Positions 1-64,000 of a stretch of DNA of 64,000 bases are shown here, one piece after another. The DNA is from Mesodorylaimus sp. YZB2_4 (lineage: Eukaryota; Nematoda; Enoplea; Dorylaimida; Dorylaimidae), in contig JASANH010000626.1 in assembly GCA_030248295.1 (NCBI GenBank), forward strand, positions 930,001 through 994,000. The letters are read 5' to 3'. A program made the translations under genes and the position numbers. How positions within the stretch are numbered: the first letter of the stretch is position 1; every line of letters starts with the position of its first letter. The notes under the pieces were generated by a model. That model made no database searches. It was not told where the DNA came from and saw only the letters and a program-made list of their open reading frames with translations.

Positions 1-485
1 TAGTCGAAAGGAGGCTGTTCACGGACAACTCGAGGCAGCTGAGGCTGGCGAATCGTGAAAAAGAGGATTCTAATTAGTCAGCTGGCCAGAGCGCTGTCGT
101 CAATGGAAGGGGGCGCTTTGAGCTGATAAAGGAATGATAGAGAGGACTAGCGCAATTTATTATTTTTAGAGGCACCTTTTACCTAATGGGAATCTCGAGC
201 TGCTGTTAGGAACGGCGACTGGACGCGTCCCTAGGAGACCATCAGTTCTGTTTGTATTGGACGCAGCCATTCGAACGGCTCGTATGCACAGGCCACATAC
301 CTGTTAGAATATGCGTCAGTGAACCATTGAATTTGCTTTTAGAGTTGTCACACCGTTTAAAAACCTTGAATAAAACCTCCTACTCGCTGGCAGGTGGGCA
401 CGGCTCGAAAGAATCTGCGCAGATTACACACACCCGGCGGCCAGAATCATATTTCGAGTTCTTGAGAGGTGGTGGTCGGGAAAAC

Positions 486-1940
486 ATGGCTATGGATAAC
501 GCTAGCCATCACCATAGACACCAACATAACGAGACTGAGGTCTCGTATTTTCTCGATGAACTGCTTACAATCAAGACTTTCTGGAGCGAGTTAGAAGGAG
601 TCTACAAACCGATCGAGTTGTTCATCTACAGCATTGGCTTATGCGGCAACTTTCTGGCCTTGATCACTTTGTCGAGAAGTAAGAAGATGACGACCCCTTC
701 GTTCTCTTATCACCGCGCCCTGGTGTCAGCCGATTTCTTGTATTGCATTAACTTTTTCGCTAACTTGACGGCTACTCGCTTATTGATCGTGCCGTGCCGA
801 GAGAACGTGTACAAGTACTGGCTAGGAGCAGTCTTTACCGGCATCTTGAACCCTGCCTTGAGCAGCCTGTGCACCTACGTCCTTCATTACGTCACAGTGG
901 TCATAGCTCTGGACAGGGTCCTGGCACTGCTCTTTCCAGTCGGATATCACAAGTGGAATCGACCAGTGGTAGCCTATTTGGTCATTCTATTCGCAGTGAT
1001 CATGTCGGCCACTGTGCACTCGTGGTCAACATTTGTGCAGATGGAATTGGTCGAGTACTGGCAAGGTGAATTCAAGGCTGGCCAAAAGCACCAGCTGCTC
1101 ATTAGCCACCCGTGTTGGAACGAGAGCGTGGTCTACTACTCGCTGAAACGAGACAATCTCAGCAATGCTACCAGAGAGGCCTTGAAAATGAAGGACATAT
1201 ACAACGGGGCCTGGCGGATGAGTTATTCAGTCATCCTGACCCTTCTCACTCTAACAGTCATCTCTGGCCTGATAAGACGCAGAAAACGGAGGGAAGCTGG
1301 CCGAAGTAATTTAAGTATGGTTAGCGCAGTTTCAGAAACTAGCGTGGTAGATCGAAGACGCAAAGTGTCCGATGACTCAACAGTCGGCAAATACGGTGAA
1401 ATGGTCAAGAAACGGAAGAACCGTGGCTGCGAGAGAATGTTATTCGTGCTTATGATCGCAGTCGTTCTGCTGGCATTTTTCCAAGTGGCAGCGAGTGAAA
1501 CTGGTCGAATATTTCAGTTTGTGTATCCGGCAGAAATCGAGGTGCTCTTGCAGTTACTCATGGACAGTACTACCACTATGGACCAGAAGTTGGCTCATGT
1601 CAGGATAGCCATGTATGGTCATTTCTATTCGAGAATCTTCGCTAGCGCCTTTACGGCCATAGAACGCAGTTTCGTATGCATCCTCTACATGGCCATGAAT
1701 GCACTATTCCGGCGCGAGCTGTTGGCTCTTTTGAAGAAAGTTTGTTTTCTGAAACTGTGCAAATTATGCCAGCGAAATTGTGAAGAATGTGTCAGGTCTA
1801 ATAAGCAAACGCAAGAAGCAGGTCGTCTAGCGGTAGGCCATAGAGACACTACTCGAGTGGTGGTAGCCGATGTTGAGCCCGTGTCGGGGTGCCATTATCG
1901 TTCGATTGCTACTACTCAAACATGCGTTCGAATGTTATGA
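486..1940 (+). CDS. Rhodopsin-like (class A) GPCR, divergent, intronless
   Basis: An uninterrupted reading frame encodes a seven-helix receptor of 484 aa if started at the ATG at 486; the frame stays open back to 252, so a longer N-terminus is possible. The N-terminus has NxS/T glycosylation sites (NAS, NET) and a His-rich patch. Hydrophobic segments follow in order: TM1 around IGLCGNFLALITL, TM2 around ADFLYCINFFANL, TM3 ending in the ALDRV box, TM4 around AYLVILFAVIMSA, TM5 around YSVILTLLTLTVISG, TM6 around MLFVLMIAVVLLAFF and TM7 around CILYMAMNALFRRE. DRY is DRV and no NPxxY is visible in TM7; both are common in invertebrate peptide-receptor expansions such as the FMRFamide-receptor-like groups. 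Loop 3 is long and basic, the tail Cys-rich. The ligand cannot be inferred. No introns are needed, unlike most neighbours. Confidence 0.85.
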   Translation: MAMDNASHHHRHQHNETEVSYFLDELLTIKTFWSELEGVYKPIELFIYSIGLCGNFLALITLSRSKKMTTPSFSYHRALVSADFLYCINFFANLTATRLLIVPCRENVYKYWLGAVFTGILNPALSSLCTYVLHYVTVVIALDRVLALLFPVGYHKWNRPVVAYLVILFAVIMSATVHSWSTFVQMELVEYWQGEFKAGQKHQLLISHPCWNESVVYYSLKRDNLSNATREALKMKDIYNGAWRMSYSVILTLLTLTVISGLIRRRKRREAGRSNLSMVSAVSETSVVDRRRKVSDDSTVGKYGEMVKKRKNRGCERMLFVLMIAVVLLAFFQVAASETGRIFQFVYPAEIEVLLQLLMDSTTTMDQKLAHVRIAMYGHFYSRIFASAFTAIERSFVCILYMAMNALFRRELLALLKKVCFLKLCKLCQRNCEECVRSNKQTQEAGRLAVGHRDTTRVVVADVEPVSGCHYRSIATTQTCVRML

Positions 1941-2148
1941 AAAATTCATAGGCTGTCTTTTGTGTTTCCTTTTCTGTCTTCTCTTTCGATAAGCTAGTTT
2001 GCGCGCAGCTAATAAGCAATGTGTGTTTCTGTAAAGAGTGGTTTGCCCGCTGAGTGTAGCCTGTAATTGTTATGCTAGCTTACTTTCTTGTCGTTATGTG
2101 AACGGCTGGCTAAGCGTGGGGTGCCTGTTTCTCGTAGATTAGCAGCCT

Positions 2149-2154
2149 AATAAA
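2149..2154 (+). terminator. Poly(A) signal AATAAA downstream of the GPCR
   Basis: A canonical AATAAA lies 209 bp after the GPCR stop and is the first one after it. It probably sets the mRNA 3' end. Confidence 0.5.
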
Positions 2155-3070
2155 GGAATCGCGTATCCTCTCTCAAAATGAGTTCATTCTTTTATTAGGG
2201 CGGATAATCTCAGTAACTTGGTTTCATGTCTCGAAATCTGAATGAAACTGAACCTGAAGGAAATTGATGTCCCTCTGGCCAATCCGACATGACGCAAATG
2301 AGAGTAGACCATATTCAAGTAGGAAAGGCCAGTCTTTGTAATTAGGCTGTCTCAGCGTCTGGTTACGTCGGACCTGCAGACTATTATAGTTGCTGATCAT
2401 AGTACTAGAACTCCCTTGTCTAGAATGAAGGCCTAAAAAAAGATGAAACAAAAGCTGTTCCGTTTATACCCGTAGGCCGTAAAGAATCTTCATTTAGCGG
2501 CTTTTATTTTTACTGAACCTAATTTCAACGCGTCTCTTGTCTCTATAAACGGCTCATTAGAGGAATATATCGCACCGTATGGCGAAAGAGGAGCTTATTT
2601 TGCAGCTCAGATAATGTGGGCATTAGTTCCGGATGGGTAAATGGAGTCAGGCGCAGAAAGTTGAAGCTGTGCTCATTCTCGCGTCAAAGTTCCATAATAG
2701 TAGGGGTGATGCCGGTTGAGAAGACGAGGAGGATTTTCATTGAGCAATGTGAGATCTTGAAAGAACGTTTCTATGACACTAAGGACCCAAATGGAACGCC
2801 GTCAGCGAGTGCAGCTCATCCCATTTCACATTTTGAACTCACACGACACTTTGGGTATATCTTAGCAGCGCTATAGTTTGTTTTGGGCTACAGGAAACTC
2901 TGTAAGTAGGTACACACTTCAAGGCGATGATCACATATGCAGAAAACAATGATTAGAGATACAGTGTTTTCCAGTATGACAGGCAAAGTCACATTGCCGG
3001 CGTTTACGTTGATTTGACGCTTCTGCCGTTTCTGCGACTGACAATGAGTGAGGCTGGTACACTAATCAGT
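2155..3070. other. Intergenic, no gene seen
   Basis: Only short frames without recognisable domains are present. No RNA gene is evident. Confidence 0.5.
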
Positions 3071-3245
3071 GCTTGACCCACCGGCCTCGTGGCCTGGTGG
3101 GTCAAGCGTCTGCCTCTCACGCCAGGTGCGCAGTTACGGGCGAGTGGTCGACTCGCGGGCCGGTAAATCATTCCGCGTAAAATGTGTACCTTCACCCTCG
3201 AGTGTGCATAAGCGTTTGGTGATGTGGTAAAACATGAACATTTAA
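3071..3245 (+). mobile_element. tRNA-Ser-derived SINE, copy 1
   Basis: The head resembles a class II (Ser-type) tRNA with a box A-like segment (TCGTGGCCTGGTGGG) and a degraded box B-like segment (GGTCGACTCGCGG). It is followed by the family body ending CTCGAGTGTGCATAAGCG. Three other copies lie near 24.7, 28.8 and 42.7 kb. Its 5' edge is an inverted duplication: GCTTGACCCACCGGCC at 3071 faces its near-complement at 3091-3107. Confidence 0.65.
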
Positions 3246-4134
3246 TCAGTGCCTTGGAACCGAAAGTCACTCATCGTATAAACGCCATCATTTTGCACCC
3301 ATCATCTTCCGTTCCGATTGTGTATGGATACCTCGTGACGCAAGGCAGAAGTACATTGAGCGAGTAAGAGGACAGGCGAGGTATCTACGGTACCTTCCTT
3401 CTTCGTTTCTGCGATTTTCGAAGGAAGTTTTTGAAGTAAATACGTTGCTGCGAATCGAACCCAAACGGACCGAGCCTGTGATGGGTTCCTGAGTATTGTA
3501 CTTGGTGACCCAAACTGACGATTATCCTTCTGGCGCTTCTGAACGCAATCAAGAATTGGAGACGGCCCGAAGCCATTGTAAGATGACTGACACTCAGGGT
3601 AGGGAGTCGAAGGGGGGGGGGGCAGTTGACATGAAATGATAGCTCGCGAATAAGTTAGAACAAAACATGAATTAAAAGCATCTTATTCCAGATCTAGATG
3701 AACCGTTGAAGATCTTTGACGGTATGGCCTAGGTCTGCCTCTCGGTGGGTGAGCGTGAACGTATGTACAGTAGGTGCCAGATTTATCCGACAGAACGTCG
3801 CAGTGTGGCTTATGATGTTGATATAAATTGGAAACGGGCGCTCCATGGTTTTGTCCAAAAGCTGCAAATAACACTGAAGTTTCGAAAACTGGCAGATAAC
3901 AGATACGGCATTGATTCAGGTGAAAGTCGATAGACCTGGCGGACGACCAGCGCACTCTGCACTCTCGCTATATCAGTTGATGCGTGCAAACATGTGACGT
4001 CACAACTAGTCCTGGGCACAGCCCTATTCACTTGGCTTCGTGCACTGGCATGAACATTTAGCCAACTGCTTGCAGCCCAGTTTCACTCACTCTCACCCGT
4101 GTAACCGTTTCTAATTCTCTTCTCTCCCTTCAAC
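3246..4134. other. Intergenic upstream of panC; 11-bp poly-G tract
   Basis: No supported gene was seen. A run of 11 G occupies 3612-3622. The last 40 bp before the panC ATG are pyrimidine-rich (TTCTCTTCTCTCCCTTCAAC), resembling a eukaryotic leader. No Shine-Dalgarno-like sequence is present. Confidence 0.45.
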
Positions 4135-4965
4135 ATGAAAATAGTGCACTCTGTCGATGACTTACGCCATGAATTGAATACCAGGCCCAATTCGACCCGC
4201 GTCTTTGTTCCCACCATGGGCAATCTTCACGAGGGCCATCTATCCCTTGTTCGCTTAGCTCGCCAACACGGTGACTGCGTGGTCGTCAGCATATTCGTCA
4301 ACAGACTCCAGTTCGAACCCCACGGCGATTTCGACAAGTACCCGCGCACATTGGACGACGATATCAAACAACTAGCACAAGAAAACGTCGACCTGCTTTT
4401 TGCCCCCGATGAAAAAGTGTTGTATCCCGAAGAGCAGCAATTCAAAATTTCGCCACCACCAGAACTAAGCCAAATCCTGGAGGGCGAAACCAGACCGGGT
4501 TTCTTCACTGGTGTTTGCACTGTGGTCATGAAATTACTCTGGTTAGTACAGCCAGCTGTGGCCATCTTGGGCAAAAAGGACTACCAGCAACTACTCATCC
4601 TCCAATGGATGGCATCCCAGTTCAACATGCCCGTTCGCGTGCTGCCTGGTGAAAACATCCGCGACGAGGACGGGTTGGCTTTGTCGTCGAGGAATGCTTT
4701 CCTGAACGAAGACGAAAGGAGGGAAGCCCCCATCCTTTACCAAACCCTGCTCTCCATTCGGGAGAAGGTGCGGGCGGGTCAAAAGGACTTTAGAGCACTG
4801 GAACGCGAGGCCATCGAGAAGTTGACCAGCCGGGGATGGAAGCCATTCTACATCTCCATTCGGCAACGCCAGCGGTTACGAAAGCCGACTGGTGACGACG
4901 AGCTGGTTGTCCTGGCCGCAGCGCAGTTAGGAACTGTGCGGTTGCTTGATAATCTTGAAATATGA
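4135..4965 (+). CDS. panC: Pantothenate synthetase (pantoate-beta-alanine ligase), bacterial type
   Basis: This full-length 276-aa intronless protein would make pantothenate from D-pantoate, beta-alanine and ATP, the last step of vitamin B5 synthesis and the entry to CoA. Visible signatures are the HIGH-type nucleotide motif in TMGNLHEGH (about residues 27-35), IFVNRLQF, the RPGFF/GVCTVV segment, GKKDYQQL (about 146-153), DGLALSSRN (about 179-187) and a C-terminal [22 protein letters not shown] and the C-terminus match beta-proteobacterial PanC better than the Escherichia coli form (VNPMQF, GEKDFQQL), as far as I recall those families. Animals normally lack this enzyme. It sits between a GPCR and the 3' end of spliced USO1, so it is embedded in the animal genome. 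No panB was seen here. No mitochondrial presequence precedes the domain, so it is probably cytosolic. Confidence 0.93.
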
Positions 4966-5333
4966 GTGATTTGACTGCGTACTGTAAAGGCGAGGATTGA
5001 GCCCAGGTCGCCGACCCACACCACAGAGTCCTCACTTCGACCACCCCCCCCCGTATTCATCGCACTTCACCAACCAAGAACCAAGTGCTTTACATAAATA
5101 CGACCCCGCATTCCCAATAGCCATTCAGACATAAGCAGGTTCACGTTCCTGGAAACCTCTTCCACCATTAATACCTTATCACACCTTCAGCCAAGAGCGT
5201 TATCAAATCCGGAAAAACGGAGCCAAGTTCAACCAGCTTTAACCTGCGATAAAGGAAACCAAATTATTTAGTCTAGGGATCATCAGAAATGGTGCGAGTG
5301 CACTTCAAACCAGTCAATTCAATATTCCTATCA
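4966..5333. other. Convergent 3' spacer between panC and USO1
   Basis: This 368-bp spacer separates the panC stop from the stop of USO1 on the opposite strand. A short C tract lies near 5043-5052. No further gene was seen. Confidence 0.5.
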
Positions 5334-8300
5334 CTAACGCAGGTCATAATAATCTTCACCGTCTCCCCTCGTTCTCGTGCCGACCGTATTTGCTCCTATT
5401 TCGTACTGACCATATCCTGGCTGCGTGCTCCAATTCAGACCAGAAGCGTAAAGTTGGTGCCCACTGTTCTCGCCGCTGAATACGAGTTGCTGGTGTTCAT
5501 GAACGCGCTGACTCTCCACGTCGTCTTCGGCCTCCTCTTCTTCCTCTTCATCTTCTTCATCATCACTTCCGTGGCCCGCCGCCAGCAAATTGTGTTCTTT
5601 CAATAATTTTCTGTATTCTTTCAATTTCTGGTCCTGATCAGCACACAGGACCAGTAGATCTTCTTGCTCCTTGCGAAGATTCGTCAGTTCTTCAGTCAAC
5701 GCAGCTCGCTCGGAATCCTTTTCTGCGGCTGGCTGTTGGACTGCAATCTCAGCCTTAGCCACATTCTCTCTTTCGGCATTCGCTGCAGCCAATTTTTCGT
5801 ATTCGCCTCCCCAATATTGAGCCCATTGCTGATGATATTCGAGTTGCTGTTTCGTTTGTTCGTTCTGAGCCAAAGCATTGCTCAGCTGCTGGCTTTGATT
5901 CTCATAAGCTTGCCACCCAAACGATAACTGAGTCTCGAGGTCTTTCACTTGTGCCTCCAAACCAGCCACAATTTGCTGACTCTCCGGCACCACCTAAATT
6001 TAAGTATCGATTCTAAGGCTGCATTCAAATCTCCAAAATAGTCAAACCTGTGCTTCGTAGTAAGCTCTCCACTGCGCACAGTGTTGACGCCAGGAAGCCA
6101 GCTCCGTCTGATTTTCCGTGTTGACCACTTTTGCTTGTTCCAACTCTGACGATAAACGAGACGTTTCGGCAACCAGGCGCTGAATTTCAGACTGCTGACG
6201 GTCAATAGTCTCGTTTAAAAAGCTCAGTTGAGACGGGTCCGCGATCCCCTTGGATACCACATCCGCAGTTGAAGGGGCATTGGTCTTCTCCTATTTTAAA
6301 AGTCGAAGTCACAGTGAGCTACACTAAAACTGACCAAAACCTTACCGTCATCAGTTTCTTTATCTGTACTTCTTTTTCGTCCACCAGCTTGCACTTATCC
6401 GCCAATTTCTGCTGCAAACTAGATAATTGACTTTCGTATTCTTCTTCTCGCCGACGAGTCTCTACAGTTGAACCGGCCGCTGCGATCGCTTGCGACTCCA
6501 AATCTTTGATCCTTTGCTTCAACGATATCATTTCAGCGTCTTGACGCTTGATCAAGTCTTTATATTGCTGTACGACTGTGTGGTGTTGCTCGGCCGTTTG
6601 AGGCGGCAAGGCCGACAATAAATCACCGTTCAATCCCGACTGATCAATACCGTGTCCGTCATCGACCATTGGCGTCGATTCTTTGGATCGCCGGCCACCA
6701 TCACCCACTCGCCCGAGTCCGCGACCTTGAGACGAATCAGCCGAACGAACGATGCGGCTCAGCTCCGATTCGAGGTGACGGAACGATTTGGTGAATTCGT
6801 GATCAAATAGCAATTCCGCAGGCTGTTTGGCTTTAGGCTGAGGCTTTTGAGCAGCACGGGCGTATGGCTCTGATTTCGATACTGACGCAAGCTGATCAAT
6901 GAAAACTCCGCGAGTGATACGATTTTCTAAGAGCTGTTGAAGAGCCCGTCTAAAAAAATGTAGTCAAGATTTATGTCCCCGATCCCTCTAATCGTTCCCT
7001 CTGCACACCAACCTGTTGAACTTTTCCACCGAATCGTCATTATATAGCAAACACAACCCCAAGACGAAAGCGCACATTCCGGACGCCAACGTTTCCATCT
7101 CGTCTCCTTCGGTCATACACGCTTGGCTCGTTAACTGAAAATACACACGATTTGAGAAAGTCACTCCACGATGTCGCAAACCCGATTTCACTTACATATG
7201 GTACATGGGAGGAATGTTGCAAGAACTGCGCCACAGAAGCCGGACTCTCCGACAACCATCCCGACAATAACATTAGCACACCCAGCCGCACTTGCAAGTC
7301 ACGAGCTTGGGTTAGAACGGCGCCGACTTGTTGCAGCAACGATACAGGAGGACTTCCAACACCAGCGGCCATCTGCACACGTAATAGGCGTTCTTTTTCC
7401 ACTGCTGGTGCGTCCAATACGCAATGTAAAAGTAGGCAACAACTGAACCATACGACCAAAGGATCGGAACTGACCAAACCGGAACACAGAAGGTGGCCAG
7501 CGGTTATGTCGTTCCCTAAAGGACTACTGCGCGTCCATATACGGGTACCGGGCCAGACCACGATCCAAAACTAAGCACTTACCTTGAGTGGTCGACGGAA
7601 GCAGTGTTTGGATGATTTCTCGTTTTCCCTTTTCATTTTTGTGTAAGTAACACTGGACGCAATACAAAGCCGCAGTCCTCATAACGAACGGCTGCCTTTC
7701 GTTGCCCATCGACATAATCAGTACCAACGTTGCCGACTGGGGCGGTTCGGACGGTGCCATCAACGCCCCAAAGTAATCTTGATTCGGCTGATAGCCACGG
7801 ATGATTTCCGCCACTGTGTTTATCGTTTCGGTCAGCACATCGGCCGGCACTCCACCCGACAGCAACAAATGACACAGCTCACCCAGCAGCCCACAAGCAT
7901 TCATCGACTTCTGAGCGCCCACAGTCAGGTTGCCGCCGGAACTTGTTGGCGAGACTAATGCACGAATCACCTAAAAATGCTGGTAGGTACTAAAATATTC
8001 TGTCCCACATCACCATACGTCTTACTTGAAATAACAAATGGACATTGGAAACGCGCTGAGCAGTCCATTGAACTTCGCCTTGATTTCGACCGTGATCGCC
8101 GGTGTCGTTGAAATGTTCGTGCAACTCGTCATCCAGAACGTCAGATGCATTCCCCGACAACATTCGCAATAACAATGGCAAACGTGGTATTAACGAATTC
8201 TCACGAAATAGTTGCTGATTGCTAGAATTGTTCTTCAACAGTTGTATGGTGACGTAAAGACAGTCCTCCGCCACGATACCTAAAAAAATTAGGGTTTAGG

Positions 8301-9931
8301 ACGCAGAAAAACCACAACCGACTCAAAGTTCGCACATATTTGGCATTCAGATTATCAGCTTTCGTACATATTTGAGAAAATGTTTTCGCAAAGTGTAGTA
8401 GAAAGTATCTATGATTTCACATGATATGTGATCTCATCACGATGCTATATTGGGAGGTGAAAGGGGAAATGCACCCACTTACTATCGTGCTCGTTATAAA
8501 CGATATCCAATAAACGTTCGAAAGCGCTCTCGAAGGCCACGATCTTTTGAATATTTGAATTCCCACGCACCAACTCGTAGACCAATAACACGGCATCGTT
8601 CCTGATCACTTCGCGATTTTCGGCTAACAAGTCGGTGATTTTAGGAATGGCTCCAGGTGTGAGCAAGAGATGTTCTTGTAAATCCTTTGGACGATGACGG
8701 AGTAGCCCAGTCATCAAGCGGACAGCGTGCAGGCGAACAGAAAATTCGTAATTCTGAAACAAATTCAACATTACTAAAAGAAAAAATTGACAAAAATACA
8801 TATATGTACTTACTTCAACTAAAGATAAGACTAAATTAATGTTTTCACGCTTTTTGATAAAAATCTCGGTGAAACGTTCGCCTAAATCTTGAGCTTCGGC
8901 CTCGCTGTATTCCGTTTCCTCATCTTCAGAATCACCGCCGATCACATTGCTCAATGATTCGAGTGCATACGACAACGATTCGGTGGTGGCCCTGTAAAAA
9001 GAGATGCGCTTTTGCCAGCCCTTTGTCTCGCAGCATACAGAGCAGCCTCAGACGCACCTTCGTTAAAAACACGTTCACGTCCATCCCTGTGTCTCAAAAC
9101 TATGACTGTGTGACGACACGTATTAGACGAGCAAAGACAAGCCATATCAGAGTGAGTTGTCGGAGGATGTTTCCAACTTTATAAAACATATGGTCGCCTA
9201 TTGCTCCCTTTTGTCTAAAATTTGCTGCGTACAAGTGCACAAAGTTAGGGACTGTACGTAGGTATTAGAAACCCAAGGCCTGTCTAAAAAAACTGCGAAG
9301 TCAAGATCACTGGGGGCTTTTGCCGTTTGGTCCCCAGGCGAGGGCTGGCTGGAGGCTAATATCAGCCTAAGCTTAATTATTATACCAGACTAGGCCTAAG
9401 CCTAGGCCTAGTATGAGTCTAAGCCCAAGTCATATGCCAGCCTAAGCCTAAGCCTAAGTTTAATACCAGCCTAAGCTAATCCATGTTGGGGACCAAACAG
9501 CAAAAGTGGCGATCACTGTCCCCGACCCCTCTGATCGCTCAAATGCTTGACAGAGAAACACCTAAAAAGGGCAGCATTCTGCTCACTTACGCCGGGTTTT
9601 GCAATACGTCTAGCAATGCTTCCATGGCCTGCGTACCAACCTCCAATCGAAATCGTTTCGACAAGGATTTCAATGCACGCAGCGCGTCTCTCCGATCCTC
9701 AGCCAGAGTAACGGTTTTGAGTCGATCAACAAGGCGCTCCACCTAAACGAACTTATTTGCAAATTTTGTCGATTATTTTCCCAGAATCGGATAGGACAGC
9801 CAAGCATTCTCGATCAAGACTTTTAACCAAAAAGAACATCATACTGTTTCAGCTCCTTCGGTCGTCCCGTGATAATTGGACGATCCATTCTGACCCACAA
9901 TACTCTTGATACCACTCCTTAAATAATTCAT
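5334..9931 (-). CDS. USO1: General vesicular transport factor p115 (USO1)
   Basis: Eleven exons on the minus strand join in frame: 9931-9845, 9742-9591, 8991-8814, 8753-8483, 8279-8026, 7970-7583, 7515-7196, 7134-7013, 6949-6346, 6290-6048, 5993-5334, giving 1,092 aa (human p115 is about 960). p115 is a homodimeric tether that docks COPI/COPII vesicles at ER-Golgi membranes. The N-terminal armadillo-like head carries family signatures FTEIFIK, REVIRND, ERLLDIV, GVPADVLTETINT and NERQPFV. The region around FDHEFTK leads into a long coiled coil, and the C-terminus has the conserved DLLVLCADQDQK followed by an acidic tail rich in D/E. The protein starts MNYLRSG, as in the family. Intron 2 holds a MITE. 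The gene converges on panC and diverges from twinfilin. Confidence 0.95.
9305..9514. mobile_element. MITE-like element in USO1 intron 2, with GCCTAA repeats
   Basis: Inverted ends face each other: TTTTGCCGTTTGGTCCCCA (9318-9336) and, reversed, TTTTGCTGTTTGGTCCCCA (9505-9487), with looser pairing outward to GATC on both sides. The interior (9363-9476) is a degenerate array of GCCTAA/AAGCCTAG hexamers, the complement of TTAGGC. No coding capacity is present. Confidence 0.55.
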
Positions 9932-11018
9932 TGCTGATAACTAAATGACCAATACAAAACCAAATCATGAAACGAAAATTTGCCCGTCGATTAGGGCGCA
10001 GAATCGCGGAGGAGCCGCCCTAATGCACGACGTGGGATCGTGGGATCAAACGACACGTTGGTTGGTTGGCATGCTAACAATTAGTTTCAGATACATCAAT
10101 AAATTTATTCTGGAATTGGAGCAGTAAATGCATTTAAAACAGCGGAAACTAGAATTAAAATGAGCTTAGATAATTTTAGCAATAGATGCGCAGAATATTC
10201 AGACTGTTATTTTCGGGTTTCTTCAAGATTGATATCTGGAACTTTAATATACCACTAGTGTGCGTTTGTGGTCAAATTTCGCTGATTTCAGCAGAGCAAC
10301 GAGGGCGACATAGCACTTGGATGTTGTTTCGGGTCTCCGATCGATAGAAAGTGTGTTTCTGATGAGTGATTTGTTTCTTCAAGGCTGATCTCTTTGTTGT
10401 AGCCATGCTAGCTTATAACGGTGGCTTCTCTTCTTCGGCTCGTCGGTTTCTTCGTCGTCTGCTATGAGTGTCGTGTTTTCTGTGTACGTATAGCTACGTA
10501 AAGGCCGCTAGTTCCAATGTAATACGATCGGAGAGGCGCGTGCAGCTTCTCCCACCGGGAACGGCATTGCAACTGTGAATAGGCCGTTTCGCGTCGAATT
10601 CGCATGAAATTGAGTCCGGTTGACCATTACCCCATTTCGAAAATGCCAATTTATTCGGCGTAGAGGGCATTGTCCTTCCTGTCAGTGTGGCGTGTCTATT
10701 GACAGAACTTATGGTACCTAGCTCTTGCGTTTATTGTACCTGCCTCCGCCCGCATACTTGCGCGGTTGGTCAGTTCGGCTTTGTTCTACAGCGTATGAGT
10801 GTCGAGTCGAGTTTGCGTCATACAACTTGGAGTCATCAGCACACACTCATCGTCATATCGACCCTACCTCCAGTGCCGATGAACTAAAATTTGAATCTTC
10901 CCCCATTTTTAGAGCCTCTTTCGACTTTTGTACTTAGTATTGTGCGGGCGACTGGTAAACTATCGTCGGGGGAGACGTGTACACATTTGCGACTATTCTT
11001 TTTGTGAACGACGCGACG
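9932..11018. promoter_or_regulatory. Divergent promoter region, USO1 (-) / twinfilin (+)
   Basis: This 1.1-kb spacer separates two divergently transcribed housekeeping genes and presumably holds both promoters. No TATA box was identified with confidence. Immediately before the USO1 start, the minus strand reads TTGGTCATTTAG, which resembles a splice acceptor. Confidence 0.4.
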
Positions 11019-12942
11019 ATGTCTCTGCCAACTGGAATCCGATGTAAGCTTTGTTTGACGACGTTTGGGTTGTGGCTTATTGTTTGATTATGTTTTATCA
11101 CTTAGGCTCCATTGGAATTCCGTAACTGTCCTGGCGGCACTGCAACCCTTGCCGTTAGGTTTGCCAGATGGGCCTGCTGCTACCTTTTCTGGGCCCCCTA
11201 ACACAGCTGGAGGACCAGGATATAGCTACTAGCGTGATATGTAAGTTGCAGTGTGCTATTCTTTCAGCAAATGAGGAGCTCTTGAATTATTTTGCCGTTT
11301 GCAAAACGGGTCGTGATCGTGTGGTCAAGATTTCCATCAGGGATGGTATGGTCACTGCCATTTTTGGTGCTTTGTAACGCTGTTATCGTTTCTCTTTCAT
11401 TCAGAGCAATTGTATCGCGATGGCACGTACCCTGCGACCAGTGGTACTTGGGAAACTGACTATGCCCAGATCGCAGCCAAGCTCGTTATCAATGACAACC
11501 AACCGTGCTTTGTCCTGGTTCGATTGGATACGACCGACGCATCTGGTTTATACTTTTGGATGCTAATTACGTATTCGCCCGACGCGGCCTCGGTAGGTAG
11601 CCTGTTGCCATTTCAAGTGTAATTTGGTTTTTCTGGACACTACTCGGTATGGGAACAAGGTTGCGCCGCCCTTGATACGTTCTTGCGTGTAATTTACACG
11701 CCCTGGAAACATATGTATGCGGTTCGTTGCTGTGAATCACCTTGTGCCTCTTTTTTTAGGTTCGACAAAAGATGATTTACGCGGCCACGAAAGCCGCATT
11801 GAAAACCGAGTTTGGTGCCTCTTACATAAAAGAAGAAATCCACGCTGTTGCTAAGGTGAGGATTAATCTCAAATATTGGGAGCAGATGGTGAAATGGTTT
11901 TGTTGTCAATTTTAGGATGAAATGTCCTTCGATGGTCTGCAGCGACTGCGTAAACTTAAAACCGTGCCAGCACCGATGACCGAAGTAGAACAAGAGTTGC
12001 AATCGGTACGTCTGAGCGAGAATGCATTGGTCAATCACTCGAGCGCCCCAGTTAAACAGACGTTGAAAGGGGTTGCATTTCCTATTGACCAAGAAGCATT
12101 GGAAAGACTGGAGCAGTTTCGAACTGGTTTGATCAATTACGTGCAATTGGTAAATTGGATTTCTCTGTCTTAGCTTACAGCTTGTTTCTCACGGGTCTAG
12201 AATGGGAGTAAACAGGGGGTGGATTAGCCGAGTCCGCACACACGTCTTGGTCTGTTTCAGTCGGTCGATACATTGAACGAGGCAATCAAATTGGAACGTT
12301 TCGATACCATGTCTGTCAATCAATTGCGACATTGCATACCAAAAAAGGCGGCGAGATATCATTTTTACAAGTTTAATCATCAGTACGAAGGAGATTATTT
12401 CGAGTCGATTATATTTATTTATTCGATGCCCTCGAGCGGTACTTCTATCAAGGACCGTATGTTGTACAGTAGCTGCAAAGGACCATTTTTGGATTACGTA
12501 GAGCACGAGGTCGGTTTGAAAATCGTAAGAAAGGTAAGAACAGGGTAGTGACTAAATCCCTCGTTGCAGCGGGTCTTTGATGGGATTAAGTCAGAGACGA
12601 GGGGTCAGTGAGATTAGTTGGTCAGCTTGGCACGTACGTTTGGAGCGCCTGATTACACGCCTTTTTTTGTCATCGATTGAGGAAGAGGAGCGAAATTGGT
12701 TCAACAGCGGAAGTCGAATCGCAGCTGTTAGAAAGCCAGCTAGGGGCGTGCCTTGAATCAAGTTAACGAAACTGCTCTTTTAGGTGGAAGTGGATACGAA
12801 CGAAGAGATTAGCGAGCAGTACTTATTGGACGAATTGCATCCAAAGATTCATCTCCACCAGCCGTTATTCGCAAAACCTAAAGGACCACAGAATCAGCGC
12901 GGTTTGCGTCGTATTAATCAGCAACAGGTTGAGCTTTCTTGA
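11019..12942 (+). CDS. TWF: Twinfilin (actin monomer-sequestering, ADF-H family)
   Basis: Seven exons join in frame: 11019-11043, 11268-11345, 11405-11592, 11760-11855, 11916-12149, 12261-12533, 12784-12942, giving 350 aa, the usual twinfilin length. It has two ADF-homology domains. The first runs from MSLPTGIR through KISIRDEQLY, DNQPCFVLVRLD and YSPDAASVRQKMIYAATK. The second contains GVAFPID, the linker PKKAARYHFYKF, GDYFESIIFIYSMPS and KDRMLYSSCK. The C-terminal tail has HPKIHLHQPLFAKPKGP and RGLRR, which in the family bind capping protein and phosphoinositides. Twinfilin sequesters ADP-actin monomers and promotes barbed-end depolymerisation in the cytoplasm. Phases match at every junction. 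Confidence 0.96.
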
Positions 12943-13751
12943 AGACGTCGAGTACAAGCACTCAATTGAAAGCCATGCAATTCGATTTCGTGCTGGGAGC
13001 TTTCACTCGTAATCATCGTGCTTGGGAGGGGTCTAGTAGGTGAGGTTGGTTTGCGGACTGTTAGCGGAGTATGAAATGCATAGCCTTCTTCGGTATCGTT
13101 GTGTCGAATGCAAAAGTGATGGGGTATCTTGTGTGAGGTTTGCTTTCGCGTCGTGATCTAAATAGTAGTGTGCCTAGCCCCATGTTTATAATCATTTAGG
13201 TTTTTACTAACATGTTCTGTTTTTGGGTGGTCGGGGTTCGTGGTCCTGTCCAGACGATGTGCTCGTAGTGAATGGAATTGTGTATTGCCATCTGATTGAT
13301 GACTGTGTGTATGTGAATAAGGACCTGAGAGAGAAGGTCGCGGGGAAGTCCAAGCGAGACTTGGGAAGGAAGTTCTGCAGGGGACATGATCTGCAGCTGT
13401 GCAGTGCCGTCGCAAGGGAGCCTTGCTCTTTTTTTGGGTGACGTGTTATCATTGTTTCCAGGCACGCAATGCGCAGGCGTTGGTCCAGGCTGGAGCACCC
13501 GACCAGCACTTTGAGTCTGCTTTCGCGTGCTGCCCTAATGAAGGCATTTACGAGGGACTGGGACAGGAGATTAGTGGACGCACGATCGTTGGGCACGCGA
13601 TATGTGTTTTCGAGCTGGGGACAATGCCACTTAGGTGGCTCCCCGGAGAGACACATCTTAAAAGGGCGAGGATGCTGATGGGTGAGCGAGGAAGGTTAGG
13701 CTTGTGATTGTACGAGTCGTGTTGGGTGAGAAAGTCATCGTTGAGCATAGA
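12943..13751. other. Intergenic between twinfilin and a small secreted protein
   Basis: No domain-bearing frame was recognised in these 0.8 kb. Confidence 0.4.
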
Positions 13752-14030
13752 ATGGCCAGTGCATTATTCGTCCTGGTCATTGCCTCTTTGCTGTATTTTG
13801 GTCGATGCCACGGTTATTTGAGAGCTGATTACGAGAATCGGAGGGCGCCCTATGAGCAATATCGATCTCGACTGGGTCTGCAGTTGTCGAACATGTTGGG
13901 AATGGGCTGGTCCGCCAGTCCGCCCAAACGGTCCGACGTTGGCCCTTCGCCGAACCGAGCCATCGTGTGGTCACCTACGGCCGTGAGAAACCTGCTGCTT
14001 GCTGCTCGGACCGATGCCCGTGTTGGATGA
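13752..14030 (+). CDS. Small putative secreted protein, prohormone-like
   Basis: This 92-aa frame starts with a convincing signal peptide (MASALFVLVIASLLYFGRCHG, cleavage predicted after about residue 21). The short mature part contains basic pairs (ENRRAP, PPKRSD) that could be convertase sites. No domain or known neuropeptide signature was recognised, and no Gly-basic amidation site was found. The open frame continues upstream to 13704. It could be a neuropeptide precursor, a small effector, or a chance frame. Confidence 0.4.
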   Translation: MASALFVLVIASLLYFGRCHGYLRADYENRRAPYEQYRSRLGLQLSNMLGMGWSASPPKRSDVGPSPNRAIVWSPTAVRNLLLAARTDARVG

Positions 14031-15808
14031 TATGGTGAGGGTGGGGAGAGAACAGTAGATGGTGATATGCTTGACAAAGATTTGGTGTGCTATGGTTCAG
14101 ATGTGTCCGCTATCACGTAAAGGAGTGTATTAGCTTGGTCCTATAGGCCTATTGGAGGTGTCGGAGAGCACAGACACAGTGTTTCCATATGGACGCCCAA
14201 ATCATCCCTTGCTCACGCACCAACCCTTTCCTCCCGTCGTCCGTGACAGACGTAACACGACTTGATTAATGAAGTCGAGAAAATCCATTTCGCCAACACG
14301 TACAGTATCTCGTATGAAAATGAGGCACCCCTACCAATATTGAGCCAGTCAGCACGTCAGAGGTCCGAGAAGATGGGCCAACAGAGATGGTCCTGTGTCG
14401 AAAACGAATCTCCATTCATCACCCATCTGGCACTTAGGCGAATAAGAAATAGGAACGTTCAATTTCGAACGCAAGTCATACTTTTAATCAAACAAAAAAT
14501 TTGCATAGTCTGGTCACAAATATGGGAGCAGGTGCTGGGCATGGTCAGTTGATGCAGTGTGTTCGGGCTGGTCAAACTGACTGTCTGGAGTTGTAAGGTA
14601 AGATTGGTGGGCATGGCTGGGAAAGTATGGACCCCAGGACACACGACACCGCGCTTTCCACTGACGGTCTGCTAGGAGCACCTCAGACTGTGGCACCATA
14701 GTGAGACGGAATAGGGTTTGAGAACCAGAGCCAGGTGGCGGCTAGGCTGGGTACAGACTACGGCCTTCCAGGCAGGGTGGCTGAGCAATGAGGTCCAACC
14801 CCGTGACCTATCATTCAATCAAGCAATATCCTGCGAAATAATAATTTCAGATTAGTCGGAAACGGGGAAATGATTCGAGGGTGGGGCTAAAGTTTGTAAG
14901 AAAAACTTTGGCAGGATTTGACCACAGAACTAACGATTTTACTCTCCAAATCACCCCAAACATTCTTGAAGTAATGAAATTCACTCAATGAGCATAGTTT
15001 GCCGCCTTCGCCCTCTTCTCCAACTAAACATCATGGCAGGATGTCTATGGGCAGGGCTATCCATACCTGAGCAGGAGGTAGATGATGTTCATTCTGCACC
15101 GGGGAGATTATTTGAGGTGGAGTTAGAGTACAGTATAAGAGTATTGTCCCAGAGGGGGACCATTTACTGCATGTACGTTGACTGTGAATCCCCTCGGGCC
15201 CCAGACTACTCTCATTGGTGGTCCTGTATTAACGAGACTCGCAATCGGCTATTCGAAACAGCTTGTTACTGTAGATGAGGGACCTGACCGCGGTTGCACA
15301 CGGCCTTTCAAGATGTTCAGTCGAGGACAGATTCGTGAATTTGTGGGAGCACCTTGTGAGGCAGGCAGCCACTGACTGTGAGATGCGACTGAAGCCATTG
15401 ACTATCTCTTGACCCCCTCCAACCGCGACCACGCTGGGTCTGTCGTTGCTTAGGAAGTCTTCGTTTTGAGTTGATGCTGTCAGGTCAGCATGCAAGGAGG
15501 TATTGTACAGTTGTCAAATGTATAACTACAGATAATATATCGAGGTTTTTCCTATCTCGAGTCTTAATCAAACATTCTATTTTGAGCATCTTTTTTTACA
15601 TATGCCACACGAAATGACTCCACCCACGACCTGATATAAACCTATTCATCAGCCAGGTACTCGTAAATCGAATGTCTCTGGCCGGTGCTCCAATTAGACC
15701 CAGCCGGTGTCTCATCATAAATGCATTTATGCCAACGACTTCCTTCTATTGCAGCCTACCCGCGGCATTGCTGTTTCGACTTTGGTCGTGTCTAGGCACC
15801 CGTCCGAC
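14031..15808. other. Intergenic, 1.8 kb; repeat-like text, no gene seen
   Basis: No recognisable coding region was found. The segment near 15100 (GGGGAGATTATTTGAGGT) resembles one arm of the palindrome at 48882-48920, suggesting a shared dispersed repeat. A pyrimidine-rich acceptor-like TTCTATTGCAG ends at 15754, 55 bp upstream of the next gene's start. Confidence 0.4.
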
Positions 15809-16117
15809 ATGCGTGGTTTGGTACTGGTCCCGTTCCTTCTCTTTGCTGGGCTGGTCATTCGAAGAAGCAGCGCCATCAACCCGTGGTTGCTGTACTCGTA
15901 CAGCGATACCAACGATGACTTGCTGGATGTGGAAATGGTTCGACAACGTCGCAATCCCTCGCCAGCATTGTATGAAAGAGATGCAAAAGTTCAGAACGAG
16001 GCTTTCCTGCAACACTATTTCCGTCGTCTTAAAATACCCTCGGCGGTCAACAGTGGACATCACGGACACCACACGCCACAACCTAGGCGATTGGACATGC
16101 GTTTGGGAAGGCGTTGA
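15809..16117 (+). CDS. Candidate neuropeptide precursor ending in a Gly-Arg-Arg amidation signal
   Basis: This 102-aa protein has a strong N-terminal signal peptide (MRGLVLVPFLLFAGLVI..., cleavage near RRSSA). The mature part contains dibasic sites at QRR, FRR and PRR, and ends exactly in PRR-LDMRL-GRR. By prohormone-processing rules this would release an amidated LDMRLamide; the RLamide end is shared with myomodulin-like peptides, but the match is too short to assign a family. A single exon carries the whole reading frame, and an acceptor-like TTCTATTGCAG 55 bp upstream suggests a 5' untranslated exon or a spliced leader. Confidence 0.5.
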   Translation: MRGLVLVPFLLFAGLVIRRSSAINPWLLYSYSDTNDDLLDVEMVRQRRNPSPALYERDAKVQNEAFLQHYFRRLKIPSAVNSGHHGHHTPQPRRLDMRLGRR

Positions 16118-17405
16118 AGACTAGGATTGATACGAGTATGTTAAGTGCAACGTGAACTACCTGGTAGGAGGAGTGGGGGTGCGAGGTAGTGCGGTGATGC
16201 AGGTTTGCTGATGAATATGGCAAGGCATGTAAAATATGCAAGGCACGCATGGTGTTCGGGGACACGACTGCATTTGCAAGTAGGCTGAACTGACATTCTA
16301 CTTTCGCACGCGCTACCAGTTCGCTAGAGCTAAGGCGTGTGCTGAAGGTTGGGCCCATGCTACACAATCAACACTGAAAAAACCTGTAATAAAATGCTCA
16401 TAATGGGTCCTATGGCTATAGCTAACGAACCGAGAAACACCCGCACATGCGTGATGACGTAGGGTGATGTCGTAAGTCCGCAAACGCCCTTTATAGCAAG
16501 TACATACTGCAGGTGTGTGACCGAGCGTAGGAGAGCGCGGTTGACTGAAGTCGGTGTGGCAAAACTCCGACTGGAGAAAGGGTCTTGCGACTTTTCCTGC
16601 GGCTGAAACATCAACCCGAGGGGTTCACGGCTCCCAGCGAGGGGAGATTGATTAGTCTCTCCCACTCGCCATGGCCTGCCAGGCACGAAGGTTACGTGCC
16701 TCAATCAAAAAGTTGAGCCAGCTGACTTGGTCGATACCTTTTGTTGCTTTCTGTGCTTGTTTCTTGCATCTAGTAAGAACCCGCCTCGGTGGTGCAGCGG
16801 TGAAAGGCGTGTGTCACAGTTTGCTTGGCAGAGCTGGAAACTGGTCGGCCTGGGTTCTCTGGCCGGCTGAGAACTTGGTCAAGTTCTCTCTGCGCCTTGC
16901 ACGCCTGGCGGTGGGTGTTTCACCCTTCATCCCTCCGGGGTCGATAACGAGGGTCGCCAATCATGATTGGAAATCGGACTCCCGAGGACACCCTACTGCT
17001 TCCACTGTTGACGAAAGATGTGGATTCCTCATTAAACGACCGTCTGAACAGCTGCTCGACACAGAGGACTGAGCACACAGTAAAACTGCGCGATTGTGAA
17101 GCAGTAGTCAACAGAAAACAATTGAAGCAGGCAGTCACCAGGCCGAGGAAGTGACCAGGCCGAGCTGATTCATCTGGTGATAAGGCGAACTTTGATCCCG
17201 AATTAGAGCCAAAATGGCTCATTCAAATCGAGATCTATGGCTCATACAGGATGAGCCTGCGTCAAGGCATCATTTACTGAATATACAGTACTGTAGGCTG
17301 AACTGATGCCACGGCATCGTCTCAAAACTTCCTTCAGTTGACGATGCAATGCGATCCTTAAATCAATTAGGTTGCACCAACAGGCACGGTAGTTGCCTGT
17401 TTAGC
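16118..17405. other. Intergenic; possible tRNA-like repeat near 16.79 kb
   Basis: At about 16785-16880 the + strand reads CCTCGGTGGTGCAGCGGTG, similar to a tRNA D-arm/box A region, followed by GGCCTGGGTTCTCTGG. It may be a decayed SINE of a second family. No supported gene is present. Confidence 0.3.
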
Positions 17406-18394
17406 GGTACACCCCAACTGGGCGCTGCCATCTGGGCGCTGGCCATCTGGGCGCCGGCGACTGGACGCTGGGTCAACTAGGCGCTGCCCAAGTAGGCGAT
17501 TCCAGCTGGGCGCCAAGCCATGTAGGCTCTGGCCAACTGGGCGCTGACCTAGCCTTGTACGAATTGAGTGAGCGGCAACTTGACTCATAATTAGTCTATG
17601 TGTGGCCATCACTCATACTGCGGTCGGAACTTTTGCCTTTTACCATGACTAGTATTGAATCGCAGCGCGGTTTATCCGAATATGATCACAGCGGATATAT
17701 TTATGTAAAGGATGAGGAAAGCTCAGACACCACATTAATTTATTGGAGGTGCAAAAAAAGCATCGGTTGTGGTTTTTTCACTTGGTGCAAAACTTGCGAA
17801 AGTATTTGGCATCTTCGTATCTTCTAGGCCGTTACAGCACAGATGCTGAGTTCTCTCTTCAAGCAAGAATGGTCACGTCAGTTGCATTCGTTCCAGAGGA
17901 GGACGTTACCTCAGCACTCAATGTTCTAGATGGGCAGCTGCCTCAAGATTTGGACCCTATATATGCTGGTTCAACAATACGTCTGTCGGTCGCTTGCGCA
18001 ATAATGGCACGCGGGCCCCACCAACGTTTCCTTATTCTGTCTTGAATGTTTATGAACGTACAATAGCTGGAAATGATCGAACCAATAATTTTTCAGAAGC
18101 TTGCTACAAAAAGCTATCTTAGCGGGTGCTATATTTTCTCTCAAGTGCACAAATGTAAAGGTGTGCTCACCAGTGACATTGAAGGAAAAGGAAGTTTTAA
18201 AATTGCCACGCGTCGAGATTCCCTTGACTCTTTCTGCGCTTTTTTACTGCCCTGGCGCCAAGATGGCTCGGCGTCCAGTTTAACGGCGCCTATTTGACCA
18301 GCGCCTAGTTAGTCTAACGTCGAGGTCGCCAGCGCCCACTTGGCCGTCGGCCAGTTGGCAGCGCCCAGTTGACCGCGTCCAGTTGGCCGTGACC
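17406..18394 (+). mobile_element. Mutator-like element (MULE) with 11-bp target duplication
   Basis: An 11-bp direct repeat GCCTGTTTAGC flanks the element at 17395-17405 and 18395-18405. Its ends are inverted: GGTACACCCCAACTGG on the left and, reversed, GGTCACGGCCAACTGG on the right. Each end is an array of short GGCGCTG/CCAACTGG units (17415-17550 and, inverted, 18281-18394). The interior encodes a decayed FLYWCH finger and MULE-type transposase segment. MULEs typically leave duplications of about 8-11 bp, so boundaries, ends and contents agree. Confidence 0.8.
17645..18270 (+). pseudogene. Decayed FLYWCH / MULE transposase remnant
   Basis: The first frame begins MTSIESQRGLSEYDHSGYI and contains YWRCKKSIGCG, a FLYWCH-type finger (Gly-Tyr-x-Tyr, Trp-x-Cys). 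A second frame continues with FFHLVQNLRKYL and ARMVTSVAFVPEEDV. Further fragments resemble the TYIGRWRxxGTRxPPxFP and NVYERT...RTNN blocks found downstream of the MULE transposase core. Frame changes between blocks and loss of the catalytic part mark it as dead. Confidence 0.7.
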
Positions 18395-19848
18395 GCCTGT
18401 TTAGCCCAGCCAGCCAGACTCGCTATGCTATGTAAGGGGACAACTTTTCCCACCTATAACTCAACAATGTATGCATAAAACCGCGTGAAATTTTTAGGAT
18501 AAGCTACGTTTGCTATGGCCAATAATCGTGCAAAATTTCGCTTCCTGCGAATCAAATATAAAAACTCAGCGCCTATGTAGCGATGTTTCCCTACAGAAGA
18601 GAACACAGCTGATCTCGCCAGTCTTTACTGCACACTAAAATATCATCCTACAGCTAAAAGGCACAGAACAGCTGAAAAGAGTGGAATGTGGATAGGAAAA
18701 GAAATCTGTTTGGGTTAGAAGCAGAGAGTGCGCTAGAATGTACATGTGGGAAACTGGATTGTTTCAGGAGAGCCGTGAGAAAGGTTACTGTGTTTAAAGG
18801 TGATGTGATGATTCAATGAGAAGAAGGAAAGGTCATTATCGCGAGAGTCGCGACAGCCTAGTACACGCCATGCGCAATAGACTGCATAGAGCATAACGCG
18901 GGAACCTTTGTACAAGACTTGCGTCAGTTCAGAAGGGATTGAATGGCAAATGCGCTCTATCTATTCTAAATTTCCATCCCTACTACGGATGCGAAAAAGT
19001 ATTGGTATTTCTAAAAAAATCTGTTACAACGGAAGATTAACGTTCAGCCCAGTCACCCTACTCTAACCAAATGCAAGGCGAGACGAGGTTGGCTTGGCTC
19101 CCTCGGCGGCGTTTGTAAATTAATTGCAATCAAACAACTAGTGTGGTGACAAAATGTTCCCGCCTGCATACTGGAACAGCAAGATGCCATAAGCATTATA
19201 CCAGCTGAGTATCTGCAATGCATAAACCCACTGCTATTTCTCTGCATGGTTTTTTGGTCAGGCCAGTGGGGGTCAAAAGAAATGAGCTTGTACATATGTG
19301 CAATGACTGTCCGCAGCGATAATGACTTGCTCTGCAAGATGTGATTGACATTCTACAGCACAAATGGTGGATCGAGACCAACAGGGGCCCCAGCCACTCC
19401 ATTCAGGCAATGGAGAGATGGCAACACGAAAACCCAGAGTCATAAGGTCTATTGCAGAAAGTTGACCGCCTAAAAAGATCCTAGCACGGCTAACATCAGT
19501 CGGATAAGTGCACGAGCCAGCTCGCGCCTGTCGCGCAGAGTGATGCTTCATTCCGGCGGATGGGCACTGATATGCTTGATCAAGTCTGGAATGAAATCGT
19601 GGATACGAGTAAGGCAATGAATAACTTAGATTCAGCATCCTGCACGCCTCACGGTCAGTCCTCAATGCGCACACACACACACAGTACTGTACTGTATTGT
19701 ATATACAGCAGCGATAATGACTTCCCGCTCTGCAGATAATGATTATTAGCATGCTGACTCCACGGAAGCTGAATTTCGTGTTTTAGTGTCGTTGGATAGT
19801 CGCTGAGCATACAGTATAAATATAAGTATGGGACTGCTATGGTGAGCC
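18395..19848. other. Gene-free stretch with a CA microsatellite
   Basis: A short CA run lies at about 19670-19682, next to AGTACTGTACTGTATTGTATA. No gene was seen. Confidence 0.4.
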
Positions 19849-20841
19849 TTGCCGCGAATGAGGGAAATCGCGCAAGACATGGAAGGCTGCGCCTCGCCAA
19901 TGGGGCCTGTAGTTTCAGGAGTGCCACAAGGCTCCCGGCTGGCGCCAATTCTGTTTACGGCATTTATCAATCATATTCTTGAAGATTTCACGAAAGAATT
20001 TCCAGATGTTGTCCTTCAGGCCTATGCTGACGATCTGGCACTGCTTTGCCCTGTGTTAAAAAATGATATCCTCTGCAATGATTTCCAGGCTGCGATTGAC
20101 TGGATAAAGAAGAAAGTGAACGATATCGGTCTTGAATTCAACGCTGATAAAACTCAAGGCTGTTTATTCCACTTTGGACGCTTGCAATCTATACCGATTC
20201 TTAGGCTCGATGGGAAGCAGATTGTTTTTACTGACACTGTGAAGTACCTGGGTGTTCAGCTATCCGCAAACATGCAATTTCAAGAACACTGTCGTCAGCT
20301 CGCCTCATCTTGCAGGCGTATGATCGGTGCATTTCGCCGCAAGTTTGGAAAATTGGCTACCAATGTTCTGAAGACCGTCTATACACAATGCATTCTCCCT
20401 CGTCTCGATTATGCATCCTCTGTTTGGGCTCCGACACAAAAGAAAGCAATCATCGACCTAGAAAAAGTTCAAAAATTTGCAGTTTGCTGCATACAAAACC
20501 AATGGCATATTGACTATGTCACCACGTTGGCTGCCCTAAAGTTGCCTAGTTTGGAAAATCGTAGAAATCAACTGAAACTAATGCAGTTCTACCGGATTTA
20601 TCATGGGCTGACTGCCTATCCGTCACATCAACGACTAACCCATACCGACATGTCTGGTCGTAGGTTCAGTGAACGCACAACGGCTCCTCACCATCTTGAA
20701 ACCCCTGCTGGGAGAACTGCAACATACTCGCAGGCTTTCGAAGTGTCAGCCATAAAACTGTGGAATGATTTACCGTATGATATAGCGAATAGTCCGTATG
20801 ACACTTTTAAGCGATTCGTTTCCAATCTTTGTTTTAATTGA
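19849..20841 (+). mobile_element. 5'-truncated non-LTR retrotransposon (LINE), reverse transcriptase C-terminal part
   Basis: A 330-aa open frame carries reverse transcriptase block 4 (SGVPQGSRLAPILF), the catalytic AYADDLAL, the downstream block KYLGVQL and the thumb-proximal LPRLDYASSVW, then a non-LTR C-terminal stretch ending in PYDTFKRFVSNLCFN. The endonuclease and N-terminal RT blocks are missing, so it is the 3' part of a Jockey/CR1-like element, truncated as is typical for target-primed insertion. It has no internal stop across its length, so it may be fairly young. No target duplication was identified. Confidence 0.85.
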
Positions 20842-21266
20842 CCGTGACCTTTAGACTTATATTTATTTCTATTTTTGTGTGCTGCGCCCTAGTATGGACA
20901 GGTTGTCTTTGGCTGCAGAAATATACAGATACAGAAGACATTCAAAATCAGTGTATGCAACCCAAACGAACATATAATGTTATCACTAGAAGAATTATAA
21001 CCCACCCAAGCATGCATCGCCGAGGGAGCTCTGCCAATCTAAGTCTCGCCTTGTATTCAGTTAGAGTAGGGCGCTTGGGCTAACATTTCCCCTGCCTGAT
21101 AACAGTTTTTTTAAAAATGACTTTGGATTGGTATCGTAAACTCGATAAGCAATGTAAAGTCAATCGCACGTTGCCTCGCTCGCAGGGCTACTCATTCTTT
21201 CTGATGCGTTGCTAGGAGAGGTCGTGAGGTTTCACTGTCATCATTCAGCTCCTTTGTGCAAGCAAA

Positions 21267-22652
21267 ATGTTGGATCGACGCGTGATTGGCTGCATTGTGG
21301 TCGTGATCGCGATGGTCAGCGGAGCGGACGAAACGTGGAAGAAGGCAAAGCCGATGGTCGACGTGGGCATCGTTGTGGACACAGTCGCACTCGCTCTCCA
21401 TTCCGACAGGGAATTAAATGTTGCCTCGCGATCGGAGTGGATCGAAGGCATGAACAAACACGGTGACAGAAGCGGAATCATGCAAGTGATGCGGGCTGTT
21501 GTCGATCCGCATGTCAAAAATGAGTCGAAGATCGATGCGCTATTTACGCACTTTGTGTTTGGCCATCATGAATCAGCTGATAGTTCTATAGCCCCTTTCG
21601 ACAACGTTCGGATGCAGTCCTTCATCAACACGGGAACCATCCAGTTCAATGTAGGACTGAAGTTAAATCGTCGTCAAACAGACGACCTGCTGGTGGATCG
21701 CGCCCTGGATTATTTCAAAAAAAGCAAAGGAAATCGAGAAAATGCGCCCGACTTTGTCGTGTGGATTGCTGTTCATCAGCAGCATTCCGGAGTACCGTAT
21801 TTCGAAGCGCTTCAAAAATTGCTCGATGTCAGCGGTGCAATCGGTCTGGTCATAACCACTGAAGACACCAAGAACACGGGCGATGTGCATTTGGTTGGCA
21901 AGGGAATCGCGGAGAGCACGTTTCCAATCGCCGACAGTTTGGATGAAATTCCCAAAGCAATGGCTCAAGTTCTGGCTGCATGCAACACGGAAGAGTTTGA
22001 GACGCGTTGCTTTTACAACAGTTCTGGTGGCTCGTGCATCAAAGAGACGAAGAATCGCGGAAAACGGACGCCAGAGCGAGCATTTTGCCTCGACGAAAAC
22101 GGTATCACAGTCATCGAGTCGTGCCCGAAGGCCACGTGCGATTACGAGTGCAGCACTGAACCGCAAGAGAAGGACCCGTGCGACAGAACGTGCGGTCCAG
22201 GCAAACAATTGACTTGGCCCAAGATCGGGGACCAGAGCAGCCGACGATACCGCGAGCACTGCTCAAAGAAGGTGGAAGTGTGCAATAATGGTCCTTGTCC
22301 GCGGGCTGAACAAAGTACGGGCCCCACTAAAACAACGGAGCGAGGGAAATCGTCCCCGAAAGCCACCGAGACGACGCCCGCAACGACGCTGCTGCCATTC
22401 GGGATGGAAGTGTGGCACCTCGTCACAATCGGTGTCGCCGCATTGCTCCTCGTCCTCACTCTGGTCTTCCTGGTGGTGGTCTGCCTCTGCAAACGAAAAA
22501 AAAAGACTTCCAAGACGCCAGTCCGACGACACGTGCACCTGCCACCTGGTCGTCGTCCTGGGGCATCATCAGGGGCTCGAGGCGCCAAGTATCGTCGCCA
22601 AAAGCCTTCAGCCTATTCGGGTCGTGACGGTAGGACCATCGGCCGCCGCTGA
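21267..22652 (+). CDS. Putative single-pass membrane protein with Cys-rich, TSP1-like module
   Basis: This intronless 461-aa protein has a signal peptide (about residues 1-20, ending VSGA), a roughly 230-residue ectodomain and a Cys-rich region. The latter includes CDRTCGPGKQ and VCNNGPC, reminiscent of a thrombospondin type 1 repeat but lacking the W-x-x-W core. A Ser/Thr/Pro stalk (about 350-375) leads to one transmembrane helix (about 382-407, VTIGVAALLLVLTLVFLVVV) and a basic cytoplasmic tail. The ectodomain has alternating hydrophobic stretches (VDVGIVVDTVALAL, PDFVVWIAVH, GAIGLVITTEDT) that could be a Rossmann-like or vWA-like fold, but no MIDAS motif is seen. I do not recognise the family. 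Start ATG follows GTGCAAGCAAA. Confidence 0.65.
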   Translation: MLDRRVIGCIVVVIAMVSGADETWKKAKPMVDVGIVVDTVALALHSDRELNVASRSEWIEGMNKHGDRSGIMQVMRAVVDPHVKNESKIDALFTHFVFGHHESADSSIAPFDNVRMQSFINTGTIQFNVGLKLNRRQTDDLLVDRALDYFKKSKGNRENAPDFVVWIAVHQQHSGVPYFEALQKLLDVSGAIGLVITTEDTKNTGDVHLVGKGIAESTFPIADSLDEIPKAMAQVLAACNTEEFETRCFYNSSGGSCIKETKNRGKRTPERAFCLDENGITVIESCPKATCDYECSTEPQEKDPCDRTCGPGKQLTWPKIGDQSSRRYREHCSKKVEVCNNGPCPRAEQSTGPTKTTERGKSSPKATETTPATTLLPFGMEVWHLVTIGVAALLLVLTLVFLVVVCLCKRKKKTSKTPVRRHVHLPPGRRPGASSGARGAKYRRQKPSAYSGRDGRTIGRR

Positions 22653-23718
22653 TACGAAGATGGGTGATCAAAGATGAAAAGTGATGAACGGTGTCCTGTG
22701 ACACGTGTCTGATCTGCTGTCCACCATGAATGTTTATGGTCGTCAAGGGTTCTTGTAACGGGTTGGATACGATTGGAATACGGTAACCGCTGTGTAGCGA
22801 GGCGCCAATGATGCTTGGGCCTGATGCTCAGGTACAGTGATGCTCAGGTGCTAAACCCGAAACCATACTTTACCATCGGGGTCCATGCTAATGTACTAAG
22901 CCTAGGGTTGGGTCGACCTGAGTGCCATAATGTATGCCTATGGCCTTTGTCCTCGGCTGCCTAAGGTGCGGCCCAGCCGTTTCCTGTCTGTCTGGTGTTG
23001 TTGTGCCTTCGCCAGTGTCTCGTTGAGCTCGTTGGCGTGTGGCTGCTTTCAGTAAACGCACTTGTGGATATTGGTCTCTTGTTTTGGGTCGGGTCCAAGC
23101 CCTTACATTCTGATCGATTGGCTTAAGAGGCAGAGTCGCGCTTTGTCAGTTCGACTGCATCCACGGTGGTTGTGCTCGCCTTATAATCATCAGTGCGTTC
23201 TCCCACGTGCCATTTATATTGCAATTTCAGGTGGCAGGGCATGAGGGATGTTCAAGCTGGCCAGCCACAAAAAACCAAGCTCGCGCACGATTCAGTGGTG
23301 CACAGCAGTTGCAACTGAGGGAGTATGTGTGTGCGAAGATCCACCCCCATGGTTCTTGCCTGCCTATACATTCATCCAGTGGAATAAGGTGGCAGCAGCG
23401 GTTTAAAAGAAAGCAGGGAACCGTGGAACCAGTGAGTAAAAGGTGCTGAAAGAGAGGCGCTAAGGACCTGATGGAGTGGCTTTACTGATCAAACCGCCCT
23501 AAAATGCGCTCAAAGTATCGCAGGTAGTGTTCACACCATTTCGACCCACCCATTGCGAGTTAAGAAAACCACGGAGGTCAAGGACAGACACACTGCACCC
23601 GCAAGATTCAAAAGCATGCTTGAATCGAAAAGGGTCACACATTTTCTAAAGCAATGCACCCCACTTTGGCAAAAGTCACTCAAAGCAGCTCGTAATCAAA
23701 CTCGCCACAGAATATCGC
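22653..23718. other. Intergenic, no gene seen
   Basis: About 1.1 kb lies between the membrane protein and the innexin 3' end. Only short frames are present. Confidence 0.4.
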
Positions 23719-26095
23719 TCACATTGTAGCTTGGGTGTGGAATCGTTTCCGAGTAGTCGAAGCACTGAACGGACTTTCGCCGTAGCCACTCTTGGCATCT
23801 TCATCGGCTGAATCTCGATACTCTTCTTCGGGGATGGCCTTGGGTGCTTTGCGAAGGTGTGACACCACTTCCGAGATGCTTCTTCCGGTGGGTGGAGGCG
23901 GTGCCGGAGGAACTGATTTGCGGGTATCGGGCTGAAAAGGAAGAAGAGTAGCATCTACGAAGAGGAAAGAGCGGGTACAGGAATGACTCAAAGGACAGTG
24001 TGTTTCGTGCAAGCCTTTTACCTGGTCGAATCCGAACGGACTAGGCGGTGGCGTGTGCTTAACCTCTTCTCCAATGATAGCATTGGTGACATGGGATTTC
24101 ATTTTTTGCAGGGTGTCGATGGACGGCCATCGCTTGCCGAATGTGCCACTGCCCACAGACTTGACTAAGGCTTCGATGCCCACGTAACTTTTATACAACG
24201 CTGCCACCAGGTCGCTACAGAAAATGGTGCCCGTGTGCAAGCTGACCATGTGAATTATAAACACACCGTCCGTCTTCAAGTAATGACCAACAAATTTTCG
24301 AACCAGAGCATCGCTCTCGACCGGATCGAAGGGCATGTCGGCCAGTTCCAAATGACGAACTATGAACCAACGAGGGAAGTAGGGCGGCAGGCAGACCATC
24401 AACCAGTAGAGCAGGCTCAATAAAGTCAGAACGGCCAGAATGTGGTACCAGAACCACAAAAATACAAACAGCTTCTCAGTGAACAGGTTGATAGAGAGCA
24501 CGCACTGGATGCTATACTGCTGCACGTTGCCCGGCACACGAACCTGAAATAGTTGGAGTAGAATAACTTGAACCCCGGTGTTCATGTTCATGTTCATGTT
24601 TTACCACAGCACCAAACGCTTATGCGCACTCGAGGGTGAAGGGACACATTTTACACGAAATGATTTACCGGCCCGCAAGTCGAACACTCGCCCGTAACTG
24701 CGCACCTGGCGTGAAAGGCAGATGCCTAACCCACCGGCCGGCCGGTGGGTTAGGCGTCTGCCTGTGGTTTGGCAGTGGTGTCCAGGAGAATGGTTCGGGG
24801 GACTAGGATTCGAGCAAGTGGCTAGATTAGGGCGGGGGCGACAAGGGCTCCCTTTCCAATGTATCCCACATTCTGCAGAGAGATTTCTCAGGTCCGTTCG
24901 GGGTTTCCCTTCTTTCTACTCAAATAGCTGGTGGATACTGTATGCAGGCACAAGTTCCCAGCCGCCCAGCTACCTGCAAGTCACATAAAGTCTCCCGCGG
25001 GAAGAATCCGGACGTAGTCCACTGGGTCCCGTTCAACACGTCGACCAACGTTTCCCAGCCATACCAGCCACCAGCAGCGCTTTGAAGGAATGTGTTCATG
25101 AGGAGGAACTGGGCGAACACGTTGCCCAGATACAGTGCTTTGCTGAGCAGGTACATGGTGGTGATGAAGAAGGTTTTGTAGGGTAAGTTCAGGAAGCGGA
25201 GTACTCGATGCGGGACCATTCTTTTCTTGTAGAGACGACGTTGAAACTGCAAGGCATTCTCCAAGTAGATGGCCACCACACGAGTGGCGTACTGCCGTGC
25301 TTCGAGGGCCACGTTCTTCGGATCAGTGGCTTGCTGAATCAGACTTTCCAAATGAATGCCTAGAAACGTGTGTAAACTGTGCAGGGCACTGGCAACGTGC
25401 TGAGCCATCATTGTCGTTGTAGTGTAGGCAGACAGTTTAGGGAAGAGGGTCACTGACCAGAGGCCCCACCTTAACAGATCTAATACCAGGTAAGCTACCC
25501 GATCGATCGATTCATCTCTTGGCCTAGAGGCTCGATCAGACTGAAATCCAAAATGCAAGATCGCTTTAATGCAGCTGTCGAGCGGCTAGGCCAAGGAATA
25601 CGTGTGCAGACCCAGTACATCGTCTCCCACACCACCCTCTCCTTATCCTTACCTGAACTGCTGCACAAGAATCTCCACACCTGGCTGGGAATCTGGAACG
25701 ATAATGCGGAGAGCAGTAAGTAGAATGGGACCCACTTGTAGTATCCGATATGGGCATTCCTCAATTCGACAGCTCGAGTCAAATCCTGTTCATAGGACAG
25801 GTAATAATTGTCCTGGGCCCAGCAGTAGTTCTCAGCGTACTGAAAAGAGCTAATTGCCAGGTAAGGTGTTCTCAGGCACTGTCGAGTGACCACTCACCTG
25901 CTCCCAACTTTCGGGCAGGTGATCAGGCATCAGACATTCCATGGGTCGTCCACCAAACTGCTTGAAACTGACCAAGATAGACAGGGCGATGAGGACATTG
26001 GCAGTGATCTGGTAATGCAAGCGGTCTATCCAGTCGTCGTCGAGATGTCCACTCAAATATTTGAGACCAGTGAAGGCGGATAGGAGATAGCTCAT
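23719..26095 (-). CDS. Innexin (gap-junction/hemichannel subunit)
   Basis: Exons: 26095-25898, 25839-25653, about 25479-24974, 24543-24022 and 23931-23719, giving 541 aa with consistent phases. Innexins form gap junctions and hemichannels in invertebrates. Four membrane segments are visible: ITANVLIALSILVSF, KWVPFYLLLSALSF, a third around YLGNVFAQFLLMNTF, and LWFWYHILAVLTLLSLLYWL. The first extracellular loop has the family signature PESWEQYAENYCW with two Cys; the second has CDLQVRVPGNVQQYSIQC, again two Cys. YYKWVPF is the innexin YYQWVPF box. The exon 3 acceptor is the least certain: I used GTATTAG because a stronger upstream TTTCAG gives a stop in phase. The 90-bp final intron is a multiple of three and could be retained. 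Intron 3 holds a SINE. Confidence 0.93.
24578..24763 (-). mobile_element. tRNA-Ser-derived SINE, copy 2, with palindromic head
   Basis: This copy lies in innexin intron 3. On the minus strand the order is head (GTTAGGCATCTGCC), a diverged box B region, family body (CGCATAAGCGTTTGG on the minus strand side) and a short-repeat tail (GTTCAT units on the + strand, 24580-24600). The head end is a 48-bp near-perfect palindrome at 24716-24763 centred on GGCCGGCC. Confidence 0.65.
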
Positions 26096-26752
26096 TCTGC
26101 TTTCTCACTGATGCAGGCTCGACCACTCAGGACCACATCTAATCACAACTGACCAAACACGATAAGGACTGCGCTAACAACCGATCGTTGTGCAATTCGT
26201 CCGCGACCGATGACTCGTCCAGTGACGAGCACGGCTGCCGCTACGGCGCCTCGTACTCCGACGCCCTGTTCAGCCCGGCCCATGCCCATTAAAGGCTGGC
26301 CTGTGCAAAGAAGGAAAATCAATAGACGAGTGCAAGCGAGCCCGGCCTGTGCAGAGCGGCCGCGCGAGGGGATAATCGATTCGCTATATTTAGGTAGCCT
26401 GGGCTGGGTGCGAGCCAGTGCTCTGAGGTCCGAGCCTGCTCTGCAACTCCATACAACAATCAACAGAGCAAAGTGCACTGAATGTCAGAGTGTATTATTC
26501 TCAATAAAAACGAAAGAACGAAGAACATTGAGGGAATCGGACGTACGCTTATTTTAATGTTTGACATTGCTGTCATTGGTTGGATATTTACGATTTTATA
26601 TGATCTGTTTTAGAACAGACAATCGGTTTAAAAAGACATTGAACAGTGACTGGAAAAACCAGACCAGAGATCTTTACGCAAGCGCGAACCAGACTAGCAT
26701 CAAGAGAACGAATGGGGACATCCAAGGAAGGGATATTCAGCAATAAAATATT
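26096..26752. other. Spacer between innexin 5' end and phosphatase 3' end
   Basis: This 0.66-kb spacer presumably contains the innexin promoter. The minus strand reads GAGAAAGCAG one base before the innexin ATG, a weak acceptor-like context. No gene was seen. Confidence 0.35.
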
Positions 26753-29700
26753 CTACTGCAAAATTTCCACGTCGTCGTCCTCGGGAGAGCTACACAAAGC
26801 GAACTTCAATGGAACCACAAACACAGTAACATCATCGCCCGATGCACGGCCTCCTTCTTCGGTCGGACACCAACGTCTGCCACCGCCTGGTTGCCCACGA
26901 GCCGCAACCACCAGGTCTTGAGCCGCCAAAGTATACCTGAAGAACGAGCATGTACGACCAGCGAGCACCCTCAGAGAAAAGGGAACATACTTGGTAAGGT
27001 CATCGACCCCGTACTGACCCAGTGTCGAGTTAACAATGTTGGCCACTTCCTCGTTGCTCAGCACGTCCCACAGACCATCCGAGGCCATGATAAGTACGTC
27101 CCTGTCCGTCAATACGTCCAGCGTATTCAGATCGAAGATCTTGACCTGAAACACAGCCCATAGAACACTAACATACATGCCAACATGAGCATCCATACCT
27201 CGGGCACTGGCAACAAAAACGGCTTGATCGGAATGTTATCATCCACCGTGACCAAATGATGATCACCGAATCCACGCGTGACACCAATCGTGTTCAACAA
27301 TCGAGACTAAAACCAAGCACCACCGTCAGGGCACACCAACATGGCAAGCAGGGTTGTTACTAGCTTTTTTGGATGGAAATTAAGTTCCCTGATTTTCCAA
27401 GAAAACTTGTGGAGCTTTGACATTTTATATATTCATTCTGATACTTTGGTATCTCTCCAAGAAGCACTTCGAAACCCGCCCTGCCTTATCGAGTGCACTT
27501 TCAAGTGTTTCAGGTATCAATAAAACATGACAGCTATGGTCACTATACTCGTAGCTGAGGGAATACACGAAAGGTCAAACATAGCTTTTCGGATTTCCCT
27601 CTGATCATGAGGTTTCTCAAAACACTCCGGAATTCCCCGACTTCCTGGTTGTTTCGTTTCCCGAACCCTGCAACCGACACATTTCCTCACTTTTCTTGTA
27701 TTTTCGCTGATCATTGGCGGCCTGAGATCAGCCTCGCGTATAGTCTTCTGAGTCCTACAATACGCAATTCAATCAGTCTCGCTTGCAGTAGCAGCTAAAT
27801 TGTACTTACCAGCCGTCCATGTACCAATCCCGATACAACGCCTTCTTTCGCAGGTCTTTCCGGGTTAACGATTTTCCATATTCCAACCGAGTGAAACGTC
27901 TGCTCAGCAAATCAGGTTGTCGAAATGCCTTAAAAATGGCACTTAAATCAAGTAATTCCAATCCCATCAAGTCAACCTTATCTTACCAAAAATTGCAGTC
28001 TTTTCCGCTCATTTTCAGGCGTGAAATCAGTGCTCATTGGTTCAATGCGGCGTCCGCAAGACAACAGAGCCCTAAAACAATGCATGCCTTGCTGTGACAA
28101 CAGCAAATGCCAGACACGACGAATGGCACCGTACCTGCAATCTCCCGCATTCGCAACGTACAATTTGCCCATGAAAAACAAAACAGCCAATGCTGCGCAA
28201 CCACCAGAAATGCGCCACAGCATTTTCTCCTCTTGTATCTGCTCGTCCTAAAATCGTGTACTTGCTAATAACTTCCAGACTTGCAGAGAAAGCCAGGACT
28301 TACCATGTCCACAAAAGCAGCTTCCAACGCTCCGACGATCAACCCGTCAACATTCACTTTCCTGGACATCAAGGAGTACGAGCCAGCTGAACTTGATCCC
28401 GCGGGAGCCCTGCGACCGTGCGCTTTGGATTCGTCCATCTTGTCCAAATCAAGGATTGCATCGAGCACTTGGCACACACGATCCTAAAATCAGTCACGTC
28501 CAAAGGGAAGAAGGCAACAGCAATTCAAAAGGACACTTACTCGTATGTGTTCATGCAAGCAATTGGCGGCCATCAGCGAAGCCCCAGTTCCAGCATGGCC
28601 GTCAAACACTGCGAAATAGACAGCCTCCGCCTTGTAGCCGTTTTCACTCACTGATTCTTGCTCCTGAAAGAATTAACGGTTTAGCTTTGCTGTTATTAGC
28701 CCTGCCATGTCATACTTCATCCCTAGAAACGCACAATAGAGCGCACTAGAGGGCTAACGAACACATATTCGACAAGCATTTTTTACCCAGACGGGAGTCG
28801 AACCCTCTCCTGTACGTAAGTGCGCACCTAGCGGGACAGACAGACGCCTTAACCCGCCAAGCCACGACCCGGGCATCCTGTGCTCATATCCATCACAACC
28901 ACCTGCATTGAAGGATGCCAAGAGCAGCAAGTACAGGGGACCACTTTGCTTTAGCAGGATAAGCTTACCGTTGCCTCAGTCCTGATTTCTGCCAGCATAT
29001 CCTCGTCGGAATGTCTTCGAACGAAACTGCCCGATGACAGAAGTCCTTCCTGTTCGAGATTTTCCCCGCTCGATGGACTCAGTCCCACTGCACGTCGTTT
29101 AATTGGTTCAGTTTTTGGTGTGCCGTCCGAACTGCCGGCTCCTCCACCGAGAAAGTGATTTCGCCTTCGTCCACTCGCCGTTTCGCCGCCTGAACATTTC
29201 GGTGTAAGATTCAAAACTCTGGCTGTTGCTTGATCTTCATTTCGATCCGTCTTTCCCGAATTGATCGTCTCCGCATAACCGGCGAACATGGGCATCCGCA
29301 ACGGATCTTTTGGCACGAGCACGGGCCGAGTAGTTTGATCACCCGATATGGTCAGATCATCTTCCGATAACAAATACAAGAACTCCGGCCGACTGTACGG
29401 AAAACGAGGGGCGTCGCAAACTGAAAAAGAAAAAATAAGGGGTTAGATTCATTGTCAGAGCAATACTAAAGGTTCCCACGCCACGTAAATTGCGCCAGGC
29501 TACCACGACATGCGATTAGTCGCAGGCGTCTACTATTGGGAAAAGAGTATTCCAATTAAGAGCTCTGCTATTGTAGTATAAAACAATTGCATATGAAACC
29601 CTCGCAACCTCGCCTCGCCATTCAAGCAATACTTGTCAAAAAGAATGAATCAGTCAACTCATCAAACGCCCCCTCGGGTCCAACTATGTCTGGGTCAATT

Positions 29701-30519
29701 TGTAAGGATGCATCGTCCGGGCACGTCTTGAACAGACTCGTCCTCTAGCACGCAATTCATCCCTTTTCTATGCTTCTTCCAATCGAAGATCAATGCCCTG
29801 TAGCAGACCCACTGCATTCGCACACGCCACTAGTCTCTAGCTTCTGCACAGCAAAGGCCCCGAAGAAGCATTTTCACGCTCCTACGAGCAATGCGACTAA
29901 AGCGATTGAGTAGAAAACGGCCGATAACGCAACTTGCGAATGTGCGCCTCGCGCATGGAGCCTCAAGAACGAGGACGAAGAGGCATTTCGCACACACCTA
30001 AGCGAAATGGAGTATGGTTCATCAAAGCGAAGGTCGCAAAAAAGCAAACCAATTGTTCTGAACCACAAGAAATCTGCCTTCGCATGATCGATATTGAAGT
30101 GTATCTTTTGCTGTAGAATATGATATTGCTTGGTCCTCATGCACTGTTGCGTTTGACCAATGTAAAGCATGACCATAATATGTGGCCTTCGTGCAACAGG
30201 AAGCTTTAAGACTACTTTTTCAGCGCGCACTAGTGTAGGCCCAACTCAAGATAGGCACTGCTTACAGTGCACTATGCCCTAGACCACTCGCTGACCATCA
30301 TAACATTCTACAAGCAAAACAAAAAATTTCTTTACCAGGCATAATTCCGGCCACCCAAGATGTCTCAGAAATATCCATGACCATGCCCACTTTATTTCTA
30401 TTGTTAGCCGGTGCATCATTGTTGGTTGTCGAGTTTGACTCGGCGGCCATCGATTCTTCGGCTTCTTGACCCTGTTCCACACGAACACCGGCAACAAAAC
30501 GAAGCACGTTTCCCAACAT
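26753..30519 (-). CDS. PPM1H: PP2C-family Ser/Thr phosphatase, PPM1H/J/M type
   Basis: Eleven exons join in frame: 30519-30336, 29420-28969, 28663-28541, 28483-28304, 28247-28135, 28071-27987, 27928-27810, 27754-27691, 27306-27199, 27145-26991, 26936-26753, giving 588 aa. PP2C metal-binding motifs are in order: TDRNEDQA, FAVFDGHAG, YVANAGDCR (Cys where Ser is usual), NTIGVTRGFGDH, MASDGLWDVLS and GDDVTVFVVPL. PPM1H-group signatures are RFPYSRPEF before the core, GYAETINSGK, FTPENERKRLQ and DWYMDGW. An insert of about 90 Ser/Gly-rich residues follows NEDQA. Vertebrate PPM1H dephosphorylates Rab GTPases. Orthology within H/J/M is not resolved, so the symbol is approximate. Intron 2 contains a SINE. 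Confidence 0.92.
28705..28874 (-). mobile_element. tRNA-Ser-derived SINE, copy 3
   Basis: This copy lies in phosphatase intron 2. On the minus strand it has the tRNA-like head GTCGTGGCTTGGCGGGTTAA (box A), an intact box B GGTTCGACTCC, the body TTGTCGAATATGTGTTC and GCCCTCTAGTGCGC, and the 3' end ATGACATGGC. It is closely similar to the copy at 42.6 kb. Confidence 0.8.
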
Positions 30520-30948
30520 TTGGGTCTGACTAGAATTTTACTAAATATGAGATCAAAATGCGCAATAAAAATCTAAAAATTAAGAAGAGACGAAAAAAAT
30601 TTCTTTCGAGCAAATTGCTCATTTTTTGAAACTTAAGCATGGATAGTCTCTGTCTGGGTAAATATAAGTTTCAGAATAAATTTTTAAAACAACCAAAACA
30701 AAAATTTTCCCACAAATATACTTCAAAATTTGAGGCTTCGATGAAAATTTTTTTCTAAATACTCTCCTCTTCAACGAACCCTCGAATATGGAGAACCTGT
30801 TCGAATCTGAAACATCCTGGTAAAATTAAGTTTCATCCCGTCTTGGAGTGAGCTGTTGCTCTCCGAGTTTTTCAGGGAATTTTGTCGTTTTGGCTCTCCA
30901 ATCTGTTTTCTTTTTTAAATATAGTAAATACGGATAAAAATTAAAGAA
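30520..30948. promoter_or_regulatory. Divergent promoter region, PPM1H-like (-) / RPL34 (+)
   Basis: Only 429 AT-rich bp separate the two start codons, so a shared bidirectional promoter is likely. TTTTTTAAATATAG ends 25 bp upstream of the RPL34 ATG and could be a spliced-leader or leader-intron acceptor. Confidence 0.45.
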
Positions 30949-31629
30949 ATGGCCAAGCGTTTGACTTATCGTCGCCGTTTATCGTATAACACCACGTCAA
31001 ATAAGACGAAAGTTTCGAAGACACCCGGAAATCGATTGGTTTATTTGTATCGCAAAAAACTTGGTTCGATTCCGAAATGTGGTGATTGCCACGAGAAATT
31101 GCGAGGAGTAAGTTTCGTGTTGGCTTTCTTTCTTGTTTTTTAGTTGAGGAAAGTGGGTTTGGGGTGTAATAAAATGAAATCGTGTTGTGTACCTACCTAC
31201 GTATGATAATCCGCTACTGTACACCTGACTTATTTCGCAGACCTGCCGCATTTTAGACATCCTCCGACATGATAGTGATTTCCGAAAAGCTATATTTCTC
31301 ATAGGATAAAATGAGGCTAATTTATTTTTTCATAACTTCTGACTCGCGCGCGGTGTCAAGTCACCTGTCGATTAAAAAAATTCGAACCGGTGTCTGTCTT
31401 TTGTATTAAAACTTATTCTTTTTAGATCACACCAGCCCGTCCTCGCGAGAAGTCTCGGCTCTCCAAACGTTTCAAGACTGTCACTCGTTCGTACGGCGGT
31501 TCTCGATGCGCTAACTGCGTTCGTGATCGAATCGTTCGCGCCTTTTTGATCGAAGAGCAGAAGATCGTCACCAAGGTCATGAAAGCGCAACAAGCTGCGA
31601 CCAAGAAAGGAGGTACGGCGGCTAAGTAG
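30949..31629 (+). CDS. RPL34: 60S ribosomal protein L34 (eL34)
   Basis: Two exons, 30949-31107 and 31426-31629, encode 120 aa. The protein starts [15 protein letters not shown] as eL34 does, carries [10 protein letters not shown], the two CxxC pairs CGDC and CANC that bind zinc in archaeal/eukaryotic L34, and [19 protein letters not shown]. It is a component of the large cytosolic ribosomal subunit. The intron interrupts after LRG, phase 0. The basic Lys-rich tail ends KKGGTAAK. Confidence 0.97.
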
Positions 31630-31719
31630 GAAACTGAAAATACATTTTCGGAATGTGTTGACGGTTTTGTTTATTTGGATTTGAAGTTGAAAGTGAAATG
31701 AAGTTATTGGTTTTGACAA

Positions 31720-31833
31720 TTTATTTCTGAATGGGGCAGGGCGTCACAGCGCGATCAAACACAATTTTCGATCGATGATCACATAATAAGCTACTCGTTT
31801 CAAAAGGCGAATATTTCATTGCCCAAGAATAAA
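31720..31833. terminator. Facing poly(A) signals of RPL34 and the CoA transferase
   Basis: AATAAA on the + strand at 31828-31833 could serve RPL34. AATAAA on the minus strand (TTTATT at 31720-31725) could serve the CoA transferase. If both are used, the 3' untranslated regions overlap by about 100 bp. Confidence 0.35.
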
Positions 31834-31921
31834 ATGAGCACCCACACCGTGCATTAGAAACCATACAAAACAACCCGCAATACTATCGCAATAAACTTAT
31901 CGAGACATTCTGAATAATACC

Positions 31922-34900
31922 TTATTGAGCCATTTTCTTCAAATTTGGCGAGACCTAAAATTGAAATCCTTTTAAAGGACTGCAAGTTTTAGCCTGTTGA
32001 AAATGGCAGTCAAATAGCGTTCGTTCGGGATCCCGGTCCCGATCCCGATCCCGGTCGGGATTGCCCCTCCCGAATCCGATCCCGATCCCGATAAAAAGTG
32101 TTCGGGATTGGGGACTGAATATTGTGGTGATAGAATGTTTTTATTGCACCAGGGAATGGGGCTGGTGTATGGGAAACGAGCTGTAGGGGTGATAATGGCA
32201 TGATCGGATGAAACTACTCCCATAAAATGCACAAGTCCTGCTTTTCCTGATGTACGATTTGCGCCCAGTTGGATATAGTAACAGCCCGCATTTGCCATTA
32301 TTAGATGGTGGGCCTGCTGCAGAAGCTGGCGACATTCTGCTTGACACTGACTCAGATGGTCATGGCCATCAAAATATTTCAGAAGGGGAAATAAAGAGAC
32401 CTTGGCGGATGATTGAATTGATAGAGGAGAAGGAGGGGATTTGTTTGCTAATTTGTAACTGATTCTTCGCTTGCCTGATTTTGAATGCAATAAAATACTG
32501 CACTAAAAATTATCTAAGGAAAGGAAATCTGTGGCTTTTTATTTGCTGGCTACTCAGGGTGGGTTGTAGGTCATCTATAGCCAATGAAAAGCGCTCTCTT
32601 CACAAAATCCCGATCCTGTCCCGATCCCGATCCCGGTCGGGATTGAGCGAGTCCCGATCCCGATACCAATCCCGAAAATAATGATCCCGAACGAACGCTA
32701 CAGTCAAAACAGGTCCATATCGCTCAAATGCATTCGAGACCAGAAAACTCACTTGGAATTCGCAACCAGTCGACGAGACGACTTCCTCCACGGTCGCCCC
32801 ATCCGCCAATTCGGTCAATGTGAGTCCCGATTCCGGATTCACCTCGAACACGCACTTTTCGGTGATGATCATATCCACAACATTCTTGCCAGTCAGGGGC
32901 AGCGAGCAGGACGGCAGGATCTTATGTGTTCCCTTGGCCGTGTGTTCCATGGTCACGATGACTCGCGATCCTGGTGCCGCTACCAAGTCCATGGCGCCGC
33001 CCATGCCTTTCACCAACTTGCCCTGGAACAGAGGCTGTGACGACACTAGCGGGCTGGACCGTTGATTTGTGTTACACCCCGCAGATCGAGCCTGTCACCA
33101 TCAGCAGTCGGAAAGGCCAAACCAGGCAGTCCTCCAAGTAACAAGGACCAGAAGCATCAGGGCCGACGGAATTTTGTCCCGCCCAGGAGCAAGTCTATCG
33201 TGCAGGCTGCTATTCTGTGCTTCCTGCAAATATGAGGCAGCTAGTCACGGCAACTAAATACACTACCACAGGACACGGCAGCTTCCCTCAGACGTCTTCA
33301 CGAGGAGCACGTTCACCGAGCGCCTCAGTACGATAGCGGGCTGTCCCAAACAGTGGTCGAGGACCCAATTCCTAATCCTCTACTCTTTCGAGTCCACTCT
33401 GGACGGTACTGGGTGAGCCACACACGGCCTGCTGTGCAAGACCAGAGAGAACAAAGGCTTCCAAACCGACTTCCCTCGCTAGGGATCGAACCTAGGACGA
33501 GTTAAGTCATCCCAGGAAAGCTACCGTGGCCGGTGAGAGCTGCTCGCCTTGCTGCCCTCGCCTGCCGCGTCTTGACTACATCCCAGGTAGGCAAAACGGG
33601 TTAGATTTCCCATGGGGTCAAGGTGGCAAAGGACACTGCCAACAAAGAAACAGAGACAGCACTTACGGGGATCATCCAGTTCGCCAGATCGCCGTACTGG
33701 GATACTTGCAAGGCGCCGAGAATTGTCAGGTCGATGTGGCCGCTAAAACGAGTAGTCAGCGCCAAATAAGCAGGTAGTGTGTAACAGGTGTGATCGGCCT
33801 GTGGAGAAGGTAGCGTACCTCAACTGGCCGCCTTATACACATAGAAGTGCGTGGTTGCTTTGCTTTTGCTGGCCCCTCAGCCTCAGCCTCTAGGAGGTAA
33901 GGCAAACCCCGTCTGGTTGCTGCCTTGGGCTCCCATGACTAGGAGGTCTCCATAAAAGAATTTCTGGGATGATCCGCAGTATCTTCTCCAAGCCTATCAC
34001 AGTAGGGACTCCTTGAACTCATTTTTGTACCCCCTCCCCGACTGCACCGAGATTAGAGGACCCAACTTTCGCGACCCTTCCATGGATGACTGAACCTGTG
34101 CAAGCACTAGTATCAGAGCACAGACTTACTCACCCTCTGATCATGGCGAAACTATCGTCACTGCTGAAGTAGGATGCACCAGGCAAGATGGTCACTGTTT
34201 CTTTTCCTGCATTGATCAAATCGGGATCTTGTTCGCCTTCTTTCGGATACGGGCCCAAACCCAGGATTCCATTCTCGCTTTGCAACACCACCTTGACACC
34301 GGGCGGCAAGTAGTTGGGGCAGAGCATGGGTATGCCGATTCCCAGATTAGCGAAGATTCCATCCGACAATTCGCGAGCAGCACGACGAGCGATGCGTTCA
34401 CGCATTTTGGCTGCCGGACTTTCGTCTTGTTTTGCTGCGGCCTTTTGGAAAATAAGACGCTCGATACGTTTCTCGAATTTGGCCCCGCGAATAACGCGAT
34501 GAACGTAAACTGAAGGCACGTGAACGGAGTCCGGATCGAACGAGCCGACGTCCACGATTTCTTCCACTTCCGCAATGGTCACTTTGGCCGCACGAGCCAT
34601 GGGAGGATTGAAATTGCGTGCTGTTTTTCTAAAAAGGGACTAAGAGAATGCAGGGTGACCGTCGGACAAACTTTGTCCCGGGCACCTAAGACCACGGGTT
34701 TCTGACTGATTTCTGCGTACGGTGTGGTGATATTGGGAATAAGAAACAGCGAGTTCCCGTCTTCCATCCTAGTCATACCTGAATATAAGATTGCCCATGC
34801 GATCCGCTTTCCAGGCCTTGATCAGTGCAAAGTCTCCCGTGATTGCCTCTTCCATAATGTAATTGACGCCATTGAACACTCGATGCTCCTTCGTCTTGCT

Positions 34901-36349
34901 GGCTATCTCTACTTTGCCATCTTTCGTGTACCTGATCGGCGCCCCACCCTCGTGGATCAAGGTACCGAAGCCGGTCGGAGTGAAAAAGGCTGGAATTCCT
35001 GCCCCACCTGCTCGAATTCGCTCGGCTAAGGTGCCCTAAAAAAGCAGGGACGATTTGCACAGACTGCACAGCCAAGTCGTTCATGTACAATCGTGTCTAT
35101 TCGAGAGCCCGTGAAAACAAACTGCTGCAACTTACTTGAGGAGCGAATTCTAATTCCAATTCTCCATGAAGAAATTGTCGCTCAAATTCTGGATTCTCTC
35201 CGACATAAGATGATATCATGCGTTTGATTTGATGAGTTTTCAGCAATAGGCCGAGCCCCCAATTTTCCACACCGCAGTTATTGCTAACCACAGTCAGATT
35301 CTTTACTTTTGTGTCCAAGAGACCTTGTATCAAATTCTCGGGGATGCCGCATAGGCCAAAACCTAAAAGCTTATTTCATTAAGTAGTATAATACTCAAAA
35401 TACTGCACTGGACAAATTACAGAGTTTGAAAAGAACGGTGCGTAGAATCGTGAGCGTGAAACATGCAGTCAGTCAGTCAAGGTAGCGGTCGAACTGACCC
35501 GCAGGCAACAGAGCAAGCACTCAAAGAGCGCAATTTGGCAAAGCGTCCTTTGCAGCATAATCTCTTTGCAACATGGAATTCTGCAGCACTAGATGGCCAA
35601 ACCTATCAATCACACATAAGCCTGACCAAACTCCTCACCTCTGCCACTGCACACTGCAGAACTCAATTCATCTTACCTCCGACAAGTAAGGTCGCATTAT
35701 CAGGAATGTCCCTAACTGCATCCACAGCATTCTCAAAGAATTTGGCTCGTCGAGATTGGCTGGTTGAAAAATAGCAAGCGCCTAAACTGGACGTCTAAAA
35801 ATGGACATTCCATCACTACCACTTTACGAAAATAACAATGCAAGTGCAGAACATACCAGTCTCTGTTTGGCTGCGTTTGAACCCCCACCAAGAGAATATG
35901 AAGATGCCAGAAATATTCTAAATGTCCGGAGAAGATGCATTCTTGAACGACTAAACGATAAACCCCGCTTACGTGGTTTTGTTTTGGCTTGCAAATAGAG
36001 GCGGCCGACGTGTCTGCGAGCCGTCTATTTACTGATCTGGGATTTCATCAATTCAAGGGCACGAAGCCAAACTACGGTAACGCACAATGATGCTCAGGTT
36101 TGAAACCAGTTACTGCATTTTGCGGTAAGTTTAAAATATCTATCTGCAATTTACATAGAAAGATGTAGCTATTTGCTCAATTGACATTTTCAGAAAGGTT
36201 ATGTCCAGTTTAATTAAAGTTTTTAGCTTTATGGTCCCCGAGGTAGCTTCACTCAACTACCCCCACCCAATAAGTGGAGGGATCGATTTTTCTTGATTGC
36301 TTACGTTTCTCGTCCTTTGGCAACACGCTACGGCTGATGGAAGGTTCAT
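31922..36349 (-). CDS. OXCT1: Succinyl-CoA:3-ketoacid CoA transferase, mitochondrial (SCOT)
   Basis: Eight exons: 36349-36305, 35794-35677, 35362-35136, 35035-34779, 34628-34134, 33742-33667, 33022-32753 and 31954-31922, giving 506 aa (human 520). SCOT moves CoA from succinyl-CoA to acetoacetate in mitochondria for ketone-body use. Exon 1 ([15 protein letters not shown]) plus [10 protein letters not shown] looks like a mitochondrial presequence; exon 1 is the least certain. The A half has [26 protein letters not shown] and [18 protein letters not shown]. The B half has the catalytic glutamate in [27 protein letters not shown] and [11 protein letters not shown]. The 33-bp last exon encodes [10 protein letters not shown], matching the family C-terminus. 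The last intron contains a hAT-like MITE. The gene is divergent from copine. Confidence 0.96.
32015..32700. mobile_element. hAT-like MITE with 8-bp target duplication
   Basis: An exact 8-bp direct repeat CAGTCAAA flanks the element (32007-32014 and 32701-32708). Terminal inverted repeats are perfect for 18 bp (TAGCGTTCGTTCGGGATC), then degenerate into arrays of GGGATC/CCCGATC hexamers on both sides (about 32030-32090 and 32605-32690). The element is 686 bp without transposase coding, and lies in the last SCOT intron. An 8-bp duplication is the hallmark of hAT transposition. Confidence 0.88.
33470..33545 (-). repeat. tRNA-like SINE remnant in a SCOT intron
   Basis: The minus strand contains a box B-like CCTAGGTTCGATCCCT and, upstream, a tRNA-D-arm-like GGCCACGGTAGCTTTCCTGG. 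It is probably a degraded SINE of another family rather than a working tRNA; no acceptor stem pairing is evident. Confidence 0.3.
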
Positions 36350-36650
36350 TTTCTCGGCGGCCAGCACGTCCTTGGGGAAAGTGCCCTTTTCGACGTCCTC
36401 ATTCTCGACTAGCCAATGCAAGACCACAACGCACTTTTTGCTGACGTCAATTTGGTGTAATGGAATTCTTGGTCGACTACGTAGCTCCCTATCTCGTGAT
36501 TACCGGCTGACGTCATTTTCCAGGTGACTCATCAAGTGTACAGCGGCCACCTGCGCGTGCTGTCGTCTGATTGGTCAGTTCCAGAATAGGCTCCGCCCAC
36601 TTGTAGGAAGTGTGTAGTCAGCCGTATTCTATTTCTGTTTGTCACAGTTT

Positions 36651-36657
36651 ATAAAAC
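36651..36657 (+). promoter_or_regulatory. TATA-box candidate (TATAAAA) for copine
   Basis: TATAAAA lies 37 bp upstream of the copine ATG, in the 344-bp spacer to the divergent SCOT gene. If used, the 5' leader would be very short. Confidence 0.4.
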
Positions 36658-36693
36658 TTGGCGGTGTTGAAAAGTTCGAGGAATATTGAAATA

Positions 36694-39571
<2,878 letters not shown>

Positions 39572-40136
39572 TCTTGAATGGGGGACTTCGATTCCTCTTC
39601 TGCACTTCTTTCCCGACCACCTGTTATGGTCTCTCGTTCCTTCGATGAAGACGACTAATGGTATCGTGCTCACTTCTCCCGCTGTATGATGTGTGCTATA
39701 TCTCAGCATTTGCGGCCATATTGCTTATTATGTACCCAAACCTTCTTTGCGTGCTGATGTTGTGCCATGCTGGGATGGTTAAGGTTATGTTTAGACAGGT
39801 CTGGCTCGATTGCTTTACTAGAGACCAGGTTTGACGGTTTGGACAGATGTATAGATTTTATGATAAACTAGTGCAGTGCACATGCGTTGTTGGATGGATA
39901 GCTGATAAAGTTCAATGTGTATAAAAATGATACTGAAGGATGTATGTGGAAATTATTAGGAAATGTTTTTGAACTTAGCGCTCTTTTTCACTTACCTGAG
40001 CATCAAGGGCTGTGTTGCGGTTCTGGGAAAATTCGCATTTTCGTCGAAAATCTTTGACCGAGGGAGGGATTTGATACGATTATTCGAGCAAATTTTTGAC
40101 CTGGTTGATTAAATCGTTTTACTCAAGGACGATAAA
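39572..40136. other. Spacer copine to SNF, no gene seen
   Basis: This 565-bp spacer contains the copine 3' untranslated region and the presumed promoter of the downstream gene run. No further gene was seen. Confidence 0.4.
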
Positions 40137-41238
40137 ATGGCGGACATTCGACCCAATCACACAATATACATTAATAATTTGAACGAGAAGGTCAAAAAGG
40201 AAGGTAAGGTTGTGGGATTACTGTAGGCCTGTCAGATTTATTTTTGTTCTTTTTTGTAGAGCTAAAGAAATCTCTCTACGCAATTTTCTCGCAGTTTGGA
40301 CAAATCTTGGACATCATAGCTTCACGAACGCTGAAAATGCGAGGTCAGGCGTTTGTGATTTTCAAGGATATCAACAGCGCAACGACAGCACTCCGATCGA
40401 TGCAAGGATTTCCTTTTTATGAAAAGCCAATGGTAAGTCATCTAGCTGCAACAATCAGGGGTCTGGATTAGGTATTAAAGTGGGGCGGACTATTTGCCGG
40501 AGATCAGCGGTAGACCCACAACCCTTCGAGGCTGATAGAATAACTTCGAAAAATCGAGGGGGAACTTCACCATCGTGAAATGTGTGTGGAGTTCGAACAT
40601 AGCGACATGTATTTTTGAAATTGGGATGTTTGGTTTACCTATGTCGAATCTAATGACCACGAGTCTAGGCGTATCTCGTAACACTGCTAATTGATCACCT
40701 TGCGATTTCAGAGAATTCAATACGCTAAGCAAGATTCGGACGTTGTTGCACAAATGAAAGGCACTTTCGTTGAAAGGCCTAAAAAGGCCTTGAAAAGATT
40801 GGACGAGGTTCCCGGCGAATCGAAAAAGGAACGAAAACGTCGATTGGCTGCGGAAAAAGCTAAACAACAGCAAATTGCGGGGGGCGGAGCAGTGGGTGGT
40901 TTGGACGTCGGTCGAGGCGGCGGAGGCGAAACTGGCGAACAACCACCAAACAAAATCTTATTTTGTACCAATCTACCCGAGGAAACAACGGAAGAGATGT
41001 TACAGATGCTTTTCAACCAGTAAATTCAACTATTTTTATCAATTATCCATCGTATTCCATGACCAATTTTCGTTTCAGATTTCCGGGTTTCAAAGAAGTT
41101 CGTTTGGTCCCAAATCGCCACGACATCGCGTTTATCGAATTCGAGAACGAATTTCATTCGGGTACAGCTCGAGATGCTTTGCAAAATTTCAAAATAACTC
41201 CAAACCACGCTATGAAAATTTCTTTTGCCAAGAAGTGA
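40137..41238 (+). CDS. snf: U1 snRNP A / U2 snRNP B'' protein (SNF)
   Basis: Four exons, 40137-40203, 40260-40432, 40712-41019 and 41079-41238, encode 235 aa. RRM1 has [12 protein letters not shown] (RNP2) and RGQAFVIF (RNP1), with the RNA-binding FSQFGQI loop; RRM2 has [11 protein letters not shown] and DIAFIEFE. The Lys-rich linker with a Gly-rich run ([12 protein letters not shown]) is short, as in Drosophila SNF, which serves both U1 and U2. It binds U1 stem-loop II and/or U2 stem-loop IV in the nucleus. First gene of a tightly packed same-strand run. Confidence 0.95.
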
Positions 41239-41392
41239 TTTTTCGTGGATCTCTCAGGCACGTTTTGTGGATTTTGGTTATACTTTCTGTTTTTTTGGTC
41301 AGCATCAAGTAAACAGTTTCATTTCGTTATCTTGACGATCTTTTTTGAATTGTTATATCGTATATTTTTGAATTCCGCTTACTTGTGGCTAT

Positions 41393-41411
41393 TATTTGTG
41401 TTTTCTTACAG
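41393..41411 (+). promoter_or_regulatory. Acceptor-like site before HSCB (candidate trans-splice site)
   Basis: TTGTGTTTTCTTACAG ends at 41411, six bases before the HSCB ATG. It sits in a T-rich 179-bp spacer after the SNF stop that contains no AATAAA. Confidence 0.45.
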
Positions 41412-41417
41412 ATAACG

Positions 41418-42068
41418 ATGTTGTTGGTTGGAAACGTGCTACGTCGTTTGGCGACCGTATCCACTTGCTTACCGCACGCGAATTGTTGGCGTTGTGAGAA
41501 GTTACTAGATTGCGAACGAGAAAAATTTTTTTGTGGTTCTTGTCAACATATTCAACCGCCAGTAAAATGCGTAAATTATTTTCAATATTTAGATCAACCA
41601 GTTTCATTTGATTTGGATTTGGTTTCATTAGCGACTCATTTCAAAAATCTTCAAAAACAATTGCATCCTGATCGATTTACAAATCGATCGAATGATGAGC
41701 AAAATTATTCTGCTCAGCAGTCATCTCTAGTCAATAAGGCCTATTCGACATTATCGAATGCTTTACCCAGGGCTTTGTATTTACTGAAACTATACGGCAA
41801 ACCATTGACCGAAGTGAAAGGCCAATCGACCGATCCTGAATTCCTAGCGGAAATGTTAGAATTGAATGAACGATTGGCCGATTGCGAGTCGATGGACGAT
41901 GTGAAGAAGATGGGTCGGGAGAACAAGGCTGTGTTGCATCGATTGCAGCAGGAATTGTCGGGTGCTTTTGACGAGAAGAATATTGAGAAGGCCAGGGATA
42001 TCGTGATTCGAATGAAGTTCTATGTGTCCTTGGAACAAAAGGTGCACTCGAAGTTAGGATTTGCATGA
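41418..42068 (+). CDS. HSCB: Iron-sulfur cluster co-chaperone HscB, mitochondrial
   Basis: This 216-aa protein is encoded in a single exon. It assists the mitochondrial Hsp70 in handing Fe-S clusters from ISCU. The N-terminus is hydrophobic/basic (MLLVGNVLRRLATVST, presequence-like), followed by the metazoan HSCB zinc knuckle CWRC...CGSC. The J domain starts NYFQYLDQP and carries the HPDRF signature (HPD motif), then SSLVNKAYSTLSNALPRALYLL. The C-terminal three-helix HscB domain includes PEFLAEMLELNE. The frame is open upstream to 41385, but the ATG at 41418 lies just after an acceptor-like TTCTTACAG. Second gene of the operon-like run. Confidence 0.95.
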   Translation: MLLVGNVLRRLATVSTCLPHANCWRCEKLLDCEREKFFCGSCQHIQPPVKCVNYFQYLDQPVSFDLDLVSLATHFKNLQKQLHPDRFTNRSNDEQNYSAQQSSLVNKAYSTLSNALPRALYLLKLYGKPLTEVKGQSTDPEFLAEMLELNERLADCESMDDVKKMGRENKAVLHRLQQELSGAFDEKNIEKARDIVIRMKFYVSLEQKVHSKLGFA

Positions 42069-42172
42069 GGACAGTAAAAGTGGTTTTCTATGTCAGGACG
42101 GGTGGTGATTGGGAACGGCTAGTCCGAGTGCATTTGCGATGGGGTACGCTTGCTTTGGTGTGTTTAGTGATC

Positions 42173-42189
42173 AGTGATTATTGTTGCAG
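42173..42189 (+). promoter_or_regulatory. Acceptor-like site before TBC1D7 (candidate trans-splice site)
   Basis: GTGATTATTGTTGCAG ends at 42189, 15 bp upstream of the TBC1D7 ATG, in the 136-bp spacer after HSCB. Confidence 0.45.
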
Positions 42190-42204
42190 CAGTCGTGGTG
42201 ACCC

Positions 42205-45200
42205 ATGCCTGAGACGAAGAACTTCCGTTCGAATTATTATGAAAAGATCGGGTTTAAGTCGGTGGATATCAAGAAGTCGTTGGAGAGCATTCTCAGTGAG
42301 CCAGTACTCGACATGGCCAAGCTGGCTCAGTTCGTCATCAAGTACGAATTGCCTGCACAGTATCGAGTGGTCGTGTGGAAGTATATGCTCAGTAAGTACA
42401 TTGGCTGCGGTGGGGCGGAGATGCTGGAACGAGGGGACCTCCGCAGTCTGGTGGCGTACCGACAGGATGGAACAGCACGCGCATAATGGCGTTAGGCATT
42501 TTTAAGAAATTGAGGCAAAAATCATCTTCGAAAATTCAGGCATGATCAGTGGGCTTGAAAAAGCATGTCATGTCACGTCATGTCATGTCATGTCATGTCA
42601 TACTTTATCCATTGCCAAGCACTATACAGCGCACTCGAGGGCTAAGGAACACATATTCGACAATCATTTTGTACCGAGGCGGGAGTCGAACCCTCCCCTG
42701 TAAGTGCGCACCCAGCGTGAGAGGCAGACGCCTTAACCCGCTAGGCCACGACCCCGGCACATTTTTGGGACAAGGGCGGCAGGGTTGATTAGAGCCGCGG
42801 TGGCTGAGTTGGTGAAGGCGTTTGTCCCGCATTGCTTGGGCCAGCAGGGAGGACGGCAGTTTAGTAAGCCCGTTCTCAAAGTGGAAACGGGTCTTCGATG
42901 GCGATTGAGTCCGTCGCTGGCCTTGCACACTTTGCTCTGGGCGACTAACCCTGTACCGTCAAGTGGATCGCCGAACGAGTAGAGAATCAGGAAAATGGTT
43001 CCCGAACACCAGTCGGGAAGGTCCCTCTCTTCTCGCTCAGTATCATCCTGGGACGCTGGTGCTGGCACAGGATGCCCTCGTGTGGAGGTGTCCAAGTGGA
43101 GACACGCAGGGAAGCTGGTCACCTCACTGTCCAAACTTATCATGTCATAACTGCTGGAATAGGCAAGACAGCGAAGATTGTGCAGCAGATTATCTGCGTG
43201 AGATCGTCACTCCATGGGCATCTTTTATCAACGGTTTTCGAGTTTTGTTCTCGTCGTTTTTATAGCATGGTTGCTGGCCATCTATAGGCAAAAAGAGTTG
43301 GAAGTCCCGTGGGGCCCAACCCACAAAAAAGGGTTGATTGTCATTCAAATTTGGCGCTTAGTATGTCAGTTCAACGCGCGCAAGGGAGAGGGAAGCTTAG
43401 TTTGCTGGCACAGCTCAGTCAGTCGATGCCCACGTGTCGTGCTTGAGGTATCTTCGAAGTGTGCTTGAAACTGACGGCGCCGAATCTGAGGAACAACGTT
43501 AGTGCCCCAATGCACTCGATTAGCGTATAACATTTGAATGTCCAAAAATAAGCATGACAAATGCAAATAGGTCACATCCTGTGCAATAAAGTACGGATAA
43601 AAGTATGGACTTCTCATAGACGCCGTGTCTTACTGCTGACTGCATGCCCGAATCCATTGATGTCATGGAGCAGCGATCGATTGTGGTTTTTTAAGATGAG
43701 TTTCTTATCAGCGTTATGTAATGCTCGGTCAGTCTGTTTTTCCTTCAGGTGTAACGACAATCCCGATGTCGCTCGTCTAGCCACATATCTACGGGCTCGG
43801 GTTCTCGGGGCTTCAGGTTGTAGTATGAGGACTCACAACCCGGAACCAAACTCACCGAATGTGCACAGACTACGATGAGCCATACTCGATTATTGACCAC
43901 ACAAATATTCCCGAAACGCACGCGCACAACTACTCTCGGTGACAGTCAACCAACAGTCTCCCAACATAACAATGCACACGCCCAACCAGAAGTATGCAGC
44001 ATTACACTATCACTCAAATACACGCAGACGCACGCTAACATTCCAGCACAGCTTCATCACACAGGCACTGTTGTGTGGTGTGTGGTTGGCGCAGTGTGCC
44101 CAGCATTCCTGGACGGTCGGAGATCGATACCTCCGGCACTGAGGAATCAAACCATTCTGATGTTTCAGCCGTCTTCCCAGTTCGCCTGGAAAGCACTCTT
44201 GGAATTGTGTGTCTCATATCTGCCATCGCTTCAGCGCGCTGGTTACACCAGCCAACCCTAGTCCTTGGGTCCCTGGGTAAAGCCGTGAAGCAGGATGCCA
44301 AAATGAGCTCAGCCAACTGGCCGTGAATTGCTGTAGACAGATAGAGTAGTCATGGTCTTGCGCGGGCTACAGTCTCACATACGAATTTCCTTATGGAGTG
44401 GAAGTGCGAGGAAAAGTTTCAAGGGGGGGTGTCAGACAGAGTTGTGCAGAGTAGTGATAAATTGGCGCTCGCTTGCTTCCTGTCTGTGCAAATGCTGTAG
44501 TGCGTCTGCTCGTTCAGTCTCCGCTGGAGTTTTCGCACTACGCTAAAATCCCAGGGCAGCCAACTAGTCTTCCGACCTGCCTATGGCTGAAACATCACTC
44601 TGACGGGTGACGTTTCCCCAGCTACGAGCACTGCGCAGAGGATCGATGCCAGACGAGCCTCTGCAATGTGACCTGGGCAGGATTTAGTTGTGATTGCTTT
44701 TCAGATGTGACATCTTACAATAAGGAAGCGGCCGAATTCGTGTGGGAGCAACGTCGGGAACAATTCCAAGTTCTGTTGCAATCATTGATTACCATGAGAC
44801 GATTGCCACCATCCGTGGAGAACGACGAAGCGACCGATCGTCGTCGAATGATGTGCAGCATGGTGGCCTTGGAAGAAAATCGTCTCCCATGGGCCGAATG
44901 TATGGACTCTTTGTCAGTTCCGTCCACTATGGCCAGTTCGAGACGACACTTGGACCAGAAGAAAGGATGGGAAGAAGATTTCGACGTTGTGTACGATCTG
45001 ATTGAGGACTCGCTGACTGTCGAAGACCAAGTGGAGATGTACTGGCTGTGCCGAAATCTGTACAAAATTGTGACTCAGCGGAAATTATTAGTGCAAGCGC
45101 AGGTGAGGGCTTTGCCGAGTTTGATTGGCTTAGTTCGACTGTACAGTGCCTGATAGATGAAAGAAGCGGAATCGTACATTTGGAGGAAGGACTCGGCGTT

Positions 45201-45974
45201 GGCTGCTCACTTGGAAAGTGGCAATGTGTTTCGATGGCCCACAGTGTCCACAGTCATCATCGACTTGCTGCGATACGCCTTCGCTGGGGCGTTTCGTTAC
45301 GAGACGGTAATAAGGTGGGTATGTTGCATTGGCCAGGGGTGTTTTGGGATTTGCGTGAGGTTTGCATGTGCTGATGCGGGGGGGCGGTGGTGGAGCGTCG
45401 CAAAATTGGTTTTTATTTTTAGTCTTTGGGACAAGATCGTATCCGGGTCAGAGATGGGAGAAGTGTTCGTTTTGGCCGAGATCCTCCTGGCGCATCGAAC
45501 TCTGCTTATGGCGACACCGGCCAATTTGCTGCTTGAAAAACTCGAGCACGTGACACGTGAGGTATGTTGCGCACATTTGTCGTCCCCCGTGAGCAGAGGC
45601 TGATAAGATGCGTCGAATGAGCTGTGGACGTACGCTGGTGCATTTGTGAGTACGAGCGGAAGGGATGGCAGAGCTGTCTCGTTCTAGATCTGCTCTTCTA
45701 GATCTCGATCGTTAACCAGCAAAGTATTATTGACCGAGCCTTGGAAGTGTGGCAGCTGGAATTCGGTGGCATTTTGCATCCAAGCCTGACTGCACCCGTG
45801 GCTGGACCCTTGTCCGCAGTGGCTAGTTCCACCAGTGCTCCTCCCCCAACGGCGGCCACGTTTCCTGCTGCTGCAGTGGCTAGTACTGATGTGAAATATA
45901 AGATGTCGACGGATGTGACCAATGCTAATAGAAGTGCTAAGCCTAGAAAGTTTTCCAATTTTATGAAAATGTGA
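42205..45974 (+). CDS. TBC1D7: TBC1 domain family member 7 (third TSC-complex subunit)
   Basis: Five exons, 42205-42391, 44705-45102, 45157-45314, 45423-45561 and 45702-45974, encode 384 aa. The N-terminus NFRSNYYEKIGFKSVDIKKSL matches vertebrate TBC1D7 closely, followed by YRVVVWKYML and LWDKIVSGSEMGEVFVLAEILL of the TBC fold. TBC1D7 stabilises the TSC1-TSC2 complex that restrains Rheb and mTORC1. The usual RabGAP arginine finger is not apparent, as in the family. A C-terminal tail rich in Ala/Ser/Pro is added. Intron 1 is 2.3 kb, far longer than other introns here, and holds a SINE and other repeats. Intron 2 is only 54 bp. Third gene of the operon-like run. Confidence 0.9.
42564..42759 (-). 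mobile_element. tRNA-Ser-derived SINE, copy 4, with pentamer tail
   Basis: On the minus strand: head GTCGTGGCCTAGCGGGTTAA (box A consensus TGGCCTAGCGGG), CTGCCTCTCACGC, intact box B GGTTCGACTCC, body TTGTCGAATATGTGTTCC and CCCTCGAGTGCGC, then a 3' tail of repeated TGACA units (42564-42600). It is the best-preserved copy and is inserted antisense in TBC1D7 intron 1. A second tRNA-like stretch (GCGGTGGCTGAGTTGGTG) begins near 42797 on the + strand. Confidence 0.85.
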
Positions 45975-46083
45975 ATTGGAGTAAATTTTTGGGAAGGAGG
46001 AAGTTACCGAGTGGATTGTTGAAGGACGTGTCCTTTTTTGCTTCCTGCAACTGATCATCTGAGAATTGCGGACAGTATTTATT

Positions 46084-46098
46084 GATTTTTCGTTTCAG
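46084..46098 (+). promoter_or_regulatory. Acceptor-like site before PHYH (candidate trans-splice site)
   Basis: GATTTTTCGTTTCAG ends at 46098, 14 bp upstream of the PHYH ATG, in the 138-bp spacer after TBC1D7. Confidence 0.5.
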
Positions 46099-46112
46099 TG
46101 CCTTGCCGTCGC

Positions 46113-47974
46113 ATGGATCGTGCCTCTGTGATCCTCGGACATTTGAAAGGGCGGTCGTCATCGGCGTCGTACCAGGCTACGAGCGGAAATGGTGCAGCGT
46201 CGGATCCACCATTCCTGAACTTTTCGGCAGTCTCGGGCATATCTGGCCCGAGGAAAGTGGTTACAGCAGAGCAACTACGATCGTATGATGAAAATGGATT
46301 TTTTGTGGTCAGAAAGTGCATTGCGCCTGAGAAGTTGGACAAGTACAGGTAGGGTGTGCACTTTCGACGAGGGGCATCGTTGTAGCCCCCCCCCCACGTT
46401 TGGTGGCTCATGACGAATGAGAGGAGACTGATGTCGTAGTTGGGGGGGGGGACATCAGACCCGTCGGGTTGATGGCACTCGAGATGTCCTGAAGCATAGC
46501 ATGATTTGTTCTGCGAAGGTTCGAATGGTAAGTGCTGTAGATGCATTCAGATGCTGAAGCGTAGGAAGCTAAAGCAACTTTAAAACTAAAATTCTGATCC
46601 CGACCGACCCCCCCCCCCCCCGAGTCGAAGGTTGCGGGTACAGTTGGGTGGGAGGGACTGATCGCGCGGGCTCTATTTGACTCTAGGTGAGGGCTTGATA
46701 GCAAGTCGACCGCGAATAAGGCTGGTTTGGATTTTAGGCGTCGATTCCAGCAAATATGTACGAAAGAAGTGCGCGTTGATGGCATGACGGTCATGAAAGA
46801 CGTGGCTATAGCGAAATCGGAATTTCTTCAAGGTGAACAAGCTGTGACCAAGATTCAGGATTTTCAATACGACGATGAATTGTTCGAGTATTGTTGCCTG
46901 CCCGAGGTGAGTCTCTTTATCCTCTGTGTGGAAATCTTTGGTGTAGTCGAGAGAAGGGCAGATGAAAGTAGTTGTTGGGTATGATATGTGAGGACGGGTT
47001 CAAAACCCATCTTCGCTGGCATGTTTTGAAGTCTCCGATCTGACACATAAGAATTCCAGGTTGTGGCCATCGTTAAGGACATGATCGGGCCGAATGTGAT
47101 GGCCATGCATACCATGTTGATCAACAAGCCACCCGATCCGGGCACGATGACCAGTCGGCACCCGATGCATCAGGACCTGCATTACTTCCCTTTCCGGCCA
47201 GCCGACAGGATCATCTGCGCCTGGACAGCAATGGAGCCCGTCAACAGAGAGAACGGGTGTCTGGTGGTCATTCCGGGGACGCATAAGGGCCACCTTCTTC
47301 CGCACGTCTATCCGGAGTGGGAGGTAAGTTGGGGCGTGTACAGTATGCCAGGAGATCTGCTAGCAAAGGGCTCCTTTTCAGGGTGGTGTGAATAAAATGT
47401 ATCACGGCATACAGAACTTCGATCCGTCCATGCCTCGTGTGCACTTGGAAATGGGGACTGGAGACACAGTGTTCTTCCATCCGCTGCTGGTGCATGGTTC
47501 GGGTGCCAATAGAACTAACGGATTTCGAAAGGTAGGCAAGCTTTCTGTGAGAGTAAGGAGATTTTATCATGCTCCATCGCCTCTCACACTGGGTGCCCAC
47601 TTATACTAGCGGGTGTTAAGATGAATCATTTTGTGTCCGTTTACCCTCGAGTGGCCAACATAGGTCTCATCTACACTGGGTGGGCAGACACTGAACAGAC
47701 ACAGTAGTTGAGCAGCGCTTTGGGTCGTCCATCCCCAGAACTTCAGTGAGCATCTCGTATCAGCTATGTTACCTCTGCTCAGGCTATTTCGTGTCATTAC
47801 GCGGCTTCTGAATGCTACTACATCGACGTTCGTGGAACGAGCCAGGAAAATATCAACAACGAAGTGTTAGAACTCGCCAGGAAACGTGTTGGAGAGAACG
47901 TGCAAGGTCTGACCTACGACGACATATGGCGTTACCGTGCTCGTTTGGTGGCTGGCGAACAAGTTAACTTGTGA
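46113..47974 (+). CDS. PHYH: Phytanoyl-CoA 2-hydroxylase, peroxisomal
   Basis: Five exons, 46113-46348, 46738-46906, 47060-47323, 47382-47531 and 47783-47974, encode 336 aa (human 338). The enzyme is an Fe(II)/2-oxoglutarate dioxygenase that starts alpha-oxidation of phytanoyl-CoA. The iron ligands are in [12 protein letters not shown] (HxD) and [11 protein letters not shown] (distal His), with the oxoglutarate Arg in GFRKAISCH. Other signatures are [28 protein letters not shown] and [13 protein letters not shown]. An N-terminal RASVILGHL fits a peroxisomal PTS2 signal except for Ala at position 2; human PHYH has RLQIVLGHL at the same place. Intron 1 has three homopolymeric C/G runs of 10-14 bp. 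Last gene of the operon-like run. Confidence 0.95.
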
Positions 47975-48881
47975 TTATGGGCCTTGTTTGGATTGTTTTT
48001 TACCATCGTTGTTTTGTAATCTTGTTCTGATGCTATTCAACTTGTGATTGGCCCTGAGTTAGCTGTGATGTGTGATATGGGTATGAAGGGTACGCTGTGA
48101 CGTCAGACCTGTATTTTTCTGATAGAGGTCCCCCCTTACTCCAGTCACAGGCTGGACCTGATTTGAGGGCCAACCATAGACGTAATATTCTTCTGCGGTT
48201 GCTCGCGTCCGCCTGATTGGCAAACGCTTCCCAAAAACTCCAATTCGGCCTCACTAGGAGGGTGAGCCGAAGTTGACACGTACCAGTCAACGTTGGGTAA
48301 TTAACCAACAATATGCTCGTCAAGTTGAAATGACTAAGGACATTGAAACCTAATGTGAGCAGGTTGAGTCTGATGTCTATCGATTGGAACACGCCTCATG
48401 GTCAGATGCTGTTGTAGTTATTTACATGGGGTGGTGTGTGAGTCATAACAAGGTGTTCATGCATACGCTTCGAAGATATTTGACGATGCGAAGGACACTC
48501 GCTTAGACAATTTCGAATATTTATTTTAGATTTGATGGAAAACTGACGAGAGCATTCCCAGCCTGCACTTTATGCATGGCATCGCTTGTCCTCGGCTCGT
48601 TCGTGTTTGGCTCAACCGACCACACTGTTTGCTGCACCGCCCATAAACACTTACCTGGTATAATCGCCTCAAATATACTTTATCCGAGTAGTGTGGGGTA
48701 GCTACAGTACGGTACTATGTGCATGGCCACTCTGTCATGATGCTTTGAATGGAGAAGAGGACGCAGACTGGAGGAAACTATGTATGCTAAGTTGGTGAAT
48801 TCCCTACACTGCAAGTGTGCCTGAACAATTTTGAAAAGTGCACTTATCACTCATAAGAGAGCGTCGATGCCAAAAGGTGTT

Positions 48882-48920
48882 GTACCTCAAATAGTTTCCC
48901 CGGGGAGTTATTTGAGGTAC
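48882..48920. repeat. 39-bp palindrome / hairpin
   Basis: Arms GTACCTCAAATA and TATTTGAGGTAC are perfectly complementary over 12 bp. The 15-bp centre (GTTTCCCCGGGGAGT) is itself nearly self-complementary. Confidence 0.7.
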
Positions 48921-50089
48921 ATGTACACTGTACCACCAGCATCAGCATATTCTGTGCCTGACGAGGAAGGACGGAATTGCATATTGTGTATTGGGGACGC
49001 TATAAATCTAGTGCCAACTCAGAGCACACAGTACTGGCCCAAAGAATTTGTGATGTAGCCAGCGCGGGGGGACTGCTAGCCCGCCAGACCACGAACTGGA
49101 CCTTTCATGACCCTCTCCTCCTTCGTGGTGCTGATATTATTCGGAAATAAAAAGTAGCTTCTGCTTGAACACGTTTCCCAGTCGACAGTCCACAGCCATC
49201 CCTGCCATATTTGGCCACTGTGTCTATTGACTGGTCTAAAAGGTGTTTGTCTGTCGTGACAAACTTTTTTGGAATATAATAGTCACACAAAGCAAAACAC
49301 GCAAGCGGACATCTTGACCGCATCGCACGGTTATCAGCAAAACTACCACACACGAAAAGGAACATGGGCGGCAGGGCGTTGTCAATGCCCCTGGGTTTTT
49401 CCCAGCACTTTTTATCAGCATTTCAACTTTTAAGTGGAGCAATGTGTGCACAGTGTGTGCATTACTTGCTTCGTGCGACTATTTCATTTCTAATTTAACA
49501 AAGAAGTACTCTAGTTCGTGTCAGACTGAATACGGTAATTGATCTGGCGGGCCGACCGTAGAGTATCTTGTTAGCCAGCCAAGAAATACGAGAATCGTGG
49601 AACAATGTGTCGATTTGCTGCTGCTTGAAACGCCACTCCATGAGCCAGTTTAGTGCGCTGAGGGAAACAGAAGCAACAGTGCATTACAGAACGCATTATG
49701 GGGACGCATCACTACTTAAAGTAGTAAGCGTAAGTAGTTGGCTGGAGATAGAATCCTCTTTTCCTGATCAATTTGCCATCGATCGGTCCCAATCAGCCAA
49801 TCACAGACCACCATCTCCACCCACCCACCAACCGATCGAGCGCCGACGTTACCCCTAGCAAGAGAATCGCCTCGCCCTCCCATCCATCAGCCGGATCGGC
49901 CCTCGATCGATAGTCGCTGGACACCATATTTTTCTGACAGGGAATACTGCATTCCGGCCACTTTACGCTGCCTTCGCTAGTCCACTGCTCTATTGACACT
50001 TTACACTGCCCTGGTAGCCAGTACATAAGCACGCTGCTGGCCGTGTCCTGTCATTCCGATTGACTGCTCGTTCACGAATGATGGTCTTG

Positions 50090-50235
50090 GCTGCACAAAT
50101 GTGGGTCTCGTTGCCCACGCCTGTCAGTCCGTTGCCATCGCCAGTGAGCCAGTTGCCAGCGAATGTGGGTCTTGTTGCCCACGCCGGCTGGTCTCGTTGC
50201 AGTCGCCCACGAATGTTGGTCTCGGCCAACGCCAG
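50090..50235 (+). repeat. Imperfect tandem repeat, GTGGGTCTYGTTGCCCACGCC units
   Basis: Units such as AATGTGGGTCTCGTTGCCCA at 50098 and AATGTGGGTCTTGTTGCCCA at 50162 recur. Partial units are CGCCAGTGAGCCAGTTGCCA and GAATGTTGGTCTCGGCCAA. Confidence 0.5.
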
Positions 50236-50440
50236 ATGGGTCTGTGTATCGGAATGGCTGCGATGTGACGACCTCCCCGTGGTGCAGCTGGAAACTGGTC
50301 TCCCCGATCAGGCCAACGTCACACAAGAAAGAAAAGTCGATTGCAACGAGCGACGGACGAGACCACGGACGGGGGCGAACTGCTGAGTGAGCATCGTTTA
50401 CTTAGTAGACTGACTCCTTAGCGGACTCCTTAACTTTCAG

Positions 50441-50791
50441 GCCCGACTTCCGATGCGAGTGGCATATGTCTGGATGATCGGGCCGGAGAAGATGGTCTCG
50501 TTGGATTGATCTCCAACGTGCTGGCCGACAATGACGGACTCGGTGAGGTGAGTTTGGTCCTCTTGCACTCCCTTCCGCTTCTACGCCTTTCAAAATCGAT
50601 CTTGCTTTTCAGGTATCAAACCTCAAGTCTCGCACGATGCGTTGGTGCGTCACAACGAGAACCCGAGCAGTCAAGCAGCGAATACAGACAAGAGTGAATC
50701 TGCGTACATGGCCAAACCAAACGATGAGTCAAGCTCCAACTCTGCCGTCGACCAATGGGCGTCTTGGACGAAGTCGCGATCGTCGGTGTGA
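50441..50791 (+). CDS. Unrecognised two-exon C-terminal gene fragment
   Basis: Exon 50441-50542 follows a good TTTCAG acceptor and joins 50613-50791 (donor GTGAGG, acceptor TTTTCAG) in an open phase. It would encode about 93 aa ending in a stop. The peptide is acidic and Ser/Asn/Asp-rich (GLVGLISNVLADNDGLG, then NPSSQAANTDKSESAY) and ends KSRSSV, a possible class I PDZ-binding tail. Upstream exons were not found; the first exon must complete a split codon, so more coding sequence is expected 5'. I do not recognise it. It could be the end of a real gene or a chance join. Confidence 0.35.
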
Positions 50792-51810
50792 CATCCAGTG
50801 ATCTCGATCGTGACAACTTGTGTACGGCGTATCATGGCTTATATTGATCATGGCCTTGTATGTGGTGGCTGCTGGGTTCCAAGGAGAAGTGGGGGGTCAT
50901 GGGAGCGACGAGATGACGATTCCGTGCCTTAAGAAGCATGTTAGCAAGCGAAATCATGTCGATGCCATGACATAGGTTACATGCAGTCTCGAGTCATTCA
51001 TGGTAGTGAGCGTCACAGGGCTTGCAGAATGGGGCGACTAAAGCGTAACATACCTTGATCTAGTGTAGTGTGGGATTGCTTAAGCAGTTGTTGTGCTCGT
51101 AAGGTTTTCTCTGATGCTGCGCTATCGACTGTGAGCGTCCTTGAATGGTATCGTTGTAAATCCTCGTTTGTTATCCTGGGGTTAACATCACACGGCATTA
51201 GGCGCGAGCTGCCAGATGGTACCTCTTACTTCCTTACTTGCAAGCCCACCCCTTCTTCTCATTGCCTTCTCAGTCAACTCACCCTCTCGGCAGGGGTCTG
51301 TTTTGCAATACATCACCCTGGCTATACTCAGTGCCATTGACTTACCACTAACCGCCTCCTGACTTCCAAACTAGGGTGAAGTAGGCAGGGCGGGGTCGGG
51401 CGAAAAAGGGTGGATCTGGATGGTCTTGTATGTTTCCTGTGTATCAGAATGCTGTTTTACCAGGGACTTATTGAGCACAATGTGTTGGTGCTTCGCATCG
51501 ACGAGTCGACCCAGCTTACAGTTCTCGGCCGCGGAAGCGAAAGCGACAGTACAATACTGCGAAGTCCATCACGACAATTGGGTCACTTCACACTGCGGGG
51601 AAATTGAGCACATAGCTAATCAATGCAGCAGTAGGCGAGGTCTTATTTCGCAGTGCGGTCAGCGGGCCGTGGATAAAGACAGTGAGAAAACGGCACCGTC
51701 TTCATCGATCCCTGACCTGCACTGCGACAGTCGCCACAATTAAATTTGTATCTCATTCTGTAAATGGTCCCTGACTCTTTTGTCGTGCTGAATGATTTTC
51801 TCATCATTAG

Positions 51811-51887
51811 GTCTGAACGGTTTTTATCAGTTCAGTGGCATGCGAGGCGTTGTTGGTGCTGTCGACGGCTGTCAGGCCCAGCCCTAG
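51811..51887 (+). pseudogene. PIF/Harbinger-type transposase fragment
   Basis: In one frame (from 51813) it reads LNGFYQFSGMRGVVGAVDGC, resembling the first catalytic block (F-x-x-VVGAIDGTH) of Harbinger DDE transposases, then hits a stop. It is a short degraded relic. Confidence 0.35.
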
Positions 51888-51969
51888 CATTCAGCGGGGT
51901 GCAAAACTGCAAAGAGGGGTGAGTGACTTCGAAGATGATAAAATTAGGGATGAGAACAATTTGGCTGTG

Positions 51970-52139
51970 GGCACCGCTGGCTCGGTGGTGCGCGCGACAG
52001 CCTGAGTAAGGGATCTCGGGTTCGAGCCCTGCCCCGGGTTTCTTCTCCGCTAGCAAGTAAAAATGGGTTACTCCGACCTCATCAGAGTGCACCGATAGTT
52101 CGGGGAAGTGCAGAAGTAGCTTTAGCTTTAGTAGCTTAG
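51970..52139 (+). mobile_element. Second-family tRNA-like SINE candidate
   Basis: GCTGGCTCGGTGGTGCG (box A-like) is followed 32 bp later by GGGTTCGAGCCC (box B) and ends in AGCTTTAGCTTTAGTAGC. The length and simple-repeat tail suggest a SINE rather than a functional tRNA. Confidence 0.5.
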
Positions 52140-54369
52140 TTATGCATACTTTTCGCAAGCACTACACTATGTGAAAAACAAATTTGATTCTGACGAAAAA
52201 TCTGTAATAATGGAGAGATGGCAGAGATGAAATCTTTGGTCTTAGAAATCATGTTTCAATGGCAGAACAGATACAGCGGGGAAGGAGCCCGGTCGTGCCC
52301 ACCTGCCTAGGAGCTATAAAAAGGTCCAGGATGTGGTGTGGTGTGGTTGATGGTGTGGCTAGGGGTGTGTTGATGGTACCAGTGCTTCTCAAGCTGCTGC
52401 GTCTTAGACTTTTTTGCGTGTACGAGTGCCACACTTTCGTGTTGTACGAAAGGAGTGAGACCTCCTCTGTCAGCTTTCATGCCCGATTCGTGAGTACTGC
52501 AGCGGAGGAGTGTAGCTGGAAGAAACGATATACTCCCTAAGCCTGACCTTGGTCCTTGGTCATGCGTGTTTTCTTGCCAAGCATACAGTATTCCAAAATC
52601 ATGTCAAGGACTCAAGAACTTGCCGCTTCTTCAGCTGAGCTTGCCGAAAAGCTATTGGGTAAATCTTACAAGAACAAGGTATAAAAGGGGTATCAACCTT
52701 TTCACTTCTCCAGCATCAATGGTGTCACAAAGTCTGTCTACTCGCAAAACCACTTTCCACGAACGCGCATGACTGGCAGACTGCCATCACGTCTCGCTTG
52801 CCTTGATCAGCCTGCTCAAACCGATGCCAGTTTGAATGTTCGTTCGATGAGCAGATAGCGTGCGTCATAGTCTGCATTCCGGTCTGCTGATAACCAGGGT
52901 GTTGTTGGCCTTGGTTGACGCAATGTGTACCAGTTTCATTGCTCGAGCAGCGTGGGCTGCCATTCGTCACTGCCGCCAAGTCGTATGTTTGCGCAGTCCA
53001 GTCATAAAAGAAGGTGGCGTGATTCTTCCTCCATAAGAGGGGGGGGGTAGTCTGCTCCACGTGGCCGCCTTCTACACACACGTGGCAAGTTGGATCGAGT
53101 CCAACCAATTGAAGACTCGACGGCCAGACGGGCGCGCCGTGCTCGTTTTCAACACGGCCTCACTCATTCTTTGATCAACACGTCGCAGCGGACGGTGGCA
53201 TCCATAGATTGCCTGCATACGCCCTAATCCCCGCATTGTTGATTCGTCGAGGCAGCCGCTAGAATTCAACCAAAGGTAAAAGTCTTTCAGTTTAAATCTT
53301 TCACAAATTTGAAATTTTTAAATTTTAGTAACTCGATCAAAAATCGATTGTTTGATTGATTGATCGATCGCTTTATTTGTCCGTGTACCAAATCGAGCAT
53401 CATACTGGAATCTGGTAAGATGTTTTCAAATGTTTATTAAGGTGGCCTCAAAAACGTTTTTGCAAAGTTAACTGGAGCATATTTTCTAAAGTAGAGGGTC
53501 TGTGTGTCACCTGGTGGCGAACAGTCATTTGTCTGAGAGGGGACTGGTCTGCTTAGGGTGTGTATTTGAATTTGCATTGTGAAAGTGGCGTGTTTTGACA
53601 TGTTTGAAATGGGAGGGTCTAGTAAACATACTCGCGTGACAAAACGCACGTACTATATGAGGCCTTTTTTTGTGCGAAAACATCCATCATTTTCTAACAT
53701 TTCCATTTATGGAGTAGTCTGGGTCCGTGCGGGGCGGGAAGGTGGTGGGTTGTTTGTAGTGATAGCAAGGGTTATCATCGTCTTTGACCTCATCGAGACT
53801 AGGTAGCTCTTCTTCAGGTCATCGGTCTGCCGCATTCGACCATCAATCTTGGGTGGTGGCCGATAAAACTGTGGCTTTATGTTTAGTTTGTGGCAGGACT
53901 GGACTTTGTACATAGACACGGGCGGGAGGGAGACAGGTTTGATTGCCAGAAGACGGGACTCCCCCTTCGTTGAGCAACGGAACCGGAGACGGGCATCTCA
54001 TTTGGCTGTGTGCCTGGAGGATCCGGTGATAGTGCCGGACGCGAGTGCTTTCCACGGAATGCTATTCTTGGTTTAGACATGGTGACGTGGGTCGTGGGGT
54101 GGCGAGCAGAAATAGATAAGGGCAGGGCGGATAATGAGAAATGCGTGGACCTGTTTTCGTAACATAGTGCATGTTATTTGATTAGACTGACTAATGATGA
54201 ATAAGTTTTCCATTTTTGATGCAAGTTATGGCCAAGTTTTGTGAAGCTGTTCGTTGAACTGGTCGTCAGATAAACACCGCGTAGATGGCAGGCTAGTCAG
54301 TGCTATGAATTTGGTAGCTGCGATGTACAAGCCTTGGAGTTGGTTTCAGAATCTGCTCATCAAACACAA
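52140..54369. other. Intergenic upstream of ACSL, no certain gene
   Basis: 2.2 kb with only short frames. A short run of 9 G lies at 53039-53047. A cis-spliced N-terminal ACSL exon encoding the usual membrane anchor could lie here, but I could not identify it. Confidence 0.35.
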
Positions 54370-57300
54370 ATGGTTGGAACCGCGGGTTCGTTCACGCTCA
54401 ATCATTATTCGGAGTCGCCGAATGGCACGCAATTTAAAGGTGCCATTAAGATCAAACCAATGATCGATTTACATAATCAAACTGTGGAAATCTCCGTAAG
54501 TCATCTTTTTGACCTACACTTTGAACTTAGGTGAATGTTTTCACAGTTTTCACTCAGGAATGTTATATCCGCCTGACGGTACAGTACCTCCGGGTCCCGA
54601 CCTTGCACTCTCAACAGCACAATAGCAGGCGCCTCCAAAAAACCAGTTCCTACCGAATGTTGCTAAGCTCAAAGTAGAAAGTCCAAGGGGTAGAAAAATA
54701 TGGGTACTACGTGAAGAAGGGTGGAAAGGGTTTTCGATTGTTTCTCGAGCCTTTTTCTTATCGAGTAGGGGCGCCTTGTTTGTTCAGCAAATCCAGTCTG
54801 GGCGGCGTGCCCGCCTGGCAAAGAGACAACAGGTATCGCCTGTCGCCCTTTGACCCTGGCCGGATCTCTTTGATATATTGGCCTGCTTGTTTGCACATCG
54901 ATCACCAACCAGTGCAGCAACTGGCCAGGCGGAACGAGCTGAAACGAGCGACATTGATTAATTGTAACACAATGAACCATCCGCTCGAGCGCGCCTGGCC
55001 TCGGGCTGGTCTTACCTGTTGGCTGAGGGTGGAGATTAAGTGCAAGGAATGGGCTATTTATAATTGACCACAGGCCACTCGTTATCGTCCAACAATCTCA
55101 ATGGTTTGTTTTTGTCTTTTTTAGAAAGACGATCGCGCACGCGTGTCAAAACTGGTCGGCGAGAAAGGCGAACTGCGTCAGCGATTGTTCGACGATGCCA
55201 AGACGTTATACGAAGGATTTCGACGAGGAGCTCGAGAATCGCGGAACGGAGATTGTCTCGGATACAGAGCGACCGATGCCGATGGCAAGGCAGGTCCGTA
55301 TCGATGGCTGCGGTACGACGAGGTGATCCGTCGAAGCGAGAATGTGGCACGCGGGTTCCTGGAGAAGGGATTGGCCGTGGGACAGTCTACCTTCGTCGGG
55401 TTGTATGCTCAGAATCGGCCGGAAGTAAGCAAAGATTGCTTGGAAGATTTGAAAATAGTCATGCCCTTTTTCATTTTAGTGGGTCATTTCGGAGCAGGCG
55501 TGCTATTACTACTCGATGGTCGTGGTGCCATTGTACGACACGCTCGGCCCGGATGCTTGCTCGTACATTATCAATCAAGGTAAGCATTGGTTACATATCT
55601 AGTCCATCAGTATATCCCAATTACGATTCTTTTCAGCCGATATTCAGCTGGTTGTTGTGGACAAATCGAAAAAAGCCGAGTCCCTTTTGAAGGCGCACGA
55701 CAAGTGCCCGTCACTTCGCGTTTTGGTTCTTCTCGAAACGCCCGACGCCAGTTTGAACAATCAAGCGGAGCAACTGGGCATCGACGTATTGACCTTCTCC
55801 CAACTCGAACAAATGGGCTCGCAAGCTGCTGGCAGATCGCCTCAAGCATTGCCTCCGGGTGCTGAGGATCTGTGCACGATTTCGTACACGAGCGGGACGA
55901 CTGGGTTGCCCAAAGGGGTCATGCTCACTCATGGCAATATCGTGGCCGACAGCACGGGTCTGGCTGTCTTGAAGTACGCCATGTTGAATGCGAACGATGT
56001 CATGATCTCGTTTCTTCCACTGGCGCACATGTTCGAACGGATGCTGGAAGCGGTCATCTTCATGGTCGGTGCTCGGGTTGGATTCTTTCAAGGCGATATC
56101 AAATTGTTGACGGAAGACATCAAGGAATTGCAGCCGACTGTCATGCCAGTCGTCCCCCGTTTGCTCAATCGCATATACGACAAGGTCATGCAAGAAGCCC
56201 ACAAAAGCTTACTGAAAAAGTGCTTGATCGAAAAAGCCATCAGATCGAAAGCCAAGGATTTGAAGAAGTGAGTTGAGTGGGTACCCGTAGTGTATGGTCG
56301 GGTTTCAAGGCCTTCGGTGCGCCTATCAACATTTATCATGTGCGGATCCGTTTTCAGGGCGATCGTTACCAATAATTCGATTTGGGATAAGATTGTTTTC
56401 AAGCGTATTCGCGAGGGCATGGGTGGACGGGTGCGTTTGATGGTCACTGGCAGCGCTCCGTTGTCCGAAGAAGTTCTGACCTTCATTCGCGCCGCCATGG
56501 GGTGCATCGTCTTGGAAGGATATGGTCAAACTGAGTGCGTGGCCGCTTGCACTGTGACCATGGAAGGCGATCATGCTCCTGGTAAGCCGAGTGATATCCA
56601 CTGATGGCGAGTGTGAGATGTATTGTGCCCTGCTTTAGGCCACGTTGGTCCACCAATTCCGTGCTGCCAGATCAAACTGGCCGATGTGCCCGACATGAAT
56701 TACTACGCGCGCGATGGTGTTGGTGAAGTGTGTATCAAGGGATACAACGTGTTCCAAGGTTACTACAAGGATCCAGAAAAGACGGCCGAAGCGTTGGACG
56801 AGGATGGGTGGCTGCACACGGGCGATGTTGGCAAATGGACGCCCGAGGGAACCATCAAGTTGGTCGATCGGAAAAAGCATATTTTCAAGTTGGCACAAGT
56901 AAGGTTTTTAGTGGATGAAGCTTTTGAAAAGATGCCAAATGTGTTTTTTCAGGGCGAATACATCGCTCCAGAGAAGATCGAGAACGTGTACCAGAAAAGT
57001 CGATTCGTTGGTCAAGTGTACGTTCACGGAGAAAGCTTGAAGTCGTGCCTCGTGGCTGTCGTGTCACCCGATCCAGAAGTTCTGCCGCAATTCGCCGAAA
57101 AGGAATTCGGTCTATCGGCAACGATGGCCGAGTTGTGCAGTAACGAGGTGAGTGTGTGGCTGGCATTGGTTTGGGGCAGCAACCTGTGGGTCCCTGATGG
57201 CCAAAATGTGAACTCGCTCTCTCGATTTCAGAAAATCAAGAAACTAATTTTGGATGACATGCTGGCGGAAGGCAAGAAGGGTGGTCTGCATTCATTCGAG

Positions 57301-57441
57301 CAAGTCAAAGACATCCATTTGCACCCCGAACCATTCACGATCGAAGCGGGTCTGCTGACACCGACACTGAAGGCCAAACGGGCCGCCATCAAAGATTATT
57401 TCAAGGAGCACCTGGAGCGTATGTATCGTCACTTGGACTAG
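54370..57441 (+). CDS. ACSL: Long-chain fatty acid-CoA ligase (ACSL1/5/6 type)
   Basis: Eight exons, 54370-54495, 55125-55424, 55480-55579, 55637-56267, 56358-56581, 56639-56898, 56953-57147 and 57232-57441, encode 681 aa. The enzyme makes acyl-CoA from long-chain fatty acid, ATP and CoA. Adenylate-forming motifs are in order: AQNRPEWVISEQ, P-loop ISYTSGTTGLPKG, SFLPLAHMFER, VMPVVPRLLNRIYD, VTGSAPLSEEV, GYGQTECVA, GWLHTGDVGKW and the fatty acid/linker segment DRKKHIFKLAQGEYIAPEKI. FFQGD and LKPFEQ-like LHSFEQVK are ACSL1-group features. The chosen ATG lies 20 bp after TTGGTTTCAG, a candidate trans-splice acceptor; the N-terminal membrane helix of vertebrate ACSL1 is then absent. An upstream cis exon is the alternative. 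Confidence 0.93.
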
Positions 57442-57745
57442 ACCCGCGACACAGAGTTGCGCAAGGCGACGTATTAGAAGAGCGCGCAGAAATTTATTTG
57501 AGTCTAATTTTCAGAAATTTCCTTTTTTCTGACATGGTTTGGTCTCGTGTGCATTGGACCCCCTAATCATCGTTGTGTAAGCTGCCACTGTTGTATCACT
57601 TACATGTTTTCCACGTTATACTCATGACATTTATGAGTTGTGCATTGAATTGACTGTGCTTCGATGCCAATAACATTGAGTTTAGTTGATAGCTTTGTGT
57701 GTGTAGCTGCGGACGTTGCTGTTGATTTGGGCTTACACCGATGAA

Positions 57746-57751
57746 AATAAA
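57746..57751 (+). terminator. Poly(A) signal AATAAA downstream of ACSL
   Basis: AATAAA occurs 305 bp after the ACSL stop and 251 bp before the METAP1 start. Confidence 0.5.
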
Positions 57752-58001
57752 GTTGAGTAAGAAATATTAATTGACTGGGCGAAATGGGAGTGGACGCCAT
57801 GGCCGCACGTAAATTAGTCAATAGAACGCACAATTTGAATTAACTCCCGCGTAAACTTGTGATGCTCAGGCTCGTGTCATTTATGACAGGGCTGTGCGCA
57901 ATTATTTTATTTTATTTGGTGCCTCTGGGGTTTTGCAAGTTTCCGTGTTTGGTTTTTGGTTTCTCTATTACGAAGATTTGTAAGTTTTTGGTTTCATAAG
58001 A

Positions 58002-59804
58002 ATGGCCGAAGTGGCGCTTCAAGACTTCGCATGTTTGACAGCGAATTGCGGGAAGCCGGCTAAATTGCAGTGCCCAACTTGCATCAAATTGAACATCAAA
58101 GATTCTTACTTTTGCTCTCAAGTAAGAGTGGGTTGTTATTTGAAGTGATGGGTCTGAGATGAGTTGGTGGGACTACAGTGCACGTTAGATGAGATATTAG
58201 TTTCGTGCGGCGATACATGTACGCAAATCAATCTGCTGCAATCGTGCTCTGCTCTGTATGTTTGTCAAATGCAAGGCTGTACACCAGGCCACCTCAGTTC
58301 TACCGTCTTTTCAGGAATGTTTCAAAGATAACTGGAATACGCACAAGATAATTCATAAACACGCGCGTCAAGAGCAAGTAAAAGCAACCGAGGATCACTA
58401 TGACCCATGGCCTGGATTCGAATTTACCGGACTGTTACGGCCTTATCCACAGGTAAATGCCTACTCTTACGATTGCAATAGATATTTATGGTTTTGCGGT
58501 GGGGTTTTCAAGGGATAACGGGACGTAATACTAATCGAATCCTTGCCCAACTGGTATCCCCTTTTGTCCGTTTCAGTCTCCTCGACGCAACGTGCCGCCT
58601 CATATACCTCGCCCCGATTACGCCATGCATCCTCAGGGCGTTTCTTTGGAGGAAAGGAGTGCTAAGCACAGTTCTGTGATCAAAGTTCTCGACGACGAGG
58701 AAATAGAGGGTCTGAAAGTCGCATGCAAGTTGGGCCGAGAAGTATTGGACGAAGCAGCCAAAGCTGTGGCGGTTGGAGTGACGGCCGATGAAATCGATCG
58801 CATCGTGCACGAGGTGAGTTAAACAACTATACTGTAGAGCTGATATCGTACTTTCAAATTTAGTAGCTAGAAAAAATTGGTTTTCTGGGATCGCAAAAAG
58901 TTATGACTGTTTTTAGGCCGCGGTCGAACGGGAATGTTATCCGTCGCCACTCGGGTACTATGGCTTTCCTAAATCGTGTTGCACCTCAGTTAACGAAGTC
59001 ATATGTCACGGTATTCCCGATTTGCGACCACTCCAAAATGGTGATCTGTTAAACGTGGATGTGACAGTTTATCATCGCGGTTTTCACGGCGATCTGAACG
59101 AAACTTTCTTCATCGGTGAAGTGGACGAAGCGGCGAAAAACTTGGTTCGAGTTACTCACGAATGCTTGATGCAAGCTATCGAAATAGGTAGGCCTATGCG
59201 AAGGGTTTTGTAATTGAGTATAATCGACTTTCGTTTTTCAGTCAAGCCCGGAGTCAGGTATCGAGATATTGGCGCCGTTATTCAGAAACACGCTACAACG
59301 CACGGACTGTCGGTTGTACGCTCATTTTGCGGTCATGGCATTCATCGCCTATTTCATACTGCTCCAAATGTGCCTCATTACGCCAGTAAGTGTTTTCGCA
59401 ATTCCGAATGTACTGTATGAGCTGCTACTGACTAGAGGTGGTTATTGCATGCAGTGCCGTGGTTCGAAGTCTGCGCCTGGTACGCTCTCCAACTGCTAGG
59501 CATTGGTACGCTTGCACGAACTCGGCTTTTCAACGTTTATTCAATCAACTTCTTTTATTTTTTAGAGAACAAGGCTATGGGTGTGATGAAAGCGGGCCAT
59601 AGTTTTACGATCGAACCCATGATCAATGAGGGCGTGTGGCGGGATGTTCAGTGGCCGGACGATTGGACTGCTGTGACAGCTGATGGCAAACGATCGGCTC
59701 AGTTCGAGCATACGTTGCTGGTCACTGATACCGGGTGCGAAATCCTCACGCTGCGTCGAGAGAAGGGAGGTCAGCCGTGGTTCAAGGATAGTTTAGACAA
59801 ATAG
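58002..59804 (+). CDS. METAP1: Methionine aminopeptidase 1
   Basis: Six exons, 58002-58121, 58315-58452, 58577-58813, 58917-59187, 59242-59385 and 59566-59804, encode 382 aa (human 386). The enzyme removes initiator methionine co-translationally. The N-terminal MYND-like zinc finger has C...C...CPTC...CSQ-EC...H...H (exons 1-2), as in eukaryotic type 1 enzymes that dock on ribosomes. The catalytic domain shows [21 protein letters not shown], metal ligands in [37 protein letters not shown] and [17 protein letters not shown]. All phases agree. GTTTCATAAG lies directly before the ATG, which might be a spliced-leader acceptor. Confidence 0.97.
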
Positions 59805-59927
59805 CTAACGTATTGTGTTCTACTGTATTGATTTGAATGGTTGACAGGTGGCTGCTAAAGCAGCATAAGCTTTTATTAGCTTAGGTTTATTGGAAAACTG
59901 ATTTCTTTGTATGTGCTTTGTCTATGA

Positions 59928-59933
59928 AATAAA
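59928..59933 (+). terminator. Poly(A) signal AATAAA downstream of METAP1
   Basis: AATAAA lies 124 bp after the METAP1 stop and 53 bp before the stop of the convergent gene. Confidence 0.55.
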
Positions 59934-59985
59934 GACAAAGACAAAAACAAAAGCATTTGGGAGCTGGGAGAAGTGAATTCGAGAC

Positions 59986-62639
59986 TCAGCAAATATTGGC
60001 AAATGCTTGGGCCGATCGAAATATGCGTTGCACATCGCGCTTCGTCATGTCTTGGACGTGGAGGAAGAAGGTCTACATGAAAGGTAGGTTAAGAAAGACT
60101 AATCGGAGTTGACGCCTCGATATTACCTGCTTGTGGTTTATGAGACCACCGAGACTGGGTGCAGTGTTGGGGTCAGTTTGTGCTTCTGATTGAGTCAGCG
60201 GTGGTTCTGAAATAAGATGATCTCAAGCTGAAAACAGCTGAGTTTTTGGTGGAAAAAGTTTACCTGCAGCCACAACGGCATCTTTCAAGTGGACACTGTC
60301 CGTCTGCATACCGATGTGGCCGCAATGCAGACTGGTCTGTGATAACACGTCGCGTTTCGGTGGGCTGGGTGCGGGCTCGGTGTGTTTGTCAGGGGGGCGT
60401 GGAGAAGTGGCTTGGTCGGTGTAGACCACGGTCGGTGCAGATGGCTTTTTCGGTGTCTTCCGCTTTGTACGATGGCCAGGAGGCGGTGGGGCATCGAGAG
60501 GTAGGCTCTCCACATCAGAATCGGTGTTGGTGGCTGCGTAGCTTGATGTGAGGGAAGACGACTGCATGAAACGTCGTTGCAGTGCCAGGACCTGCGAGGA
60601 AGGTGTAAGGGGTGGCACTGGTGGATGTCTGGTGGCTTGCCTCCTCGTTGAATCGCCTCTTCCTTTCCTCGAACTGTTGTCTATCAACGATATCCAGTTC
60701 TGATGACGAGTGGTCACTCTCAGTGTGGTCACGCCATGGGGTGGCTTCCAGCAGATCATAAATGTCCGGTTGCAGTGGCAGCCTTCAAAGATGGGACTGC
60801 TTGATGCAATATTAGATGTGCTCGTGTGTTCTTACCTGACCCTGCCAGCCGACCAGACGCTGGTCGACTCCTCCGAGTCGTCGAGTGGTTCCAACTGTAT
60901 TTCAGTCTGGCCCTCTAAAAGAGCAGCAGGGCGTCCTTTGGGAGACTGCCACATCGAATTTGCCAGTCGTGGTTCGGCCTTTGAACTGAGCGCGCACTCG
61001 AGCAGTTCCCCCACAGTCAAACCCAAACAAAACTGGCCTATTTGAGAGGACTGCTTCAGAATCGGAGACATTCTTCGGATCAGGAAATGCAGCAGTTGTT
61101 CCATTCCCAATTCCAGCTCCAAATCGGTGTCATCCTGTCCCAACCGCAGTCCTTGGCTATGCGAGAGCTTTGCGGCCAGTCCGCTTTTCCATTCGTCCTC
61201 GTGACAAGGGCAAAAGCATGAGCTCATGTCGTTCGTCCAAGACCCACCTTCTGATAAAGAATCGGCTATGAATCTCAATCGATCGATGAAGATGGTGTAC
61301 ACTGTCAGTGGGTCATTTTTGAAAATGGACCAAAATTCCTGAACTTGTTCGGCGTTGTACAATTCTGAGCGACTGCTGTGAGAGGTGGAAGAGGATGTCG
61401 AGGTGTGAGACTGGGGATTGTCAGAATTCAAATTATGATACTCAGTGATGCAAGCGGATAGAAATGTGGGGATGAGGTTTTTTGAGCACACGCAATGAGT
61501 GGTCGAATGCTCGGAATAGGATGAGCGTAAGGATCGGAGAATAGTCGTGAGCTGACTGGAAAACTGCTGGTATTGGGAATAGTCCTGAAACAAAACTGCT
61601 CAGGTCATTTTGCTATGCTATGCTGGCATACTACGGGATCAGTTTCACTTTACGCTGCAAGAACAATGGGTGGACGGAGTAGACGCCGCACCCTGTACAC
61701 GCTCTCCTTGGTCTGCTTTGTATTTTATCGAGCCTGGTAGAACCGAGGGATTTCGTTTTAGTGTCCAGGAGGGGAGGAGGGGACTCAAGCGACCTCTGAA
61801 TGTATTTTGCAACTTCAGTGCATGACATTGGGCTTCCATTCCTTGCAAGAAGGCACGCTTCAATGAACTTGCGTCAAGTACTTAGTTGCCTTCCTAAACC
61901 TACCTGAACATATCCACGCAGGTTCACAAGCACATGCTCGAGCAGACGCATAAGGAATGGTCTCGTATGACCATAAATTTCGGTCACTCTGGAGAAGGCG
62001 TTCCAAAAAGATTTTTGTCGATCATAATCAGTTTTCTGCACTGATCCCAGGCTGGACGATGATGAACTGCCACCAATAACCGTGGAAGCAAACTTGACTG
62101 ATGGCTCGCGATGAGATGTTGGTGGCAGTGGAACCTTACTATCCGGCAATGCCAACGTCGCGTGAACTTCTACAACGACCAGAGTTTGGTGCGCCAGGCT
62201 TACGTGCATGGAACATCTGCATACAAACTTGCTGATCGCCCAAGTTCTGAGAGCGTGCAATAGCATGCTTACTTTGCAGCAGGCGTTCGCATGAAATATC
62301 GGTGTTCAAAAAGGCGTTACAATAAATGATGATTTCTGTGATCAGAATCAATTCACGGAGATCATGCTCTTCCTGATTTACTGATCGCAAAGCAGAGTCG
62401 AAGCATCCTATCATATACGCTTCCAGGAGTAACCTCACACTGAAAAAGGCAATTCATACAAGGGGCCCAAGAAGGTAGGTAGTATCTCATGCTTACTTCG
62501 ATTCTGCCAACGTAGCCAATGCAGCTCGAACAGTGAACACGTCCACGGCATCGCCCAGTAAATCGACTTGTGATACGGCTTTGACATAATCCAAATCTCG
62601 AATGGCAGCAAGAATCGACTGCCTAGATTTTGAAGACAT
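59986..62639 (-). CDS. Unrecognised 659-aa multi-exon protein
   Basis: Nine exons join in frame: 62639-62497, 62439-62273, 62246-62229 (18-bp micro-exon, least certain), 62169-61904, 61584-60836, 60782-60641, 60591-60264, 60206-60127, 60072-59986. The N-terminal half is helical and hydrophobic in patches (VRLLLEAYMIGCF, LRELILITEIIIYCNAFLN, RPFLMRLLEHVLVNLRGYV). The middle has EFWSIFKNDPLTVYTIFIDR, a Ser-rich stretch, a CxCPCH cluster and MEQLLHFLIRRMSP. A charged segment (FEERKRRFNEEVLALQRRF) is probably coiled coil, then a Pro/Lys-rich disordered region. The C-terminus is FFLHVQDMTKRDVQRIFRSA. The intron after 60641 has a GC donor (GAG/GCAAGC). I do not recognise the family; it looks like a soluble helical scaffold. 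Confidence 0.7.
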
Positions 62640-63056
62640 GTTTGCGACATTTGCTGCTTTCAGTGATTTGGGTGGGAACAAAGCTCGTTTGCATGGACAG
62701 TAGCCATGGCAACTGCGCGTGTCTGGCTGATGCTTTTTGGCCTTGGTTGATCAACCGCGTATGTGCGTACATAAGCTGGACACAACTGTTGACAGCTACC
62801 TTTCTATACACGATACATGTATAATATGGACAAGGCACAGCAGCAGGTATCTCGAAACGGTAATCAGAACCTAACAAATACGATGGTCTACTACTCTACG
62901 TAAACCATACTAGCTCATTTTCGTGTCACTCACTTACAGACCTGTCATTGAACAAGCACATTGCGCACCTACAGTAACCCTTGGTAGCACAGTTTCCAGA
63001 CAAACTCTGTGGCTTTGTACGCTTTTGTTTCAATTCTACAAATAACGAGGCATAGG
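62640..63056. promoter_or_regulatory. Spacer between the unknown gene and GRIP 3' end
   Basis: These 0.4 kb hold the presumed promoter of the unknown minus-strand gene and the 3' untranslated region of GRIP. The minus-strand frame of the unknown gene is open upstream to 62681, so its start could be there. Confidence 0.35.
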
Positions 63057-64000
63057 TTAGACTGTTGTTTGGCCAACTAGCGAGGCGGCTTCAGCTTCCT
63101 CTTCATCCTCTTCTTCTATCGAGTCCGTTGTGGCTCGGTAAGTAGCAGCCAAGACGGGATCTCTGCATATGACCAAATCTATATAATCTCCAGCGGCGGC
63201 CAGCATTGGCACGGCTAACATGCAGTCGAGATCCATTAAACTGCTCCCATTTACCTGAAACATGGAGCCGTTCAGCAGCTACAACCTCTGCAAAGCAGGT
63301 CTTCACTCACCTGCAGTATGCGATCCAGGGGCCTGATATTACTGGATAGATCAGCAGGACCACCAGTGCGGATTTTGTTGATGTAGACTCCTTTCTCCTG
63401 CACTCCGTCGGACACGGAGAATCCAAAGTCATTGTAAACTTTGTCTTTGGCCAGTTGCACTCGATAAATCTCCAGTGGCACTACGTTCGACTCACCCGCC
63501 CCGCTCCCAGGTGCCGCGGGGAAGAGCACTCGATTAGGAGCGGCAGTGGTCAAATCACCGAGTGACGTTGGATCGGGAGATTTGGGGCGGTCCGATGAGT
63601 GAGCGTGCAGACTGGAGGATGCCGTTGGAGCATTCGACGAGGCGCGCGAGGAGATGGGCGTGCTGATGAAAGGAATGTGCTCATATCCGCTCAAAATGGT
63701 CGATACGCTCAATGGTCTGGGAACTGAGCATATGGCCGATGGAGCAACCATGTGTCCGAAAGTACTGCTACTCGATAAGCCCGCACCTGGCGCCAGGATA
63801 GAAGCAGCCAAGGCCACGGCGTCTCTGGACAGCGAAGTGGACGCCTCGCTGTTGGCCAACGTCATGATCGGTCTGGCATCCTGCACCATTGACAAATAGG
63901 ATGTGGAAACGAGACGACTGGATCCGGAGTACTGTGGTCTCAACAAAGTACTCGCGACTGGGAACGGAGGCGTCAAATGCGGTTTGGGCGGTGGCTTGGG
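63057..64000 (-). CDS. GRIP: Glutamate receptor-interacting protein (GRIP), C-terminal exons, cut by window edge
   Basis: Two exons are present: one running from beyond 64000 to 63311 and the last, 63254-63057. The open part begins with a Pro-rich segment (KPPPKPHLTPPFP), then a long Ser/Ala-rich linker. The final PDZ domain is RVQLAKDKVYNDFGFSVSDG, EKGVYINKIRTGGPADL, RPLDRILQVNGSSLMDLDC and LVICRDP. This matches PDZ7 of GRIP1/2, where the carboxylate loop is atypical. The protein ends in an acidic run (EEEDEEEAE) and GQTTV. GRIP scaffolds receptors and links them to kinesin. At least six N-terminal PDZ domains would lie to the right of this window. Confidence 0.85.

Follow-up and report, generated by a model that had tools for sequence, protein, structure and literature searches.

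A betaproteobacterial-type panC gene in a nematode genome, probably acquired by horizontal transfer

We describe a bacterial-type panC gene within a nematode genome that was probably acquired by horizontal transfer from a Burkholderiales-related betaproteobacterium and whose product is predicted to be a functional, cytosolic pantothenate synthetase. The DNA analysed (the window) is a 64,000-base stretch, bases 930001-994000 of contig JASANH010000626.1, which spans 2,531,197 bases of a 145-Mb assembly. The gene, encoding pantoate--beta-alanine ligase (pantothenate synthetase), lies on the forward strand at 4135..4965 and was assigned from its open reading frame (ORF) and the Pfam family PF02569. 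Its single exon specifies 276 amino acids, begins with ATG and contains no internal stop, and an in-frame stop is found upstream at 4102. A Pfam profile search matched residues 2-274 of the 276 to profile positions 1-267 of 268 (E 1.5e-89, 300.1 bits, cut-off 20.7), which is far past chance.

The residues needed for catalysis are in place. Using the list of PanC active-site residues in PMC5772511, transferred to the window protein through motif spacing, we located H32/H35 (MGNLHEGH), N56/Q59 (VNRLQF), K148/Q152 (KKDYQQ) and S184-S185-R186, which together supply the full active-site set of His, His, Asn, Gln, Lys and Gln, along with the ATP-loop Ser-Ser-Arg. The structure model displays the PanC fold; its segments 62-70 and 116-119, near the active site, mostly have pLDDT <50. 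These results agree with the original prediction of an intact, intronless 276-aa PanC carrying the catalytic motifs. One substitution falls at a functional position: residue 174 (4654-4656) is Asn in the window protein and in its two closest relatives, P0001 and P0002, in a column that is Thr in at least 98% of bacterial rows. By motif spacing this residue corresponds to Thr186 of the M. tuberculosis enzyme, an ATP contact (PMC5772511), and the kinetics of the three copies could therefore differ.

The neighbours of panC are those originally described. Upstream on the forward strand is a single-exon gene of 484 aa resembling a G-protein-coupled receptor (GPCR; 486..1940), whose PF00001 match of 30.3 bits is slightly below the 30.5 cut-off. 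Only 4 of 7993 proteins scored were related to it at E <= 0.001, so it is perhaps a fast-evolving or lineage-specific receptor. Downstream, convergent with panC across a gap of 368 bases, is the spliced 3′ part of USO1/p115, a vesicle tethering factor (5334..8274, reverse strand), which extends past this stretch. Its last exon matches PF04871 above cut-off, two further ORFs match PF04869 above cut-off and one of those two also matches PF18770; two other ORFs of the stretch have no family match. Pattern searching yields short GT-AG intron candidates in USO1, for example 7195-7135. In line with the original claim, no GGAGG-like Shine-Dalgarno sequence was seen by eye in the 20 pyrimidine-rich bases 5′ of the panC ATG, and a scan of 3600-5400 for bacterial promoters and terminators returned 2 and 3 sites where shuffled sequence averaged 1.6 and 1.8, which is no signal. 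The hexamer CATAAA at 5093..5098 on the forward strand, 128 bases past the panC stop codon, is a weak candidate for a variant polyadenylation signal, being a hexamer match alone; AATAAA does not occur in 4966-5340. Rfam and tRNA scans of the whole window gave no matches. A G run (3614-3622) and a C run (5044-5052) flank panC within a weak 21-nt inverted repeat, 76% complementary, that probably reflects chance or homopolymer expansion. Elsewhere in the window, a forward-strand ORF of 330 aa at 19849-20841 matches reverse transcriptase (PF00078, 63.8 bits) and represents a retroelement piece.

On a larger scale, panC sits 934 kb inside its 2.53-Mb contig. We searched the assembly for PF01484, the N-terminal family of nematode cuticle collagens, which we take to be typical of nematodes. 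It matched 133 times, including seven times on the panC contig. Four of these seven (near 166, 169, 174 and 300 kb) precede the window and three (near 1.46, 2.03 and 2.17 Mb) follow it, which places collagen matches to either side. None of 14 control genomes matched; all are prokaryotes, and the control is hence uninformative on other animals. Judged by these collagen matches, the host of panC is a nematode, which narrows the earlier attribution to 'an animal'. The canonical SL1 22-mer has no exact match in the assembly in a search that disallowed mismatches, and SL genes may be unassembled; its absence would fit, weakly, an early-branching (non-chromadorean) nematode. Among the further ORFs and exons of the window, the 12 that were scanned include none that looks bacterial.

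A second assembly appears to provide an independent view of the locus. The best relative of the window PanC, P0001, is 73% identical and comes from a separate, independent assembly, on a contig of 8,843 bases. The best relative of the GPCR-like gene, P0121 (77%), is likewise on a contig of 8,843 bases. From this shared length, which is the one basis for linking them, we infer that P0001 and P0121 lie on a single contig; the GPCR-panC pair would then be conserved in a further animal whose assembly is independent. The third copy (P0002), 70% identical to the window PanC, comes from a jgi-source contig of 1,820 bases; like P0001, it is presumably of animal origin. Searching with the last USO1 exon found one relative (54%), the longest contig being 1,047 bases, which confines the inferred conservation to the upstream neighbour.

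We then asked where the protein belongs among known PanC sequences. Of 8000 candidates scored, 120 were listed, two at 70-73% identity and 118 at 59-62%. The named relatives among the matches listed are Caballeronia, Paraburkholderia, Burkholderia, Trinickia, Pandoraea, one Janthinobacterium record and Burkholderiales bins; these are all Burkholderiales, and no actinobacterial affinity emerged among them. A scan of GTDB genomes, with patterns biased toward FVNRLQF-type PanC, found at least 579 relatives (at least 597 stretches), the best 80 of which are 57-61% identical and all Burkholderiales by title. Within a Burkholderiales sample, 139 of 150 genomes had a match; 30 loci were kept from it and 20 more fetched. 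Against solved structures the window PanC scores 348 bits for Burkholderia, 275 for Neisseria, 207 for E. coli, 183 for the actinobacterial M. tuberculosis enzyme and 130.7 for 9b2q, the PanC of Candida albicans, to which it is 33% identical by structure alignment. The B. thailandensis enzyme (PDB 3uk2) is thus the closest solved structure by sequence, and it is among the top three by fold. The window protein, P0001 and P0002 share a two-residue insertion and the motifs EPHGDF, ENIRD and GWKPFY, which set them apart from nine bacterial rows; 3uk2 likewise lacks these motifs and the insertion, near residue 18.

Phylogenetic analysis places the three copies together, beside Burkholderiales. A 77-row tree comprised the three copies and 74 bacterial rows: 25 from the set of 80 named loci, 48 from the 50 sample loci, and N. 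gonorrhoeae. It left aside the other 55 named loci, L084 and L085 from the 30 sample loci first kept, E. coli and P0003-P0120. The copies form one clade in this tree (support 100/100) on a long branch of 1.24 changes per column, adjoining a 39-row clade (support 92/78) in which the named rows belong to Burkholderiaceae, Oxalobacteraceae or unclassified Burkholderiales. A 56-row tree, which drew 51 rows from the 80 named loci and added N. gonorrhoeae and E. coli, again unites them (100/99) and sets them next to the whole group of 51; it carried warnings of long branches. Approximately unbiased (AU) tests reject none of four alternative placements at 0.05: excluding the three copies from a core clade of 43 or 45 rows (p 0.384 and 0.159), excluding them from a Burkholderiales clade of 61 rows (p 0.333), or joining them to a different clade of 16 rows (p 0.08). 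The tests therefore pin neither the exact branch of the donor nor its genus. Collectively, the searches and trees point to a donor of betaproteobacterial type, most plausibly close to Burkholderiales, consistent with the beta-proteobacterium-like donor proposed originally.

Composition and divergence bear on how long the gene has been resident. At 0.62, the GC3 of panC falls inside the range of 0.42-0.66 measured for 8 other ORFs of the window; sampled bacterial panC genes have a GC3 of 0.83-0.92 in 9 of 10 cases, and the tenth (L052), at 0.44, is as low as host genes, so composition alone is no proof. Pairwise, the three copies differ at 72 to 82 residues of 276-278. In 65 columns the 74 bacterial rows are at least 98% conserved; all three copies retain 59 of these, and changes among the copies are concentrated in the other, less conserved columns (Fisher p 1.5e-9). 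When neutral evolution was simulated to 72 differences, 7 of 300 runs ended stop-free. Because the three copies form one clade and retain all checked catalytic residues, panC is likely under purifying selection, as the intact frame had been taken to imply. Its acquisition likely predates the divergence of this species from one relative or more.

Two other accounts of the gene's origin have to be weighed against transfer into the nematode. Being intronless and bacterial in sequence, panC could in principle be a contaminant or a chimeric join, foreign to the animal chromosome, an outcome that would have undone the original prediction. We regard this as extremely unlikely, and reject it on assembly-level evidence: the gene's depth in the contig between nematode collagens, and the P0001/P0121 pair that apparently reproduces the same neighbours in the other assembly. 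The scanned ORFs and exons around it, its host-like composition and the lack of bacterial panB, panE and panD matches in the assembly also speak against a foreign segment, as does the gap in identity between the 73% relative and bacteria, since listed relatives other than P0001 and P0002 do not exceed 62% (120 listed) and the best 80 genome loci reach 57-61%. The gene could instead be a eukaryotic panC inherited vertically, kept in this lineage and lost from other animals; PanC is, after all, present in fungi and plants. That history has next to nothing to recommend it, because the Candida albicans protein is far more distant than that of B. thailandensis (130.7 versus 348 bits) and the tree sets the three-copy clade beside Burkholderiales rows. 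The eukaryotic comparison consists of that one fungal PanC, scored outside the tree, and the rejection of vertical descent, the other outcome that would have overturned the prediction, is made on this score. In trees whose rows, besides the three copies, are all bacterial, the window protein groups as a bacterial rather than a eukaryotic PanC.

Horizontal transfer being the preferred reading, we turned to what the enzyme would do in its host. PanB (PF02548), ApbA/PanE (PF02558) and PanD (PF02261) have no matches in the assembly at E <= 0.001, and two assembly candidates scored for PF02558 both failed; the same profiles matched 11, 14 and 8 of the 14 prokaryote control genomes, respectively. 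Pantothenate kinase (PF03630), by comparison, appeared as 11 exon-sized pieces, so intron-split genes are detectable by this search. These pieces lie at C18:53620-54880 (four pieces, three with an in-frame stop), C20:170519-170662 (one piece, with an in-frame stop) and C31:846619-851402 (six pieces, one with an in-frame stop); the stops, in 5 of the 11 pieces, would be read-through short introns or signs of decayed copies. On the missing matches we reject a complete pathway in the animal. The incomplete pathway foreseen in the original prediction is thereby upheld by a genome-wide search for panB and panE, and its claim that the transfer gives pantothenate synthesis would hold for the last step only.

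The most likely role for panC, as far as gene content allows, is therefore pantoate salvage: the enzyme would perform the last step only. PanC would activate pantoate with ATP to pantoyl-adenylate, beta-alanine would attack this intermediate to release pantothenate and AMP, and the animal's own pantothenate kinase would pass the pantothenate on to CoA synthesis. Beta-alanine could come from ordinary animal metabolism, in which pyrimidine breakdown is a source. Pantoate would have to come from outside, in food, host tissue or microbes, because PanB, which makes ketopantoate, was not found.

Pantoate could alternatively be supplied to a functional PanC by a bacterial symbiont bearing panB and panE, and not by food or a plant host. 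Pathways split between animal and symbiont are known in insects, and the panB and panE families are missing from the animal assembly as such a split would require; set against this, the lack of any PanB match assembly-wide means that no PanB-bearing symbiont was co-assembled, although its contigs may have been filtered out, and we consider a symbiont source unlikely. A more radical possibility is that the enzyme has been repurposed to join different acids and amines, or has ceased to serve CoA supply. The absence of the upstream pathway, the long branch and the shared Asn174 at an ATP-contact position would accommodate this, but every checked active-site residue is kept in all three copies and, according to PMC9582021, cyst nematodes also have panC only and theirs rescues E. 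coli, so that repurposing appears very unlikely. Pantoate salvage remains our preferred interpretation.

Comparison with known transfers places the gene among several animal acquisitions. According to PMC9582021, Heterodera schachtii carries panC as its sole pathway gene, with an external precursor; a plant PANB gene supports its infection, and the E. coli panC mutant used there (AT1371) is rescued by Hs-panc1. The likeness to our case is a nematode genome that encodes the final step of vitamin B5 synthesis alone and would draw its precursor from outside. In contrast to Hs-panc1/2, which group with Actinobacteria, contain introns and form two tandem copies, the window panC is Burkholderiales-like, intronless and single-copy, and the two are most likely independent transfers. 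A closer parallel is Longidorus elongatus, a plant-parasitic nematode of clade 2 whose transcriptome, according to PMC5664137, has three PF02569 occurrences resembling Burkholderia. The same source finds no PF02569 in the X. index transcriptome, argues that L. elongatus obtained its gene separately from the actinobacterial-type gain of clade 12, and records GH12 and GH32 domains in both longidorid transcriptomes. As in the window, the L. elongatus pantoate ligase is a nematode PanC that resembles Burkholderia; it is known from a transcriptome, whereas the window gene is anchored in a contig. Likened here by description, the two genes possibly trace to the same ancestral acquisition. Among other small ecdysozoans, Aculops lycopersici and tetranychid mites are described in PMC7738191 as having acquired panC horizontally, and panB too, which was not detected in the assembly analysed here.

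GH12 and GH32 had no matches in the assembly (controls matched in 2 and 4 of 14 prokaryote genomes), in contrast to the longidorid transcriptomes; pectate lyase PF03211 also had none, but with 0 of 14 controls matched this result is uninformative. The lack of detected GH12 and GH32 leaves open that panC here is not tied to plant parasitism and that its bearer is not a plant parasite. We tentatively entertain a scenario, possible though not the likelier course, in which an early-branching nematode took up a betaproteobacterial panC before, and independently of, plant parasitism, first used it to salvage pantoate from food microbes or soil, and passed it on to Longidorus-like parasites.

Animals are held to need vitamin B5 from the diet. 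Bacterial-origin panC is nonetheless already known in several nematodes, one of them Burkholderia-like (PMC5664137); the original statement that transferred panC occurs in cyst nematodes is right, and the novelty is lower than it implied given this second, Burkholderia-like report. What is added here is the genomic anchoring, the apparently conserved neighbour, the tree and an assembly in which GH12 and GH32 went undetected. We recognised no genome-anchored betaproteobacterial panC of a nematode in the literature searched, a scope outside which most subscription papers fall, and the accessible portions of PMC7738191, PMC5664137, PMC9582021, PMC7696266 and PMC13195034 contain none. A fixed, apparently neighbour-keeping and selected-looking betaproteobacterial panC is evidence for more than one gain, within nematodes, of the final reaction leading to vitamin B5, and the window gene offers a genomic anchor for testing a common origin with the Longidorus transcripts. 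Should the worm that carries it prove not to parasitise plants, the accepted association of panC gain with plant feeding would need broadening to general pantoate salvage.
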